Shown here in pieces: positions 1-64,000 of a stretch of 64,000 nucleotides of DNA. The DNA comes from Fimbriimonadaceae bacterium. GTDB lineage: Bacteria > Armatimonadota > Fimbriimonadia > Fimbriimonadales > Fimbriimonadaceae. Location of the stretch: positions 434,001-498,000 of the forward strand of contig JAHBTD010000002.1 of assembly GCA_019638775.1 (NCBI GenBank). Direction: 5' to 3'. The notes under the pieces were generated by a model that saw only the letters and a list, made by a program, of their open reading frames with translations, searched no databases and was not told where the DNA came from. Every line of letters starts with the position of its first letter. The stretch's first letter is position 1. The position numbers and the translations under genes are program-made.

Positions 1-338
1 AGCTCAAGGATGACGCCCATTGAGCGATCCACATGCGCTTGGTTCGCCGAACGCATGAACTTCCACGCCCACCCAATCAGCTCGGGGTTCAGGCTCGGCT
101 TGATGCGAAAAGGGCCTTTGGGATTGAGCATCATCTTGAGCCCGAGGCGCACCATTCCCGGCGCGGCAAGCGGAGTGAAGTGGCTGGGCACGATCATGCC
201 ACCATTGCCGTAGCTACAGTTCTCCGTTCCCGGTGGATTCTGGTCAAGGACTATGACCTCAAAGCCCTCTTTCGCCAAAAAGTAAGCTGACGATAAGCCA
301 ACCACCCCCGCCCCAATCACCACCACGCGGTCCGCCAT
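1..338 (-). CDS. FAD-dependent D-amino-acid (D-hydroxyproline) dehydrogenase, N-terminal part
   Basis: The complementary strand reads from an ATG at 338 to the window edge, giving about 112 residues; the C-terminal part lies outside. The start has a Rossmann dinucleotide fold, VIGAGVVGLSSAYFLAKEGF, followed by an acidic residue in VLDQ, as in FAD enzymes of the DAO/DadA family. CSYGNGGMIVPSHFTPLAAP resembles the flavin-contact segment of DadA-like dehydrogenases. The ATG overlaps the stop codon of the upstream epimerase gene by one base (TGATG), so the two are translationally coupled. In known hydroxyproline pathways this enzyme oxidises cis-4-hydroxy-D-proline to pyrroline-4-hydroxy-2-carboxylate. 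Family assignment is firm; the substrate is inferred from the neighbour. Confidence 0.85.
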   Translation of the reverse strand, partial: MADRVVVIGAGVVGLSSAYFLAKEGFEVIVLDQNPPGTENCSYGNGGMIVPSHFTPLAAPGMVRLGLKMMLNPKGPFRIKPSLNPELIGWAWKFMRSANQAHVDRSMGVILE

Positions 339-1279
339 CAGCGGAATCCCCAGTGGTAGGGATCGTCAGGATTCAGGATCAATGTTGCCTCGCCCGTGAT
401 AAAGGCGCGGCCCCGAATAGTGGGGATTACCATGCCACCATCGCCCGAGTAGCTGCCCTCAAAAATGCTCCCTATGATGCTCTCTTGTCGCCAAATCTCG
501 CCCGGTTGCAGCTTGCCATCGGCGGCGAGGCAAGCCATCTTAGCGCTCGTTCCCGTACCGCACGGTGAACGGTCGTAGGCTTTGCCAGGGCACAAGACGA
601 AGTTCTTGGAATCGGCGACTTTTGAAGGTCCGAAGAGCTCGATGTGGTCGATCCGCGCCCGATCTTTGCCGTAGATGCCGTGTCTATCAAGCGCACGGAG
701 CACCTGCCACGACCATTCTGTCAGGCGCTCAACGTTGCCCAAACACAAATCTTGCCCATGATCGGAAACCAAAAAGAACCAGTTGCCGCCGTAGGCAATA
801 TCCCCCACGACCTTCCCAATCTCCGGCACGTTCACAGTCACATCTTTCTTAAAGCGGTAGGCGGGCACGTTTTGGACGGACACATGCCCATCCTTCTCAA
901 GGGTCGCCTCTACGATCCCGACCGGAGTCTCAATCGTGTGTATCCCTTCGTGAATCCAGTCCAAATGGCGTAGCGTTTCGATCAGTCCGATCGTCCCGTG
1001 CCCGCACATCCCCAGATATCCCGCGTTGTTGAAGAATATCACCGCAGCCGTGTGGTTCGAGTTCTCCGGCTCCAAGAGCAGCGCCCCCACAAGCACATCC
1101 GAACCTCGAGGCTCCTCGATGACGGCAGCCCGGTAACGATCATAGTCGAACCGTAGGGTCTCTACCTTGGCCTTAAGCGGCAAATCTCCAAGGTCGGGGA
1201 AGCCGCCAATGACCACCCGCGTAGGTTCTCCGCCGGTATGAGAGTCGATAACCTGGATGCGGTGGGGCGATTCGGGCAT
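338..1279 (-). CDS. 4-hydroxyproline 2-epimerase (proline racemase family)
   Basis: Interconverts trans-4-hydroxy-L-proline and cis-4-hydroxy-D-proline, the first step of hydroxyproline breakdown. The family start [17 protein letters not shown] is clear. Both catalytic cysteines are visible: one in MCGHGTIG and one in [14 protein letters not shown]. Retention of the second Cys argues against the 3-hydroxyproline dehydratase branch, which carries Thr there. The frame stays open up to a TTG at 1363, but the family begins about eight residues after the ATG at 1279, so 1279 is preferred; no strong Shine-Dalgarno is seen at either. It is followed, with a one-base overlap, by an FAD dehydrogenase that would take its product. 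Proline racemase is the alternative substrate choice. Confidence 0.88.
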
Positions 1280-1457
1280 GGCTGGTTCGGAAGATACCCC
1301 GCTCAAGCGGTTCACGCTTGCTGCTGGCTCTTTCCAACTGTCGGAAGGCAAACAAACCTCCAAAACGGTTCCATTATCCGTCCAATATCTGCGAACATAA
1401 GGGAAAAGCAGAGGCGCTCAACGACGAGGGATCTCCGCCTGCCCGAGGACGCCTTTC

Positions 1458-4400
1458 ATGTTGAGAAAGATTACGACCAGGAGCATCGCTGCTAAAGTCT
1501 TGCCTGCATTGGCTTCGCTAGGGGCTGTCTGTTTTGCCCTGCTCCCTGCCGATGCCCAAAAGCAGCCCGAACCGAAAAAGCTCCGCACCAAGATCGACTA
1601 CAACCGCGACATCCGCCCGATCCTTTCCGACAAGTGCTTCACATGCCACGGCAGCGACCCCGGTTCGCTCATGGCTGGGTTGCGACTGGACACGCGCGAG
1701 AGCGCTACCGCACTTCGCGGAAACGGCCAGCATGCCATCGTCCCCGGCAAGCCCGATAAGAGTCTTATCCTCACTCGGATCAATGCCGATGCCCCCTTCC
1801 AAATGCCTCCGCCCAGTAGCAAGAAAACACTTTCTGCCGAGGAGAAAGCGTTGCTCAAGCAATGGATTGCCGAGGGCGCAGAATACAAACAACATTGGGC
1901 GTTTGTGGCCCCCGTTAAGCCGCCCCTGCCAACCGTAAAAGACAAAGCATGGCCCAAAAAGCCGCTCGACTACTTCATCCTCGCCGAACTGGAGAGAAAG
2001 GGCCTCAAGCCTTCTCCTCAAACCGAGCGAACTACGATGATCCGGCGCGTCACGCTCGATCTCACTGGCTTACCCCCAACGCCTGAAGAAGTCGACGCAT
2101 TCCTTGCCGACAGCTCTCCGCAAGCTTACGAAAAGGTCGTGGATCGCCTCCTCGCCTCTCCGCGCTACGGTGAACGGATGGCGATGGACTGGATGGATGG
2201 CGCGCGATATGCCGACAGCAACGGCTATCAAGCCGACTACGAGCGCTATCAATATCGTTGGCGCGATTGGGTGATCAACGCCTTCAACAACAACATGCCG
2301 TACGACCAGTTCACGCTGGAGCAGCTCGCCGGTGACATGCTCCCGAACCCCACCGAAGACCAAGTCATCGCCACCGGATTCAACCGCAACCACCGAATCA
2401 ACACAGAAGGTGGAGTTATTGCCGAGGAATGGCGAGTCGAGACCGTCATCGACCGCCTAGAAACCACCTCAGCCGTGTGGCTTGCCCTTACAACCGGGTG
2501 CGCGCGCTGCCACGATCACAAATACGACCCCATCAGTCAAAAAGAGTTCTACAGCATGTACTCCTACTTCAACAACGTGCCCGAATCGGGCACGGGAGAA
2601 GAGCGTGCCGTCAATCATCCCCCCTTCATCGAAGCTCCCTATCCTGAGCAACTTGCAAGGATGCGCGAACTCAAGCAGAAGACAGAAACGCTCGAAAAGC
2701 AGATGGAGGCCCGGGTCACCGCCAGTATCGAGCCCGCCCAAGACTGGACATTCCCTGGCAACAAGCCTCTGCCGAGCCTCAACGACGGCCTTGTTGGACG
2801 TTACGAACTGAGACCGAAACTCCAAGCTACCGGCTCCGCTCCCCAACCCAAGGCAAGCGGCGAAGTGGTCTACGAGCCAGGCCGAGTGTCAGGTTCGGTG
2901 ACCGTGGGCGACAAAGGCTACGTCGATCTTGGCAATGCCGGCGACTTTGACCGCACCGATAAGTTCAGCTACGGAGCCTGGGTCTATCCCATCGAAGCCA
3001 ATGGCGCCATCGTTTCTCGTATGGATGAGGGCAACAACTACCGGGGCTGGGACCTCTTTATGGTTGACCGCAGGCCCGCTCCTCATTTCATCAGCAGTTG
3101 GTCGGAGGATGCCGTCAAAGTCATCAGCAAAGAGCAAATCCCTCTCAATGCCTGGTCCCATGTCTTCATCACCTACGACGGCACCGGCAAAAAAGAAGGG
3201 ATCAAGATTTATATCAACGGCAAAGAGGTGGGGCACGACGCCGAGCGCGACAGCTTGAAGGGCTCAATCCGGACCACTGTCAGCACCAAGATCGGGCGGC
3301 GAACCCCAGGCACCTTCATTAAGACCAAGGTTGACGATCTTGCCATCTACAGCCGAGCGTTAACCGCGAGCGAAGTCGCGTCGCTGGCAAGCTCCCACCC
3401 CGCAACCGCTCTTCTGGCCATCCCTAAAGACCAGCGCACAGCCGACCAAAAGCGCACGATCGCACGTTTGTGGCTGCAGGACAAAGACCCCGAGTTTGCT
3501 GCCCTTGCCAAGAGTTACGACGATGCCATCGCGGAAAAAGTAAAGCTCCAATCGCAGATTCCCAGCGTGATGGTCATGAAGGAGATGCCCAAGCCGCGCC
3601 AAGCTCACATCCTCATTCGTGGACAGTACGACAAGCTGGGCGAACCCGTAAGCGCAGGCATTCCAAAAGTCTTCGGCAGTCTGCCCGCCGGAACCCCAAA
3701 CAACCGCCTGGGGCTAGCGAAGTGGATCGTGTCCCCCAAGAATCCGCTTACATCGCGGGTTGCAGTAAACCGCCTCTGGGAGCGGTTGTTTGGTACTGGG
3801 ATTGTGGAGACCAGCGAAGACTTCGGCACCCGCGCCGAGTTCCCAAGCCACCCAGAACTCCTCGACTATCTAGCTACCGACTTTGTCGCCAAAGGGTGGG
3901 ATTTGAAGGCGATGATCAAGGAGATCGTGATGAGTGCGACCTACCGACAGTCATCGAATGTGACCCCCGCTCTCCTCAACATTGACCCCGAGAACCGGCT
4001 GCTTGCGAGAGGTCCAAGATTCAGGCTCCAAGCCGAAATTCTGCGCGATAGCGCCCTTGCGGTCAGTGGCTTGCTCAAGGAGAAGATCGGAGGAAAGTCG
4101 GTTTATCCCTATCAGCCCGATGGCCTTTGGAATGAGACCTCGGCTTACGGAAACCTTCTGAACTACAAACACGCTACCGACGGCAGCGAATATCGTCGCA
4201 GCCTCTACACCATCTGGAAGCGCACCGCTGCGCCGCCCAATATGACCCTCTTTGACGTGCCCACGCGTGAGATTTGCCGGGTGCGCCGTGCCATCACCAA
4301 CACCCCCCTCCAGGCCCTCGCTCTGATGAATGAGCCGACTTACCTGGAAGCGGCAAAGATGCTTGCGCAGCGAGCGATTAAGCAGGGTGGATCGACCCCA

Positions 4401-4649
4401 GAGAGTCGCATCCGATTCGTCTATAAAGTCGTCTTATGCCGCGCGCCAAAGCCGAATGAAATGAGGATTCTAATGGCTGGACTGGAGAAGCGACTTGCGA
4501 AGTATCGCGAAGATCAAGACGCGGCTAAGAAGCTGATGATGGTCGGCGAGAGCAAAGTTGACCCGGCCTTGGACACGGCTGAGCTCGCCGCCTACATGGT
4601 CTTGACGAGCACGATTTTGAACCTGGACGAGACCCTCACGAAGGAGTAG
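1458..4649 (+). CDS. DUF1549/DUF1553 protein with cytochrome-c-like domain and LamG insertion
   Basis: A 1063-residue exported protein of the type expanded in Planctomycetes. Order of parts: signal peptide (residues 1-33), planctomycete-type cytochrome c domain with heme motif CFTCHG (C60, C63, H64), DUF1549 (about 160-380, ending CARCHDHKYDPI), a LamG/concanavalin-like sandwich (about 470-630), then DUF1553 (about 740-1040, with NRLWERLFGTGIVETSEDFG). A GAGG lies 7 bases before the ATG. The gene is followed after 105 bases by a DUF1501 protein, the usual partner. Such pairs are suspected to act on complex polysaccharides in the periplasm, but the reaction is not established. A second CxxCH, in CARCHDHK, could bind another heme. 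Confidence 0.92.
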   Translation: MLRKITTRSIAAKVLPALASLGAVCFALLPADAQKQPEPKKLRTKIDYNRDIRPILSDKCFTCHGSDPGSLMAGLRLDTRESATALRGNGQHAIVPGKPDKSLILTRINADAPFQMPPPSSKKTLSAEEKALLKQWIAEGAEYKQHWAFVAPVKPPLPTVKDKAWPKKPLDYFILAELERKGLKPSPQTERTTMIRRVTLDLTGLPPTPEEVDAFLADSSPQAYEKVVDRLLASPRYGERMAMDWMDGARYADSNGYQADYERYQYRWRDWVINAFNNNMPYDQFTLEQLAGDMLPNPTEDQVIATGFNRNHRINTEGGVIAEEWRVETVIDRLETTSAVWLALTTGCARCHDHKYDPISQKEFYSMYSYFNNVPESGTGEERAVNHPPFIEAPYPEQLARMRELKQKTETLEKQMEARVTASIEPAQDWTFPGNKPLPSLNDGLVGRYELRPKLQATGSAPQPKASGEVVYEPGRVSGSVTVGDKGYVDLGNAGDFDRTDKFSYGAWVYPIEANGAIVSRMDEGNNYRGWDLFMVDRRPAPHFISSWSEDAVKVISKEQIPLNAWSHVFITYDGTGKKEGIKIYINGKEVGHDAERDSLKGSIRTTVSTKIGRRTPGTFIKTKVDDLAIYSRALTASEVASLASSHPATALLAIPKDQRTADQKRTIARLWLQDKDPEFAALAKSYDDAIAEKVKLQSQIPSVMVMKEMPKPRQAHILIRGQYDKLGEPVSAGIPKVFGSLPAGTPNNRLGLAKWIVSPKNPLTSRVAVNRLWERLFGTGIVETSEDFGTRAEFPSHPELLDYLATDFVAKGWDLKAMIKEIVMSATYRQSSNVTPALLNIDPENRLLARGPRFRLQAEILRDSALAVSGLLKEKIGGKSVYPYQPDGLWNETSAYGNLLNYKHATDGSEYRRSLYTIWKRTAAPPNMTLFDVPTREICRVRRAITNTPLQALALMNEPTYLEAAKMLAQRAIKQGGSTPESRIRFVYKVVLCRAPKPNEMRILMAGLEKRLAKYREDQDAAKKLMMVGESKVDPALDTAELAAYMVLTSTILNLDETLTKE

Positions 4650-4754
4650 AACGATGGTGCAGCACACGACGACCAACCACCGAATCTCCTCCTCACGTGG
4701 AGAGAATCCGTCTGAATTAGCCTTGACCCTGACTCATCGAGGAGCCCGATAGAT

Positions 4755-6266
4755 ATGGACCCGATCAAGATCCTCACCATGCAAGACGCCGTAAACCGGC
4801 GGACCTTTCTCAAGCGCTCGGCTGGGCTCGGGCTCGGTGCGCTTTTCACACTCCTTGTGAAGGATGGTTTCGCCGCAGTCGGCCCAAAAACAAACGGATC
4901 GTTCCCCTTCGACCTGAACGGCTTCGGCCCCGACGGCAAGCGCTTTGGCGGGCTGCCCAGCGTCCCTAACTTCAAGCCCAAAGCCAACCGCGTCATCTAC
5001 CTCTTCCAGAGCGGTGCGCCCTCGCAGATGGACCTCTTCGACTACAAGCCCGTCCTGAACGAGAAGCGCGGGGAAGACCTGCCCGACAGCATCCGCCAAG
5101 GCCAGCGCCTCACCGGCATGACCAGCGGGCAAAAGACATTCCCGGTCGCTCCCAGCATCTTTAAGTTCGTGAAGAAGGGCCAAGCGGGAATCTATATGAG
5201 CGAGCTTGTGCCGCACATGGGCGAGATCGTCGACGAGCTGTGCTTCATCTACTCGATGCACACCGACGCCATCAACCACGACCCCGCTGTCACCTTTTTC
5301 CAGACTGGATTCCAAATCGCAGGACGCCCCAGCATCGGCTCTTGGCTGTCTTATGGATTGGGGACCGAGAACGCCGACCTGCCCGCTTATGTGGTCCTGA
5401 CCTCCATCGGCACAGGCCGCCCCGACGATCAGCCCCTGTATGACCGGCTTTGGGGTTCTGGGTTCTTGCCCACCGCGCACCAGGGCGTAAAATTCCGCAA
5501 TACCGGCGATCCGGTGCTGTTTATGAACGATCCCGACGGGATCGACCAGAGCACCCGGCGGGACATGCTCGACGATCTGATGGGCCTGAACAAGATCAAG
5601 CAGGCTGTGAGCGGCGACCCGGAGATCGACACGCGCATCTCTCAATATGAGCTTGCATTCCGCATGCAGACTTCGGTGCCCGACCTTTTGGATATCTCTA
5701 AAGAACCGGCGACCATCTTGGAGATGTATGGCCCGGATGTGAAGAAGCCCGGAACCTACGCCTACAACTGCCTTCTTGCGCGGCGCATGGCCGAGCGGGG
5801 AGTCCGGTTTGTGCAGCTCTTCCACCGAGGATGGGACCACCACGACACGCTGCCCAAGGCGATTAAGGGTCAGGTAGGAGATACCGATCAGGCGTCGGCG
5901 GCGCTGGTGAAGGACTTAAAGCAGCGGGGGATGCTGGACGATACGCTGGTGATTTGGGGCGGAGAGTTTGGGCGTACGGTCTATAGTCAGGGCGAACTGA
6001 CGCAGATGAACTATGGGCGCGACCATCACCCGCGCTGCTTCACCATCTGGATGGCCGGTGCAGGCGTGAAGAAGGGAATGGCTTATGGAAAGACCGACGA
6101 CTATAGCTATAACATCGTCGAGAATCCGGTAAGTGTGCACGACCTGCATGCCACGATCTTGCACCTGCTCGGGATCGACCACACTCGGCTGACGTACCGA
6201 TATCAGGGTCGGGATTTTAGGCTGACCGACGTCTTCGGAGAGTTGGTTGAGGACGTGTTGGTGTAG
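4755..6266 (+). CDS. DUF1501 protein, Tat-exported
   Basis: 503 residues of the DUF1501 family, which has an alkaline-phosphatase/sulfatase-like fold. The N-terminus carries a twin-arginine signal, [17 protein letters not shown], so it is exported folded, probably with bound metal. Family hallmarks are [20 protein letters not shown] near residue 80, [19 protein letters not shown] near residue 355 and [10 protein letters not shown] near residue 400, with clustered His and Asp that could bind metal. A GAGGAG lies about 10 bases before the ATG. It is probably co-transcribed with the DUF1549/DUF1553 gene upstream and converges on the helicase gene only 9 bases downstream. Enzymatic activity is unproven for this family. 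Confidence 0.93.
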
Positions 6267-6275
6267 CCGAAAACA

Positions 6276-8333
6276 TCACTGAGGCATATTGTTAATGTCG
6301 CGTAATATCGCAGCAATTTCGATCTGAGTTAATGGAACATTAGTTCTATCAATTGTGCCTCCGCCAGTGTGATTAAGGAATATAGATGGTATTTGATTTT
6401 GCAAGTTGCCAAATACAGCCCGATATCGTGCATAAGACATCACGCAACATGCTCTTGCTCTGGTTATCGATACATATAGTAATCTTGCTGCTTCGCTCAT
6501 CAGATATGGGTACGGCTTCTGATAGTCGTTAGGTAAAACGCCATCCTCTAGCCCGGGGATAAATACAGCGTTTGCAGTCAATCCCTTTGCCCCGTGCATT
6601 GACATAATTCGAATAGCTGGGACTACCTTTTCTGCGATCGGTTGATCTTCACCGATTCGCCGATAGCTTTCCGATACTAAAGTTGATTGCTGTTCAATAG
6701 TATCAGTCATCGTGTAATTTTTCGTTTCCTCTAAGGTAAAATGACTTGGCAATGTATTACAAAACTGCATCCAATCACTTATATAAGCTGTGCCAAGAAT
6801 ATCTTGAAGAACCTTAGCAATTTCATCTCGTCTCATGTCAAGGGTATCAGACTTGGACCATGCTAAAATGGTCGATAATACTTTCCTCAAGCGCGATATT
6901 GCACCATCTAGTCTGCTATTACCAGTTTTAGTTATCTGAGATGTGTAGAATATAGACTGGTAGTTAGTGTTAGGGGTCTGCAAAATAAAATCCCGTAGCC
7001 GTTCACAAGATGAGATGCCAACACCGGAGAGACTGCCAAACAACATTCTGGTAGCAACATAATCGTCAGACACCCCTGTAGGCTTTAAGGATGTAGAGAT
7101 ACGTAGTAGGCACTGGACAACAATGCCAGCAATTGAGTCAGCAAAGGTTTCATCTCCCGAATACTCAAACGGAATATCGCGTTCTAGTAACGCGTCCTGT
7201 ATAGGAGACCATAACAGCTTCGAGTTAGACAGAAGTATCAATATTGTGTTTGCTGCTACGCCACACGCTAGTAACTGTTCACAACTTTGGGCAATAAACG
7301 TAGCTTCATCTCTGTGTGTCCTGAAAACCGCTCTGACAACGGTTCCATTTACTGTTGGACTTGCTGTGGAGTGAGCTGAGACAAGAGTCTTAGGAATGCG
7401 ATTGGGTATTGGTGATGAAACTACTAGCGACACACCAGCGGCAAGAATGTCCGTTGAGCATCGTACACATGTATTAAGGGCGTGCTGGCTACATTGAGGA
7501 TACTTCGCCACGAAGTTTTGTATCCCAAGTGGAGAAGCATGTCGAAAACTGTATATGCTCTGATCATCATCTCCGGCTACCATGACGTTAACTCCGGAAG
7601 TAGCCAAGATGTCAATAAACTCGATATCGGCAGGATTTAGATCTTGATATTCGTCAACTATCATATACTTGATGTTTAGAATTTGGACAATATCCAGTGC
7701 TCCTGCGTTAATCTGATCAACGCACTCACGAACAATTTCTCCAGGAAGCACACAAGCGTAAACTTGAGCGGATTGATTGTGGAATATTTGAAATTTTTGT
7801 TGCTCGTCAGTAGTGATCGCGATTCCGTTTCGCGGTAACACATACGTTGGAGCACTCTGTTGCCCTGTGCTCCAAAATGCTTCAAAAAAACGTCGAATAT
7901 CTGTTCGCCTCCGAGTACTTGGTATTCCGGCACACTGGCCGAATTCGGGATCGTAAAAGTTCTTTAACTCCAAATCCATTAGTACGATTGGATCAACAGG
8001 AAATCTGCTGAGAAGGCCAGCTGAGCGAAGTGCAGTCAGACAGAGTGAATGTAGAGTTGATATGGAAACTTGTTCAACCTGGGGATATCCCTTTTTTTCA
8101 CAGGATTTGCGAACACGTGTTTGCAGATCACGTGCGGATGCTCGTGTAAATGAGACAACTGCAATGGTGGAAGGTGTTACCCCTGATGCAAGTAAGTGTT
8201 CGACGCGTTTCTCAATCGCTTGAGATTTTCCTGAGCCTGGACCTGCAACGACACGTATATGTGTAGCCGCATCATGTGCGATAGCATCTTGAGTTGTATT
8301 GATGACCGCCCATTGCTGTTGGGTTATTGGCAC
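6276..8333 (-). CDS. UvrD/Rep-family (SF1A) DNA helicase, AT-rich
   Basis: 685-residue superfamily 1 helicase. Visible motifs: Walker A GPGSGKS (31-37), Walker B MIVDEYQDLNP (near 230), motif III-like VAGDDDQSIYSFRHA, MSMHGAKGL followed by VFIPGLEDGVLPN, and the terminal LLYVSITRARACCV. This is the complete motif set, so it should be an active 3'-5' translocase. The start is a GTG at 8333 with a G-rich run about 8 bases before it. Base composition differs sharply from the neighbours: 22 of 60 bases are G/C at 6301-6360, against 38 of 60 at 5041-5100, which suggests acquisition from elsewhere. There is no nuclease domain and no OLD-type partner. Repair helicase and solitary defence or mobile-element helicase are both possible. 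Confidence 0.93.
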   Translation of the reverse strand: MPITQQQWAVINTTQDAIAHDAATHIRVVAGPGSGKSQAIEKRVEHLLASGVTPSTIAVVSFTRASARDLQTRVRKSCEKKGYPQVEQVSISTLHSLCLTALRSAGLLSRFPVDPIVLMDLELKNFYDPEFGQCAGIPSTRRRTDIRRFFEAFWSTGQQSAPTYVLPRNGIAITTDEQQKFQIFHNQSAQVYACVLPGEIVRECVDQINAGALDIVQILNIKYMIVDEYQDLNPADIEFIDILATSGVNVMVAGDDDQSIYSFRHASPLGIQNFVAKYPQCSQHALNTCVRCSTDILAAGVSLVVSSPIPNRIPKTLVSAHSTASPTVNGTVVRAVFRTHRDEATFIAQSCEQLLACGVAANTILILLSNSKLLWSPIQDALLERDIPFEYSGDETFADSIAGIVVQCLLRISTSLKPTGVSDDYVATRMLFGSLSGVGISSCERLRDFILQTPNTNYQSIFYTSQITKTGNSRLDGAISRLRKVLSTILAWSKSDTLDMRRDEIAKVLQDILGTAYISDWMQFCNTLPSHFTLEETKNYTMTDTIEQQSTLVSESYRRIGEDQPIAEKVVPAIRIMSMHGAKGLTANAVFIPGLEDGVLPNDYQKPYPYLMSEAARLLYVSITRARACCVMSYARYRAVFGNLQNQIPSIFLNHTGGGTIDRTNVPLTQIEIAAILRDINNMPQ

Positions 8334-8570
8334 TTTGATGACCCCCCGATGTTAGCAAGTATGCCACATGACGAAATAAGCATACCTTAGGGAGTTGATT
8401 TGAGGGCACAAGACACACATACGTCAATTATGGGTTCTGGCGACATGTAGTCTTGAGGCTTAAACTAGGGACCATTTGATCAGCACTTAGGCTTTTCGGC
8501 AAAAAATGGGCTTTAAGTCTTTGAGTACTAAAGCATCAGAACGCGGGGAGTGAGCTGCTGGGAGCTTCCC

Positions 8571-9545
8571 TCAATCCTCTCTCATCTGTCCCATTGCACG
8601 GAATTTTGCATAGCGGTCGGCTTTCAGCGCTTCGCCGTCCAACTCGTCCAGCACCTTCAGTGACCGAGCTATACCATCTTTCACCGTTGCTGCGGCTTCC
8701 ACGGGGTCGCGGTGTGCGCCGCCCTTGGGTTCGGGAAGGATCTCATCCACCAATTCAAATTCAAGTGCGCTTTGGGCGGTGAGCTTGAGCGCGGCGGCGG
8801 CTTGCGCGCCTTTTTCGGGCATGCGCCAAAGGATCGCGGCGCAACCTTCCGGCGGGATGACGCTATAGATCGCGTGCTCTTGCATCATGACCCGGTTGGC
8901 CGCGGCAATGCCGATGGCTCCGCCGGAACCGCCCTCGCCGATGACGACGGAAACGACCGGTACGGTGAGCTCGAACATCTTGAGCATGGAGGCGGCAATG
9001 GCCTCGCTGATGCCCCGCGACTCGCTTTCTACTCCGGGGTCGGCAGCGGGCGTGTCGATGAAGGTGATAACCGGCATGTGGAACCGGTCGGCCATCTCAA
9101 ACAGGCGGATCGCCTTTCGGTAGCCTTCCGGCTTCGCCATGGCGAAGTTGCGATACTGCCGATCTTGGATGTTGCGACCCTTTTGGTGCCCGACGATCAT
9201 GACCGGGCGTCCATCGAAGGTCGCGGGTCCGCCCACGATGGCGTGATCGGCTCCGAATCGGCGGTCGCCGTCGAGTTCGGTGAAGTTCTGGAAGATGGCG
9301 GTGATGTAATCGAGGGTGTAGGGGCGTTTTTCGGCTCGCGCGACGAGGACCTTCTCCCAAGGCCCAAGTCGGCTGTACATCACGTTGAGATAGTTGTCTC
9401 GGCGCTGCTCGATCTCGGCGATGCGCTCTTCCATCGCGGCGCGCTCTTGCTGCGGCAGTTTGGGGAGCTGCTCTTTGAGCTTGGCTAAGTTATCGTCAAG
9501 CTCGATGAGCGGTCTTTCCCACTCTTTCCAGGATTTAGCGGCCAT
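8571..9545 (-). CDS. accA: Acetyl-CoA carboxylase carboxyltransferase subunit alpha
   Basis: 324 residues, typical AccA length. With AccD it transfers the carboxyl group from biotin to acetyl-CoA, making malonyl-CoA for fatty-acid synthesis in the cytosol. Recognisable segments are ISEAIAASMLKMFELTVPVV and VVIGEGGSGGAIGIAAANRV, the oxyanion-forming glycine region, and YSVIPPEGCAAILW. The N-terminus (LIELDDNLAKLKEQL) is the usual helical AccA start. Its ATG lies inside the end of accD (11-base overlap), so the order accD-accA is translationally coupled. The biotin carrier and carboxylase subunits are not in the window. Confidence 0.97.
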   Translation of the reverse strand: MAAKSWKEWERPLIELDDNLAKLKEQLPKLPQQERAAMEERIAEIEQRRDNYLNVMYSRLGPWEKVLVARAEKRPYTLDYITAIFQNFTELDGDRRFGADHAIVGGPATFDGRPVMIVGHQKGRNIQDRQYRNFAMAKPEGYRKAIRLFEMADRFHMPVITFIDTPAADPGVESESRGISEAIAASMLKMFELTVPVVSVVIGEGGSGGAIGIAAANRVMMQEHAIYSVIPPEGCAAILWRMPEKGAQAAAALKLTAQSALEFELVDEILPEPKGGAHRDPVEAAATVKDGIARSLKVLDELDGEALKADRYAKFRAMGQMRED

Positions 9546-10323
9546 GAGTTAGGTGCCCTCCGAGCATTTTGGTTAGGAGCGAAAGCGTCGCACGCATGTC
9601 GCGGCGGTGGACAATCTTGTCGATCATTCCGTGGCTAAGGCAGAATTCGGCGGTTTGGAAGTCGTTGGGGACTTTGCTCACCCCGGCCTGTTTGCTGACG
9701 CGGGCTCCGGCGAACCCGACGAGCGCTTTCGGTTCGGCGAGGATGACATCGGCCACACTGGCGTAGCTGGCAAGGACCCCGGCCATGGTGGGGTCGGTAA
9801 AAACGGTGATAAAGGGGATGCCGTTATCGCGGCATTTTTGAACGGCGGCGGTGGTCTTGGCCATCTGCATCAGGCTCAAAAGCCCCTCTTGCATCCTTGC
9901 GCCACCGGATGCGCAGAAGACGATCACGGGCATGCCGCTGTCGATTCCCCGTTCCATGGTGCGCGTGACCTTTTCGCCATTGACCGAGCCCATCGAGCCG
10001 CCCATAAAGCTGAAGTCGGCGACGGCGATGCTCACGGGCAGTCCGTCGAGCTTGGCGAGGCCGGCGACCATGCTGTCGTGCATGTCCATTTTCTTCTCGG
10101 CGCCCTCCAGCTTCTCGGGGTAATCGGGAAAGCCGAGCGGGTTGCCGGAGCGCAGCTCCTGGTCAACCTCTAGGAAGCTGTCGGGGTCGAAGGTCCAAGC
10201 GATGCGCTCTTTGGCGCTGAGGCGGTGGTGGTGTCCACAATGGGGACAGACACGTAGGGCCTGCTCGAATTCGACCGAGAAAAGGATTTTCTTGCAGTTC
10301 GCGCACTGGACGAAGGCTTGCAT
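9535..10323 (-). CDS. accD: Acetyl-CoA carboxylase carboxyltransferase subunit beta
   Basis: 262 residues. It begins directly with the four-cysteine zinc ribbon of AccD (C7, C10, C26, C29, in VQCANCKKILF and VCPHCGHHHRLSAKERI). The crotonase-fold core follows, with FMGGSMGSVNGEKVTR, VFCASGGARMQEGLLSLMQM and FTDPTMAGVLASYA. It is slightly shorter than most AccD proteins because the usual N-terminal leader before the zinc ribbon is missing. It forms the carboxyltransferase heterotetramer with AccA, whose gene overlaps its 3' end by 11 bases. Confidence 0.97.
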   Translation of the reverse strand: MQAFVQCANCKKILFSVEFEQALRVCPHCGHHHRLSAKERIAWTFDPDSFLEVDQELRSGNPLGFPDYPEKLEGAEKKMDMHDSMVAGLAKLDGLPVSIAVADFSFMGGSMGSVNGEKVTRTMERGIDSGMPVIVFCASGGARMQEGLLSLMQMAKTTAAVQKCRDNGIPFITVFTDPTMAGVLASYASVADVILAEPKALVGFAGARVSKQAGVSKVPNDFQTAEFCLSHGMIDKIVHRRDMRATLSLLTKMLGGHLTHGR

Positions 10324-10386
10324 AAGCGAAGGATCAGGATACCTGGGGAAGGGTGGGGGCGATAGGGAGAAACGATGAGTGATGAA

Positions 10387-10483
10387 CGATCAGCTATCAG
10401 CGATCTGCTATCAGCGATCAGCGATCGGAAATCTGAAATCAGAGATCAGCAATCTACAATCTACGATCTACGATCTACGATCC
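10387..10483. repeat. Degenerate short-word repeat tract (GATC/ATCAGC and ATCTACG words)
   Basis: The stretch between accD and the glycosylase gene is built from slightly varying copies of short words: 10387-10428 repeats CTATCAGCGATC-like units and 10451-10483 repeats ATCTACG. It does not have the constant repeat and unique spacer pattern of CRISPR. Related word tracts occur in several other gaps of this window (for example 26893-26915, 32159-32216 and 32871-32910), so they look like a lineage-wide intergenic expansion. No coding potential is seen. Confidence 0.7.
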
Positions 10484-10508
10484 CTCCCAGCCACGAGCTG
10501 CTTGGCCC

Positions 10509-11132
10509 TTAGCTCGGCAAGTCCTTGAGCTCCAAGACTTCCCACATGTAGTAGCTGCCGATGGACCTGTAGGGCCGCCATGGTTGGGCGATCTCTTCGA
10601 GCTGTTTGATGCTGCAGCCGCCATCCATTCCGTAGAGTTTTTTCGCGCCGTTGCGTACACCAAGGTCATCGATGGGCAATACATCGGGCCTGCCGAGGCG
10701 GAACATCATGAGCATGTGGACGGTCCACCGCCCGATCCCCTTCACCTGGGTGAGCGATTCAAGGATATGTTCGTCGTCCATTTCGATCATCTCCTTCATG
10801 GTGGGCAGTCCTTGCTTGGCACGGGCCGCGAGGTCGCGTAGATAGCCCTGCTTTTGACGGGAGATTCCTGCGCTGCGGATGTACTCCTCGGAGGCGTTGA
10901 GGATGTCGTCGGGTTTGGGGAATGGGGAGTCTGGGAAAAGGGCGATGAAACGCTTTTCGATGGTGCTTGCGGCGGCTCCGGCAAGCTGTTGGAAGATGAT
11001 CACGTGGGCCAGGTATTCGAAGGTGTCGCCAACGCCGATGTGCTGTCTGCCTTGGGCGGGTCCAACAACGTCGATCACCTTTCCTAAAACCGGATCAACG
11101 CTCTTGAGATGCGCCATCGCCTCTTCGATCAT
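10509..11132 (-). CDS. DNA-3-methyladenine glycosylase II-like (HhH-GPD family)
   Basis: 207-residue HhH-GPD base-excision glycosylase that would remove alkylated purines from DNA. The helix-hairpin-helix reads LTQVKGIGRWTVHMLMMF (about residues 128-145), followed by GRPDVLPIDDLGVRNGAKKL. The Asp of the DDLG stretch is the expected catalytic Asp, as in AlkA. There is no EndoIII-type iron-sulfur cluster and no lysine in the HhH, so a monofunctional AlkA-type enzyme is likely. It lacks the N-terminal AlkA domain, as do the short Mag1-like forms. The gene is divergent from the PafA homologue, with 69 bases between the start codons. Confidence 0.9.
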   Translation of the reverse strand: MIEEAMAHLKSVDPVLGKVIDVVGPAQGRQHIGVGDTFEYLAHVIIFQQLAGAAASTIEKRFIALFPDSPFPKPDDILNASEEYIRSAGISRQKQGYLRDLAARAKQGLPTMKEMIEMDDEHILESLTQVKGIGRWTVHMLMMFRLGRPDVLPIDDLGVRNGAKKLYGMDGGCSIKQLEEIAQPWRPYRSIGSYYMWEVLELKDLPS

Positions 11133-11201
11133 GAAGATGTTTTACCGTCTTTTTGTGCCTATCGCGTGACGCGGGGCCAGGATGCAACATAGAATAGGTT
11201 C

Positions 11202-12662
11202 ATGGATCGTCCGCGCACCGATCGCGTTTTCGGAGTCGAAACGGAGTACGGCTGCCTAGTTGCGGATGAGAATCTTGGCTCGCCCGAGGCGGCTGTCGAG
11301 CTGATCAAGGATTATGTGTTCTTTGATATGAAGCTCGGGGCGATGGATATTCATTCGCGGGATGAGGTTTTTGAGCCTGCCCAATGTGGCGGGTTCTTGA
11401 TGAACGGAGCCCGGCTGTATATCGATGCGGTTGGGAGCCACCTCGAATACGCCACTGCCGAATGTCGGTCTTTGAAAGACCTTGTCGCCAACGACCGAGC
11501 GGGGCAGAGGCACATCGTCCGAGCAATTCGAGAGCTTGACCTCGTTGACGACGTCTGCATCTATAACAACTCGGTTGACCACTTTGGCGGGCATACCTTT
11601 GGGTGCCACGAGAACTACCTCGTTGAGGCGAACGACGAATTGCTCACGGAGCGCGTGGAGATGTTCTATCCGTTCTTGGTCACTCGGCAGATTTATGCGG
11701 GCGTTGGGCGAGTGGGCGGGCATGTGCTCTCGGCTAATGCGTTTCGGCCGAACTATCAGGAGGTGGTGGACAACCCAATCGACTACATTTGGGTGAGCCA
11801 CGTTTATGGGGTTTTGCCCGACGATTCAGTGAACTATCAGCTCAGCCAGCGCGCCGACCACATTCTGAAGACCATCGCGAGCCGGGTGCGGTTTAACCGC
11901 GCGATTATCAACCCGAAGTGGGAGCACTTTTACACCTATGGCGGGCGAACGCGCTTGCACCTGCTATATGGCGAGGCAAACCAAAACGAGTATGCCTATG
12001 CGCTGAAGGTGGGGACGACTTCGCTTGTGGTGGCTTTGCTTGAGGAGAATGCGGTTCCGCAGCGGTTGCTGCTGTCGCAGCCGGTTTTTGCGCTCAGGAC
12101 AGTCAGCAGAGACGATGAGTACAAGTGGCTGGTTGAACTTGCCGACGGCACCACGATCACGGCGATTGACCTGCAGCGGGAGTACCTCAAGCTTGCCGAG
12201 CGGTTTCGGGGGGAGAGCGAACAGACCGATTGGATTTTGAACGAGTGGGCGGCGATCTTGGACGGCTTGGAGAAGGACCCGATGGCGCTTGCCGACAAGG
12301 TCGATTGGGTGGCGAAGAAGAAGGTGGTTGAGCAGTATATGGAGTCGGAGGGGCTGGGCTGGCAGGATGACGCCCTCCAATCCATCGACTTGGAGTATCA
12401 CAACATCGACCCGGATCAGAGCTTGTTCCACGCGTTGCAGGAGATGGGGCAGACCGAGCGGATGCTGGACGATCTGGACATCGTGGATGCGATGACGGAC
12501 CCGCCGCAAAACACTCGGGCCAAGGGTCGGGCGAAGTTGGTGCGTGAGGTTATGGCGCGGAAGGGTCGGAAGTATTACGCTTTTGATTGGAACGGGGTGT
12601 CGGTGGATCAGTTGACATATGTGGAGATGCCGGATCCGTATGAGACGTACGATGAGTCGTGA
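11202..12662 (+). CDS. PafA/Dop-family Pup ligase or deamidase homologue
   Basis: 486-residue member of the carboxylate-amine ligase family that attaches or removes the prokaryotic ubiquitin-like protein Pup. Seen: GVETEYG (11-17) with the two metal-binding Glu, MNGARLYIDAVGSHLEYATA with the likely catalytic base D75, FGCHENYLV, YQLSQRADHI, HLLYGEANQNEYAYALKVGT, IDLQREYLKLAERF, YHNIDPDQSLFHAL and TDPPQNTRAKGR. It lacks the long Dop loop before NGARLY and resembles PafA (the ligase) more, but carries about 35 extra residues between VTRQIYAGVGRVG and YQLSQRADHI. No pup, proteasome or Mpa/ARC gene is nearby. Ligase versus deamidase cannot be settled here. Confidence 0.88.
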   Translation: MDRPRTDRVFGVETEYGCLVADENLGSPEAAVELIKDYVFFDMKLGAMDIHSRDEVFEPAQCGGFLMNGARLYIDAVGSHLEYATAECRSLKDLVANDRAGQRHIVRAIRELDLVDDVCIYNNSVDHFGGHTFGCHENYLVEANDELLTERVEMFYPFLVTRQIYAGVGRVGGHVLSANAFRPNYQEVVDNPIDYIWVSHVYGVLPDDSVNYQLSQRADHILKTIASRVRFNRAIINPKWEHFYTYGGRTRLHLLYGEANQNEYAYALKVGTTSLVVALLEENAVPQRLLLSQPVFALRTVSRDDEYKWLVELADGTTITAIDLQREYLKLAERFRGESEQTDWILNEWAAILDGLEKDPMALADKVDWVAKKKVVEQYMESEGLGWQDDALQSIDLEYHNIDPDQSLFHALQEMGQTERMLDDLDIVDAMTDPPQNTRAKGRAKLVREVMARKGRKYYAFDWNGVSVDQLTYVEMPDPYETYDES

Positions 12663-12960
12663 GTAGCGGGTAGCTATGAGTGAGTAGTGAGTAGCTGGGA
12701 GATAGAAGAGAGAGGATTTCGCGCAAAGTGCGCAAAGGAGCAAAGCTCGCAAAAAAAGGATGGCGTGAGTTGAGGGTCGTGAGTAGCTAGGTGTGAGTAG
12801 TAAGTCGCTGGGGATTGGAGAAATGGGATTTCTCTCAAAGTGCGCGAAGGAGCAAAGCTCGTAAAGAGGGATGGCGTGAGTTGAGGGTCGTGAGTAGCTA
12901 GGTGTGAGTAGTGAGTCGCACGGATATTGGAGAAATAAGATTTCTTACAGGAGTTGAGTT
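12663..12960. repeat. 112-bp imperfect tandem duplication in a non-coding gap
   Basis: About 300 bases without a gene. GATTTC recurs at 12715, 12827 and 12939, spaced exactly 112 bases, and the two full units (12715-12826, 12827-12938) are largely identical, including GAGGGTCGTGAGTAGCTAGG. A third unit is started and then runs into the ribosome binding site of the gene at 12961. Each unit contains small hairpins of the type GCGCaaaGTGCGC and GAGCaaaGCTC. The bases before the first unit (12663-12714) are made of the same GAGTAGCTG-like words. No reading frame is convincing. Confidence 0.8.
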
Positions 12961-13623
12961 ATGATCGGAGCTGTTTTCATGCTTTGTGTAGCCGCTTCTT
13001 CCGTTGAGGGACCGGTTTATCATGAACAGTTGACGGTTGCTGGCAAGGGGTTTACGGCAACCTGTTATACGGATACTCCGTTCAAAACTGGGACAGTAGC
13101 CATCCGCACGACAAGCCCGAAGGGCACTCATCGAATTCAACTCACCCTTCCATCGGGGACCTGGCCTGATGATCATGGATCTCGAAAGTTCAGACCGATC
13201 TTGTTTAGCCGCGTAATCTCCAGCAAGACGATCCTCTTCGTAACTCTCGCCGAGGAGTCTGGAGTCTATGGGTACAGCCAAATTGTCCCTTACGAACTAA
13301 CCGCCAGCGGTCCCAAGATTTTAAAGTCCTCAAACGATCTTAGTTTCAGCGATTACGGTGGCTGGGGGCCGACTTCAAGAGGGCTTTACATGTGGGATTA
13401 TCTGTATCTTCCAGATGTTGAGCCCCATGGTGGGCCGCACAAGTACCAACTCTTTGAATTTGAGCTTAGAAATGGCAAATTCAAGAGAGTTGGCATTCAT
13501 ACCACGAAGAAAAAATACTATCCTGAAAGTGTTGCTGATTGGGTTGGTGAAGCTAGCGTGTCCAAGAAAAACGATCCTCTACGTGAGTTTGGACTGAAAT
13601 GGCGATGGTGGGGACAGCAATAG
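12961..13623 (+). CDS. Hypothetical protein, probably exported
   Basis: 220 residues of a family I do not recognise. The start ATG follows an ACAGGAG ribosome binding site at good spacing. The first 15 residues (MIGAVFMLCVAASSV) are hydrophobic and could be a short signal sequence without the usual basic start. The rest looks like a beta-rich soluble domain with many aromatic and Gly/Pro residues (FSDYGGWGPTSRGLYMWDYL) and a basic C-terminus. Only two Cys are present, one of them in the putative signal. It lies directly after the 112-bp repeat and is followed by a tiny membrane protein gene. Confidence 0.75.
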   Translation: MIGAVFMLCVAASSVEGPVYHEQLTVAGKGFTATCYTDTPFKTGTVAIRTTSPKGTHRIQLTLPSGTWPDDHGSRKFRPILFSRVISSKTILFVTLAEESGVYGYSQIVPYELTASGPKILKSSNDLSFSDYGGWGPTSRGLYMWDYLYLPDVEPHGGPHKYQLFEFELRNGKFKRVGIHTTKKKYYPESVADWVGEASVSKKNDPLREFGLKWRWWGQQ

Positions 13624-13680
13624 CGGAGGTTCTATTTCAGTGTCTTGTTGTCCCATACCGCTCTGGGATATTATCCGTGG

Positions 13681-13800
13681 ATGTTGGAAATCCTCTTCGC
13701 GCAAACCGCTTACCAATTCGGTCAATGGACAGGAAGAATCTTTTGGATCGTGCTCATCGTTGCGATCATTTGGGCCGTTCTAAAGAAGAAGCGGAAGTAA
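13681..13800 (+). CDS. Small single-span membrane protein (39 residues)
   Basis: An ATG at 13681 opens a 39-codon frame ending TAA at 13800, one base before the converging tsaD stop. The product has an amphipathic N-terminus (MLEILFAQTAYQFGQWTGR), one hydrophobic segment at about residues 20-34 (IFWIVLIVAIIWAVL) and a strongly basic end, KKKRK. This predicts a membrane anchor with the C-terminus inside by the positive-inside rule. No clear Shine-Dalgarno is seen (CCGTGG just before the ATG). The coherent membrane-protein composition argues for a real gene, but its size limits certainty. No family recognised. Confidence 0.55.
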   Translation: MLEILFAQTAYQFGQWTGRIFWIVLIVAIIWAVLKKKRK

Positions 13801-13801
13801 C

Positions 13802-14818
13802 CTACCTCGGCAGATTGTCGTTAGCCAAACAGTCTAAATCCCAGTTGTCCGATTCACCTTGAGCCAGTCTGAAGGTTGCGGCGAGACCGATCATAGCGGC
13901 GTTGTCGGTACACATCTCCAGCGGAGCGGGGGCGAAGGGAATGCCGAGTTTGTGGGCCTCTGTTTCGAGCCTCTTGCGCAGGTCCATGTTCGCGGCGACA
14001 CCACCGGCGAGGGTGAGCGCTTTAGCCCCCGATTGTTCGATGGCTTCCATCGACCTTCGGCTGAGGATGGAGTTGATCGCCTCCTGGACTGAGGCAGCAG
14101 CATCAGGGACTCTCAGGGCGGTCCCTTCGTTTTGTACGAGCCTAAGCACGGCGGTTTTGAGCCCGCTAAAGCTGAAATCGAGCGTCTCTTCCCGTTCTAA
14201 CCCTTTCGGTAATGAGTAGCGCGTGGGGTTGCCGTCTGCGGCTTGCTCCTGGATCGACTTTCCACCGGGGTAGGGAAGGTTGAGGAGCCTTGCCGACTTG
14301 TCGTAGGCTTCGCCAGCGGCATCGTCGCGGGTCTGCCCGATCAGCCGATAACGTCCCACTTCTTCCACCAAAACAAGCTCCGTGTGGCCACCGCTGACGA
14401 GAAGGCAGATGTGGGGAAAGGGAAGGTCAGGCTTCGCAAGAAGCGGCGAGAGGATGTGGCCTTCGAGGTGGTGAACGCCGATGAGAGGGAGCTTGAGCGC
14501 GTAGGCGAGGGCTTTCGCAGCGGTGACACCGACGCTGAGCGAACCGACAAGGCCAGGGCGGTTGGTTACGGCGATAGCGCCAAGCTCTTCCTTGGCTATG
14601 CCTGCTACGGATAGCGCCTCTTCAAGGGTCGGGAGGATGGCTTCGACGTGGGCTCGGGCGGCGAGTTCAGGGATCACGCCACCCCACTTCTGATGGAGGT
14701 CAATCTGGCTTGCGATGATGTTTGAGCGCACGTCCATTCCCACGAGGACGGCAGCGCTGGTTTCATCGCAACTGGTCTCGATGGCGAGGATGGGACGGTC
14801 GAAGGTCGGGGGGAGCAT
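13802..14818 (-). CDS. tsaD: tRNA N6-adenosine threonylcarbamoyltransferase
   Basis: 338 residues, full length. TsaD transfers the threonylcarbamoyl group to A37 of ANN-decoding tRNAs, acting with TsaB and TsaE. Seen: ILAIETSCDETSAAVL (ASKHA phosphate-1 loop), PELAARAHVEAILP, the iron/zinc-binding HHLEGHIL, LLVSGGHTELVLV, DDAAGEAYDKSARLL, FSFSGLKTAVLRL and LAGGVAANMDLRKRL. It is preceded by rimI after a 174-base gap that holds an ATTTTGG repeat. tsaB, which often sits in this cluster, is not in the window. Confidence 0.97.
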   Translation of the reverse strand: MLPPTFDRPILAIETSCDETSAAVLVGMDVRSNIIASQIDLHQKWGGVIPELAARAHVEAILPTLEEALSVAGIAKEELGAIAVTNRPGLVGSLSVGVTAAKALAYALKLPLIGVHHLEGHILSPLLAKPDLPFPHICLLVSGGHTELVLVEEVGRYRLIGQTRDDAAGEAYDKSARLLNLPYPGGKSIQEQAADGNPTRYSLPKGLEREETLDFSFSGLKTAVLRLVQNEGTALRVPDAAASVQEAINSILSRRSMEAIEQSGAKALTLAGGVAANMDLRKRLETEAHKLGIPFAPAPLEMCTDNAAMIGLAATFRLAQGESDNWDLDCLANDNLPR

Positions 14819-14830
14819 GGGGGAGTCTTG

Positions 14831-14870
14831 ATTTTGGATTTTGGATTTTGGATTTTGGATTTTGGATTGG
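14831..14870. repeat. ATTTTGG heptamer microsatellite
   Basis: Five perfect copies of ATTTTGG (14831-14865) followed by a truncated ATTGG, just upstream of the tsaD start codon (14818) and in the rimI-tsaD gap. Heptamer arrays can change length by slippage. Here the tract lies about a dozen bases upstream of the tsaD start codon, so a length change would alter leader length, not the reading frame. The flanking 14871-14905 contains GATCAGAGATCGG-like words of the same style as other gaps. Confidence 0.85.
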
Positions 14871-14992
14871 AAGTTCGAGATCAGAGATCGGAAGTCGGGA
14901 ATCGAGATTCTATGGTACGGGATCAGATGTCTGTCAACTTCTCACTCCTTACGCTTCACGCCTCACGACCCACTATTCACGACTCATCATCC

Positions 14993-15439
14993 TCACATTT
15001 CGTGCAGCCACATGATCACGGCGTCTTCGTTGTTGTCGGGGTAGTACTTCTTTCGTGAGGCTGTCAGCACATAGCCGAGCTTTTCGTAAAGGTGAATCGC
15101 GGCTTGGTTGCTCGCACGGACCTCCAGAGTTGAGCAGATGGCCCCGCGCTGCTTCGACTCTTTGAGGATTTCACGCATGATCTTGAGGCCGATACCTTGC
15201 CCTCGATAGTCTTTGTGGACGGCGACGGTTGTGATGTGGGATTCATCGACGACGATCCATGCCCCGCCGTAGCCAACGACAGCAGCACCAATGAGGGCAA
15301 CCGCAAAGACGCTTTGGGCGTTGGTGAGCTCGTTCTTGAAAGAGCGCTCCGACCAAGGTGCAGAATTGGCGTCCTTTTCGATCTCCAGGATCGCGGGAAT
15401 GTGCTGGTCGGATAAAGGCTCGAAGCGTATAACCGCCAT
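14993..15439 (-). CDS. rimI: Ribosomal protein alanine N-acetyltransferase-like GNAT protein
   Basis: About 148 residues of the GNAT acetyltransferase fold. RIRFEPLSDQHIP-like starts are typical of RimI (here VIRFEPLSDQHIPAILEIEK). The acetyl-CoA-binding loop is VHKDYRGQGIGLKIMREIL, followed by LEVRASNQAAIHLYEKLGY, a strong RimI signature. I chose the ATG at 15439 because it gives MAVIRFEP and lies 5 bases after the livF stop; the frame is open to 15463 but that would start inside livF. RimI acetylates the N-terminal alanine of ribosomal protein S18. Its position next to tsaD matches the common tsaB-rimI-tsaD arrangement. Confidence 0.92.
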   Translation of the reverse strand: MAVIRFEPLSDQHIPAILEIEKDANSAPWSERSFKNELTNAQSVFAVALIGAAVVGYGGAWIVVDESHITTVAVHKDYRGQGIGLKIMREILKESKQRGAICSTLEVRASNQAAIHLYEKLGYVLTASRKKYYPDNNEDAVIMWLHEM

Positions 15440-15444
15440 TGCGC

Positions 15445-16146
15445 TTAACCGCCCAGATAACACTCTTTGACTTTGGGATTTGTGAGCAAGGCTTTTCCGG
15501 TGTCGGCAAGGATGATGTTGCCGGTTTCCAAAACGTAGGCCCTGTGCGCGATCTCAAGCGCCTTATTTGCGTTCTGCTCCACGATGAGGACGGTGCATCC
15601 GTCTTTGTTTAGGTCAAGAACGATGCTAAAAATCTCACGGACGAGGTTAGGGGCAAGGCCAAGGCTTGGCTCATCAAGCAGCAAAAGCTGTGGGCGAGAC
15701 ATGAGGGCTCGACCAATGGCAAGCATCTGCTGCTCACCACCGCTAAGGGTCCCGGCATTCTGCTTGAAGCGCTCGCGGAGTCGGGGGAAGCGGGTCAAGA
15801 CAGCTTCCATGTCGGGGCCGATGTTTGCATCTTTGCGAATGAACGAGCCGAGCTGTAGGTTCTCTTGAACCGACATGTTGGTGAAGATTCGGCGACCTTC
15901 GGGGCTTTGGCTAAGGCCAAGCTTTACGATCTCGTGCGGAGGTTTGGACGTGATGTCGGTGCCTTTGAAGTGGATGGAACCGGACTTAGCGCGCAGGAGA
16001 CCGCTGATTGTGCGCAGGGTCGTGCTCTTTCCCGCTCCGTTTGAGCCGATGATGGCAACGATCTCACCCTGGTTGACCTCGATGTTGATCCCCATGAGGG
16101 CGTGAATGGCCCCGTAATACACGTTCAAGTCTTGAATCTTCAGCAT
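15445..16146 (-). CDS. livF: Branched-chain amino-acid ABC transporter ATP-binding protein (LivF type)
   Basis: 233-residue ABC ATPase of the LivF branch. Seen: Walker A GSNGAGKSTTLR, LSQSPEGRRIFTNMSVQENL (the LivF-typical Q-loop region), signature LSGGEQQMLAIGRALM and Walker B LLLLDEPSLGLAP. It would power uptake of branched-chain amino acids or related compounds at the inner face of the membrane. The companion livG, permeases livHM and binding protein are not adjacent: the next gene downstream is rimI after 5 bases, and upstream is a divergent gene. An orphan LivF either works with a distant operon or marks a rearranged locus. Confidence 0.93.
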   Translation of the reverse strand: MLKIQDLNVYYGAIHALMGINIEVNQGEIVAIIGSNGAGKSTTLRTISGLLRAKSGSIHFKGTDITSKPPHEIVKLGLSQSPEGRRIFTNMSVQENLQLGSFIRKDANIGPDMEAVLTRFPRLRERFKQNAGTLSGGEQQMLAIGRALMSRPQLLLLDEPSLGLAPNLVREIFSIVLDLNKDGCTVLIVEQNANKALEIAHRAYVLETGNIILADTGKALLTNPKVKECYLGG

Positions 16147-16323
16147 AAGACAAGTGTGGTTCTACCCTAGAATGGGCTTGGCAAGGGCGTGAACAGGCGG
16201 CAACCAGCGCGGACGGCCTACACTTATTGCTGTAAGAATTACCGGGACAACCGCTCAGACGGATGCAAAGGTACATTGAATTCGAGCCGATAATAGGATC
16301 AGCGTGCAGGCGCTGCCACCACA

Positions 16324-18897
16324 ATGAAACATCCCAAGTATGCCCAGTCGTTTGAAGTGATCCAGGAATTGCCGGAGAGCCTCCGTCAACTTTCGGCGCT
16401 TGCCTCTAACTTTCGTTGGACGTGGCACCACCCCACTCAGGAGCTTTTTAGGAGCATCGACAAGGATGTTTGGGAGAGGGTTGAGCATAACCCGGTTCAG
16501 CTTATCAACTCACTCTCGGCAGAGCGTTTGGATCGCTTGCAGCAAGATGCTTCGATATTGGCAGAGCTGAACTACTGCGCGGGCGACCTTCAGAAGTACT
16601 TGGATGAGGAGCCCTGGTTCGACAAGGCCTACCCCGGCAAGCGCGAGGAAACGCGAATCGCCTATTTTTGCGCGGAGTTTGGCATTTCCGAGTCTTTGCC
16701 GATCTATTCGGGCGGGCTTGGGGTTTTGGCGGGCGACCATTTGAAGGCAGCGAGCGATCTTGGCTTGCCGTTGGTCGGTGTGGGTTTGCTGTATTCACGG
16801 GGTTACTTCCGTCAGGTGCTTGGGGCGGACGGGTGGCAGCAGGAGCACTATCCTCAATACGATTTCTACCGGATGCCGCTAACTTTGATGCGTGGCGAGA
16901 ATCAACAACCGCTACGGGTGGAGGTGGAGTTTCCCGACCGGACCATCGTTTGTCAGATTTGGCGGGCAGACGTAGGGCGCGTTCAGCTTTATCTGCTTGA
17001 CAGCAACGTACTGGAGAATGCTCCGAGCGACCAAGAGATTACCGACACGCTTTATGGCGGCAATGAGGAGATGCGCATTGCTCAGGAGATGATTCTTGGT
17101 GTGGGTGGTATGCGCGCTCTGCGAGCAGTTGGCATTAACCCCACGGTTTGCCATATGAACGAGGGCCATGCGGGCTTTATGATCCTTGAGCGGATTCGCC
17201 AGTTCATGTCTGACAACCAGTGCGACTTTAAGACCGCGCGCAAGGTGATCGTTGGGAGCAGCGTTTTTACGACGCATACACCGGTTCCGGCAGGGTTTGA
17301 CCTGTTCCCGTCTGATCTCCTTGAGCGATACACGGCGAGTGCGGTTAAGGCTCTGGGAATCTCGTTTGAGGAGTTTGTGGCATTTGGCGTGATGGACCCT
17401 GAGAACGAGGGTGAGAAGTTCAATATGGCATTGCTCGCCATCGAGAACAGCAACTACATCAATGGCGTTTCAAAACTTCACGCGAGCGTATCGCGCTCGA
17501 TGTTCCAGCAGAAATGGCCCAACTATCCCGAAGATGAGACACCAATTGAGGCCGTTACGAACGGCATCCACACACTTACTTGGATCAGTCGGAGAATGGG
17601 TGAACTGTTTGACCGTTACCTTGACCCAAGTTGGCGTCGGCGACCGGAGTATGCTTCTTTGTGGGAGGGTGTGCTCGACATTCCCGATGCAGCGCTTTGG
17701 GAGGCGAGGGAGAATCAACGCGGTGATTTGGTTCGGAATGCCCGAGTGTGGCTGCAAAGGGCCCTTGAACATCGGGGGAGCGACCGTTCTGAACTGAGCG
17801 CATTTGATCAAATTCTTGATCCCCGATTCCTGACCATCGGCTTTGCGCGAAGGTTTGCGACTTACAAGCGTGCGACCTTGATGCTTTCTGATCCTGAGCG
17901 GTTGAAGAGGATTCTCTTTCACCCAGAAAGGCCAGTTCAAATTCTGGTCGCAGGAAAGAGCCATCCCCGTGACGATGGCGGAAAGAAGCTCATCCAGGAT
18001 TTGTATCACTTCATCCGGGATGAGGGGACTTCGTCGCGCATCGTGTTCTTGGAGGATTACGATATGTCGGTGGCACGGTCTCTCGTACAGGGTGTCGATG
18101 TGTGGCTCAACAACCCGAGGCGCCCTCTGGAAGCAAGCGGTACGAGCGGAATGAAGGTTGTGCCGAACGGCGGCCTCAACTGCTCCGTACTCGACGGCTG
18201 GTGGGATGAGGGCTATATGCCGGGAGTCGGCTGGTCGATCGGCGAGCGCCGAGACTATTCTGACCAAGGGCAGCAAGACTTTTTCGACAGCCGTTCGCTC
18301 TATTGGCTTTTGGAGAATGAGATCGCACCGAAGTTCTATTCGAGGATGGGCTCAGAAGTTCCGACTGCGTGGATTCAGATGATCAAACGGTCGATCATGA
18401 TTCTCGCACCTCAGTTCTGCACGGGGAGAATGGTATCGGATTATGGGCGACGATTCTATGTACCGGCGAGTGAGTGCTATGGCAACCTTGCGGGCAACGG
18501 AATGGAGCGAGCAAAATCAGCGATCCAATGGCAGGCAAAGGTCGATTCAGAGTGGGGGAAGGTACGCATTCATGAGGTTAACGACAATGCTCCCAGGAGG
18601 ACGACAGTTGGGACCTCAATTCAGATTCAGGCAACGGTGGAACTTGGACCGTTTAGTCCTGATGAAGTCCGTGTCGAGGGTCTTGTTGGGGATGTTGGAC
18701 CGAACCGCGATCTGATCAACATCGAGCCGTTGGTATTGGAAAGGATTGAGGGCGAAGGCAGCCGTCATACGTTCTTTGGCACGCTTTCCTGCTCGCAGTC
18801 CGGGCACAAAGGATATATCGTGCGTGTGAAGCCACATCATCCTGACGTTGTCATGCCGAATGAGGTTGGCGAGGTCACCTGGCAGAGCGGGCATTAG
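16324..18897 (+). CDS. glgP: Alpha-glucan (glycogen) phosphorylase
   Basis: 857 residues of glycosyltransferase family 35, the actinobacterial/archaeal-style alpha-glucan phosphorylase with an N-terminal DUF3417 region (LRQLSALASNFRWTWHHPTQ). It releases glucose-1-phosphate from glycogen or maltodextrins. Seen: YFCAEFGISESLPIYSGGLG, FTTHTPVPAGFDLF, FARRFATYKRATLM and the pyridoxal-phosphate site EASGTSGMKVVPNGG, followed by NCSVLDGWWDEGY. No other glycogen gene is adjacent. It is divergent from livF (177 bases between starts) and ends at a strong two-sided terminator. Confidence 0.96.
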   Translation: MKHPKYAQSFEVIQELPESLRQLSALASNFRWTWHHPTQELFRSIDKDVWERVEHNPVQLINSLSAERLDRLQQDASILAELNYCAGDLQKYLDEEPWFDKAYPGKREETRIAYFCAEFGISESLPIYSGGLGVLAGDHLKAASDLGLPLVGVGLLYSRGYFRQVLGADGWQQEHYPQYDFYRMPLTLMRGENQQPLRVEVEFPDRTIVCQIWRADVGRVQLYLLDSNVLENAPSDQEITDTLYGGNEEMRIAQEMILGVGGMRALRAVGINPTVCHMNEGHAGFMILERIRQFMSDNQCDFKTARKVIVGSSVFTTHTPVPAGFDLFPSDLLERYTASAVKALGISFEEFVAFGVMDPENEGEKFNMALLAIENSNYINGVSKLHASVSRSMFQQKWPNYPEDETPIEAVTNGIHTLTWISRRMGELFDRYLDPSWRRRPEYASLWEGVLDIPDAALWEARENQRGDLVRNARVWLQRALEHRGSDRSELSAFDQILDPRFLTIGFARRFATYKRATLMLSDPERLKRILFHPERPVQILVAGKSHPRDDGGKKLIQDLYHFIRDEGTSSRIVFLEDYDMSVARSLVQGVDVWLNNPRRPLEASGTSGMKVVPNGGLNCSVLDGWWDEGYMPGVGWSIGERRDYSDQGQQDFFDSRSLYWLLENEIAPKFYSRMGSEVPTAWIQMIKRSIMILAPQFCTGRMVSDYGRRFYVPASECYGNLAGNGMERAKSAIQWQAKVDSEWGKVRIHEVNDNAPRRTTVGTSIQIQATVELGPFSPDEVRVEGLVGDVGPNRDLINIEPLVLERIEGEGSRHTFFGTLSCSQSGHKGYIVRVKPHHPDVVMPNEVGEVTWQSGH

Positions 18898-18916
18898 GGG
18901 AAAGGATGACAATGTA

Positions 18917-18946
18917 AAACGGACATCGAAAACTCGATGTCCGTTT
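18917..18946. terminator. Bidirectional terminator between glgP and the RRM gene
   Basis: A perfect 13-bp stem (18917-18929 paired with 18934-18946) closed by the AAAC tetraloop 18930-18933. The arms start with AAAC and end with GTTT, so on either strand the hairpin ends in a short T-run. It sits 20 bases beyond the glgP stop and 20 bases beyond the stop of the converging gene, the expected position for a shared terminator. Confidence 0.85.
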
Positions 18947-18965
18947 CTGCTTGTTCTAAGTCTGC

Positions 18966-19370
18966 TTAGTAACGTCGTCGGTCTCCGCCGCCACCGCCAC
19001 GGCCACCACGGTCTCCACCGCGACCACCGCCGCCGCCTCGACCACCACCTCCGCCGAAGCCGCCACGGTCTCCACCGCGACCACCGCCGCCTCCACCGCC
19101 GTAGCCTCCGCCACCACCACCGCCGAAGTCGCGTGGTCCGCGATCTTCGCGTGGGCGAGCTTCATTGACTACGAGGGCGCGTCCGCCAAGATCGGAGCCG
19201 TTCTTGGCTTCGATTGCAGCGTCCATCTGATCGTCTTCGACATCGACAAAGCCAAAACCACGGCCTTCGATGATTCGTGCAGAACTGGGCTGAAAATCAG
19301 CAAAGTGATCCATCAAATCCTGCTCGCCGGCTGTGTACGGCAGGTTGCCAACGTATAGGCGCTTGCTCAT
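18966..19370 (-). CDS. Glycine-rich RRM RNA-binding protein
   Basis: 134 residues: one RNA recognition motif (about 1-75) with RNP-2 LYVGNL (5-10) and RNP-1 GRGFGFVDV (36-44), then a Gly/Arg/Asp-rich tail (81-134, GGGG and RGGDRGG repeats) ending DRRRY. The layout matches cyanobacterial Rbp and plant glycine-rich RNA-binding proteins, many of which are cold-induced; such proteins act as RNA chaperones. The RGG-like tail may add unspecific RNA affinity or promote condensation. A GGAG lies 8 bases before the ATG and can be paired by an upstream segment (see leader element). It converges on glgP. Confidence 0.95.
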   Translation of the reverse strand: MSKRLYVGNLPYTAGEQDLMDHFADFQPSSARIIEGRGFGFVDVEDDQMDAAIEAKNGSDLGGRALVVNEARPREDRGPRDFGGGGGGGYGGGGGGGRGGDRGGFGGGGGRGGGGGRGGDRGGRGGGGGDRRRY

Positions 19371-19377
19371 TCTATAT

Positions 19378-19462
19378 TCTCCGGTCCGGTAGAAGCCGTA
19401 ACTCTCTTTGCTGAAGCATCGCGGATGAACTGACCGGAGACGCTAACTAGGAGGCGATGCTT
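19378..19462 (-). promoter_or_regulatory. Structured leader (pseudoknot-like) hiding the RRM gene ribosome binding site
   Basis: In the mRNA of the RRM gene, UCUCCGGUC (19440-19432) is perfectly complementary over 9 bp to GACCGGAGA (19386-19378), which contains the Shine-Dalgarno GGAG. A second perfect 9-bp pair, AAGCAUCGC (19462-19454) with GCGAUGCUU (19422-19414), encloses the anti-Shine-Dalgarno strand. The pairs interleave, so together they form an H-type pseudoknot with connecting stretches of 13, 9 and 27 bases, or they are alternatives. This suggests translational control, for example by temperature or by the protein itself. The pairing is seen; the regulation is inferred. Confidence 0.6.
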
Positions 19463-19479
19463 ACCGCGACGCTGTACCT

Positions 19480-19485
19480 ATTTTA
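19480..19485 (-). promoter_or_regulatory. Candidate -10 element for the RRM gene
   Basis: On the minus strand the hexamer TAAAAT (five of six matches to TATAAT) would start transcription near 19472, about ten bases before the first stem strand of the structured leader. No good -35 hexamer is visible at the usual distance, so this is only a weak prediction supported by how well it frames the leader. Confidence 0.3.
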
Positions 19486-19849
19486 CCGGGTTCCTTGAAA
19501 AATGGTAGGTCATTTTTTGCATCGGTGAATCTGAGGACTTGTGCTTCGTGACGGCGGGTTTCTTCGGCTGAGCCAGAAGAGACGATGTAGGTTGTTTAGT
19601 TTGAGCTTGAAAGATCATTAGCCTGGAAAGCGAATCATGAAACGTTCTTCAAATGAACTGCATATTTGGAGCATATGAGCGGATTTGCAGAGTCTAAAGG
19701 GGGAGGTAGATTCAAGAAATCTAAAACACACAGCGGCAAGAAAGTCTTCACAAACCTGCCTTTGAGTGTATGTTTATTGAATCGTTAACAACCGATAATG
19801 AACCTGCAGGCAACTTTGACAGGTATCCTGTGCGGGGTTAGAGAGCGGT
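19486..19849. other. Non-coding gap between divergent genes
   Basis: With the leader this makes about 480 bases without a gene between the RRM gene and the secreted protein at 19850. The part 19486-19849 becomes AT-richer towards the right (around 19600-19800) and must hold the promoters of both genes. I see no tRNA-like fold, no long repeat and no convincing short frame in it. Confidence 0.6.
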
Positions 19850-21706
19850 ATGCGCGGCGCACGATTTGTATTTGCTATTTTTATCTTTCAGTTCGTTGTT
19901 TCAGCGAGCTGGGCCGCGACGGTGCGCGCAGAGGGCCCTACTGTTTTCGTCAATGAAATGCCGGTCATTACTTTTAAGGCGGGCAACACATCGGGTGACG
20001 CGACAGCCTTGCAGAAGGCGCTTCAAAAGTCTATCGGGTCCGGTTCTGTTAGCGTCTCAAAGACGAAAAAGGGCTGGTACATCCGAATTGGCAGCAAGAC
20101 AGTTTTGGCGGTAGATGGCGCAGAAGCCTCGGCCTATAAGACGACGATCCCAGCGCTTGCGAATCAGTGGTCCGCACAGCTAAAAGAGGCGATCGCCTTG
20201 CCTGAACTACAACTGGACACAAGCCAGATTCGGATTACTGGCGGGATGACGAAGCCCGTTGCCGTTGTCGGCTCTTTGGCTTCGACGGCGACCATTGAAA
20301 GTTCAGATGAACAGATTGTCAAGGTGAGCCGAAAGACGGGCCAGATCATTCTAACCGGCGGCAACTACGGAAGCGCTGAAGTTGTGGTAGCGATCAAGAA
20401 CAACATTCGGAGCATCCCGGTGCGTGTCGTCCCGATGGCAGCAAAGTTTCCGCAAACGTTCAGTGCGTTTGTGAGCGGTGGTCCTGCAACAACAGCGACT
20501 GTTCAAGGAGCGATTCGGACGGCGATTGAGAGCAATTTTAAGGCTGAGCCAGATGCGCGCTGGGTTTATCAAGTTCCGGAAGTTGGGCAAATCTTGACGG
20601 GCCAGGCTAAGTCCTACAATATCCGCATTCGAGCTTCGGGCTCGGAGAGCATGACGAACGAGGGTTTGGTCACCGTAACGGTTCGCAACGAGAACGTAGG
20701 CAAGATGCAGGAGTCAGAGCTCTGGTATTGCAACCACCCCGAGACTGTGAAGACCACAGGAACGCTCTTTGTTGCCGACCTCAAGAAGGGCGAGCCCGCT
20801 CGTTTGCTTTATCACCATATCAACAGTTCGACTTGGCCTTTGTTCTTCCGGGCTCGGATTTTGAACCTCTCCGATGAGCCAGCGCGGATCATGGTCATCC
20901 CTGGCGATAGCAGCCCGGAGAAGAACCCGGTTTTGGCGGGTATTCAGGCTGCGGAGCAGTTCGTCAAGAATTGGATTTATAGTTCGGGTGAGGTGATTAT
21001 CGTTCCGCCGCGATCGTCGCTTCCACTGACCCTGCGTCGGTTTAACGTGAACGACACGGTGAGCGGGCTTTGTTCGCTGAAGATCGTGAGCGGCCCCCAA
21101 ACGATGCAGGTGCGCGCCGATGCGATTTGGCCTTTTGCGCTGGATGCGCGATGGCAGGCTGCGCTTGCGAGTCCGACGCCTTGGCAGCAGGTTGGAATCA
21201 TTCCGCTCGGCAACTCTGTGGAGCTTGAGACCCCAACGTCGGCTCATATCTATCCCAATCCGTTCAAGATCGAAACCGTTCAGTATGAGGTTGGGAAGGC
21301 CTACGGGTTCGTGAGACTTGGACAAAAGGCGATTCAGCGGGCAGACGGACTATCGAACCTCGATGGCAACTTTGGCGTGACCTACAAGATTGAAGCCAGA
21401 CTGTCGAACTCGACGGACACGGCGACGGATGTTGAAGTCGTCTTTGAGGCGAGCGCGGGATATTCCGGAGCCTTGTTCGCGATGGGTGAGAGGGTTGTGC
21501 GAACTCCCCTTTTGCAGCCTAAAGAGGAGGTACGACTGATGAAGTACCGCCTCGAACCAGGAGCTTCGGAGCAGTTTTCGCTTACAACTGTGCCGCTCTC
21601 AGGCAGCAGCTACCCAGCAACTCTGAAGATTCGCCCGATCGACCGCATGAGCACAAGGTCGATTCGCGAGCTTGATATCCTGCTTGTGGACGTAAAATCC
21701 AAGTAA
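19850..21706 (+). CDS. Secreted protein of unknown function, possibly Ig-like
   Basis: 618 residues starting with a clear signal peptide (basic MRGAR, hydrophobic core FVFAIFIFQFVVSASW, likely cleavage near AEG). The mature part is beta-rich. A stretch near 140-200 (ATIESSDEQIVKVSRKTGQI) resembles bacterial Ig-like BIG2 domains, and the rest is unlike anything I recognise. The early section (TFKAGNTSGDATALQKALQK) could be a small alpha/beta domain. Two Cys (in WYCNHPE and SGLCSLK) could form a disulfide. It is followed after 2 bases by a TPR protein gene, so the two probably function together at the cell envelope. Confidence 0.85.
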   Translation: MRGARFVFAIFIFQFVVSASWAATVRAEGPTVFVNEMPVITFKAGNTSGDATALQKALQKSIGSGSVSVSKTKKGWYIRIGSKTVLAVDGAEASAYKTTIPALANQWSAQLKEAIALPELQLDTSQIRITGGMTKPVAVVGSLASTATIESSDEQIVKVSRKTGQIILTGGNYGSAEVVVAIKNNIRSIPVRVVPMAAKFPQTFSAFVSGGPATTATVQGAIRTAIESNFKAEPDARWVYQVPEVGQILTGQAKSYNIRIRASGSESMTNEGLVTVTVRNENVGKMQESELWYCNHPETVKTTGTLFVADLKKGEPARLLYHHINSSTWPLFFRARILNLSDEPARIMVIPGDSSPEKNPVLAGIQAAEQFVKNWIYSSGEVIIVPPRSSLPLTLRRFNVNDTVSGLCSLKIVSGPQTMQVRADAIWPFALDARWQAALASPTPWQQVGIIPLGNSVELETPTSAHIYPNPFKIETVQYEVGKAYGFVRLGQKAIQRADGLSNLDGNFGVTYKIEARLSNSTDTATDVEVVFEASAGYSGALFAMGERVVRTPLLQPKEEVRLMKYRLEPGASEQFSLTTVPLSGSSYPATLKIRPIDRMSTRSIRELDILLVDVKSK

Positions 21707-21708
21707 GC

Positions 21709-22572
21709 ATGGAAGATCCTCGCAAAGTCATCAACGAACTGTTTGGCATTCTCGAAGACGACGTTCGTGACGTCAAGCCGGGAGTCGCCTCTACCAAGGT
21801 TGGGCGCGACGCTGACGAGAGCGCCGCACTTGGAGAGCAGTGTCTTGAAGACGGCGACTTTGATGCTGCGATCAAGCATTTTCAGAAGGCCCTTGAGCAG
21901 ACACCCAACCCGGATGCAAAGGAGCATTTGAACCTGGCAGCGGCTTACGATGTCGCCGATAGGGAGGACGAAGCCATCACCGAGTACCAGCTCGCGCTTC
22001 GCGCTAACAAAGGCGCAACCGATGCGCAGGTTGGCGTCTCCGACATCCTCCGGAGAAACGCAAAGTTTCGGGAGTCCATCGAAAACCTCACCAGCGCCTC
22101 GAAGAAAGATTCGAAGAACCCTTTTCACTACTTTAAACTCGCGGAGGCATATCGGGAGATCAGGGAATACAAGCTGGCGGTGCGTGCAGCAGAACAAGCC
22201 GCTCAGATTGGCGAGACGGATCCGTTCTACTGGTTTTGGCTTGCAGATTTGCTGATCGAGTTGCGTCGGTTTGAGGATGCACTGCGGCCCATGAAGGAGG
22301 CGGTGGATAGATCCCCGGGAGACGATCACCTCTACTTACGAGCTTCGGTCGCGTTTTGGGGGGCAGGGAAGAAGGCAGAGGCGATTAAGAGCATGCGTCT
22401 TGCCAGTGAGCTTGACCCAGAAAACGCCTTCTACCTTGCCTTGATCGACCTCTATTCTCTGCACTCCGGCACGGCGTCTGACCTTGCGCTGAGTGGAGAA
22501 CCGAAGCCGCTTGATCGGTACGACCAAGATAGGCTGGATCGGGTGGCAGAGTTCTTAGGGATTGGTAGATAG
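21709..22572 (+). CDS. Tetratricopeptide repeat protein
   Basis: 287 residues dominated by TPR-type helix pairs: GEQCLEDGDFDAAIKHFQKA (about 43-62), AAAYDVADREDEAITEYQLA (84-103) and further units to about residue 235. No signal peptide or membrane segment, so cytosolic or attached to a membrane partner. The first 40 residues are acidic and precede the repeats. The ATG starts two bases after the stop of the secreted-protein gene, implying one transcript. TPR arrays usually hold protein complexes together; the partner is not known. Confidence 0.9.
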   Translation: MEDPRKVINELFGILEDDVRDVKPGVASTKVGRDADESAALGEQCLEDGDFDAAIKHFQKALEQTPNPDAKEHLNLAAAYDVADREDEAITEYQLALRANKGATDAQVGVSDILRRNAKFRESIENLTSASKKDSKNPFHYFKLAEAYREIREYKLAVRAAEQAAQIGETDPFYWFWLADLLIELRRFEDALRPMKEAVDRSPGDDHLYLRASVAFWGAGKKAEAIKSMRLASELDPENAFYLALIDLYSLHSGTASDLALSGEPKPLDRYDQDRLDRVAEFLGIGR

Positions 22573-22666
22573 TCGCTGGGAGCTTGGCTCTGTGAGCTGG
22601 GAATGAGAGGCAGGGATAGAACTCTTCGGCTCCCAGCCCTTAGCTCTCAGCTCTCTATTCCAACTC

Positions 22667-23416
22667 CTACTCGATTGAAGGGTAGTTGTGTCGCAACTCC
22701 ACGGGTTTTGACGACTTCTTTCTCAATCGGATGTTGAGCATCTCGACGATGATTGAGAACGCCATCGCAAAGTAGGTGTAGCCTTTTTCAATGTGTGCGC
22801 CGAAGCCTTCAGCGAGCAGATTTACACCGATGAGCACCAAGAACGCCAGCGCGAGCATTTTGACGGTTGGATGCGCGTCGATGAAGTTGCTGACCTTGGT
22901 GACAAAGGCGAGCATGAACAGGACTGAGATGATGACCGCGGCCATCATGACTTCGATGTACTGCACCATTCCAACGGCAGTGACGACCGAGTCGATAGAG
23001 AAGACGAGGTCGATGGCGAGGATTTGGAGGATAATGCTGAGCATCGTGCCTCCCTTTTTCACAGTTGCCGCTTCGTGCTCTTCGCCTTCAAGCTTGTTGT
23101 GGATTTCGTGAACGGCTTTGGCGATCAGGAAGATACCGCCGATGATCAGGATCAGATCGCGTCCGGAGATGCCCTTGCCAAAGACGTGCATGAACGGCTC
23201 ACTCATGCGCATGATGAGGCCGATTGAGAACAGAAGGGCAATACGGGTAATGATAGCGAGGCCAAGGCCAAGCTTCCGCGCTCTGGGCTGCTGTTCCTTG
23301 GGCAGCTTGCCCGAAAGGATCGAGATAAAGACGATGTTATCTATGCCAAGGACGATTTCAAGGATAGTCAGCGTGAGCAAACCAATCCAGGCATTAGGAT
23401 CCGATAGTAGTTGCAT
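22667..23416 (-). CDS. TerC/YkoY family integral membrane protein
   Basis: 249 residues with about seven membrane segments. The two inverted family motifs with conserved acidic residues in the membrane are present: TILEIVLGIDNIVFISIL (about 16-33) and IDLVFSIDSVVTAVGMVQ (near 135-152). TerC-family proteins are linked to manganese or other metal export and to metallation of secreted proteins; the original member was linked to tellurium resistance. The C-terminus is basic and cytosolic. No strong Shine-Dalgarno precedes the ATG, and I could not recognise a yybP-ykoY manganese riboswitch in the 100-base leader. Confidence 0.94.
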   Translation of the reverse strand: MQLLSDPNAWIGLLTLTILEIVLGIDNIVFISILSGKLPKEQQPRARKLGLGLAIITRIALLFSIGLIMRMSEPFMHVFGKGISGRDLILIIGGIFLIAKAVHEIHNKLEGEEHEAATVKKGGTMLSIILQILAIDLVFSIDSVVTAVGMVQYIEVMMAAVIISVLFMLAFVTKVSNFIDAHPTVKMLALAFLVLIGVNLLAEGFGAHIEKGYTYFAMAFSIIVEMLNIRLRKKSSKPVELRHNYPSIE

Positions 23417-23470
23417 CGTAGATCAGGTGTGACACCGTAAAGACGAGGAGTGAGGCTTACAGGATGCAGT

Positions 23471-23492
23471 GAGGCCCAAGGATTTGGGCCTC
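23471..23492. terminator. Hairpin between mscS-like gene and terC
   Basis: GAGGCCCAA (23471-23479) pairs perfectly with TTGGGCCTC (23484-23492) around a GGAT loop. It lies 27 bases past the stop of the channel gene and 55 bases before the TerC start. The minus-strand transcript has no U-run after it; the T-rich bases are on the plus-strand side. It may be a terminator for the channel gene or a structured part of the TerC leader. Confidence 0.5.
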
Positions 23493-23518
23493 TTCTTTCA
23501 TTGCTGATGCGGCACGAA

Positions 23519-24400
23519 CTACGATACGGCCACAGGCTCGGTATCGGAGGCTTGCATGCCGGGCATTTGGTGAATGTAGAGGTCGCGCTGCGGATAAGGG
23601 AAGACCACTCCATGTTTCGCAAACAACTCGGCGACCCGGTAGTTGTATGCGCTGAGAACGCGATTGGGGAACATCACTTCTGTGCTCTTTAAGTGGACTG
23701 AGAAGTTGATCGAGTTATCGCCGAATCCGCGCAAGTAGACCACTCGGTTTGCTTCTGGATTGACGTTTGCGAGGCCTTCTCCAGCTTCCAGCAGCAGTTT
23801 GGTCACCAATTCAAGGTCAGAGTTATAGTGGACACCGACCAGTATCTCGACCCAGCGCTCCTCGTTGTCGTGCGACCAGTTGATGAACTTGCTGCCGAGG
23901 ATGCTTGCGTTGGGGAGAAACGCGGTCCCGTTTGCGGTTGTGATGATTTCGCAGGAATAGATCCCAATAGTAAGGATTCGCCCTGTTGTGTCTTCGACTG
24001 TGACAACGTCGCCCGGCTTGACCATACGCCCAAACATCATGATGAGACCGCTTAGAAAGTTCTTGGCAGCGTCTTGGAAGCCGAGACCGATACCAAGTCC
24101 AAGAGCGCCTGTAAAGACGGCGAGATCGCTGGTGCTTAGTCCAAGCTGTCCGAACGCCCAGACCACACCAAGTACAAGTGCAACGTAGTAAACGAGCGTT
24201 CCTGCGAGGGTTCGGGTGGAGTCATCGAGTGTGTGCACTCTTTTTAGGGAGCGGTTCACCAGTTTTCGTACCATTTTGGCGACGAAGAACACGATGATGG
24301 GGAGGAGGATAAGCTTGACGATAAACGCCGCTGTAAGAGTGAACCCCTCAATCTGCAAGATCGGACGGTTCAGCCAATCAGAAAAATTTTCCCAAGCCAT
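23519..24400 (-). CDS. Small-conductance mechanosensitive channel (MscS family)
   Basis: 293 residues. Three membrane segments lie in the first half (IVKLILLPIIVFFVAKMV, TLVYYVALVLGVVWAFG and the pore helix). The Gly/Ala-rich pore helix reads FTGALGLGIGLGFQDAAKNF, followed by LSGLIMMFGRMVKPGDVVTV, the MscS beta domain (ANGTAFLPNASILGSKFINW) and a C-terminal alpha/beta domain. Such channels open in the membrane during hypo-osmotic shock to release solutes. Length and domain order match E. coli MscS (286 residues). The next gene on the same strand is terC after 102 bases. Confidence 0.95.
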   Translation of the reverse strand: MAWENFSDWLNRPILQIEGFTLTAAFIVKLILLPIIVFFVAKMVRKLVNRSLKRVHTLDDSTRTLAGTLVYYVALVLGVVWAFGQLGLSTSDLAVFTGALGLGIGLGFQDAAKNFLSGLIMMFGRMVKPGDVVTVEDTTGRILTIGIYSCEIITTANGTAFLPNASILGSKFINWSHDNEERWVEILVGVHYNSDLELVTKLLLEAGEGLANVNPEANRVVYLRGFGDNSINFSVHLKSTEVMFPNRVLSAYNYRVAELFAKHGVVFPYPQRDLYIHQMPGMQASDTEPVAVS

Positions 24401-24587
24401 AGGTGATTATACCGACCGAGGCTTAACCGGGCCGGGATAGGTTCAACTGGCGATCTCCGTCGGAATAAGTCTTTTGATGCAAAAGTTTGGATGAACTTAG
24501 CTTATTTGGAAACGTTTTTAGCAGTTGGGCCGTTTATTGATTCGGGCAGGCTGCATATGAGGGCAAGGAACTTATACGTATTCCAAA

Positions 24588-25274
24588 ATGCACAAGGAAT
24601 TAGAGCAGGGTGGGTTGAAACAACTTAATATGACACTCTTTCCTGGGCAAATAGACTTGATGGTTTTTGACTTGGATCAAGTTAAGGTTTTAGCTTCTGC
24701 CGTGAGGAACCGTGTGTATTGGTCCTTCACGGCTGAGGAACCGATCTCGGCATCTGACGTTTCGCGCGATTTGGGCAAGTCGGCGCAGACCATTCACTAT
24801 CATGTGAACGAACTCCTTCGGGTCGGTCTGATCATTCCCGTGAGTACTCGCAAACGTCATGCACGCCTGGAGAAGCTCTTTGTCAGAACTGGGGTTCAAG
24901 TGCGTGATATGGGTGAGGATGGAACACCCGAGTACAACTTCTACCGACAGAAGGCATTCGCGGCGATGATGCGCACGATCACGCGTGAGAGTGCGATGAT
25001 GTACGAATTGATGGAGCATGAGAAGTCTGTCCACGACTTTTCTGCCTATCTTCGTGTCGTCAAGCGGCTTTCTCGGTCGCAGGCCGATAGTTTTCGTAAG
25101 CGGATGGCGGATCTGCTGATAGAGATTTCACAAAGCAAGGCGAGCCCTGAAGAACCACAGGTTCACGTCGTGATGTGTATGCGACCGTCGACGGCTCAGA
25201 GTCGACATTGGGCGGACGAGTGGAACGTCGAGGTTGGGAAGATGGAGCCTGACGTTATTGATGCAGAAGAGTAA
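24588..25274 (+). CDS. Winged-helix (ArsR-like) DNA-binding protein
   Basis: 228 residues. A winged helix-turn-helix of ArsR/helix_turn_helix type spans about 35-90: VLASAVRNRVYWSFTAEEPI, then SASDVSRDLGKSAQTIHYHV as the recognition helix, then NELLRVGLIIPVSTRK as the wing. The C-terminal half is helical, with a dimerisation-like segment LRVVKRLSRSQADSFRKRM. No metal-binding Cys/His set is seen. It stands alone, so its target is unknown; the divergent mechanosensitive channel gene is 187 bases away and could be one. A later ATG at residue 16 is an alternative start. Confidence 0.85.
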   Translation: MHKELEQGGLKQLNMTLFPGQIDLMVFDLDQVKVLASAVRNRVYWSFTAEEPISASDVSRDLGKSAQTIHYHVNELLRVGLIIPVSTRKRHARLEKLFVRTGVQVRDMGEDGTPEYNFYRQKAFAAMMRTITRESAMMYELMEHEKSVHDFSAYLRVVKRLSRSQADSFRKRMADLLIEISQSKASPEEPQVHVVMCMRPSTAQSRHWADEWNVEVGKMEPDVIDAEE

Positions 25275-25310
25275 ACCAGCTAGCAGCTATGAGTGAGTAG
25301 CTAGGGTACA

Positions 25311-25354
25311 GAGTGGGCGATCTTGGCAGATGACAGCAACCTGATCGCCCCACT
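25311..25354. terminator. Terminator-like hairpin between converging genes
   Basis: The arm 25312-25322 (AGTGGGCGATC) pairs with 25343-25354 with a single bulged C, giving 11 bp around a 20-base loop. It lies between the stop codons of the winged-helix gene (25274) and the converging DUF4139 gene (25363), a usual site for a shared terminator. No clear T-run follows. Confidence 0.5.
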
Positions 25355-25362
25355 TCCTAAAT

Positions 25363-26826
25363 TTATCCCACGACGACTGTGTAGCTCAGCGTCTTCTTTT
25401 CTCCAGGATTCAGTTTGATTTTCCACTGAGCCATGCTCGCCGAGAGTCTTGTGCTCGGCTCAGATTCAGTGGTGATCTTCCAGATACCGCCGAAGTCTTG
25501 GACCAGTCTCAGTTCGACAGTGGTGTCCTTTTCGTTGAAGAGCTTTACCTCAAGCTGACGACTTACGGTTTTTTTGTCGATTCTCTTGACGGCAGTCTGC
25601 TTGGCAAGGGCGTAGAGGTCGAACACATTCGTCAAAGTTGCGTTTACGCGGGCATCCTTTTGGGTGTCGGAGATGCTTGCCGCGCCGATGTAGCGCATGT
25701 TGCCGTCCTTGTCAGGTTCGTAGACGCGCATTGATCCGCCGGGCAAGGGAAGTCCGAGGCCCGACTTCTCGTCGTTCGTGAAGTTTAGGGCGAGGGTTGC
25801 GGATAGGCGTTGGTCGGGGTTTCCGTAGAAGCCTTCTCGGTAGATGTAGGGCAGGCGGATGTTATAGTCGCGGATGATGGTGACTTTGTCGGCGCCCATC
25901 ATGCGGACTCGGTTCATCTGATCCTGCTTGATGGTAGCGGTGGATTTGTAGGGGTAGGCGTAGAGTTCACCCATGGTTTCGGGGGCACCGAAGCTTTCAC
26001 TTATCCGTTCCTTCCTAGCAAGGTCATTAGTAGCAAAGCCTCCTCCCCCAGTGGTGCTGCCCCATGAGGAACGGTTAGCCAGGACGCGATTTGGCGACCC
26101 TGCTACGAACTTGATGCTCGCGTTGGGGAAGTCTGTTCCAGTCATGTTCGTCACCGTGGCCCAGCATTCAAGGCCCATCGCTTCCACGCCGGGAACGAGG
26201 GTTGCGGTGTAATCGGCATGCCAGGATAGGCCGCCTGTAAGGTAGGTCACGCCCATCTTTGCCGTGGCGTTGGCCTTGCTCTCGATTTCGGCGGAAAGCT
26301 GAGGAATGGCGACGATTCCCGACCCGGTGGAGGCCTCGATAGTGGCGTTCGGGTTGACGATGAACTTGTCGCCAGCTTTTACGACAACGTTTCCAGGCTC
26401 AGCGACCTGTAAGATTCCGGTGATACGCTCGCTCTCTTTGCCGTTGTCGCCTCGATAGACGAGATCGATTTCCTTGCCGACGAAGCGCTCCAGGAGGCGT
26501 GCGCTGTTGCCAATCCCGATGTCGTAAGTGCTGGAAACGACCTGGGCGTCGGTCTTGTCGGGCCAGCTGAAGAGGACCGAATTCTGGTCGAGCATTTTGC
26601 TGACGTCTTGCAGGCCGACCTTAACCCGGCCTTGTTTGAGGTCGACGTCGCGCGTTTCGCGGACCATGCCAAAGTCGTTGGCGTAGACCAGAAGTTCGAT
26701 CTGGCGAGGTCCGTTCTTGACGACCTCGGTTGAAGTTTGGGCATCGGCCTTGCTGCATCCCGGCATGAAGGTGGAGGCAAGGGCAAGAAGGATAAGGGGC
26801 GTGAGATTTAGGCGTGTTGTGGACAT
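25363..26826 (-). CDS. DUF4139-type lipoprotein
   Basis: 487 residues. The N-terminus is a lipoprotein-like signal (hydrophobic LIILLALASTFMPGC-type core, read here as LTPLILLALASTFMPGC), with the Cys at about 23. The middle contains the DUF4139 landmark GVTYLTGGLSWHADYTATLV (near 190-210), and the C-terminal part is beta-rich, ending KLNPGEKKTLSYTVVVG, as in this family. Members are often annotated as mucoidy-inhibitor MuiA-like; their role is not established. A small lipoprotein gene lies 93 bases upstream on the same strand. Confidence 0.85.
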   Translation of the reverse strand: MSTTRLNLTPLILLALASTFMPGCSKADAQTSTEVVKNGPRQIELLVYANDFGMVRETRDVDLKQGRVKVGLQDVSKMLDQNSVLFSWPDKTDAQVVSSTYDIGIGNSARLLERFVGKEIDLVYRGDNGKESERITGILQVAEPGNVVVKAGDKFIVNPNATIEASTGSGIVAIPQLSAEIESKANATAKMGVTYLTGGLSWHADYTATLVPGVEAMGLECWATVTNMTGTDFPNASIKFVAGSPNRVLANRSSWGSTTGGGGFATNDLARKERISESFGAPETMGELYAYPYKSTATIKQDQMNRVRMMGADKVTIIRDYNIRLPYIYREGFYGNPDQRLSATLALNFTNDEKSGLGLPLPGGSMRVYEPDKDGNMRYIGAASISDTQKDARVNATLTNVFDLYALAKQTAVKRIDKKTVSRQLEVKLFNEKDTTVELRLVQDFGGIWKITTESEPSTRLSASMAQWKIKLNPGEKKTLSYTVVVG

Positions 26827-26919
26827 GAGAAGCTCCTCTTAATGAATAGGTGCTATTTGGCGGGGGATTTGTTCATCAATGGGAGTCGTTTCCAGCGATC
26901 GGCTATCAGCGATCCCAGA

Positions 26920-27303
26920 TTATTGCTTCACCCAAGTTAGCGACCCTGTTCCGCCTGCGTCGGCCATTGACTTTCCATCCGCTGACACATCGAGCCCACG
27001 AGAGTTGGCTGCTCCACCGCTTGGGATAGCCATGCCATTCAAGTTCTCAATCATTAGGTTCACGTGGTTGCCTTCGACGGTGTATTTGCCTGTGGTTTGG
27101 GCTGAGCCTTGCTTCATGGTGAAGGTTCCGTCGGCTCGGAACTCGGCGGTGTACTCGCCTTCAGCCTTGGCCCTGCCATCGGTTAGCTCTCCCTTCCAAT
27201 GTCCCGTTACTTCGGCAGGAGGAATCCTCGGTTTGCGAATTTCTTGAGAGCAGCCGAAAAGTGTTATGGTTAGAACAGCGCACACCAGCATGTACTTCTT
27301 CAT
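26920..27303 (-). CDS. Small lipoprotein of unknown function
   Basis: 127 residues. The start MKKYMLVCAVLTITLFGC is a classical lipoprotein signal, with lipobox TLFGC and Cys 18. The mature domain, about 105 residues, looks like a small beta-barrel or sandwich of the lipocalin/TIGR03067 style: VTGHWKGELTDGRAKAEGEY, then FRADGTFTMKQGSAQTTGKY, then VEGNHVNLMI. The pattern suggests ligand binding or an envelope accessory protein, but this is a guess from the strand pattern. It is probably expressed with the DUF4139 lipoprotein downstream. Confidence 0.8.
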   Translation of the reverse strand: MKKYMLVCAVLTITLFGCSQEIRKPRIPPAEVTGHWKGELTDGRAKAEGEYTAEFRADGTFTMKQGSAQTTGKYTVEGNHVNLMIENLNGMAIPSGGAANSRGLDVSADGKSMADAGGTGSLTWVKQ

Positions 27304-27429
27304 GACTCAATCCTCAAAGTCGATCTTAGCCCAAGAAACAGAGCGACGGTTAAGGAATTCGTAGATACTTCATTTGCGATTGAGAATCCATTAGAATGGG
27401 TTCAGCGATAGCTTTGGGGTGGTGACTTC

Positions 27430-28500
27430 ATGACAAGACCGATTCGACTCTTTTTGAGCGTTGTACTTTTTCTTTTCGTAAGCCTTGGATCCGCGTTTGA
27501 AGTAGGGCGGATGCGCGTGCATTGCATTAACGTTGGGCAAGGATCAGCCACGCTGCTTGAATTCAAATGTGGAGCGATGTTGGTTGACACTGGGGCGGGC
27601 AGCACGCAGGATGTCGATCATCTGATTTCGTATCTGGAGTGGTTCTTCAATCTACGTCCTGATTTGAATCGCACGCTTAAGGTCATGGCGCTAACGCACA
27701 GCCATAAGGATCACGCTTTGGGCTTGTTGCCCTTGGCTGAGAAGTTTACGGTCGAGAGATTTTTGTTCAACGGAGACGTGGTTGGTTCAGGCGCCTCATC
27801 TTTGAATAAGATCCTCCGGGCGGTCCGCGATGGCGACATCGCGACTGTCGTGCGAATTGTCGACGATCACCGAGTTACGACGCAAGGTACTGCTGACGGA
27901 TACACAGATGCTGATGTTGATCCTTTGACTTGCGATGACTGCGACCCTCGGGTTCACGTGCTCGCAAGCAGCATGAGGGTGAACCCAGGCTGGCCTGTAT
28001 CTGAATTTGAGAACCAGAACAATCACAGCATGGTCTTTCGAATTGCGCTTGGCGCATCGTCATTGCTGATTACGGGTGATGCGGAGGAGCATGAACTTGA
28101 GCTTTTGGAGATGCGGTACCTCTCTGGTGGTCCACTGGATAGCGACATCTTGGTTGTTGGTCACCACGGCTCTCGCAATGCGACAACACAATCCTTTCTT
28201 GACGCTGTAACGCCCAAGGCAGCGCTCATTTCGTGTGGCAAGTGGAATGAGGGCGAAGGGAGCAGCAATCCCTTCACAACTTGGCGCTATGGGCATCCGA
28301 ATGTCGGGATTCTTGACCTATTGCAGGGGGCGATCAGCAGCACGAGGCCAAGGATCACGGTTAAGGCGGGGATAAAGTCGAAAGTGTTTACCGATTACAC
28401 GGTGCGTAAACGCATATATTGCACGGCTTGGGATGGGAGTGTGGTGGTGGATGCGTATGAGAGTGGAACTATTTACGTCCGCAGGAATGTGGGGATGTAG
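27430..28500 (+). CDS. Secreted metallo-beta-lactamase-fold hydrolase, ComEC C-terminal-like
   Basis: 356 residues with an N-terminal signal or anchor (FLSVVLFLFVSLGSAF). The domain follows the pattern of the extracellular hydrolase part of ComEC/Rec2: VHCINVGQGSATLLE, LVDTGAG, the metal motif ALTHSHKDHALGL (HxHxDH), LLITGDAEEHELELL and VVGHHGSRNATTQSFLDAV. Stand-alone proteins of this type may be nucleases or phosphodiesterases acting outside the cytoplasm. No ComEC membrane channel domain is attached. The ATG at 27430 is 10 bases after a GGGGTGG. Confidence 0.9.
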   Translation: MTRPIRLFLSVVLFLFVSLGSAFEVGRMRVHCINVGQGSATLLEFKCGAMLVDTGAGSTQDVDHLISYLEWFFNLRPDLNRTLKVMALTHSHKDHALGLLPLAEKFTVERFLFNGDVVGSGASSLNKILRAVRDGDIATVVRIVDDHRVTTQGTADGYTDADVDPLTCDDCDPRVHVLASSMRVNPGWPVSEFENQNNHSMVFRIALGASSLLITGDAEEHELELLEMRYLSGGPLDSDILVVGHHGSRNATTQSFLDAVTPKAALISCGKWNEGEGSSNPFTTWRYGHPNVGILDLLQGAISSTRPRITVKAGIKSKVFTDYTVRKRIYCTAWDGSVVVDAYESGTIYVRRNVGM

Positions 28501-28525
28501 CCTGTTTTGACGACTCACTCGTTGG

Positions 28526-29410
28526 TCATTGTCTGCGGACGAGGCCGATGGCAGGCAGTACTTCGTCAGCTGGCTGTGCCCACTTCCATTGGGTGCGAAA
28601 GTCCTCCCAGAATAGGTTGAACATCGGGTTATCTTCTTTTGAAGATTGTGTTAGCTGAATGACGTATCCCTTGCGCTGCGGGATTCTGAAGCCTTTGATT
28701 TGGTACCTAAGTTTTCCGCCGGTTGATCGTGGGCGTGCAGAGCGCGGCTCAATCTCAGCATCGACGACGATCCCTGTGATGCCAGGCATGGCTTTCATGA
28801 ATCGCAGATGGAAGCTTGGATTATTAGCGTACTTCGTTACCACCGTTTCTATAGCGGTCATTTGATTCTTTTTGACGGGGGCTTTTGGGTCTAACTCTTG
28901 CTCCTTGGCAACGTCGGGCGAACGAGGGTCGAGTACTAGCATGTAGATATCAACTTTGTCGTCGAGGAGCTTTTGAATCGTGTCGGGGTTATTTTCAACC
29001 GTTCGAAAGGCGCTAAAGCCGGTAATGAGGACTGAGCTCTTTGCTTCGGCAATAAACTCTGTAGGAGGGGAAGCGTTCTTGTCGTCGCGACTGTCAATTC
29101 TTTCAATCGAGTACACGCCAAGTGCCTCTTCGGCTTGCGTTTTCGGCGTTTGTTTAACGCTCAGAAAGCCGAAATATGCGAGGGCCCAAGCTGCTCCGAA
29201 GCCGAACAGGAGATAAACGGCCTGACGCCATCCGATGAATCGTACGATATCACGTATCCACTTTTTGACATCAAACCCCCGGTCAATCGCATCGGCGATC
29301 TGTGCGGTAATGACTTCATCTCTTGTCGGTGCTTTCGTGTTTTCGACAGGCAGTTCCTGTGCGATTGTATCTGCTGATTGAATAGTCGGTGTTTCACCAA
29401 TGTCGCTCAT
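28526..29410 (-). CDS. Single-span membrane protein, possibly with a PLD-like domain
   Basis: About 294 residues from the ATG at 29410, which has a GGCAGG upstream; the frame is open to 29506 but the extra 32 residues are basic and unlike a protein start. An acidic N-terminal region (1-60) precedes one membrane helix (about 62-85, AVYLLFGFGAAWALAYFGFL). The C-terminal domain begins near 115 with SSVLITGFSAFRTV and VDIYMLVLDPRSPDV, a pattern like the N-lobe of some phospholipase-D-like proteins, but no HKD motif is visible. Family unknown. It converges on the hydrolase gene, 25 bases away. Confidence 0.75.
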   Translation of the reverse strand: MSDIGETPTIQSADTIAQELPVENTKAPTRDEVITAQIADAIDRGFDVKKWIRDIVRFIGWRQAVYLLFGFGAAWALAYFGFLSVKQTPKTQAEEALGVYSIERIDSRDDKNASPPTEFIAEAKSSVLITGFSAFRTVENNPDTIQKLLDDKVDIYMLVLDPRSPDVAKEQELDPKAPVKKNQMTAIETVVTKYANNPSFHLRFMKAMPGITGIVVDAEIEPRSARPRSTGGKLRYQIKGFRIPQRKGYVIQLTQSSKEDNPMFNLFWEDFRTQWKWAQPADEVLPAIGLVRRQ

Positions 29411-29679
29411 AGGTTTTGCCTGCCTGTGCTTTCTCGAATACAGTCTAATCGAACCGATAGAAGAACGCGACCACTTTCTTGTTTCTAACACATAGCCGAT
29501 CTTCAACCGCTATTGAAATAGCAATTACGTTGGTCTTAAGAGGCTTGTGATGGTATTGAATGATAGCTCTAAAGCTATAGATAGTCCTTTGATGGTGCCA
29601 ATCGGGTTCTTTCAAACCAGCCTTTGGTAGAGCATTACGGCCCTCTGTTTACTGGTTGACCCGTGGTATTGTTGTGCCG

Positions 29680-31236
29680 CTATATTGCGCCGAGGGCGTC
29701 CAGATCGACGGCTATGGGTTTGGGGAGACTGATCGCTTCTCCGGTTACCACCTGGAAAGCGGAAGCGGCCTGAACATTCAGCCAGTTGTGCGCTGATTTG
29801 TACAGCTCAGCATTCCTTCCGCCGGTTTGGACCGCTCTTAGCCGAGCAGACTGTTCTGCGTATTGCAGCATCAAGAGGTCGGAGAGGGCTCCTAGCCGAA
29901 TCTGATCGGAGGGTTCGGTCCGGATCGCTTTTCCTGCAAGCTCGCTGATGAAACTGTCGTTGGCCGACTCCATGGAGGCCTTACCATCGCGGGCCCGGCG
30001 CATGAGGCGGTCGGCGAGGAAGAGCCGGTTGATTTCGTTCGTTCCTTCGTAGATACGGCTGACGCGGGCGTCGCGGTAGTGTCTGGCGATGGGGAATTCC
30101 TCGGTAAATCCGTAGCCACCGTAGCATTGGAGGGCTTCATCGACGATGAGCGCTTCAAGCTCGGTGGAGAGGACTTTGCAGGCGCTACATTCGACGGCGT
30201 ACTCTTCGGCGGCGGCGCGGTTGCCGTCGATAGTTCCGCCCCAAGTATCGAAGGCGTGGTCGATCATCGCCCCAGTTCGGTAGATCATGGATTCGGCGAT
30301 GTAGAACCAGGTGGCCATCATCGCAAACTTCTGGCGAATGAGGCCGAATTCGGAGATCGGCTTGCCGAACTGCTTTCGATCTTTGGCATACTCGGCGGCG
30401 ATTTCCATCGCGTTTCGAGCCGGACCGATCGACATTGAGCTGAGCTTGAACCTTCCGAGATTTAGGGCGTTGAAGGCGACATGATGGCCCTTTCCAGGTT
30501 CGTATAAAAGGTTCTCAAGCGGGACTTCGGCGTTTTCCAACACGACTCTCGCGGTGCTGGAACCCTTGAGTCCCATCTTGTGCTCCTCGCGGGAGATATG
30601 GACGCCGGGAAAGTCACGCTCGACCAAGAAGGCGCTGAACTTGTCTCCGTCTATTTTGGCCATCACGAGGAAGAACTCGGCCCACATGGCGTTGGAAATC
30701 CACATCTTGGTGCCGTTCAAAATCCATTTGCCATCCTTGAGGTCGGCCCGAGTAGTGGCAGAGAGAGCGTCGGAGCCCGAGTTCGGTTCGCTAAGGCAGT
30801 AGGCGCCAATCCATTCACCGGAGATGAGCTTGGGGAGATACTTCTGTTTCTGCTCTTCGGCACCGAAGAGCGAAAGGCCAACCTGGCTGATGCCGGTGGT
30901 GACCCCGAACGTGACGCTAAACGATGCGTTCAGGCTCATGTATTCGAGAATTCGTGCGGCGAGGTTTTTGCCGAGCCCGAGGCCACCGTAGGCTTCTGGT
31001 GCGTCGACGCCCGTCAAGCCCAGTTCTCCGGCCTTGCGGATCAGCTCGGGCATCAGGCCGTCCTCCTGCTTGTCCAGCCTCTCCAGGTGTGGCATCACCT
31101 CGTTCCGCATGAACTGCTCCGCCGTCTGGATCATCAGCTGCTCGTCGGAGCCAAACTGCTCCACGGAAAAGATTGATTCGGGCGTTGAAGAGTAGAAGTC
31201 GCAGCCGGAGGGAACAGTTGATACAGGCGAACTCAT
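29680..31236 (-). CDS. Acyl-CoA dehydrogenase
   Basis: 518 residues. FAD-dependent oxidation of acyl-CoA to enoyl-CoA in fatty-acid beta-oxidation. Seen: GLTGVDAPEAYGGLGLGKNL, AYCLSEPNSGSDALSATTRA, WISNAMWAEFFLVMAKI, RKQFGKPISEFGLIRQKFA, LQCYGGYGFTEEFPIARHYR and RIYEGTNEINRLF, whose Glu is the expected catalytic base. It is about 130 residues longer at the C-terminus than short-chain enzymes, as in very-long-chain (VLCAD-like) dehydrogenases, so long acyl chains are the likelier substrate. The electron-transfer flavoprotein genes are not adjacent. Confidence 0.95.
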   Translation of the reverse strand: MSSPVSTVPSGCDFYSSTPESIFSVEQFGSDEQLMIQTAEQFMRNEVMPHLERLDKQEDGLMPELIRKAGELGLTGVDAPEAYGGLGLGKNLAARILEYMSLNASFSVTFGVTTGISQVGLSLFGAEEQKQKYLPKLISGEWIGAYCLSEPNSGSDALSATTRADLKDGKWILNGTKMWISNAMWAEFFLVMAKIDGDKFSAFLVERDFPGVHISREEHKMGLKGSSTARVVLENAEVPLENLLYEPGKGHHVAFNALNLGRFKLSSMSIGPARNAMEIAAEYAKDRKQFGKPISEFGLIRQKFAMMATWFYIAESMIYRTGAMIDHAFDTWGGTIDGNRAAAEEYAVECSACKVLSTELEALIVDEALQCYGGYGFTEEFPIARHYRDARVSRIYEGTNEINRLFLADRLMRRARDGKASMESANDSFISELAGKAIRTEPSDQIRLGALSDLLMLQYAEQSARLRAVQTGGRNAELYKSAHNWLNVQAASAFQVVTGEAISLPKPIAVDLDALGAI

Positions 31237-31340
31237 TTAGGAAGGACCTCGACGACACTGTCGTGATGCATCATAGTATATTCCCATAGCGGGTTTATTC
31301 CCAGCCATCGGCAGAGAACCGATTTCGATAGGTAGATGCA

Positions 31341-32189
31341 ATGCTTGTTTCGACACTTTTGTCCCCCATCCTGTTGTGTTCTGGCCTGCTAAGCGCTCCG
31401 CAAGAGGGCGTGAAGCAGGATGAGGCGAAGAAGCCAGCCGCCGACCGCTCGGCTGAGCCCATGCTTAAGAAGATTTTTGAAGCCGGGTCAAAGCTCAATA
31501 ACGTTCACGTCTACATTGTCCGCACAGTGAAAGATGAGGAAGTTGGAGCGATGTACCCCGACAGTGGACGGGAGATTTGGTACGAAAGCCCATCGAAGTT
31601 TAGGTTCGAGACGTTTGGCTATTGGGGCGAGGGAATGCGGTACATCGCTGACGGTGAGAAGGTGATCGTAGATGGGCTGGATGGCGAGACTCCTGTGGTC
31701 TATCGGGACCTGAAGTCGACGATTTTTGAGTCATCGGTCGGGCTGAATCAGCAGGGTGGAGAGGTTTCGCTGCTGTCCTTTGTTCTGGCAGGAGAGGCGG
31801 GAATGAAGGAGCTAGTCAAGCCGGATGGATTTATCAAGAAGGCTCCGGTCGGACCAAACGAAGAGGCGGTAACGTTCGAATCGACCAAGTCGGGCACGGT
31901 CACTTTCTACTACAAATCTGGTGGCGAACCTCGAATTCATCGCATCGCCTATGACAACAAGCAGTACTTTCAAGACCTTCACAATCAGTATCCCGACTGG
32001 GTGTCTGAACCGGTTGATCCGCTGACCCAAGAGGACATTCGGTGGATCTCGGTAGGGAAGGGGTTGGATAAAGGACTGTTCCGATTCCCCATGCGCAAGG
32101 GCGCAGTGATTGACGATCAGAGGACGAAGAAGGGGAGTGAGTGGCGATCTGCTGTGAGCTATCAGCTACCAGCTATCCGTAATGCGTGA
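31341..32189 (+). CDS. Secreted protein of unknown function, LolA-like pattern
   Basis: 282 residues with a signal peptide (MLVSTLLSPILLCSGLLSA; a lipobox-like LLC is too early to be convincing). The mature part has the alternating beta pattern of LolA/DUF2092-type proteins: IVRTVKDEEVGAMYPDSGRE, WYESPSKFRFETFGYWGEGM, RYIADGEKVIVDGLDGETPV. Such proteins often carry lipids or lipoproteins in the periplasm, but the match is weak. The C-terminal 12 residues (SAVSYQLPAIRN) are encoded by the start of a repeat-word tract (32159-32216), so the original stop may have been earlier. Confidence 0.75.
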   Translation: MLVSTLLSPILLCSGLLSAPQEGVKQDEAKKPAADRSAEPMLKKIFEAGSKLNNVHVYIVRTVKDEEVGAMYPDSGREIWYESPSKFRFETFGYWGEGMRYIADGEKVIVDGLDGETPVVYRDLKSTIFESSVGLNQQGGEVSLLSFVLAGEAGMKELVKPDGFIKKAPVGPNEEAVTFESTKSGTVTFYYKSGGEPRIHRIAYDNKQYFQDLHNQYPDWVSEPVDPLTQEDIRWISVGKGLDKGLFRFPMRKGAVIDDQRTKKGSEWRSAVSYQLPAIRNA

Positions 32190-32260
32190 TCTGTAATCCG
32201 TAATCCGAGATCGTAGAACCGAGTTGGCGATGTAAGCTTGAAGAAGAGCCGTATCTCTTC

Positions 32261-32794
32261 ATGAGGCCAGACGAAATGCAAAGAATCGTCATCCTTGGGT
32301 GTGGGGGCAGCGGAAAGACGACTTTCTCCCGACTCCTTGGCGAGAGGATAGATGCGCCCGTTATCTGCCTAGATGCGATCTGGCAACCCGGTTGGAGCCA
32401 TGAGAATGTCCCTGCCTTTCGGACCCTGATGGAGGAAGCGCATGCTCGCGAAAAGTGGATCAGCGACGGAAACTTTGCGGCTGCGACCTTCGATATTCGG
32501 CTGCCTCGTGCCACGATAATAGTTTGGCTGGAACTTCCAAAGCTCGTGTGTTATTGGCGGGCCATCAAGCGAGTATTCAAACGCGGTGAAGCACACCGCT
32601 TGTGCGGGCTTGCGAAAGTCATTGCGTTTATCTGGAGGTTCGACCGTGTCAACCGACCTCGCATCGAGTCGCTGCGAATGCAGCATGGCCCCGAGGTGCC
32701 TGTGGTTCATTTGAAGAGCGACCGCGAAGTGGCGGAGTTCCTGTCCTCAGCTCGGTCGGACGGGGTATCATCCGCTTCTGCCGTGGGCCCGTAG
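32261..32794 (+). CDS. P-loop nucleoside kinase-like protein (FlaR/topology-modulation family)
   Basis: 177 residues. Walker A is GCGGSGKTTFSRLL (about 12-25). The family-typical block follows: PVICLDAIWQPGWS, WISDGNF, and RATIIVWLELPKLVCYWRAI, as in small adenylate-kinase-like proteins annotated FlaR or topology modulation. The natural substrate of this family is uncertain. The stop TAG (32792-32794) lies inside the acceptor stem and following bases of the tRNA gene that starts at 32785, so CDS and tRNA overlap by 10 bases. The last 15 residues (SARSDGVSSASAVGP) are unlike a family C-terminus. Confidence 0.85.
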   Translation: MRPDEMQRIVILGCGGSGKTTFSRLLGERIDAPVICLDAIWQPGWSHENVPAFRTLMEEAHAREKWISDGNFAAATFDIRLPRATIIVWLELPKLVCYWRAIKRVFKRGEAHRLCGLAKVIAFIWRFDRVNRPRIESLRMQHGPEVPVVHLKSDREVAEFLSSARSDGVSSASAVGP

Positions 32795-32860
32795 CTCAGT
32801 GGTCAGAGCAGGCGGCTCATAACCGCTTGGTCGGGGGTTCGAGCCCCCCCGGGCCCACCA
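32785..32860 (+). tRNA. tRNA with CAU anticodon, probably Ile2 (or elongator Met)
   Basis: A complete 76-base cloverleaf with encoded CCA. Acceptor stem 32785-32791 pairs with 32850-32856 (7 bp); D stem GCTC/GAGC (32794-32797, 32806-32809); anticodon arm 32811-32827 with loop CTCATAA, anticodon CAT at 32818-32820; T arm 32833-32849 with loop TTCGAGC. The anticodon stem lacks the three consecutive G-C pairs of initiator tRNA. GAGCAGGCGGCTCATAACCG resembles tRNA-Ile2, whose C34 is changed to lysidine by TilS to read AUA, more than it resembles elongator Met. Confidence 0.95.
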
Positions 32861-32922
32861 AATTAGTTTGCGATTAACGATTGTAGATTGTAGATTGCTG
32901 TTGGCTGATTTTCATCGAAGAC

Positions 32923-33750
32923 TCAGATTCGATAAAAGGCTGCACAGGTGTCGCCAAGGATTTGAGCCTGTTCGTCCGCGCTGAGCTTCTTGATCGCTTT
33001 TAGAACGAGGTCCAGAGTTTGAGCGTATGTTCCTGCGACTAGGCAGACGGGCCAGTCCGAGCCGTACATGATGCGTTTGGGGCCGAATGCTTCCAGCACG
33101 GTGTCGATATACGGCTGGAAGTCGGCAGGCTTCCATTTTTTCCAGTCAGCTTCGGTGGTCATGCCGCTTAGCTTGCAATAGACGTTCGGCCTCTTGCCGA
33201 TCTCTTTCATTTGCGATGCCCAGGGCTCGATCCCCTTTTCGGTGTAGTGCGGCTTACCGAGATGGTCGATGACAAAGCACTGGCGGGCGAAGTGATCGAC
33301 AAATTGGATGGCGCAAGGCAGGTGTTGAGGGAAGATGAGGATATCGTAGGCCAGGTTGTGTTTTGATAGCTCGGCGATGCCGTTGCTGAAATCCGGCCTG
33401 AGCAGGAAATCGGAGTCGGGCTCGGCTTGCACGATGTGCCTTACGCCTTTGAATTTCTTGTTCTTGATGAAGCCGTGCAGCTGCTTCCAGACTGATGGCG
33501 AGCGGAGATCGACCCACCCAACGACGCCTTTTATGAAGTCGTTCTGGTCGGCAAGTTCCAGAAGCCATTCGGTTTCTTTGAGCGTTTGGGGCGCTTGCAC
33601 GGCAACGCAGCCGTCGATGCCGCTCTCTTTGAGGATGGGTTTGAGGTCGGAGGGGAGAAAGTCACGTTGGATGGTCGACATGGAATCATCGATCCAGCCG
33701 AACTCTGCGGGGTCGTAATGCCAGAAGTGTTGGTGAGCATCTAGCCGCAT
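32923..33750 (-). CDS. Amidohydrolase 2 family protein, sugar-lactonase-like (COG3618)
   Basis: 275 residues of a TIM-barrel amidohydrolase. It begins MRLDAHQHFWHYDPAEFGWI, the start typical of L-fuconolactonase/L-rhamnonolactonase-like proteins, and continues with VAVQAPQTLKETEWLL, GVRHIVQAEPD, VIDHLGKP and IMYGSDWPVCLVAGTY near the end, which holds the conserved metal-site Asp. These enzymes open sugar lactones in non-phosphorylated fucose or rhamnose breakdown. The fucose-isomerase-like gene of this window is 20 kb away, so no pathway cluster is visible. Substrate inferred from the family only. Confidence 0.88.
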   Translation of the reverse strand: MRLDAHQHFWHYDPAEFGWIDDSMSTIQRDFLPSDLKPILKESGIDGCVAVQAPQTLKETEWLLELADQNDFIKGVVGWVDLRSPSVWKQLHGFIKNKKFKGVRHIVQAEPDSDFLLRPDFSNGIAELSKHNLAYDILIFPQHLPCAIQFVDHFARQCFVIDHLGKPHYTEKGIEPWASQMKEIGKRPNVYCKLSGMTTEADWKKWKPADFQPYIDTVLEAFGPKRIMYGSDWPVCLVAGTYAQTLDLVLKAIKKLSADEQAQILGDTCAAFYRI

Positions 33751-33905
33751 CTTTTTACTATACGACGATACAGGTGTTTGGGGTTATCAATTCTGCTGTG
33801 CATAGTGGAGAAGGGGTCTGGTTGCGGGTTAATGAGGGTGATTCTCACTAAAGGAGCTACAGCCTTGCCTGCTTGCTCATTGTTGGACAGCGTTTCTTCG
33901 GTTCA

Positions 33906-34424
33906 TCATCGCTCAGTTAGGAAAGACCACAGCTTTTGGAGGCGTGGCTGCTCAATCCCGCTTGTTACTACAACATGAATCCAAGATTTGTCCTTTTCCG
34001 CCATACCGCGCACAGGGTCGTAGCGGCTGGCCCAGATATATGCCCTCATTTGGGTGTTCTCTACAACAGCCCCGTTCGTATCCCATAGGTCGTAAGTATT
34101 GAAGGTGTCTGGGGGAAACAAGCCACGAAGCTCCCGAATGACCTCGTAAGGGTTGGTTTGGACGACGTAGGTCGTCCTCCGGGCATACTGCCACATTGGT
34201 GGGCCTTGATGCCTTGGAAACACAGAGGGCATGGATGATGAATTAAAGAAGATATCGTCGCCATCAAGAGTATAGATCGGGGTGTAGCGCTCTTCGGAAA
34301 CCTGTCTCGCGTCTTTCAGAAACGTCCAAGATTGCTCGGCGGGTTGCTCAGTGAGACCCCAACGCAGGAAGAGAGCAAGTCCTCCTAAACCAAAGATGAT
34401 CACAGCGATCTTCCAGCGTTTCAT
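33906..34424 (-). CDS. Small membrane-anchored protein, related to its upstream neighbour
   Basis: About 172 residues from the ATG at 34424 (MKRWKIAVIIFGLGGLALFL, a single N-terminal membrane helix or uncleaved signal). The soluble part contains SWTFLKDARQVSEERYTPIY, a stretch rich in aromatic residues, and ends QKLWSFLTER. It shares a plan with the protein at 34454: N-terminal anchor, then W-x-F-L, an Arg, a hydrophilic strand region, and a terminal W-x-x-L. The frame is open to a TTG at 34481, which would overlap the neighbour. No family recognised. Confidence 0.7.
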   Translation of the reverse strand: MKRWKIAVIIFGLGGLALFLRWGLTEQPAEQSWTFLKDARQVSEERYTPIYTLDGDDIFFNSSSMPSVFPRHQGPPMWQYARRTTYVVQTNPYEVIRELRGLFPPDTFNTYDLWDTNGAVVENTQMRAYIWASRYDPVRGMAEKDKSWIHVVVTSGIEQPRLQKLWSFLTER

Positions 34425-34453
34425 AGATTTATTGCAATCGGGTGCGTTTGCTT

Positions 34454-34936
34454 TCAAAGTGTGTCTCGAAGCCAAGCCCAAGCGGATTCTATGGGAGTTG
34501 GCGGAGCAATACGGTAAATAACGATCTTAACTTTTGTCTGGCCGGCATGTTTGGGGAGGTCGTTGCCCTTGGACTCGTAGCCTTCCATACTAAGCAAGCC
34601 GAAAGTTGGAAATAGATGTTTCTTCCCGTCGATTGTAAAAGCCTCCAATTGTCCATTTCCAGGATCTAGTTCGGAGAAGTCTGTAGTCATCGCTGTGAGA
34701 TGGTCTGTCCAATATTCGTAAGTGGTTAACCTACAAGTCCTGTTAGGGATGACCGGATTACGCCATATTTCTCTCAGCGCCGGCGAATCACTTCCGAAGT
34801 ATTGAACTTTCGTCGGCTTGCGTCCCTCGAGGAATAGCCATGATTCTTCAGGCCAGCGGGGTCGAGAAGCCCATACCATTGAGAGGCTGAACAATGTTAG
34901 GCCTGCAAGCAGTAGAACAGCACGCCGCCGGTTCAT
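34454..34936 (-). CDS. Small membrane-anchored protein, unknown
   Basis: 160 residues. MNRRRAVLLLAGLTLFSLSM is a basic start plus hydrophobic helix, an anchor or signal peptide. The soluble domain has PEESWLFLEGRKPTKVQYFG near 30 and ends IESAWAWLRDTL. It may be a distant paralogue of the following gene on the same strand, from which it is separated by 29 bases. Both are probably surface or periplasmic proteins. No family recognised and no catalytic motif visible. Confidence 0.72.
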   Translation of the reverse strand: MNRRRAVLLLAGLTLFSLSMVWASRPRWPEESWLFLEGRKPTKVQYFGSDSPALREIWRNPVIPNRTCRLTTYEYWTDHLTAMTTDFSELDPGNGQLEAFTIDGKKHLFPTFGLLSMEGYESKGNDLPKHAGQTKVKIVIYRIAPPTPIESAWAWLRDTL

Positions 34937-35016
34937 TCACTTATTGTATTGCAGAATTCTCAATTACCCCACCCCCTGCCCCCTTTCCTTCCTCACGCTG
35001 TTCGGTGGAGCCACAC

Positions 35017-35102
35017 CACGACTTCGTCGAGGCAAGGAGGGGGTTCCCGCAAATCACATGCTTGCAAGCAAGCACGACTTTGTATAGGCAGGGAGGGGGT
35101 TC
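35017..35102. repeat. Two-copy 30-bp direct repeat
   Basis: The 30 bases 35017-35046 and 35073-35102 agree at 26 positions; both begin CACGACTT and end GGAGGGGGTTC. Start-to-start distance is 56 bases, and a palindrome TGCTTGCAAGCA lies between them. The element lies in the 236-base gap before the ABC transporter operon and after an opposing C-rich stretch. It may be a remnant of an intergenic repeat family; no protein-binding role can be assigned. Confidence 0.75.
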
Positions 35103-35172
35103 TGAGTCCTTAACGCAATAGTTTTGCGCAAACCCTCAAGTAATCCTTGAACTTGCCGATATTTGTACCAGG

Positions 35173-36084
35173 ATGAGTTGTGCTATCGGTGTGCGTGATC
35201 TGCACGTAAAATATCGGGCCAAGAACGGGAAGTGGGTTCACGCCGTTCAGGGTCTTTCTTTTGAGGTCAAACCGGGTGAAGTGGTTGGATTTTTGGGGCC
35301 GAATGGAGCCGGAAAAAGCTCCACGCTGAAGGCTCTGATGGGCTTTGTTCAGCCGGAAAGCGGAGAATGCGAAGTCTTTGGACTTGCGGCAGGTTCTCTG
35401 GAAGCCAAGAAACAATGCGGTTATCTGCCCGAAGTTGCCCTCTATTACCCCTATCTGACGCCTTTGGAGACAATGCGGCTTTACGGCGAGCTTCAAGGCT
35501 TGCGCGGCAAGGCCCTGCTGAACGAATCGGAAGAACTTCTGGAACTGGTCGGTCTGCAAAACTCGATGACGAAGCAGAATCGACAACTCAGCAAAGGCAT
35601 GCTCCAGCGTGTGGGCATCGCCCAGTCGCTGCTCGGAAACCCCGATCTCCTCATCCTCGACGAAGTGACCAGCGGCCTCGACCCCATCGGCAGAAAGGAG
35701 CTGAGGAACCTCCTCAAAGACCGCCAGAAGCAGGGAAGCACTCTCTTCTTCTCCAGCCACGAACTGAGCGAGGTCGAGATGCTGTGCGACCGTCTGTTGC
35801 TCATCCACCAAGGCAAGCTGATTGAGGAGCGCGACATCAACGAGCTGAAGAACGAGTTGCGCCAATTCTCGGTGTCATTCACCGGAAATGCGAGCCTTAT
35901 CGACTTGACCCAGCAGATCTCTTCGGAGCCTGAGGGCTGGAATACAGCTCACTTCGACACAAAAGAAGGCTTGATCGAGGCCATTTCGAGAGTTCAGGGT
36001 TCGGGCGGACAGATCAAGGACATCGTTTCTCAGGAAGGTTCTTTGGAAGACTATTTTGTCGAGACCATCGGGAGGGCAGCATGA
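35173..36084 (+). CDS. ABC-2 type transporter ATP-binding protein
   Basis: 303 residues. ABC ATPase with Walker A GPNGAGKSSTLKALMG (about 44-59), Q-loop GYLPEVALYYPYLTPLETMR, signature QLSKGMLQRVGIAQSLL and Walker B LLILDEVTSGLDP, where Val replaces the usual Pro after DE. A C-terminal extension of about 90 residues follows, ending with SLEDYFVETIGRA, typical of ATPases that pair with ABC-2 permeases. It would drive export across the inner membrane. Its stop overlaps the permease start (ATGA), showing one operon. Confidence 0.94.
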   Translation: MSCAIGVRDLHVKYRAKNGKWVHAVQGLSFEVKPGEVVGFLGPNGAGKSSTLKALMGFVQPESGECEVFGLAAGSLEAKKQCGYLPEVALYYPYLTPLETMRLYGELQGLRGKALLNESEELLELVGLQNSMTKQNRQLSKGMLQRVGIAQSLLGNPDLLILDEVTSGLDPIGRKELRNLLKDRQKQGSTLFFSSHELSEVEMLCDRLLLIHQGKLIEERDINELKNELRQFSVSFTGNASLIDLTQQISSEPEGWNTAHFDTKEGLIEAISRVQGSGGQIKDIVSQEGSLEDYFVETIGRAA

Positions 36085-36857
36085 AGATTCAGGTTTGGAA
36101 AGCGCTGGCGCGAGGAGTTTGGCTGGAGTCAATCCGCCGCAAGGACCTCTATGTCGTCGGCATTCTCGGATTTCTTATTGTGGTCAGCGCTAGCGCGCTC
36201 GGATTCTTTGGCCTAAATGGGCTTGAGGCGTTCGCGAAAGACCTCTCAGCGACCGTTCTGGGGCTGTTCTCGACCATTATTGCAGTCCTCACTGCCTCGC
36301 GGATGCTCCCCGAAGAGATCAAGAACCGCACGCTCTATCCGCTTCTTTCGCGTCCGATCACCCGCTTCGACCTCTTAATGGGCAAGCTGATCGGGTCGGT
36401 GATCGTCACCTGGACCGGATTCCTCATCTTAACGACCCTCACTGGACTGGCGCTGATGATGTTCCATGTCCACTTTGAGGCGACGATGCTGCAATATATC
36501 GTCGCCAAAATGATGGGCCTGGTCGTGATCTGCAGCATTAGCGTGATGCTCAGCACGTACATGACCCCCGCAGCCGCAGCGACGATGAGTTTCGTGCTCG
36601 CGTTTGGATCGGCGATGATTTTGCGCGGACTCACGATGGCCTATGATGGAGCCGCCCCGGCGGTCCAGGGCATCTTCAAGTTTGTCACGATGGCTCTTCC
36701 ACAGGTTCACCTCTTCGATTTTGGTTCTCGTGTTGCCAACTCGAACTGGGGCTTGGTCCCGTCGTGGGTGATGGGCTTCCTGTTCGCCTATATGGTGATC
36801 TACTCAGGGGCGATGTTGAGCCTGAGCTGGTGGAAGTTCAGAAAGCAGGCGGTTTAA
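36081..36857 (+). CDS. ABC-2 type transporter permease
   Basis: 258 residues with about six membrane helices, for example VVGILGFLIVVSASALGFFG (20-40), LSATVLGLFSTIIAVL, VIVTWTGFLILTTLTGLALM, MMGLVVICSISVML and a terminal WVMGFLFAYMVIYSGAMLSL. RMLPEEIKNRTLYPLLSRPI between helices 2 and 3 is the segment that typically contacts the ATPase in NosY/CcmB-like ABC-2 permeases. It is translationally coupled to the ATPase gene before it and followed after 3 bases by a gene with a His-rich tail. Substrate unknown. Confidence 0.93.
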   Translation: MKIQVWKALARGVWLESIRRKDLYVVGILGFLIVVSASALGFFGLNGLEAFAKDLSATVLGLFSTIIAVLTASRMLPEEIKNRTLYPLLSRPITRFDLLMGKLIGSVIVTWTGFLILTTLTGLALMMFHVHFEATMLQYIVAKMMGLVVICSISVMLSTYMTPAAAATMSFVLAFGSAMILRGLTMAYDGAAPAVQGIFKFVTMALPQVHLFDFGSRVANSNWGLVPSWVMGFLFAYMVIYSGAMLSLSWWKFRKQAV

Positions 36858-36860
36858 GCG

Positions 36861-37901
36861 ATGAAGGGCATATTCGTTCCGATTGTCGCAGTCACGGCCA
36901 TTGGTGCCGCTGGCATGGGCGTTTCCGGCCTCAAAGACACCGTTCAGCCCCCCGCGCCACCGTCGGGCTTGGACGCGCACGAGACGCACGGCTCGACAAG
37001 CCTTCTGGGGCAGTTTCGCACTAGCGCATCTTCGTACCTCTGGCTCCGGGCCGACCTTTACCTCCACAACGGCGTGGAGATGCGGGTGCTCACCGAAGCC
37101 GAACTGAAGGCGGGCCACAAAGGGGTGGGGACCGCTGATCAGATCATGGGAGACGAAGAGACCCACGTCACCACGATTCCCACCAAAGACCGCGATTTTC
37201 GAGGCATTTTTGGGGATGTGGAGCGGTCGGTCTCTGCCTTCACCGATATGAAGGCGCATCATCACAACAACCCCGAACAGTCGCTGCCTCTGTTCCGTTT
37301 GATGACCTGGCTCGATCCTCAGTTTGTGACAGGTTGGCAGGTTGGCGCTTCCATCATCGCTCGGGAAAGGTCGGATAGCGCTACTGCGAAGGCCTTGGCA
37401 TTTTTAGAGGAAGGGATTCGAAACAACCCCAAGAGTTTGACTTTGCATGTGGAGTTAGCACGGCTCAAGATCACACGCCAACAAGAGCTTGATGACGCGA
37501 TCGTATTCCTATCAAAGGCGGTCCGTCTAGGGTTTGCACTGGGTGACAAACTAACGGAGGCTGACCAAGACACACTCGAAGACGCCTTTCGGTGGCTTGC
37601 TCTATGCTATCGAAACACGGGGCAATTCAAGTTGATGCGGGCAACTGCCGTGACAGGATTGAAGATCTTCCCAGAGGATCAGGTTTTAACGGGCTTGCTC
37701 AAGGTGGCTCCGTCGATCTTAACTACCGAAGGTGCCGATCAGTGGTCGAAATCGCTGATCAGTGCGACCGAGAGTGAAGACCTGTTCAAGTGCAAAGTCT
37801 TGGACAATCACGACGACCATGACCACGACCATAAACACGGGCATGACCACGAACATGGACACGGGCATGACCATGGTAGCCATGGGCACGATCACCATTG
37901 A
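36861..37901 (+). CDS. Membrane-anchored TPR-like protein with histidine-rich C-terminus
   Basis: 346 residues. An N-terminal hydrophobic segment (GIFVPIVAVTAIGAAGMGVS) is followed by LLGQFRTSASSYLWLRADLY, then MKAHHHNNPEQSLPLFRLMT, and TPR-like helix pairs (about 140-290: ALAFLEEGIRNNPKSLTLHV, AFRWLALCYRNTGQFKLMRA). The last 30 residues contain 15 His, interleaved with Asp and Gly, a low-affinity metal-binding tail. The gene begins 3 bases after the permease stop, so it belongs to the ABC operon and could feed it or receive its substrate outside. Zn, Ni or Cu handling is suggested by the tail only. Confidence 0.85.
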   Translation: MKGIFVPIVAVTAIGAAGMGVSGLKDTVQPPAPPSGLDAHETHGSTSLLGQFRTSASSYLWLRADLYLHNGVEMRVLTEAELKAGHKGVGTADQIMGDEETHVTTIPTKDRDFRGIFGDVERSVSAFTDMKAHHHNNPEQSLPLFRLMTWLDPQFVTGWQVGASIIARERSDSATAKALAFLEEGIRNNPKSLTLHVELARLKITRQQELDDAIVFLSKAVRLGFALGDKLTEADQDTLEDAFRWLALCYRNTGQFKLMRATAVTGLKIFPEDQVLTGLLKVAPSILTTEGADQWSKSLISATESEDLFKCKVLDNHDDHDHDHKHGHDHEHGHGHDHGSHGHDHH

Positions 37902-37910
37902 TCTGGCTCG

Positions 37911-38702
37911 TTAGGAAGTGGGCACAGCGCTGCGCAGCGACTGGAACGTTTGCAGCGCGTAGTGGTAATCCTCGATGTAGTCTACGTCGTACGCGAGTTC
38001 GGGAGGGCTGTCGTGGATTGCACGGCCATTGCACCCGAGCATGTCGAACACTTTCTTTTCGATGTCGGACACCACAAGGTGTTTGTTCATCAGCTTCCAT
38101 GCGAATGTGAAGCCGAGAACCCTCGCCATTCCGAGTTTGCTCTTGCGTCGCTTGAAGATGGTGTCAATTTGGTGGAGAGCCTTTCGGAGCGCCCTCGTGT
38201 CGACGTTGTACATACACCCGGTGGTGTAGATGCCGTCGCGGAGTTCGACGAAAGTTGCTTCGGCTCTTGGGAAGGATTCCTCAAAGTCGACCTTTGAGAT
38301 GAGGGGGACACAGAAGTCGATCCCATCGGGGCAAAGATCAAGGAAATTCGAAACCGTCTTTCCAGTCATAAAGGGCAGATCGCAGGTTGTGATAATCACC
38401 CGTTCCGGCTGTTTGGAGGTCTCCATAAGGGCATCAAGCCCTCGGAAGATATTCTCCGGTCCAGAACCGCCTTCGGGAAGGACATCGGTAGCTTCGGCAA
38501 CGGCGGAGCTTTCAATCACCTCAGATGAACCAACGACGATGATTCTGTCGATCCGGTCGGACTCGCGCAACGCTTGAATGGTTGACTCAAGGATCGTTCG
38601 CTTTTCAAACTTGATGAGCGCTTTGCTGTGCGTACCTACGACGCGCGCGAAGTTATCGTCCAATTTGCCCCCAGCGGGGATGATTACATCAAGTTTGTCC
38701 AT
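37911..38702 (-). CDS. NTP transferase domain protein (MobA/GlmU-type fold)
   Basis: 263 residues. Nucleotidyltransferase of the sugar-1-phosphate/MobA-like fold: MDKLDVIIPAGGKLDDNFAR replaces the usual AGGxGxR loop, SKALIKFEKRTILESTIQAL matches the K-P-hydrophobic strand and helix, and VIITTCDLPFMTGKTVSNFL carries the metal-binding Asp. The C-terminal third (GMARVLGFTFAWKLMNKHLV) is helical and less familiar. Substrates could be CTP, GTP or UTP with a phosphorylated cofactor or sugar; the sequence does not decide. It stands between two opposing genes, downstream of rpoD on the same strand. Confidence 0.82.
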   Translation of the reverse strand: MDKLDVIIPAGGKLDDNFARVVGTHSKALIKFEKRTILESTIQALRESDRIDRIIVVGSSEVIESSAVAEATDVLPEGGSGPENIFRGLDALMETSKQPERVIITTCDLPFMTGKTVSNFLDLCPDGIDFCVPLISKVDFEESFPRAEATFVELRDGIYTTGCMYNVDTRALRKALHQIDTIFKRRKSKLGMARVLGFTFAWKLMNKHLVVSDIEKKVFDMLGCNGRAIHDSPPELAYDVDYIEDYHYALQTFQSLRSAVPTS

Positions 38703-38803
38703 AATTTGAATTCTCGTTCGTGACGAGATTGCCTTCTACACTTATTGTAACAAGCGAAAGTCGCTTCTGAATAGAGTTTGAGACGCGAACTGCGCGGAAG
38801 ATG

Positions 38804-39826
38804 TCACTCCAGGACTTCCAGCAGTTTTCTTGCACGCGAGGGGTGCTTGAGCTTTTTCAAGGTCTTTTGCTCGATTTGGCGAATTCTTTCTCGGGTGACG
38901 TTGAACGCTTTTGCGACCTCTTCAAGAGTGTGCGACCTTCCGTCAGACAGTCCGTATCGCATGGCGATAACCTCTTTCTCACGCTCGCCGAGGGTTTCAA
39001 GAAGATTCTCGATGCGCGATCTGACCATTGATCGGATCGCGGCTTCGGCGGGGGTCTCGCCCGTCGTGTCGGTGACAAACTCTATCAGGGAAGCGTCGTC
39101 GCTATCGCCAACCGGAGATTCAAGCGACACAGGCTCCATGATCGCTCGAAGGAACTCGTGAACTTTCTCAACGGGCACTTGAAGCTCGTCGGCAAGTTCG
39201 GCTTCGGTTGGCTCTCGTCCTAGCTGCTGCTGAAGTTGGGTGGCGCATTTGAGCAGTTTATTGACGGCTTCGAGGGTGTGTACCGGCACACGAATGGTGC
39301 GCGAATGGTCGCTTATTGCCCTTGAGATGGATTGTCGAATCCACCAAGTGGCGTAGGTGCTGAACCTAAATCCACGCGTGTAATCGAACTTCTCGACGGC
39401 GCGCATCAGTCCAACGTTGCCCTCTTGAATAAGATCTTGCATGGAGAGGCCACGCCCGACAAACTTCTTGGCGATGCTGACCACGAGGCGCAAGTTGGCC
39501 TCGACCATCAATCGTTTTGCCTTGTCGCAGCCTGCCTGAGCTGCGCGAGCGATTTCGATCTCCTGCTCTTGTGTTAAAAGGGAGGTTCGCCCGATCTTCT
39601 TTAGCCAAGCTCGGACAGAGTCCTCCAGCAAAGCTTCATCGAACAACCCAACATCTTCACTACGTTCGTCGGCAAACGCTACACCATTCTGAGATTCATC
39701 CAGAAAGCCTTCTCCTATCTGGGTGGGCAACTCCTCGAAATGAGTCGATGGAGTAATGACCCGTATCTCGCCTCCAGCGTTTTCCTCGAACTCTGACGTA
39801 TTACCGCCTATAGCTCGTCCCACCAT
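38804..39826 (-). CDS. rpoD: Primary RNA polymerase sigma factor (sigma-70, RpoD/SigA)
   Basis: About 340 residues from the ATG at 39826; the frame reaches 39895 but the additional 23 residues ([10 protein letters not shown]...) look untranslated. Sigma regions: 1.2 ([20 protein letters not shown]), 2 ([20 protein letters not shown], then [20 protein letters not shown]), 3 ([13 protein letters not shown]) and 4 ([20 protein letters not shown]). Region 1.1 is absent or vestigial, as in many short SigA proteins. It directs core polymerase to housekeeping promoters. It follows dnaG on the same strand, the classical macromolecular-synthesis order. Confidence 0.96.
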
Positions 39827-39921
39827 AAACAATTGCCAGCCCCCTAAGACTGCCCAAAGCACACCTACTGTACAACAGGTTTTTGCGATCTCCAAGAAAA
39901 AGAGAGCGATTGTGCTTTTTG

Positions 39922-41649
39922 TTATGGATTCTTCAGCTGTTCCAATTTTTCCTGTATTTTTTTCAATTTTTCGTCGCTGGGCTCAGATGCTTTGAGTTCG
40001 CGGAGCTCTGAGCGGTTTGAATCTTTTTTGAGATGGGCTACCGTTGTTTGCAATGACAACAGCGTGATTTGAGCAAGCAAGGGGTCGGACTCGGTGTCGG
40101 ATAGGATGACGCGCAGCTCTTCGGGCTCGACTTTGTGCAGCCATTGAGATGCGTGGCCTACTGGGGCTTCATCGGGGAAGGCGGATCGGATTGCCTCAGT
40201 GATGGCGATACCGGCAGACGAGCGTCCGAGCGCACCATCGACAATTGCACGCCATGCGAGGGAGCGTAAATCGTCTTCTACAAAGGCTTTGCAAACCACA
40301 GCCTCGGGGTTGGTAAGTGTTTTCGTTTCGATTTGAACGGGTACCGGAACACTGGATGCGTTCGTTCGTCTCTGTTTAGCGGCTCGTCTTACTTGCTCGA
40401 TGCGGGCAAAGATGGAGGTTCGGGCGCTTCGTTCGGGCTGATTAGCAAGGTACTTTGCGGCGAGCTCGGTCACATGCCGTTCGACTTCCTTCAACGACTT
40501 GGAAGCGATCAGAACCTGAGCGACAGTTTCCCAGAACTCATCGCTATTGGGGTCAATCTTGGATTCGACCTCTTTGAGTCTGAATTCTGTGGGAGTAATG
40601 CCACGTTCGGCTGCCTGCATCACGGCGCCAGCACCGGCTGTGCGGAGAAGAGTGTCCGGGTCTTCTCCCGGGGGCATGAGAGCGACGCGAACTTTGATGC
40701 CGTGTTCTTGGAGAATGGATGCTGAGCGGTCGGCGGCTTTTTGCCCGGCTGTGTCGCTGTCATAGAGAATAGTGACTTGATCGACCCAACGCTTGAGGAG
40801 GGCAGCGTGGTCCTCGGCGAGCGAAGTTCCAAGGGAGGCGATGGCTGTGGTCACCCCTGCACGATGACAGGCGATAACGTCGAGATAACCCTCCACGAGA
40901 ACCGCCTTTCGTGACTTTGACATCACCTCTTTGGCCTTGTTCATGCCGTACAGGACTCTGCTCTTTCTGTAGAGGGGAGTGTCGGAGCTGTTAATGTATT
41001 TGGGGATGCCGTCGCCGATGATGCGTCCACCAAAGGCGACGAGTTCTCCGCGCTCGTCACGGATGGGGATCATGAGTCGGCCGGTGAACTTGTCGCGATA
41101 ACCAAAATTGGGGTCACCGTCAACGAGGAACAGCTCTTTTCCCATAGCCAGGTTGAGCTTGGCCTTGCCTAAACGTGAGGCGAGCATCGTGTTGTCGGTT
41201 GGTGCGTATCCGATCTCCCATTCCTTCAGGACGGCTTCGGTGAGGCCTCTGTTTTCACAGTAAGCGATGGCTTCGGGGGTTCGGGAGAGCATCTCTTGGA
41301 AGAATGCGAGGGCTTCTTCCATGAGGGCGACTTGCTCTTTGCGTACAGACTTAGAGGGACCGGCTCCTCGTTTGAGTTCGATACCTGCGCGGTCGGCAAG
41401 GATTTTGAGAGCGTCTCCGAATTCGACGTTTTGGGTGTTCATCACCCAGTCGAAGATATCTCCGGCAGCTCCGCACGACCAACAACGGTAGCGTCCTACT
41501 CCGGGAGACACATTAAAGGACGGGTTTTTGTCGTCGTGAAACGGACAAAGTCCCGTCCAATTTTTTCCGCTTTTGCGAAGGTTTACACGCTCGCTGACGA
41601 GATCGACGATATTGATCCTTGCACGGATGTCGTCTCTCTCGTCAGCCAC
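39922..41649 (-). CDS. dnaG: DNA primase
   Basis: 575 residues. Synthesises RNA primers at the replication fork. Zinc-binding domain [16 protein letters not shown] ... [17 protein letters not shown] (C, H, C, C set, about 36-65); catalytic core with [20 protein letters not shown]; Toprim motifs [17 protein letters not shown] and [17 protein letters not shown]; a helicase-interaction region at the C-terminus. The start is GTG at 41649 ([20 protein letters not shown] is the canonical beginning). It is preceded by a secreted-protein gene, 9 bases from its stop, and followed by rpoD. Confidence 0.97.
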
Positions 41650-41658
41650 GCATCTATT

Positions 41659-42453
41659 CTACGCCTTACCGCCGGCGACAACAACTGCTGTCACGACATG
41701 AGGCTTATCTTTGCCAAGACGATTGAGTCGGAAGACTACTTTGTGGGTCTTGAGATATCGGACGACGATTGCATCGCCGTTCATCTCGTAGCCTTCGGGG
41801 GCACCGTACTTTTTGATCAGATCGGCAAATTTTGCTCCGAAGCCTACGCCAGCAGCGGTCTTCACTCGGGAATCGCTCATTCCAACAGCTTCGATCTGAA
41901 CGACCTTGTTGCTGTTATCGAACACGAAGGCGTACTTGCTGTTGCCAACTTTGTAGATCCATCGTGTGTAGAGAATGCGATCGCTGTTCGCGTCTCCGCC
42001 TGCAGCGCCACCGCTACCAGGGGCTCCGCCTACGGGAGGGCCACCTCGGCCTGACGGAATGTTGAATCCGTTGCCTTCGTCGCCAATAGCTGCTCCCTGA
42101 CGGAACAGTTCATTGTCGAAGAAACCGCCGGGTCGCATATCTTCCCGCCCGATTGCTGCGTTTGGTGCGCTTCCGCCGGGGCCTGCAGTACCGATGCTCG
42201 GCCCGCGTCCACCACCAGGACCACCGGCTGGGCCGATGGCTCCACCGCCGAGAGATACGGCTTGTACCTCGAACGGGTTGCCGTATTTGGCAACGACGGT
42301 TGCACCCGTATCATAAAGCGAGATTCCAACGAGGGAGATCTTTTTCGGGGCGGCTTTGGCTGGCGCGGCCTTGGCCTGCGCGACGACATCCGATGCGAGC
42401 ATGCCACTGACGGTTGCTACACTAACGGCTAATACTATCCACTTGAGCTTCAA
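41659..42453 (-). CDS. Secreted protein with glycine-rich centre, unknown
   Basis: 264 residues with a signal peptide (MKLKWIVLAVSVATVSGMLA, cleavage probably after VVAQA). The mature protein starts with an Ala/Lys-rich linker, then a small domain VGISLYDTGATVVAKYGNPF, a Gly/Pro-rich low-complexity region (about 70-155) and a C-terminal domain RWIYKVGNSKYAFVFDNSNK with FGAKFADLIKKYGAPEGYEM. The two structured parts both contain a K-Y-G-x-P motif and may be halves of one repeat, as in small lipoproteins that scale conformational repeats. It is upstream of dnaG with a 9-base gap, so it may be co-transcribed with dnaG-rpoD. Confidence 0.82.
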   Translation of the reverse strand: MKLKWIVLAVSVATVSGMLASDVVAQAKAAPAKAAPKKISLVGISLYDTGATVVAKYGNPFEVQAVSLGGGAIGPAGGPGGGRGPSIGTAGPGGSAPNAAIGREDMRPGGFFDNELFRQGAAIGDEGNGFNIPSGRGGPPVGGAPGSGGAAGGDANSDRILYTRWIYKVGNSKYAFVFDNSNKVVQIEAVGMSDSRVKTAAGVGFGAKFADLIKKYGAPEGYEMNGDAIVVRYLKTHKVVFRLNRLGKDKPHVVTAVVVAGGKA

Positions 42454-42616
42454 ACTTGAATCCTCCTGACTTGGTCGGCTTGGCTTTCCGTGTTATATGG
42501 ACGCGCATTTGTACCCATAGGTCACGAGTCCCAGCGTAAATCGCGGGAACTTTTCCCGGCGTCTTGGTTTAAAGGTATACCTTATCAAGCTGGAAATCAA
42601 GGAGATTCACAACACA

Positions 42617-42940
42617 ATGGCATCGAACTTAGCGCTTACAACCTCAGAATTTGAAGAGAAGGTCATCAACTCGGACGTTCCTGTCCTGGTTGACTTTTGG
42701 GCAGAATGGTGTGGCCCGTGCAAAGCCATCGGCCCGTCGATTGAGGCGCTGGCATCGGAATATGAAGGAAAGGCAAAGGTTTACAAGGTCGATATCGACA
42801 ATGAGACCGAGATTGCGGAGCGATACGGCATCATGAGCATCCCGACGCTGCTGGTCTTCAAGGGCGGCAAAATCGTCGACAAGATGAACGGCGCGGCTCC
42901 GAAGCCTGTGATTGAGCAGCTTCTTTCGCGAAACGTCTAA
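42617..42940 (+). CDS. trxA: Thioredoxin
   Basis: 107 residues, standard thioredoxin size. The redox motif WCGPC is at 31-35 (in VDFWAEWCGPCKAIGP), and the cis-Pro loop IMSIPTLLVFKGGKIVDKM follows. It reduces protein disulfides in the cytosol with electrons from thioredoxin reductase (not in this window). An AAGGAG lies upstream at a rather long spacing (about 13 bases). The gene is monocistronic: a strong terminator follows 20 bases after the stop. Confidence 0.97.
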   Translation: MASNLALTTSEFEEKVINSDVPVLVDFWAEWCGPCKAIGPSIEALASEYEGKAKVYKVDIDNETEIAERYGIMSIPTLLVFKGGKIVDKMNGAAPKPVIEQLLSRNV

Positions 42941-42960
42941 TTGGCCCTGCGAAGATTTTG

Positions 42961-42994
42961 AATGCCTGCACTGTTTCAAAACGGTGCAGGCATT
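42961..42994 (+). terminator. Rho-independent terminator after trxA
   Basis: AATGCCTGCAC (42961-42971) pairs perfectly with GTGCAGGCATT (42984-42994); four further pairs inside bring the stem to about 15 bp with a TCAA loop. A T-rich run (TCTGTTTTTG) follows. The open frame for the next protein extends back into this hairpin, which argues that its real start is at 43034. Confidence 0.9.
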
Positions 42995-43033
42995 TCTGTT
43001 TTTGAACCTGGCAGGAAACGCCATAATCGGGTG

Positions 43034-44113
43034 ATGCACCTGGATATCCATCCTGAAATCGGCAAGGCTTGGACACCCTCAGCGGACTTTTACACCGATC
43101 CTGGCGTGTACGAAGAGGTTAAGGAGAAGGTTTTCGCGCGGTCTTGGCAGTTCATCACCGACACCGACAACCTGAAGGTGCCGGGGCAGGTCTGGCCTTT
43201 TACCCTGTTGGAAGGGTTGATGAACGAACCCTTGATGTTGGCGCGAGATATGGATGACCAGCTACGCTGCCTCTCGAACGTGTGCACCCATCGTGGAAAC
43301 ATCGTGGTCGAGGGCGCAGGGGTTGAGCGTTCGCTGCGCTGCAGATATCACGGACGGCGGTTTGGGCTGGACGGGAAGTTTCAGTTCATGCCGGAGTTTG
43401 AAGGGTGCGAAGGTTTTCCGTGCGACAAGGACAACCTCACACACGTCCCGATGGAGCTTTGGCACAAATTTGCGCATGTCTCGACGAACCCTGCTGCATC
43501 CCTTGAAGAGTGGCTAAGGCCGATGCAAGAAAGGGTCGGATTCTTGCCTTTTAACGAATTCAAGCATGTGCCGGAGCAGGGTCGGGATTACATGGTGCGG
43601 GGGCATTGGGCGCTGTATGTCGATAACTATTTGGAAGGCTTTCACATCCCCTACATCCACGCCTCGCTGAACGAAACTTTGGATTACGGAAACTATACGA
43701 GCGAGCTGTTCGACTATTGCAACCTGCAGCTCGGGGTGGGGAAGTCAGGTGAGATGGGGTTTGATCTTCCGGCTGGGCACCCGGACGAGGGCCAACTTAT
43801 CTCGGCTTACTACTTCTGGGTTTTCCCGAACATGATGTTCAACTTCTACCCGTGGGGGCTTTCCATCAACGTGGTCCGCCCTCTTGCTCCCGACCTGACC
43901 AAAGTGTCGTTTATCCGCTATTTGTGGGATGAGTCGAAGCTGGGCCAAGGAGCGGGCGGCGATTTGGACCGCGTTGAGCGGGAGGATGAGGCAATTGTGG
44001 AGTTGGTGCAGAAGGGACTGCGGTCGCGATTCTATGATCGCGGGCGGTATTCACCAAAGCGGGAGACAGGGACGCATCACTTCCACCTTCTGTTGCAGAG
44101 GTTCTTGGCATAG
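43034..44113 (+). CDS. Rieske non-heme iron oxygenase, alpha-subunit family
   Basis: About 359 residues. The Rieske [2Fe-2S] motif is CTHRGNIVVEG ... LRCRYHGRRFGLDG (CxH and CxxH, about residues 75-100). The mononuclear iron site is YVDNYLEGFHIPYIHASL, with the two His, and an acidic residue in the C-terminal DRVEREDEAIVELVQKGL. Start: ATG at 43034 gives MHLDIHPEIGKAW; earlier codons lie in the trxA terminator. Substrates for this family range from aromatic rings to quaternary amines and cannot be assigned. No reductase partner is adjacent. Confidence 0.93.
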   Translation: MHLDIHPEIGKAWTPSADFYTDPGVYEEVKEKVFARSWQFITDTDNLKVPGQVWPFTLLEGLMNEPLMLARDMDDQLRCLSNVCTHRGNIVVEGAGVERSLRCRYHGRRFGLDGKFQFMPEFEGCEGFPCDKDNLTHVPMELWHKFAHVSTNPAASLEEWLRPMQERVGFLPFNEFKHVPEQGRDYMVRGHWALYVDNYLEGFHIPYIHASLNETLDYGNYTSELFDYCNLQLGVGKSGEMGFDLPAGHPDEGQLISAYYFWVFPNMMFNFYPWGLSINVVRPLAPDLTKVSFIRYLWDESKLGQGAGGDLDRVEREDEAIVELVQKGLRSRFYDRGRYSPKRETGTHHFHLLLQRFLA

Positions 44114-44201
44114 AGACTTTGGGAGAATTTCCAAGAGTGCGTTACTATCCCATGCCCGCTCCTATCATCTCACAGTAGACTCAATCGACCTGGAGAAATA
44201 G

Positions 44202-45800
44202 ATGCTTACGTGTTTGCTATCAGCGCTCTCATTGGGCTTGGGAGTTACGGGAGAATTCGATCGACACGACTATTTCATTCACGATGCCACGTTGATTGAT
44301 GGCTCTGGCAGTGCACCCTACCGCGCCTGCGTTAAGGTGAAGGACGGCATCATCGTCTTTGTCCGAAAGTGTGGTCCTGAGCATGTGCACCTTGCGGAAT
44401 TTTCATCTCCGCTGATAGATGGCAGCGGCCTCGTCCTTGTTCCTGGGTTCATCGACGCCCACTCCCACGCCGACTTCGGCATTGCCGATGACCCCAGCGC
44501 CGAATCTCAAGTGCGGCAGGGGATCACCACTGCTGTGGTCGGTCAGGACGGCATCTGGAGCGAGCCCTATACCGATGCGATGACGCGCATTTTGAACGCT
44601 GAGCCCGCCATCAACTTTGCTGCGTTTACCGGACATGGTGGCATTCGCAACCACGTGCTTGGGGGGGATGATTTCGAGCGATGGGCTTACCCCGAAGAGA
44701 TCGAACGGATGAAAGGGCTTGTGGAGGCTGACCTGAAGGCGGGGGCTTTGGGGCTGTCCAGTGGACTCGAATACAACCCCGGGTTTTTCAGCAACACCGA
44801 CGAGGTGATTGAGCTCGCCAAAATCGCGGCCAAGTACAAAGGCTCCTATATCAGCCACGTTCGGAACGAGGATACGAATGCCCTGGCGAGCTTCAAGGAG
44901 TTGATCCGTATTGCCGAGGAGGCCAAGATTCCAGCGCAGATTTCGCACATCAAGCTTGGGTTGCCATCGGTTTGGGGGCAGTCAAAGCAAGCGATTGCAC
45001 TGTTTGAGGACGCGAGGAAACGAGGGGTTGATGTCAGCGCCGATATCTATCCTTACACCTACTGGCAGAGTGGCATCACTGTTTTGACTCCAAGTCGTGA
45101 TTGGGACCGGATAGGGGTTTGGAAGCAGGCGATTCGTGATCTTGGAGACGCCAGCCGAATTCGCCTGGCGGAATGCACTTATAAGCCAGACTGGGCAGGG
45201 AAGACGATCCAAGAGATCGCCGATGCCGCATCTCAAGACCCCGCTGAGATCATCCAGGAGATCGTGCTGAATACTTACGGGCCAGGCAAGTCGGGCCGTG
45301 CAAGCGTCATCGTTACAGCGATGGCAGAGGGCGATATCGTTCGGTTTATGCAGTGGGCGTTGACGAGTTTCTCGTCGGACGGTGCGATAGGAGGTTCCCA
45401 TCCACGGGGTGCGGGCTCCTTTCCCAGAGTGCTTGGACACTACGTTCGTAAAGCAGGGGTCCTTAGCTTAGAGGAAGCTATTCGAAAGATGACTTCGCTT
45501 CCCGCGAAGCGGTTTGGGTTTAAGGACCGTGGGTTGGTAAAGGAGGGAATGAGGGCCGATTTGGTTCTCTTCGACCCGGGCAGCATTATCGACACGGCTA
45601 CACCGACGAACCCCAGATCATTTTCCAAGGGGATACGTTATGTGATTGTGAACGGGCGATCTGTTCTTAATAACGGTGAGATGACAAGTGAGCGTCCTGG
45701 GCAGATCATCACTCGAACTGGAGCGCCGTTTAAGCCAACGACGAGTCTTCCAACCTTCTTGGCGAGTCATGCGGGCCATGTATCTTGTTGTGGAGGATAG
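44202..45800 (+). CDS. N-acyl-D-amino-acid deacylase (D-aminoacylase family)
   Basis: 532 residues of the amidohydrolase superfamily. Composite-barrel start YFIHDATLIDGSGSAPYRAC, metal motif VPGFIDAHSHADFGI (HxH), GLSSGLEYNPGFFSNTDEVI, YISHVRNEDTNALASF, QISHIKLGLPSVWGQS, and the late FSSDGAIGGSHPRGAGSFPR with the metal-site Asp, ending in RADLVLFDPG. A short hydrophobic N-terminus (MLTCLLSALSLGLGVTG) may be a signal sequence, putting the enzyme outside the cytoplasm. It would release D-amino acids from N-acylated forms, for example from cell-wall-derived material. Confidence 0.9.
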   Translation: MLTCLLSALSLGLGVTGEFDRHDYFIHDATLIDGSGSAPYRACVKVKDGIIVFVRKCGPEHVHLAEFSSPLIDGSGLVLVPGFIDAHSHADFGIADDPSAESQVRQGITTAVVGQDGIWSEPYTDAMTRILNAEPAINFAAFTGHGGIRNHVLGGDDFERWAYPEEIERMKGLVEADLKAGALGLSSGLEYNPGFFSNTDEVIELAKIAAKYKGSYISHVRNEDTNALASFKELIRIAEEAKIPAQISHIKLGLPSVWGQSKQAIALFEDARKRGVDVSADIYPYTYWQSGITVLTPSRDWDRIGVWKQAIRDLGDASRIRLAECTYKPDWAGKTIQEIADAASQDPAEIIQEIVLNTYGPGKSGRASVIVTAMAEGDIVRFMQWALTSFSSDGAIGGSHPRGAGSFPRVLGHYVRKAGVLSLEEAIRKMTSLPAKRFGFKDRGLVKEGMRADLVLFDPGSIIDTATPTNPRSFSKGIRYVIVNGRSVLNNGEMTSERPGQIITRTGAPFKPTTSLPTFLASHAGHVSCCGG

Positions 45801-45937
45801 ATTTGAAGTCGGCAATCGGCTGTCTGCTGTCTGGTGATAACTAGAGGAATTCGTTAACCGTGCTGCACGGTTGGGGACATGCTATTTGCCGATGGCTGAT
45901 GCCAACTAGCTGGCGGATGCCATAATCCTATTACCCC

Positions 45938-48220
45938 ATGCGTACGAGAGCCGAGATCGAATCCGCGTTTGCCTCTACCGAAGAGTTGACGCCCCACAAG
46001 CGCTTCTTTTTAGTAGGCATTGGTGGAGCCGGAATGAGCGCTCTGGCATTGATGCTTAAGGCACAAGGATGCGCGGTCGCGGGCTCAGACTCTACGCCGT
46101 CGGATATGACCACTCGCCTTCTTACAGAAGGCATTGAAGTCCACCTACGACACGCGGAAGACACGATCTCTCCCTTCGATCAAGTTATTTTGAGCGACGC
46201 AATCGACCTGAAGACCAATCCTGAAGTGCAGGGCGCGATTCGTCACGGATGTTCGCTTTATCGACGCTCGCAGCTTCTTGGCTGGCTTTTGAAGGACAAG
46301 AAGATCATCGCTGTCACGGGAACGCACGGCAAGACGACAACGACAGGAATGATCGGCGCGAGCCTACAAGCGGCGGGAATCGACGCAACAATCGTCGTTG
46401 GCGCTGTGATTCCCGAGTTTGGAACCTCGGTTGTCGCGGGGACGAGCGACTATGCCGTCGTTGAAGCTTGCGAAGCCTATGACAGCTTCCACGATCTTCA
46501 CCCGCAAGTGGTAGTTCTCACAAATTTAGAAATGGACCACGCCGACTTTCATGGCGACTACGAGAATCTGAAGGCGAGCGTCATGCGATTCGTGGACAGC
46601 ATTCCGGACGGTGGACTGCTCGTGTACTGCGGTGATGACGAGGGGGCTAAGGAGATCGGAACGGCTTTTGAGGGCAAGCATGAGTCGTATACCAAGGTTC
46701 ATTGGCCTCTCGGAATTCCGGGCGAGCACAACCGTTTGAATGCGGGCGCGGCATCGGCGGTGTGGAAGTACTTGCGGATGAGCCCTGATCAAACGGCAAA
46801 GGCCATGCGCCGATTGGAGTCGTTTCATGGAGCAGAGCGACGGTTGCAAGTTCTGCAAGATGGCGACATCACGGTGATTGACGACTATGCCCATCACCCG
46901 ACAGAGGTCGCGGCGAGCCTGAGCGCTGTGCGCGATGGCTATCCGGGGCGGAGGTTGATTGCTGTGTTCCAGCCCCACCTCTATAGCCGCACGAAGGATT
47001 TGATCCCCCAGTTTGCCGAGGCGTTGAGCGCGGCAGATCATGTTGTTATCACCGACATCTACCCCGCACGGGAAGCGCCGATTCCAGGCGTTAGCTCGGC
47101 AAGGATTGCTGAAAAGGTGCAGGCCTCAGTGGACTATGTGCCTGTAAGACATCTGCTTCCTCGCTTTGTCGCAGCGAAGGCGCAGCCAGGAGATGTTATC
47201 TTGGCGATGGGAGCGGGCAATATCTCGGAGTTCGGCGGAGCTCTCATCAAGGAGTTGGGCAAGGACTCGGTGGAGCGGTATCTACAGGGTGGGATGGCGA
47301 CGCTCAATATAGCCGTCGTTTATGGTGGAGATAGCCCAGAGCGTGAAGTTTCTCTTCATTCGGGCAATGCTGTCCACTCTGCACTTTGTGAGATGGGGCA
47401 TAACGCCTGGCTGGTCGATGTCTCGGATTTGCTTCTTTCAAAGGGTGACTTGTCCAAATTTGTCGGTCCAAATCGGCCCGATGTCGTTTTCCTTGCCGTT
47501 CACGGCACCCATGCTGAGGACGGGGCCATTCAAGGCCTTTTTGAATTGCTCGATATCCCGTATACCGGCTCCAGGCTTCAAGCCAGTGCGATGGCTATTG
47601 ACAAGCAGGCGACAAAGACCATTCTTGAGCATGCTGGCCTGCTTGTGCCGAAGGGCCAGCTAGTCCATTCGGTTGAAGAAGAGATCACGGTCAAGGTACC
47701 GGTTGTCGTCAAGCCGAATTCTCAGGGCTCCACGGTTGGGCTGAGTTTTGTGGAATCTTTTGCAGACTTGCAGGATGCGGTGCGGAAAGCCTTGGCCTTT
47801 GAGGGGGGAGTACTTGTCGAGGAGTGGCTGACGGGAATGGAGATCTCTGTGCCGGTGTTGGGCGACCGCGTATTACCGCCGGTGGAGATAACGCCTGTGA
47901 GCGGACGATATGATTTCGACTCAAAATACACCCCCGGCGCAACGGAGGAAATCGTCCCAGCCCGCTTGCCCGTCAATCTTATTGAGAAGGCTCAGCGGCA
48001 AGCGTTGGAAGCTCACAGAGCGCTTGGTTGCGATGGGGCAACACGCACGGACATGATCGTGGTCAAGGACAAGTTGGCAATTCTAGAGGTCAACACACTT
48101 CCGGGGATGACCCCGACCTCTTTGTTGCCCAACAGCGCGCGAGCTGCGGGGATCGACTTTAATACTTTGGTGGATTGGATCGTTAGGGACGCGTTGACGA
48201 GACATGCGGCGAAGGCGTAA
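45938..48220 (+). CDS. murC/ddl: MurC-Ddl fusion: UDP-MurNAc--L-alanine ligase / D-Ala--D-Ala ligase
   Basis: 760 residues. MurC half (about 1-445): FLVGIGGAGMSALALMLKAQ, ATP loop VTGTHGKTTTTGMIGASL, DDYAHHPTEVAASLSAVRDG and AVFQPHLYSRTKDLIPQF. Ddl half (about 455-760): IAVVYGGDSPEREVSLHSGN, TGSRLQASAMAIDKQATKTI, VVKPNSQGSTVGLSFV, LEVNTLPGMTPTSLLPNSAR. The two enzymes catalyse the addition of L-Ala to UDP-MurNAc and the joining of two D-Ala in peptidoglycan precursor synthesis. A similar fusion is known in Chlamydiae. An ATG at 47294 could allow internal start of Ddl alone. It begins the division gene cluster and overlaps ftsQ by 17 bases. Confidence 0.95.
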   Translation: MRTRAEIESAFASTEELTPHKRFFLVGIGGAGMSALALMLKAQGCAVAGSDSTPSDMTTRLLTEGIEVHLRHAEDTISPFDQVILSDAIDLKTNPEVQGAIRHGCSLYRRSQLLGWLLKDKKIIAVTGTHGKTTTTGMIGASLQAAGIDATIVVGAVIPEFGTSVVAGTSDYAVVEACEAYDSFHDLHPQVVVLTNLEMDHADFHGDYENLKASVMRFVDSIPDGGLLVYCGDDEGAKEIGTAFEGKHESYTKVHWPLGIPGEHNRLNAGAASAVWKYLRMSPDQTAKAMRRLESFHGAERRLQVLQDGDITVIDDYAHHPTEVAASLSAVRDGYPGRRLIAVFQPHLYSRTKDLIPQFAEALSAADHVVITDIYPAREAPIPGVSSARIAEKVQASVDYVPVRHLLPRFVAAKAQPGDVILAMGAGNISEFGGALIKELGKDSVERYLQGGMATLNIAVVYGGDSPEREVSLHSGNAVHSALCEMGHNAWLVDVSDLLLSKGDLSKFVGPNRPDVVFLAVHGTHAEDGAIQGLFELLDIPYTGSRLQASAMAIDKQATKTILEHAGLLVPKGQLVHSVEEEITVKVPVVVKPNSQGSTVGLSFVESFADLQDAVRKALAFEGGVLVEEWLTGMEISVPVLGDRVLPPVEITPVSGRYDFDSKYTPGATEEIVPARLPVNLIEKAQRQALEAHRALGCDGATRTDMIVVKDKLAILEVNTLPGMTPTSLLPNSARAAGIDFNTLVDWIVRDALTRHAAKA

Positions 48221-48938
48221 GCGGCGAAGAAAGTTCGTGTTCAAGGCAGAGGCGCTCTGGTTCCTTCTTGGGCTTAGCATCGCTATCGGTTTGGCACTGA
48301 GTCCGCTTACCTCTATCCGAACGGTCAGGATTGAAGGCGCTTATGAGTACGAGAAAGTGCGTCTGGATTCGATCTCGGCAAAGTTCCGGGGTCGACCGGC
48401 GCTAACGGTGAATCCATGGAGTGTCGAATCGCAGGTTTTAAAGAATCCAGCGGTGCGGCTGGCGCATTTTCGCCGCAACATCTTTGGTAGGGCGACACTT
48501 GAGCTTGAGTATAGAAAGCCTGTCGGGGAACTGGAAGGGGTGAGCGGGGCTTTTATTGATTCGGAAGGGCAAGTGTTTGAACTTCCTTATGCCTTCTCCG
48601 TGCCCAAGGTTTCTTTGCCCGAGAGTGTGAAGGATCCTAGCTTTACGGTCTTGCGCGCGTGGAATGCAAAGGAGCTTGCCGACGTCTGCAAGAGGGTAGG
48701 AGCGAGCGATATAGGGGACGAAGTGAGCATAGTCCTTGATTCATCGGGAACCGTATGCTTAAATACTGGGTCAAGTACCCAGATTTGGCTCGGTGACATG
48801 AGCCGTCTCGATGACAAGTTTCGTGTCCTCGACGAGCAACTCAAGGAGAATCCCGACTTGCTTCGTCGATCGAGAGAGATTCGGCTAACAAATCCCGACC
48901 GTCCCGTGTATGTACCGCGCCAAGGAGCAACGCAATGA
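48204..48938 (+). CDS. ftsQ: FtsQ/DivIB-type cell division protein
   Basis: 244 residues. A very basic cytosolic start (MRRRRKRRRKF), one membrane helix (about 14-34, ALWFLLGLSIAIGLAL), then a POTRA domain (SIRTVRIEGAYEYEKVRLDS) and the FtsQ beta domain (FRRNIFGRATLELEYRKPVG, AFIDSEGQVFEL). FtsQ links FtsB/FtsL and the septal synthase complex. Sequence similarity in the beta domain is modest; the position between MurC-Ddl and DUF881/FtsA strongly supports the call. Its 17-base overlap with the fusion gene and 4-base overlap with the next indicate one operon. Confidence 0.88.
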   Translation: MRRRRKRRRKFVFKAEALWFLLGLSIAIGLALSPLTSIRTVRIEGAYEYEKVRLDSISAKFRGRPALTVNPWSVESQVLKNPAVRLAHFRRNIFGRATLELEYRKPVGELEGVSGAFIDSEGQVFELPYAFSVPKVSLPESVKDPSFTVLRAWNAKELADVCKRVGASDIGDEVSIVLDSSGTVCLNTGSSTQIWLGDMSRLDDKFRVLDEQLKENPDLLRRSREIRLTNPDRPVYVPRQGATQ

Positions 48939-49696
48939 ACCCGTTTGTATCAAAAGTGAATCGAAATCCGTGGATGATCCCGGTCAGCATTTTGTCGCTG
49001 TTGCTCGGGTTTATGATGATGTCCGCTTGGTTGACCGAGCAGTCGCGTGGTTCACGCATCCCTTTGCTTGACCCCTCTCAACAAAGTCGAATCCGTGCTG
49101 GCACCATCGACATGCAGGCGGATTATCAAAAGGTTGCGGCTGAGGTTGAGAAGCTTCGCAAAGAGAAGACGCAGCTTGAAAACGCGATGGGCGACAACAC
49201 CAAGATGACCAAGGTTCTGAACGAGAACCTTCAAGACATCAAGAACTTCGCCGGTCTCACAGAAGTTGAGGGGCCGGGAGTGACGGTGACCCTGCGCGAC
49301 AACGCGTCTCCCAACAGCGCTCTTGGGGCTGTGCCGGACGATATCATCCACGACCAAGACGTGACGATGGTTGTGAATGAACTGTGGGCAGGCGGTGCAG
49401 AGGCTCTGAGCGTGAATAACAGACGCATCGTCGCGAGGTCGTCGTTTACATGCGTTGGTAACACGATCCTCGTTGACAATGTGCGCATCGCTCCTCCCGT
49501 CCGTATTCGAGCAATTGGCGATCCTGACCTTTTGATCGGCGCTTTGAATACTCCGGGGCGAGTTATTGATACGATTCGACAGAGCAGCGCCAATATGGTG
49601 CAGATTGAAAAGGTCGAAAAGCACTCTCTCCCTGCTTACAACGGTCCTACCGCAACTAAATTCGCAACGGTAGTAAAGGCTGAGGATTCGAAGTAA
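48935..49696 (+). CDS. DUF881 family protein (YlxW/YlxX-type)
   Basis: 253 residues. N-terminal membrane helix PWMIPVSILSLLLGFMMMSA, a coiled coil (about 55-90: DYQKVAAEVEKLRKEKTQLE), then the DUF881 domain with VEGPGVTVTLRDNA, DVTMVVNELWAGGAEALSVN and RIVARSSFTCVGNTILVDNV. Homologues sit between divIB and ftsA or ftsZ in Firmicutes and Actinobacteria (ylxW, ylxX) and are thought to take part in division or envelope assembly. ATGA overlap with ftsQ and TAATG overlap with the following gene. Confidence 0.93.
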   Translation: MNPFVSKVNRNPWMIPVSILSLLLGFMMMSAWLTEQSRGSRIPLLDPSQQSRIRAGTIDMQADYQKVAAEVEKLRKEKTQLENAMGDNTKMTKVLNENLQDIKNFAGLTEVEGPGVTVTLRDNASPNSALGAVPDDIIHDQDVTMVVNELWAGGAEALSVNNRRIVARSSFTCVGNTILVDNVRIAPPVRIRAIGDPDLLIGALNTPGRVIDTIRQSSANMVQIEKVEKHSLPAYNGPTATKFATVVKAEDSK

Positions 49697-50094
49697 TGAT
49701 GATCCTGATCCCCATCGTCGCACTGCTGCTAGGAGCAATCCTGGCGCAGTACATCGGCCTTGGGGCGGTCACCGGCATGAGCGGCAACTATTTGGCTGTC
49801 GCATGTGTTGCTGGACTTGATTCGGTGACCGGCGGGATTCGCGCAGGAATTGAAGGGAAGTTTTCTAACGACGTTTTTATCACGGGATTCATCTCAAACG
49901 TCGTGATTTCGTTTATACTTGCTTGGCTTGGCGATCAGATTGGCGCAAATTTGACTCTTGCGGCCGTGATCATCCTCGGCACTCGTATCTTTACAAACTT
50001 GAGTTTAATCAGGCGATACTTGCTGACGACGTGGCGCGACAATCGCGAACGCGCCAAAATGAAAGAGCAGATTCAGCAGCAGAAGTCAACATGA
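49696..50094 (+). CDS. Small basic protein Sbp-like (DUF1290)
   Basis: 132 residues with three membrane helices: ILIPIVALLLGAILAQYIG, YLAVACVAGLDSVTGGIRAG and VFITGFISNVVISFILAWLG, the last followed by ANLTLAAVIILGTRIFTNLS. The family (sbp of Bacillus) accompanies DUF881 and ftsA genes and is of unknown function in division. C-terminal extension QQQKST is basic and cytosolic. The stop overlaps the ftsA start (ATGA). Confidence 0.92.
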   Translation: MMILIPIVALLLGAILAQYIGLGAVTGMSGNYLAVACVAGLDSVTGGIRAGIEGKFSNDVFITGFISNVVISFILAWLGDQIGANLTLAAVIILGTRIFTNLSLIRRYLLTTWRDNRERAKMKEQIQQQKST

Positions 50095-51323
50095 GATCAG
50101 GGCGCGTTCATATTTTAGATTTGGGGAGCACGAAGGCCGTGTGTCTGGCGGCTGAGCTAACCGAAACCGGACGCATCAAGGTCGAAAGTTGGCATTCGAC
50201 GGATTGTAAGGGTGTTCGCAAAGCCGTTGTAACCGATCTGGAAGAAGCGGCAAAGGCGGTTGATAAGGTTTGTCGTGCCGTCGAATCCGATACCAACGAA
50301 TCCATAGAGTCCCTTGTCGTTGGGATTGGCGGTGCGCACGTCGAAGGCATCAACTCTCAGGGGTTCGTACCGATCTACCCGCGAACAAGGCCGATCACAC
50401 GCGATGACGTTTTGCAGGTTGTCAACCACAGTCGTCAGATTTCATTGCCACCCGACCGAGAGCAGATTCAGGCGATTCCCCGTGAGTTTCGCATTGATGG
50501 GCAACGCGGGATTAAAAAGCCGATAGGGATGAGTGGCGGACGCCTCGAGGTTAACACTTACCTCGTGAGCGGTCAGGCCACGCATATACAGAATTTGGAG
50601 CGGGTCGTGGAGATGTCAGGTCGCAAGATCGAGCGGTTGGTGCCCAAGGCGCTGGCTTCCGGGCTTGCTGTGCTAACCGATGAGCAGCGCGACCTTGGCG
50701 CAGCGGTGATCGATATAGGCGGTGGGTCGACCGAGATTGCTGTTTTCTTCGGCGAGAGCGTGGCTTTCTCTGCGTCTGTGCCGATTGGCGGGCAGCTTGT
50801 CACCTCGGACATTAGCAAGCTCTTGAAGGCGAGCCCAGAAGAGGCTGAGCGTTTAAAGCTCGAAGGTGGTTTGTCCTGGGCTAAGATGGCGAACGAAGAC
50901 GAGATCGTTGGCGTTTTGCAGCTTGGGCAGATTCATAAGCGTGACCTCCAGCGCCGCGTACTTGCGGAGATCATCGAGAGCAGGATGCGAGAGTTGGCGA
51001 GGATGTCTCGCCAGCAGATTGAAAAGAGCGGATTCTTTGGCATGTTGCCGGGAGGAATCGTACTGACCGGCGGGGCATCGCTCATACCGGGGACAGCCGA
51101 ACTCTTCCAGAGCGTTTTTCAGCACATGAAAGTTTCCAGCCAAGAACCTCATTTGAGTGGTCAGAGAGAGAAAGGGCTGAACAGGCCTGAGCTTGCTACA
51201 GCGGTGGGCTTATCGACCTTTGGTCTCGAATGTCAACATGATGAGTTCGCACCGGCAACAGTTGACGGTAGTTGGAAGGATAAAATAAGAACGTTCTTGT
51301 CACTGATGGGTGGCAAAGCGTAA
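50091..51323 (+). CDS. ftsA: Cell division protein FtsA
   Basis: 410 residues from the ATG at 50091; the open frame reaches further back but lies in the sbp gene, and the ATGA overlap supports this start. Actin-like ATPase: VHILDLGSTKAVCLAAELTE (phosphate-1), the FtsA-specific 1C domain around 85-165, AAVIDIGGGSTEIAVFFGES (phosphate-2) and GIVLTGGASLIPGTAELFQS (adenosine motif). The C-terminus DGSWKDKIRTFLSLMGGKA is an amphipathic helix of the type that anchors FtsA to the membrane. It tethers FtsZ filaments. A terminator-like hairpin separates it from ftsZ. Confidence 0.95.
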   Translation: MRSGRVHILDLGSTKAVCLAAELTETGRIKVESWHSTDCKGVRKAVVTDLEEAAKAVDKVCRAVESDTNESIESLVVGIGGAHVEGINSQGFVPIYPRTRPITRDDVLQVVNHSRQISLPPDREQIQAIPREFRIDGQRGIKKPIGMSGGRLEVNTYLVSGQATHIQNLERVVEMSGRKIERLVPKALASGLAVLTDEQRDLGAAVIDIGGGSTEIAVFFGESVAFSASVPIGGQLVTSDISKLLKASPEEAERLKLEGGLSWAKMANEDEIVGVLQLGQIHKRDLQRRVLAEIIESRMRELARMSRQQIEKSGFFGMLPGGIVLTGGASLIPGTAELFQSVFQHMKVSSQEPHLSGQREKGLNRPELATAVGLSTFGLECQHDEFAPATVDGSWKDKIRTFLSLMGGKA

Positions 51324-51342
51324 GATGTAAAGACAAAAGGGC

Positions 51343-51374
51343 CCGACCGAACTTTGTTCGGCGGCTGTTTTTTT
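51343..51374 (+). terminator. Terminator-like hairpin between ftsA and ftsZ
   Basis: CCGACCGAAC (51343-51352) pairs with GTTCGGCGG (51356-51364) with one bulged A and a TTT loop, giving 9 bp. Seven T (51368-51374) follow almost immediately. This is a textbook intrinsic terminator shape, yet it lies only 33 bases before the ftsZ ATG at 51407. It may limit read-through from the long cluster or work as an attenuator. Confidence 0.8.
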
Positions 51375-51406
51375 GAATTGTGGAGTCGGTTCTACCGGCT
51401 TTAGCT

Positions 51407-52684
51407 ATGGACCAGGACGGAATCGTGAAAACACAAAGCGCAGTCATTAAAGTCATCGGCGTTGGCGGTGGCGGCTCAAATGCCGTTAATCGCATGATCG
51501 AAGCGGGAATTCAGGGGGTCGAGTTCGTCGCAATGAACACCGATGTCCAGGTCCTCGACCTTTCGGGGGCCCCAAAGAAGGTCCAGCTAGGCAAAGATCT
51601 TACTCGCGGTTTGGGCGCGGGAGGCAATCCCGAGATCGGGAAGATGGCCGCCGAAGAGAGCAAAAACGACATCCGAAAGATGCTCGAAGGTGCCGACATG
51701 GTCTTTATCACTGCCGGTATGGGCGGTGGTACGGGCACGGGCGCGGCAGCTGTGGTCGCTGACCTTGCTCGGGAGATGGGGGCGCTGACTGTAGCGGTTG
51801 TGACTCGTCCGTTCAGCTTTGAAGGACCCCGACGGGCAAGACTCGCCGAGAACGGCGTGACTTCGCTGATCGGCCGTGTCGATACCATTATCACGATTCC
51901 AAACGACCGACTTATCAGCGTTGTCGAGCGCAAGACGACGCTCCGCGAAGCTTTCCGCGTAGCCGATGATGTGCTTCGACAGGGCGTTCAGGGCATCAGC
52001 GACATCATCACAATTCCTGGTCAGATCAACGTAGACTTTGCCGACGTCCGAGCGGTCATGAACGATGCAGGACCGGCATTGATGGGCATTGGCTATGGCG
52101 TCGGCGATCAGCGCGCGCTTCAGGCAGCGCAATCGGCAACCGCGAGCCCGCTGCTTGAGCAGACGATTCATGGCGCTAAGGGCCTCCTCGTGAATATCAC
52201 GAGTGGGGAAGACCTCACACTTGCCGAAGCCACGGAAGCGATGGACTTTATCCACGGGCTTTGCGATGGCGATGAGGCGAATATCTTCTTTGGTACGGTG
52301 GTCGATCCTGAGATGGACGGTTCTGTTCGCATTACCGTGATTGCGACTGGGTTTAACCCGTATACGATTGAAGGTCGCAAGGTCGCCGATGCCACCTACT
52401 CGATCGGCAGCTCCGAGGTTCAGCCGACGCCGACTGCGGTTGTTCCCGAATCGGAGGCAAAGGTCGATGAGACGGGTTCGACGTACAATATTCGAACAGG
52501 CAGTTCGGTTAGTTCACCTCAGCCCGTGATTCGGTCTCAGCGGGAGATTCCTCCTGTACCGAACAACGGGGTGGAGCGAACTTCCGGCGCATCGAGGGGG
52601 TCGAACATCGACTCCAGCGGCGTATTTGACGAGTCCGATCTGGACATTCCGACATTCATTCGGGAGCATAAGGGTCGGGAGTAA
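51407..52684 (+). CDS. ftsZ: Cell division protein FtsZ
   Basis: About 425 residues, tubulin-like GTPase forming the division ring. Seen: [33 protein letters not shown], tubulin signature [21 protein letters not shown]7 loop [19 protein letters not shown] and the C-terminal peptide [16 protein letters not shown], which binds FtsA and other partners. The ATG at 51407 is preferred; a GTG at 51425 with an AGGA 8 bases before it and a GTG at 51380 are alternatives. The linker (about 330-410) is variable and rich in Ser/Pro. Located at the end of the division cluster. Confidence 0.96.
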
Positions 52685-52720
52685 GAAGCTGACCGGGAAA
52701 GGTAAGCCTCTATGTTTTTA

Positions 52721-52760
52721 GGTAGGGCTTATAGGACGTATCGGTCCCATAAGTCCTATC
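52721..52760. terminator. Long hairpin after ftsZ, shared with the converging gene
   Basis: 52721-52737 pairs with 52744-52760: 17 positions with one A/C mismatch and two G/T pairs around a 6-base loop. It sits between the ftsZ stop (52684) and the converging stop at 52764, so it can terminate both. The words GGACTTAT and CCTATAAG resemble a repeat tract common in intergenic DNA of similar bacteria. Confidence 0.7.
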
Positions 52761-52763
52761 CCC

Positions 52764-54353
52764 CTACACCCCACAAACACTGACCGCTATCCCCAGCGAA
52801 TGCGCAAGGGCCGCCTTAGCCTGCATACACCGATCAGCTTCTTCAGCCCCATGCGCGTACGCCACCTGGATGTGGTTCGCTTTGTGCTTTGCCATCATCT
52901 GATCGCGGCTGATCCCGTGCAGCACCGCATGCATGATCGGCCATTGGGGAGTGGTGCCGTCGAGCCTCCGCCGCGTTTCGGCTTCCGGCAGCTCCACCAC
53001 ATGCCCACGCCCGATGTCCATACACAGCCTGCCCGGCTCCACATAGATGCGGCTCCAAACGATCTCTCCCGGCTTGGCCACGCCGCTCAGCGTTGAGCCG
53101 CCATAGGGGAAGTACATCTTGGCCTGCCGCTTCCCAAAGCTCTTGCCATAGCCGCCGTGATGCTCCGCTGGGGCCGCCCCGCTGATCTCGAACACCCACA
53201 CATAGTCGTCCACCGTCCCCGACCGGTCGATATCGCCCCACCGCAGATCGTGCAGGGTGTTCTCGGGCGGCTGGTTCAGGGCCGTCCAGATACGCTGGGT
53301 AAAGAGCCCGTCCACCCCCGCGCACTCGTCCACCTCGTTGAAGTGGGTGTACGGTTCGCCCTCCCGGATGATCGAGCCGTCGGCTCTGTGTACGGGCGGG
53401 CGGTCGCTGTTGTTCAGCAAACCCTCCACAAGATCGCTCGCCGAGCACATATCCTTCAAACCGAGCTGGTATTGGATGCCCAGCGCGGCACAGCCGAACT
53501 CGTCGGCGATTCGGGCGGCGGCGATATACATCCGGCACTGCTCGATCACCTGGCTCTTGCTCAGATCGTTCTCGGGGTCGGGTCCGAAGTGGAAGGTGAA
53601 CCCCTTGTCCACGATCCATTGATAGACCGCTTCGGCTTCGGCGTCGGTGACCTGGCTCATCCCAAACAGGAGCGCGCTCTGCGACAGCCTCTCCTTGTGG
53701 ATGTTCATCGGGAAGAGAAGCTCGTCAGGGATGATGGCGTTGTACATCCCCATGCAGCCCTCGTCGAAGACGGCAAGGATGGCCCCATCTCTCAGCAGCT
53801 CTTCGCGCAGACGGCTGGCGACCGACGCGGCCTCGCCCGACACCGAGGCGGGGTCGAACGGGCGCAGGTGGGAGGCGTCCTGGGTGACGGTTCCCGTCTC
53901 CAGCCACTCCTTCAGCCCGCGCATGAAGAACTCATCGTCGAACGTCTCGCTCCAGAGCGTCGAATACTTGACCCCGGCTTTGGTCAGACCCCCGTTCAGA
54001 TTCAGCATCCCGACCAGTCCTGGCCACTGCCCCGACCAGTTCGCGACCGTCAAGATCGGCCCGCGATGGTTGATGAGGCCGGGGAGGATGTGGGTGCTGT
54101 ACTGCCACACGCTCTCTGCGACGATGATCGGCGCGGTCCGGTCGATCTCGGCAAAGGCGGCTAGCCCAGCCTTCTGCGAATCCAAAAACCCGTGCTTGGC
54201 CTGGGGGTCGTACTCATGGACGCGGTGGACCTCACAGCCAAGGCCGGCAAGCACCGACTTCAGCTTGGCCTCCATCGCTTCTTGGGTGGGCCAGCAAAGC
54301 TGGTTGGCAGGGAGCCGGGAGTCGCCGCTGGCGGCAAGAAGGACGCGCTTCAT
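52764..54353 (-). CDS. L-fucose/L-arabinose isomerase-like protein
   Basis: About 529 residues from the ATG at 54353 ([20 protein letters not shown]); the frame continues to a TTG at 54374. The fold appears to be that of the FucI/AraA isomerase family: an N-terminal alpha/beta half with [37 protein letters not shown], and a C-terminal metal-site half with [52 protein letters not shown] and [20 protein letters not shown]. It would interconvert an aldose and ketose, but the substrate is not known. It stands alone between ftsZ and a divergent DinB gene. Confidence 0.7.
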
Positions 54354-54454
54354 CAATCCAACATTACCTGCCAATCAGGCTTGAAAGAGTGGCGGTGGCG
54401 CAGTATCGTGTAAGCTCATAGACACCTGTTTTGGCAGGGATGAAGGACAGCGCT

Positions 54455-54928
54455 ATGGCCATTGACATCAAAGCCCACATATCCGATCGAATTCGAACTG
54501 CTGCCGCTTGCTATGCGGGCGACCTTGCCGCCATGTCAGAGGAGGCGCTTGCGAACTCTCTCGGGGGAGTTGCGAGAAGCCCCTACGACTATACGTATGA
54601 GGTCATTTTCGTCAATCGTCGATTTGCAGCACGAATTCGCGGTGAGGAGCCTGCGCCCTTCAAAATGGACGGTTGGATTATGGCCCCCGAAGAGTACAAA
54701 AATCGGGATTATGCCGTGAGTGAGTTCAATTCTTCGGTGCAGGAAGTCCTTGATGCCTGGGAAGCCTTACCAGAAGACCAGTATGAACGCGTGATTCCAT
54801 TGCCACATGGCGAACCGACGAGTCCGTTCAAACTTGCGGCGCACTGTGCAAGCCACATCACCTACCACGATGGACAGTTAAACTACCATCAAGCCGCGCT
54901 GGGTGACAGCGACATGCATTGGAATTGA
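54455..54928 (+). CDS. DinB-like four-helix-bundle protein
   Basis: 157 residues from the ATG at 54455, which has AAGGA eight bases before it (an ATG at 54440 and a TTG at 54431 are weaker alternatives). Helical bundle with SPYDYTYEVIFVNRRFAARI and SPFKLAAHCASHITYHDGQL near the end; the His in the first half is not seen, but H-x3-H (HCASH) and the following H resemble the metal-binding helix of DinB/YfiT proteins. These are often metal-dependent thiol S-transferases or of unknown function. Divergent from the isomerase-like gene. Confidence 0.75.
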   Translation: MAIDIKAHISDRIRTAAACYAGDLAAMSEEALANSLGGVARSPYDYTYEVIFVNRRFAARIRGEEPAPFKMDGWIMAPEEYKNRDYAVSEFNSSVQEVLDAWEALPEDQYERVIPLPHGEPTSPFKLAAHCASHITYHDGQLNYHQAALGDSDMHWN

Positions 54929-54962
54929 TCTCTGCTTTACGATTGGGGAAACTAACCAGCCC

Positions 54963-57900
54963 TTACTTGAGCCTCAACTGGTAATCCAAGCGGACTGTCC
55001 AGTTGGTGTTCTTGTAGCCGTTCGGCGTGAAGTTCTGATAGCTCACGTTGCCGACGTAGAAGCTGAAAACCTGGTTGGGACCAGGTCGCTGGTCGAACCT
55101 AAGGCTGAATTCTTGCGAGGTCTTGCGATCATCCCATCCGCTCTGCCGCATTCCGTAGTAAAGCGTGAGCGGTGAGCCCGAGCCTTGGAAAAGCGTGAGG
55201 TTCAATCCTGCGTGTCGAACGAGAGCCTCAGAATAGTTCTGCTGCTCCAGCCATTGACCGCTGAGTGTGAAGTTCTGATCGCGCTTCCATTCGAGCTTCC
55301 ATTGATTGTCCTGTCGCTTAGTGGCGACAGAGCCAAGAAGTTGATTCGGATTCGCTTTGTCCTCTGGGTTTGTGCTGACAACGTTGCTGAGCGTAATGTC
55401 TTTTGCCGGCTTGAGGTAGACACCGAAATTACGAATCATCACGTTCTCGCCCCAAGGCAATGTTCTGATTTTGTAATCAATTGCCGCACGGAACACGCGA
55501 TTCTCGTTTTGATCGGTCTTAAAGCTGAACGCCCTGTCGATGGCTCGGTAACCGGACTGATGCATCTGACTGCGATACGCATAGCCGAATGCGGTCGAGC
55601 CGATGTTGAACCCGACGGCGAGCTGCTTGTTCTCTTTCACCCAGTTCGACTTCTGTGACTGTGTATCGGAGCCTGCAGAAATCTGGAAGTTGTGGAGGAA
55701 GCCTAGCGTCAGCGGTTTCTTGGTCGAAATCTGGAAGTTGCTTGTTGCGTTGTTGTATTGTCCGTCCACCGAGTTTGTGTTGTAGTTGGCCTGGTCAACG
55801 CTGATTCCGCCGATCTGTCCAGCCGTCACTCCGAGCGTGGATTGAAGAGCTCCATTGGCCCCGTTCATCTGTCGGTTATAACCATAGCTGATGCGCATTC
55901 CGTTGGGAAGATCGAAATAGAAACCATAGAGTCGTCGTGTCTCGTCGCGCTCGTCTCCTTCGCGGTCGATGTGGGTATCTGTAACGCTGACACCCGCATT
56001 CTTGGCAATCTCCGTCGTGACAACGTTAGTGCTGACGTTCTCTTTATCGCCGTTATCGAATCTTGTGCGAGTTTGCTCTGTGCGCAGGGAAGTCTTCTGA
56101 TTAAGCTTGGCTTCGTAGGCAAAATAGTGCTTATCGTAGTCGGGCCGGTTGGCATCAACGCCATTGAAATCCTGCGTCTCGTGCAGGTAGGTGAACTTTC
56201 CACCCGATCCCATAGTGCGACTAACAGCAAATTGTTGAAGGTTGCTCTCGAAAAGCGTTTTCAGAGGATCTGCGTTCTTGGTACCGGCGGTTTGGAACGT
56301 GAACGCGGTGTTTTTGTCAAGCGCCCAATCGACTCGTGTGTTTTGGATGAGTCTGGCTTCTTCGGTCATCCCGTTGTTGGATTCGTATACGAATGAATCA
56401 AGCTTCAGTCCGGGCATCAGTCTCCACACGATGCGAGCATCGCGCTGCTGGAAGCCCTGCATGGTCTTGAGAAGGTCCTTTTCAGGATCAACCAACCTAT
56501 TGACTCCATCGAACTGGGGATCGACGTTCCGAGCATTGAGTTGAACACTTAGATTCGGATCGTTGTACTGAAGGGATGTGCGCGAAGCTCCGCCTGAGTT
56601 TGCAGACTCGGCAGACATATTCGAGAAGCTGAAATTCGATTTCTTGTTGAAATCGAAGGCCAAGGCGAAATCAGTTCGGTCGAGCCCTTGCAGTGTTCCC
56701 AGTCGTTGGCGTTCAACATTCATCAGCGAGGCAAGTTCATTGAACTGAGCCCCCAGGTTTTGCTTTCGATACTTGGCTTTGAAGCCAGGACCCTGAACGT
56801 CGTAAGTATCTACGGACGCCTCGTCCTTCGCACCTTCGAGCTTGAGTGCATCAAAGCTGAACTTCCAAGCTTTAAAGGGCTCGGCATTGAATCGGGTAAG
56901 CGATCGGCTGAGTCCGCGTGTGCCAAGGAAGCGGTTGATGTCATCACCTTGAAGCGCCACGCCTTTGGGGTCGTACATGTTGGCGACGACTTGAGCATGA
57001 TCCTTCTTCTCGGCGTCTTGCATCGAGTTGAGGTTTGTAAATCCAGCACTAACGTCGCGGGTCGCGTGTTCAAGACTCCATCCGTTTCCTTTGAAGGAGA
57101 CATCTTCGCTCTTGAAGTCGCCGGACTTTGATGTGATAAATTTCTGCTCGAAACGGACGAGCATATTCTTGCCGAGCAAGCCGGTCTCCATTCCGAACCA
57201 CTGACGGCTGAGGCCAATTTCACGGCCGTACATGCCTTGTTCGGGAGCAAGGAGGCTGCTCATACGGCTGAATCCGCTTTCGACCTCTTGGTCTCCTATC
57301 CAGAGCTTGAAGCCTGTGGTGTCGAGTGATAGGGAGCGACGAACGATCTCTTTCTCGTTCGGATCGCTAACCTGATTCATTTCGAACGAGACCTTGGATG
57401 TCTTTTGAGCAAACTGTCCGCTCATCGTTTGGCGCGACATGCCTGCTTCTTTTTGAAGCTGGGCGCGGTCCGCTTCGGCAAGGTCCTTAAATCGATTGAA
57501 TCCTTTATCGACGGTCTGGCTGTTGTAGTTGAGTTGCAGTCCGCCCGATTTGAAGCCGTAGTTTCGCCACTCGATGCTGTTGTCGCCGTCACCGACTGTT
57601 TTGAAACCGCCGCTGAACTTCGAGCTTCCCAAGTTCATGTCTTGAATGCCCATGGACATTCGTTCAAGACCGCGTTCTTTCTTGAGTTGATCGACTGTTT
57701 TCTGATCGTATCCGGCATCGGCAACGGCGCTGAAGGCGGTGAAGTTCTTGCTGATGTCCTGGTAGGACAGGACGACGTTGCCGCCGAGCATCTTGGTTTC
57801 AAGCTGCTGGTGCATGAAGCTTGAGCTACCCAGGTCTTCTGCTTTTTTCTTTTCTCTGTATTCGTAGTTCGATTCAACAGAGTTCTCTTCTCGGCTTGCA

Positions 57901-58454
57901 AAGAGCATCAGTCCACCGAGTTTTCCAGCTCCGCCGAACTTGAAAGCATTGTTGAGGCCGTAGACGTTGGAGCTGATGACGTTGCCGTCTTTGCCTCGCT
58001 CCGTCATGCCAAAGCCCACGAGAGCTTTGACGCCACCGGGCATCAGGTCAAATTTGAAAGTGGGCGCTCCGCCGGTGCTGAAAAGTCCAGAGAGTTCCTT
58101 CTGTGCGTCGGGCCTGTAGCGGTAGGTGGCAACCATCGACTGACCGTTCTTGACCGGCACCATCAGATAGACCACACCGGATTCAAGGTCGATGGAGTAA
58201 TCCTTGCCTCTGACCAACTCACGTCCGCCTAACTCGATGCGTTCTGAATTGGCGACGATGCTGCCATAGCGCAGAGGAATAGTGGGCGTTGAACTCTTGA
58301 TGAGAATGAGGTCGCTGGTGAGTCTTCCACCGACGGCGAGGTCGTTCGCGGAGTTTTCTGGGGTGGTCCCAGCATCAAAAGGCACCTGCGCAGACACCAA
58401 GATCGGTGCTACCCAGATTGTCCCTAACGCGATTGCCCTGATACTTCGACGCAT
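54963..58454 (-). CDS. Large outer-membrane-type beta-barrel protein, unknown
   Basis: About 1163 residues from the ATG at 58454, preceded by AAGGACGAG. Signal peptide MRRSIRAIALGTIWVAPILV with cleavage near SAQ. An N-terminal domain (about 30-120) carries LRYGSIVANSERIELGGREL and VRGKDYSIDLESGVVYLMVP. The rest is a long series of alternating amphipathic strands with many Phe, Asn and Gln, for example KNTNWTVRLDYQLRLK at the very end, typical of outer-membrane barrel termini. Many strands resemble each other (SFEMNQVSDPN, FSFDALKLEGAKDEA), suggesting growth by duplication. I do not recognise a named family. It fits a diderm cell. Confidence 0.8.
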   Translation of the reverse strand: MRRSIRAIALGTIWVAPILVSAQVPFDAGTTPENSANDLAVGGRLTSDLILIKSSTPTIPLRYGSIVANSERIELGGRELVRGKDYSIDLESGVVYLMVPVKNGQSMVATYRYRPDAQKELSGLFSTGGAPTFKFDLMPGGVKALVGFGMTERGKDGNVISSNVYGLNNAFKFGGAGKLGGLMLFASREENSVESNYEYREKKKAEDLGSSSFMHQQLETKMLGGNVVLSYQDISKNFTAFSAVADAGYDQKTVDQLKKERGLERMSMGIQDMNLGSSKFSGGFKTVGDGDNSIEWRNYGFKSGGLQLNYNSQTVDKGFNRFKDLAEADRAQLQKEAGMSRQTMSGQFAQKTSKVSFEMNQVSDPNEKEIVRRSLSLDTTGFKLWIGDQEVESGFSRMSSLLAPEQGMYGREIGLSRQWFGMETGLLGKNMLVRFEQKFITSKSGDFKSEDVSFKGNGWSLEHATRDVSAGFTNLNSMQDAEKKDHAQVVANMYDPKGVALQGDDINRFLGTRGLSRSLTRFNAEPFKAWKFSFDALKLEGAKDEASVDTYDVQGPGFKAKYRKQNLGAQFNELASLMNVERQRLGTLQGLDRTDFALAFDFNKKSNFSFSNMSAESANSGGASRTSLQYNDPNLSVQLNARNVDPQFDGVNRLVDPEKDLLKTMQGFQQRDARIVWRLMPGLKLDSFVYESNNGMTEEARLIQNTRVDWALDKNTAFTFQTAGTKNADPLKTLFESNLQQFAVSRTMGSGGKFTYLHETQDFNGVDANRPDYDKHYFAYEAKLNQKTSLRTEQTRTRFDNGDKENVSTNVVTTEIAKNAGVSVTDTHIDREGDERDETRRLYGFYFDLPNGMRISYGYNRQMNGANGALQSTLGVTAGQIGGISVDQANYNTNSVDGQYNNATSNFQISTKKPLTLGFLHNFQISAGSDTQSQKSNWVKENKQLAVGFNIGSTAFGYAYRSQMHQSGYRAIDRAFSFKTDQNENRVFRAAIDYKIRTLPWGENVMIRNFGVYLKPAKDITLSNVVSTNPEDKANPNQLLGSVATKRQDNQWKLEWKRDQNFTLSGQWLEQQNYSEALVRHAGLNLTLFQGSGSPLTLYYGMRQSGWDDRKTSQEFSLRFDQRPGPNQVFSFYVGNVSYQNFTPNGYKNTNWTVRLDYQLRLK

Positions 58455-58641
58455 GAACTCGTCCTTATTCGTTTGCGTCCCCAAACCTCTATACGTTTGA
58501 TAATGGGTCAATTGCACCCATTCCTCAACCTAAAAGGTTCAAAAAGCCGCTCCATCCTTGCAGCGGTCGCTGCCCTCACACATCAAACGATTGTGCTTTG
58601 ACAGCGTTACGCGAATCTTTTACATTCTACTTCACTTTCTG

Positions 58642-59793
58642 TTACAAGTTCACCCAGGTTCGAGAAATGGCACTTTTTTCGACGGCGTCGAGAACTCGCT
58701 GATTTTCATAACCATCGACAAAATTTGGGGAGGGAAGTTCTCCTTTGTCGATAGCCATGATCGCATCTGCGACCAGGTTTACAAATGTATGCTCGTATCC
58801 GATAATATGTCCGACCGGCCAGTAGTTGCCTGCGTAGGGATGACTGCTTTCGGTAGCCTGGATAACTCGAAACCCATGCGTCTCTTCTGGGTCGTCGTTA
58901 TTGTAGTACTCAAGTTCATTCATACGCTCTAAGTTAAAGACGATCGAGCCCTTAGAGCCGTTGATTTCGAACCTGTTATAGTTTTTTCTGCCGACGGCAA
59001 AGCGCGATGCCTCGAAAGTGCCAAGCGCGCCATTTTTGAACGTGGCAAGGAACATAGCTGCGTCGTCCACGGTGACTTCTCCCATCTCGGCACTTGCCTG
59101 AGCACCGAGACGGTCGTCCGTTGCACCGACTAGTGGGCGCTTCTTGATGAAGGTGTGCAAATGACCCGTCACTTGCTCAAACTCACCGAGGAGGTGGCGT
59201 CCCAGGTCGATGATGTGGGCGTTGATGTCTCCGTGTGTCCCCGAACCCGCCTTTTCCTTTTGTAATCGCCAGACAAGCGGGAAGTTGGGATCGGCGATCC
59301 AGTCTTGCAGATAGGTCGCTCGCATGTGGTAGATCGTGCCGAGCCGTCCTTCTGAGACCATCTTTTTGGCGAGGGCCACAGCTGGGGCTTTTCGGTAGTT
59401 GTGGAAGATGGCATGAGAGACTCCGGCTTTTTGCACGGCTTCTAGCATCTCCTTTGCCTCTTGAAGAGTATTCCCGAGTGGCTTTTCGCAGAACACGATC
59501 TTTCCTGCCTGTGCGGCGGCGATGGCGATTTCGTGGTGGCTGTCGCCGGGAGTGGAGACGTCGATGATGTCGATAGCGGGATCTTCAACCACCCTTCGCC
59601 AATCATTCTCGTAGCCCTGCCACCCGAACTTGTCGGCGGCGGCCTTGACGGCGGACTCTGTGCGTCCGCAAATCGTTTTCATACCGATCTGGATCGGAAG
59701 ATCGAAGAACCGATTGGCTTGGCGGTAAGCGTTGCTGTGGGCTTTGCCCATGAACTGATAGCCGATGAGGCCGACGTTGAGCTGTTTTGCCAT
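58642..59793 (-). CDS. Gfo/Idh/MocA family oxidoreductase
   Basis: 383 residues. NAD(P)-binding Rossmann domain at the start ([20 protein letters not shown], with GYQFMG in place of the usual GxGxMG), then [20 protein letters not shown], the conserved [19 protein letters not shown] with the catalytic Lys, and [20 protein letters not shown] with the family His. The C-terminal beta-sheet domain starts near 130. Members oxidise sugars or inositols with NAD. No companion sugar genes are adjacent, so the substrate is open. The start ATG at 59793 gives [11 protein letters not shown]. Confidence 0.93.
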
Positions 59794-59930
59794 CTCGGTC
59801 TGTTTTTACCCTGCATACAACCTCCTCATTGCCCTGGTGCAGTCGTGGTGGGGTGGGGAAGGAGTGTGTGGCGCTATCGCGGTCCTCTATCCCGACTCCT
59901 CATCTCCGATGATTTCATAATAGAGACCGC

Positions 59931-60977
59931 ATGGCCCCTGCATTCCACGTCGGCGATATCCCCATTCAGAACCGGCTCATCCTTGCCCCAATGGAGGATG
60001 TGTCGAACCTTCCGTTTCGGTTAATCGCCAAGCGGGTCGGCAATCCAGGGCTGATGTTTACCGAGTTTGTGAGCGCGATGGCGATCCACTACAACGCCAA
60101 GAAGACCTTCCGCAAGCTCAAAATCCATCCTGACGAGCGCCCGCTGGGCATCCAGATTTTTGGCGGGGTGCCGGAGATCATGGCGGAGACGGCCCAGCTT
60201 TGCGAGGCTCACGGGGCGGACATCATCGACATCAATATGGGCTGCTGGGTACCGAAGGTTTGCAAGACTGGCTCCGGGGCGGCTTTGCTCAAGGATCCCG
60301 AGCTTGCCGAGAAGATTGTTGAAGCGGTCGTCAAATCTGTTAAGGTGCCGGTGACGGTTAAGGTGCGGGCGGGTTGGGACTTTTCACTCTATGCGGCTCC
60401 TGAACTCGCAAAACGGTTTGTAGGGGTTGGGGCCAAGATGATCACCCTCCACGCACGCTTTGCAAAGCAGGGTTTTGAAGGGGAGGCGGATTGGCGGCTC
60501 ATTTCAGAGATGCGAAAAGCGGTTGACGTGCCGCTGATCGGCAACGGCGACGTCAAGACTCCGGAGGATGCCGTTCGTTTGCTTAGCGAGACGGGCGCGG
60601 ATGGCGTGATGGTGGGGCGGGCAGCGATCTCCAATCCGTGGACTCTCGCCCGGATTCAGGCTGGGCTTGCCGGTGAGGAGATTCCGCCGATGCCAACGAT
60701 CCGAGAGCGGATCGACACTGCTATTGAGCATCTAAAGCTGATGGTTGCCTATCAAGCGGAAGTGGATTCTTGGGAAGAGGCGTTGGCGCTGCCCAAAGCA
60801 CAGTTTGACGAGTCAGAAATGTACGCGACGCGGCATCTGCGTGGTCAGGTTCCGATGTACATCAAGGGCGAAGTTGGAGCCGCAGAGACACGGAATCGAC
60901 TTACGCAATGCAACCGAGTTGATGAAGTACGAACAGTTCTCGAAGAGTTTGCTGCAGGGCTTGCCTTAACGGGCTGA
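59931..60977 (+). CDS. dusB: tRNA-dihydrouridine synthase (DusB-like)
   Basis: 348 residues. FMN-dependent reduction of uridine in the D-loop of tRNA. TIM barrel with LILAPMEDVSNLPFR, RPLGIQIFGGVPEIMAETAQ, IIDINMGCWVPKVCKTGSG, VKVRAGWDFS, ITLHARFAKQGFEGEADWRL and GADGVMVGRAAISNPW. The catalytic Cys is the C of NMGC; the following residue, almost always Pro in Dus proteins, is Trp here. C-terminal helical domain follows (about 255-348). The gene converges on kdsA with a 12-base overlap of the ends. Confidence 0.95.
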   Translation: MAPAFHVGDIPIQNRLILAPMEDVSNLPFRLIAKRVGNPGLMFTEFVSAMAIHYNAKKTFRKLKIHPDERPLGIQIFGGVPEIMAETAQLCEAHGADIIDINMGCWVPKVCKTGSGAALLKDPELAEKIVEAVVKSVKVPVTVKVRAGWDFSLYAAPELAKRFVGVGAKMITLHARFAKQGFEGEADWRLISEMRKAVDVPLIGNGDVKTPEDAVRLLSETGADGVMVGRAAISNPWTLARIQAGLAGEEIPPMPTIRERIDTAIEHLKLMVAYQAEVDSWEEALALPKAQFDESEMYATRHLRGQVPMYIKGEVGAAETRNRLTQCNRVDEVRTVLEEFAAGLALTG

Positions 60978-61799
60978 TACTTCTTTTGTCGCTTTATGAA
61001 TCTCGGAAACCATTCTCAGTAGCCGTTCGGCATCGGCTAGGGGCCACTGGGTTTCTTTGTCGCTAAGGGCGTTGGTGGGGTCGGGATGGACCTCAAGGAA
61101 CAACGCATCAACACCGACGGCAACAGCTGCTCGCGTCATTGCAGGGATCGTCTCCCGGTTGCCCCCGGAAGAGGAGCCTGCTCCGCCTGGTCGCTGAGCG
61201 GAGTGCGTTGCGTCAAAACAAACGGGTACGCCGAAGGATCGCATCGTTTCCAGTCCAGGCATGTCGACGACCAGAGTATTGTAACCAAAGGAGGTTCCTC
61301 TTTCCGTGAGCATCATGCCGCTAGCCCCGAACGCCTCAAGCTTCTCGACGATGTTCTTGGCGTCCCATGGGGCAAGGAATTGTCCCTTTTTGACGTTGAC
61401 GGGTTTGCCGGTTTCAGCGCAGGCCTGCAGCAAGTCACTTTGGCGGCAGAGAAATGCGGGAATTTGAAGAAGGTCGATCCTTTGAGCGACGATACCGGCC
61501 TGTTCGGGAAGGTGGACGTCGGTCGTACAAGGCGCACCGACCTCGTCGGCGACGCGTTTGATCAGGTCAAGCCCCGCATCAATTCCCATTCCTCTTTGTG
61601 AGTTTGCTGACGTGCGATTGGCCTTGTCGAACGAGGCCTTGAAGATATATTGAAAGTCTAGCTCGATGCAGATGCGGGCAAGTTCACGGGCTACCGAAGA
61701 GCACACCTCGTAAGATTCGGCTAGGCACGGTCCACCTACAATCGTAAGTTGGGGGCCTCCGATCGAGTAACGGCCCAGTGAGAACGGACCGCGTGGCAT
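60966..61799 (-). CDS. kdsA: 3-deoxy-8-phosphooctulonate (Kdo-8-P) synthase
   Basis: 277 residues. Condenses arabinose-5-phosphate with phosphoenolpyruvate to give Kdo-8-phosphate for LPS core synthesis. Seen: TIVGGPCLAESYEVCSSVAR, FKASFDKANRTSANSQRGMG, PCTTDVHLPEQ, LLQIPAFLCRQSDLLQA, VNVKKGQFLAPWDAKNIVEK, MLTERGTSFGYNTLVVDMPG and VCFDATHSAQRPGG. The type-specific Cys/Asn near the N-terminal metal site is Cys in GGPCLAES, suggesting the metal-dependent class. Its ATG overlaps the stop of the upstream gene (TAATG). Presence supports an outer membrane with Kdo. Confidence 0.95.
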   Translation of the reverse strand: MPRGPFSLGRYSIGGPQLTIVGGPCLAESYEVCSSVARELARICIELDFQYIFKASFDKANRTSANSQRGMGIDAGLDLIKRVADEVGAPCTTDVHLPEQAGIVAQRIDLLQIPAFLCRQSDLLQACAETGKPVNVKKGQFLAPWDAKNIVEKLEAFGASGMMLTERGTSFGYNTLVVDMPGLETMRSFGVPVCFDATHSAQRPGGAGSSSGGNRETIPAMTRAAVAVGVDALFLEVHPDPTNALSDKETQWPLADAERLLRMVSEIHKATKEVSAR

Positions 61800-62272
61800 T
61801 ACTTAACGACCTTTACCGGTACTTCAAGCGTGATGGACCCTGGAGGCAGACAAGATGAATCGTTACACTGTTGGTAGCTGATTTTGATCTTGACTTTGTA
61901 ATCGCCGGGTTTTTTCGAAGTTGTGAACTCGAACGGGATATCAACGCTGCCCTCATAGACCGCTGTGGTAGCGCCCATCAAGTCCTTCACGATGCCCTTG
62001 GGGTAGGTCACTTTGATCTTGACATCTTTCGTTGCAGACTCAACCTTCACAGGAATCTCATACTCTCCCATCGGCGGATTCTGATAGCCGTGCCAACCCT
62101 CAGCAAAAGTCAAAACGACTTTGCCCTTGGCGACTGCTCCCGCTTTTGTCGTCTTGGCGTCCATCGTTGCTTTGGCGGTCGGGATATTGGTTCCAACCTG
62201 GGCAAAAACGAACAACGATGCGGCGACGGCTATCATGGCAAATACGGCACGGATCGAGAGTCTGCGTGTCAT
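61799..62272 (-). CDS. DsbD N-terminal (alpha) domain-like secreted protein
   Basis: 157 residues. Signal peptide MTRRLSIRAVFAMIAVAASL, cleavage near FAQ. The mature domain resembles the immunoglobulin-like DsbD-alpha domain: VVLTFAEGWHGYQNPP, VKVTYP-like strands, and YQQCNDSSCLPPGSITLEVP, whose two Cys correspond to the redox pair of DsbD-alpha. It could accept electrons from a membrane DsbD/CcdA protein outside the cytoplasm. The transmembrane and C-terminal parts of DsbD are absent. It is the gene before kdsA and 127 bases after sdhB. Confidence 0.8.
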   Translation of the reverse strand: MTRRLSIRAVFAMIAVAASLFVFAQVGTNIPTAKATMDAKTTKAGAVAKGKVVLTFAEGWHGYQNPPMGEYEIPVKVESATKDVKIKVTYPKGIVKDLMGATTAVYEGSVDIPFEFTTSKKPGDYKVKIKISYQQCNDSSCLPPGSITLEVPVKVVK

Positions 62273-62399
62273 GGGGATAGGATACCTCTTGTGTTTTTAC
62301 GCCTGGGTGGGACGGGCGGTTCCGCCTTGGGGCGTGTTTGGGTTGGACGCATGAAGCTCCAACACGCTTCGCGCCTTACGCCGAAAGCAACTTTAACTC

Positions 62400-63176
62400 T
62401 TAGGACAAGCCCATCCACTTCTTGATCTTGTAAACAGTGGTGTCCCGATTGAGCTGAGCAATGGCTTGGGTGAGAGGGACGCCTTTGGGGCAAACCTTCA
62501 CACAGTTCTGAGCGTTTCCGCAGCCGGTAATGCCCTCTTCGGAAGTGAGAAACTCCATACGGTCGGCTTCGAGGGTTTTCCCAACCGGATGCAGGTTGAA
62601 GAGCAGAGATTGAGCGAGCGTTGCCGGACCCACGAACGTCGACTTTTCGTTGATCTGGGGGCAAGCCTCAAGACAGCACCCACAGGTCATACAGCGCGAT
62701 AGGGCGTATCGCAGTTGCCGAACATGATCGTCTTGCGCTGGGGCCATACCTCGGTCGTAAGAACCATCGATCGGAACCCAGCCTTTCGCCTTCTTAAGAC
62801 CTTCGAACATCCGTGAACGGTCAACGATAAGATCGCGCACGAGAGGAAACTTTTTCATCGGTTCCAGCGTGACGTGGAGGGTATCTCCGCGCTTATCGCC
62901 AACATCGTCGATAAGCGCAGTGCAAGCCTGTCGCACTCCACCGTTGATGTTCATGGTGCAGGAGCCGCACACCTCTTCAAGACAGGCTGCTTCCCACGCA
63001 GGAGGATCGACAGGCACACCGTTCGCGGTTTGCGGGTTCTTGCGAATCTCCATGAGCGTGGAGATGACGTTGAGATTCGGCTGATAAGGGATTTCGAACT
63101 CTTGCCAGAAGCTTTCGGCGTTTTGCGATGTCTGGCGAAGGATACGAAGGCGGATCTTGGTGGGCGTGTCGCTCAT
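62400..63176 (-). CDS. sdhB: Succinate dehydrogenase iron-sulfur subunit
   Basis: 258 residues. The [2Fe-2S] site is at the Cys set CLEEVCGSCTMNINGGVRQA, with the last Cys in QACTALI; the [4Fe-4S] and [3Fe-4S] sites use CMTCGCCLEACPQ and NCVKVCPKGVPLTQAI. It passes electrons from the flavoprotein SdhA to quinone in the membrane; fumarate reductase activity is equally possible. SdhA and the membrane anchor genes are not beside it in this window. The start is ATG at 63176, 53 bases after the proline dehydrogenase stop, so the two may share a transcript. Confidence 0.94.
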   Translation of the reverse strand: MSDTPTKIRLRILRQTSQNAESFWQEFEIPYQPNLNVISTLMEIRKNPQTANGVPVDPPAWEAACLEEVCGSCTMNINGGVRQACTALIDDVGDKRGDTLHVTLEPMKKFPLVRDLIVDRSRMFEGLKKAKGWVPIDGSYDRGMAPAQDDHVRQLRYALSRCMTCGCCLEACPQINEKSTFVGPATLAQSLLFNLHPVGKTLEADRMEFLTSEEGITGCGNAQNCVKVCPKGVPLTQAIAQLNRDTTVYKIKKWMGLS

Positions 63177-63229
63177 GTCCGTGGTTTATGGTACCTCTGT
63201 ATAGTTCTCGGGCGCGGACCAGGGAACCT

Positions 63230-64000
63230 CTATCTGTGGAACAGCGACTTGAGGATAAAAAAGGCGTTTGCGGGGCGCTCGGCAAGCCGCCGGGTGAAGT
63301 AGGGGTACCAGCTATCGCCCAAGGGCAAATAGACACGAACGTTGTAACCCTCGTTGTTAAGCCGCTGTTGGAGGTCTCGCCGGATTCCGAACAGCATCTG
63401 ATATTCAAAGCGGCTCTTGTCGATCCGTTTTTCGGCCACAAAGGCGTTTAACTCATCGACAATCTTTGCGTCATGGGTGGCGATAGCGGGGAAGTTGCCT
63501 TCGAGCATGAGCCGTTGGGCTGCTTCGACATATGCCCTATCAACCAGTTTCTTGTCTTGAATCGCAACTTTCTCAGGTTCAAGATAGGCGCCTTTTACGA
63601 TTCGCGTGCGCATCTGGAGGTCGATCATCTTTTGGATGTCGTTGGGTGTGCGGTGGAGATAAGACTGAAGAACGGTGCCTGTGTTTGGGAAGGATGGGAA
63701 GACGTTTTCGAGGATTTTGATGGTCCGCTCGGTGTAATCGGAGCCTTCCATGTCGATTCGGACAAAGTTGTCGAGAGATTTGGCGAGATCAAGCAGTTCG
63801 CGGAAGTTCTTTTCGGCGAATCCATCGCCCTGGTCGAGCCCACACTGCGTCAGTTTGATTGAGACGTTGCAGGTTTCGACAGGCTTTTCCGAACCTTGAG
63901 ACGCGTAGATTGCTCGTCGCTCGACGGGGCGCGTGCAGTTGCTTTCGGCGATTTCACCGAGCATGGTCATATAGGCATCGACAGCGGCGCGTGATTCTTC
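63230..64000 (-). CDS. Proline dehydrogenase (C-terminal part, extends beyond window)
   Basis: The minus-strand frame is open through the window edge (EESRAAVDAYMTMLGEIAES before the ATG at 63970), so the start lies outside. About 257 residues are visible. FAD-dependent TIM-barrel enzyme oxidising L-proline to pyrroline-5-carboxylate: VSIKLTQCGLDQGD, FVRIDMEGSDYTERTI, VLQSYLHRTPNDIQKMI, RIVKGAYLEPEKVAI, FEYQMLFGIRRDLQQRL and VRVYLPLGDSWYPYFTRRLA, whose RR pair binds the proline carboxylate. The product enters glutamate metabolism, with electrons passed to quinone. Upstream of sdhB. Confidence 0.95.
   Translation of the reverse strand, partial: EESRAAVDAYMTMLGEIAESNCTRPVERRAIYASQGSEKPVETCNVSIKLTQCGLDQGDGFAEKNFRELLDLAKSLDNFVRIDMEGSDYTERTIKILENVFPSFPNTGTVLQSYLHRTPNDIQKMIDLQMRTRIVKGAYLEPEKVAIQDKKLVDRAYVEAAQRLMLEGNFPAIATHDAKIVDELNAFVAEKRIDKSRFEYQMLFGIRRDLQQRLNNEGYNVRVYLPLGDSWYPYFTRRLAERPANAFFILKSLFHR

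What the first reader, a model, noticed from the sequence alone, without database searches (positions are those of the whole stretch)
19378..19485. Pseudoknot-like leader that can hide the ribosome binding site of an RRM protein gene
Two perfect 9-bp complementary pairs interleave in the leader of the glycine-rich RRM gene. One of them covers the Shine-Dalgarno GGAG, and a plausible -10 box (19480-19485) puts the transcript start just before the first strand. Interleaved pairing allows either a pseudoknot or two exclusive folds, the usual architecture of thermosensors and autoregulated leaders. RRM proteins of this type are often cold-induced, and cspA of E. coli uses a temperature-dependent leader fold.
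Basis: partly seen in the sequence, partly recalled or inferred. Interest (0 to 1): 0.62.

Follow-up and report, generated by a model that had tools for sequence, protein, structure and literature searches.

The report
RRM gene leader hiding its ribosome site
The start of a messenger RNA for a small RNA-binding protein can fold back on itself and hide the spot where the ribosome lands; relatives of the gene do the same with different letters, which suggests that these bacteria control the protein at translation, but the pseudoknot form is so far seen only in this one genome.

Summary
Two perfect 9-bp complementary pairs interleave in the leader of a glycine-rich RRM gene (ATG at 19370, minus strand) of a Fimbriimonadaceae bacterium (Armatimonadota). 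None of 20,000 dinucleotide shuffles gave this, and comparison DNA held one such site in 399 kb. Stem B (19440-19432 / 19386-19378) covers the SD GGAG.

RRM genes of the order pair the ribosome-binding region with a leader strand more than control genes do (window clade p=0.001; other RRM genes p=4e-7), with different letters. A large sister group has a shared leader: GUUACG at the 5' end and two covarying helices, one on the SD; a covariance model of it hit 25 sites in 121 genomes, all directly before RRM genes. The window's leader does not match that model. Stem A is window-specific: relatives show no excess of a crossing helix.

The thermosensor reading is not supported: stem B wins at every temperature computed up to 55 C, the SD stays over 99% paired at 45 C, and A and B share no nucleotides. 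Most likely: SD-occluding leader for translational control, probably autoregulation.

The parts
18966..19370 (-). RRM gene: 134 aa, one RRM domain (residues 5-66) and a glycine/arginine-rich tail
   Evidence: ORF; Pfam RRM_1 E 4e-12
19480..19485 (-). candidate -10 box TAAAAT; transcript start inferred near 19473
   Evidence: sequence; no convincing -35
19454..19462 (-). stem A 5' strand AAGCAUCGC
19432..19440 (-). stem B 5' strand UCUCCGGUC, holds the anti-SD CUCC
19414..19424 (-). 3' strand shared by stems A and A' (CCGCGAUGCUU)
19397..19402 (-). GUUACG, the 6-mer most enriched in RRM leaders of the order; in this leader it may be chance, since the window's own clade lacks it
19378..19386 (-). 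stem B 3' strand GACCGGAGA, contains the SD GGAG (19382-19379)

Best explanation
The ~103-nt 5' leader of this RRM gene is a translation-control element. By default the SD is locked in a GC-rich 9-bp helix with a strand ~50 nt upstream (shown as sequence complementarity and by folding). The leader 5' end (A' or A) can also pair with the loop of that helix, giving an H-type pseudoknot that would further stabilise the closed state (inferred). Translation then depends on a trans factor that shifts the closed-open balance; the likeliest is the RRM protein itself, holding the leader closed when abundant (negative autoregulation; inferred). The principle, a leader strand masking the RBS, recurs across Fimbriimonadales RRM genes with changing sequence (shown statistically); the pseudoknot arm is an addition seen only here.
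For: Stems and chance level. SD over 99% paired in the ensemble. SD-covering helices: RRM leaders z -0.79 +/- 0.14, 45 control leaders of the same family's genomes z +0.09 +/- 0.14, p=2.6e-5. RBS-region pairing p-values: window clade against controls p=0.001 (0.0024 without the window), other RRM genes p=4e-7, controls Fisher p=0.34. In the sister class, helices GCCUCC/GGAGGC and CCGGUUC/GAACCGG covary on a sequence-only alignment (score 0.172 against 0.130 +/- 0.013, 0/500 shuffles; 73% of cells paired against 27-53% when slid). A covariance model of that class hits 25 places in 121 genomes, all immediately upstream of RRM genes, 12 of them not in the training set. Restriction of the element to RRM genes points to their own product as regulator.
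Against: No binding or expression data. The partition-function SD accessibility of RRM leaders does not differ significantly from controls (p=0.13). The window leader does not match the class model, and its GUUACG could be chance because its clade lacks the motif. Stem A is not shared. RNAalifold finds no consensus fold on the divergent alignment. Related leaders are not independent, so the p-values are optimistic.
Confidence: 0.5

Rival explanations
1. Cold or heat thermosensor (cspA- or ROSE-like): temperature shifts the leader between a fold with hidden SD and one with open SD.
For: [quoted passage not shown] the leader has alternative pairings.
Against: Stem B is perfect and GC-rich; its fold is the minimum from 4 to 55 C and the SD is over 99% paired up to 45 C. 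Stems A and B do not compete for nucleotides. No Rfam thermosensor matches.
Confidence: 0.12
2. Constitutive SD structure that only sets a low translation rate or is opened by ribosomes; the interleaved arm A is a chance complement.
For: Crossing helices are not enriched in relatives (z 0.10 +/- 0.14); one unrelated interleaved site occurs in 399 kb; SD accessibility does not differ clearly from controls.
Against: RBS-pairing strands are enriched in RRM leaders with changed letters, and the sister class keeps a covarying leader found only at RRM genes, which a passive structure does not need.
Confidence: 0.25
3. Leader peptide or translational coupling: a 15-codon uORF (19419-19372, MLQQRELRLLPDRRI, stop 1 nt before the RRM start) is translated, opening stem B for reinitiation.
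For: The uORF AUG lies in the shared A strand and its frame runs through B3'.
Against: No SD before the uORF; uORFs ending near the start are at chance level in RRM leaders (14 of 87 against 13.6 +/- 3.1 shuffled).
Confidence: 0.05
4. The repeats are DNA operator sites of a repressor or activator near the promoter, not RNA stems.
For: Inverted repeats lie just downstream of the inferred promoter.
Against: Arm spacings of 31 and 45 nt are long for an operator; one arm is the SD itself; relatives keep RBS pairing, not the letters.
Confidence: 0.05

Closest known systems
Chlorobi-RRM RNA motif (Rfam RF01697; Weinberg et al. 2010, PMC2864571)
   Same: Structured cis-regulatory candidate in leaders of bacterial RRM genes; the Chlorobium RRM leader L101 matches it at 66.7 bits
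   Different: No match in this genome or window; different phylum and sequence
5' UTR cold-response boxes of cyanobacterial rbp genes (as cited in PMC9333190)
   Same: Conserved 5' UTR element of glycine-rich RRM genes
   Different: Sequences were not compared here; an SD-masking helix is not described in the passages read
E. coli S4 alpha-operon pseudoknot (cited in PMC7858274)
   Same: Pseudoknot at a ribosome-binding site, used in autoregulation by the encoded RNA-binding protein
   Different: Unrelated protein; there binding is shown, here it is inferred
E. coli cspA thermosensor (Giuliodori et al. 2010, cited in PMC7858274)
   Same: Leader of a cold-type RNA-binding protein gene
   Different: There temperature-dependent alternative folds (own knowledge of that paper); here one fold dominates at all temperatures computed and the stems do not exclude each other by sequence

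Membership tests
H-type pseudoknot | two interleaved helices with loops long enough to span them | tested here: met
   Order A5'-B5'-A3'-B3', stems 9+9 bp or 10+9 bp, loops 13/9/27 or 23/7/28 nt
H-type pseudoknot | both helices formed together or supported by covariation | tested here: inconclusive
   Rough energy -33.8 (A'+B) against -36.8 kcal/mol nested; no relative shares stem A
Chlorobi-RRM (RF01697) | covariance-model score at or above 45 bits | tested here: not met
   No hit in the genome or window; positive control found in L101
RNA thermosensor (cspA / ROSE / fourU type) | SD pairing changes within the physiological temperature range | tested here: not met
   In silico only: SD over 99% paired from 10 to 45 C
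   No window hit up to E 10 with filters; best 4 bits in the region with filters off; the paralogue at G000:C2:631226 matches at 95.6 bits
RBS-masking leader of RRM genes | leader strand pairs the ribosome-binding region beyond chance | tested here: met
   Window leader p about 0.01; window clade p=0.001 against controls
Protein-autoregulated leader | encoded protein binds the leader and changes translation | not testable with these tools
   needs binding and reporter assays

The most novel reading that the evidence does not exclude
Armatimonadota RRM genes carry an undescribed family of self-regulated leaders: an SD-masking helix that keeps its role while its letters turn over, plus in many paralogues a 5'-terminal GUUACG that is the RRM protein's recognition site; the window's copy has become a pseudoknot.
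Probability: 0.3. Interest if true: 0.65.

Novelty: new variant of a known kind. Interest (0 to 1): 0.48.

Why it matters
What bacterial RRM proteins bind and how their levels are set is largely unsettled. A leader class found only at RRM genes, with a near-invariant GUUACG at the inferred transcript end, offers a concrete candidate recognition sequence and a simple reporter test of autoregulation outside the Chlorobi and cyanobacteria.

Tried and rejected
Rfam at gathering and relaxed thresholds: nothing credible at the leader. Membership in the class I leader: rejected by the model, although short alignments to class members L038 and L131 score z 5.0 and 3.4. Crossing helix as a family property: rejected. 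Leader peptide: chance level. Thermosensor: rejected in silico. RNAalifold consensus on 34 leaders: none. TATAAT-N4-7-GTTACG as a general promoter element: 23 places in 85 genomes, about five of them known RRM leaders, so not a widespread element. A literature search for Fimbriimonas with structured RNA gave nothing.

Full report
What was checked. The window is G000:C2:434001-498000; the named relatives found are Fimbriimonadaceae and other Armatimonadota. The RRM gene runs 19370 to 18966 on the minus strand (134 aa; Pfam RRM_1 E 4e-12; ORF). Both pairings exist as described: stem A 19462-19454 / 19422-19414 and stem B 19440-19432 / 19386-19378, interleaved. The SD GGAG (19382-19379) is inside B3', 8 nt before the ATG. 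In 20,000 dinucleotide shuffles none gave interleaved 9-bp pairs, it is the only such place in the window, and 399 kb of family DNA contained one other place. A stronger competitor of stem A, A' (19473-19464 / 19424-19415, 10 bp with one G-U), starts at the inferred transcript start. The start itself is inferred from TAAAAT at 19485-19480; no good -35 was found.

Energetics. The nested minimum fold contains stem B (-36.8 kcal/mol); folds forced to A or A' without B reach -24.3 and -27.4. The B fold is the minimum from 4 to 55 C, and GGAG is over 99% paired up to 45 C. A and B share no nucleotides, so they are not exclusive by sequence. A rough Dirks-Pierce style estimate (penalties from memory) gives -33.8 for A'+B and -29.9 for A+B, so a pseudoknot is possible but not predicted to win. 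Nested stability alone is ordinary (z 0.23). In every B-containing fold the SD is closed; stem A would tighten, not release it.

Relatives. RRM genes were found in 113 of 151 genomes, and 171 loci were collected with a scan of GTDB contigs and direct fetches. No other genome of the window's genus was among those searched. The tree puts the window RRM in a small clade with L003, L007 and L014 (support 96/90), apart from its paralogue at G000:C2:631001 (few columns, many forks unresolved).

What is conserved. (i) RBS masking. Against 45 control leaders from the same family's genomes, RRM leaders have stronger SD-covering helices (z -0.79 against +0.09, p=2.6e-5). With a second statistic on the 22 nt before the start codon, the window clade differs from controls at p=0.001 (0.0024 without the window) and the other RRM genes at 4e-7, while controls are at chance. 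Examples with unrelated letters: L003 CUGUUUUGUCCCAUU/GAUGGGAUGGAGCGG, L008 GUUUCCUGUU/GACAGGAAAC, L125 UUCUUAUCGC/GCGAUAAGGA, L054 AGCUUCUUUGAGU/GUUCGAAGGAGCU. A plain partition-function comparison of SD accessibility does not reach significance (p=0.13). (ii) A shared leader class in the sister group. GUUACG is the top 6-mer (43 of 140 leaders, 4 expected; 38 of 78 leaders of the phylum against 0 of 45 controls), mostly right after the -10 box at the inferred transcript end. These leaders share GCCUCC/GGAGGC on the SD and CCGGUUC/GAACCGG inside it, with covariation on a sequence-only alignment. A covariance model hit 25 places in 121 genomes at E up to 0.1, all directly before RRM genes when compared; 12 were not used to build it. 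Part of its score comes from the SD and the start codon. The window leader is not a member.

What is not conserved. Given the SD helix, a helix from the 5' end into its loop is no commoner than chance in relatives (z 0.10 +/- 0.14), while the window leader stands alone at z -4.6. The pseudoknot is therefore specific to this genome, or chance, and cannot be tested by covariation with the data at hand. The window's GUUACG (19402-19397) may be chance, since its clade lacks the motif.

Mechanism. Shown: complementarity, SD inside a strong predicted helix, recurrence of RBS masking in RRM genes, restriction of the class I element to RRM genes. Inferred: transcript start, pseudoknot formation, regulation, and the RRM protein as regulator. 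I favour translational autorepression by the RRM protein acting on a closed leader. A temperature switch is disfavoured by the computed stability.

Known context. Chlorobi-RRM (RF01697, PMC2864571) is a described candidate leader of RRM genes; it was found in the Chlorobium locus L101 as positive control but not in this genome. Cyanobacterial rbp genes carry cold-response boxes in the 5' UTR (PMC9333190). No Rfam family covers the Armatimonadota leaders examined. Hence: a new variant of a known kind.

Limits. Related leaders are not independent; the control set is small; the helix statistics use simplified stacking energies; model E-values are rough.

Noticed in passing
L002 (G000:C2:631226-631350, minus) and 24 further places, outside the window: Class I RRM leader: 5'-terminal GUUACG, covarying SD/anti-SD helix and CCGGUUC/GAACCGG helix, found only before RRM genes; a candidate new Rfam family.
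   Followed up: partly
alignment A3: L056, L066, L067, L080 and 17 other loci, about 1375-1506 (mostly Comamonadaceae): RRM leaders strongly conserved, with GGGGCUCC/GGAGUCCC over the SD and GUGAU/AUCGC from upstream into its loop, the same pseudoknot order as in the window; too conserved to test covariation.
   Followed up: partly
L036, L039, L040, L159 leaders (Fimbriimonas and relatives): Another RRM leader type: GATACG boxes, then GUUACGGUCGC and a hairpin with changing letters just before the AAGGA SD.
   Followed up: no
L046, L057, L058 (Opitutia), about 38 nt before the start: GUUACG followed by an (A/G)GCG stretch, and an upstream UUCGCU that could pair with AGCGA near the RBS.
   Followed up: no
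window 18917-18946: Terminator-like 13-bp hairpin between the convergent RRM gene and the 857-aa ORF at 16324-18897, possibly serving both.
   Followed up: no
window 19419-19372 minus: 15-codon uORF ending one nucleotide before the RRM start codon; chance level across relatives.
   Followed up: yes
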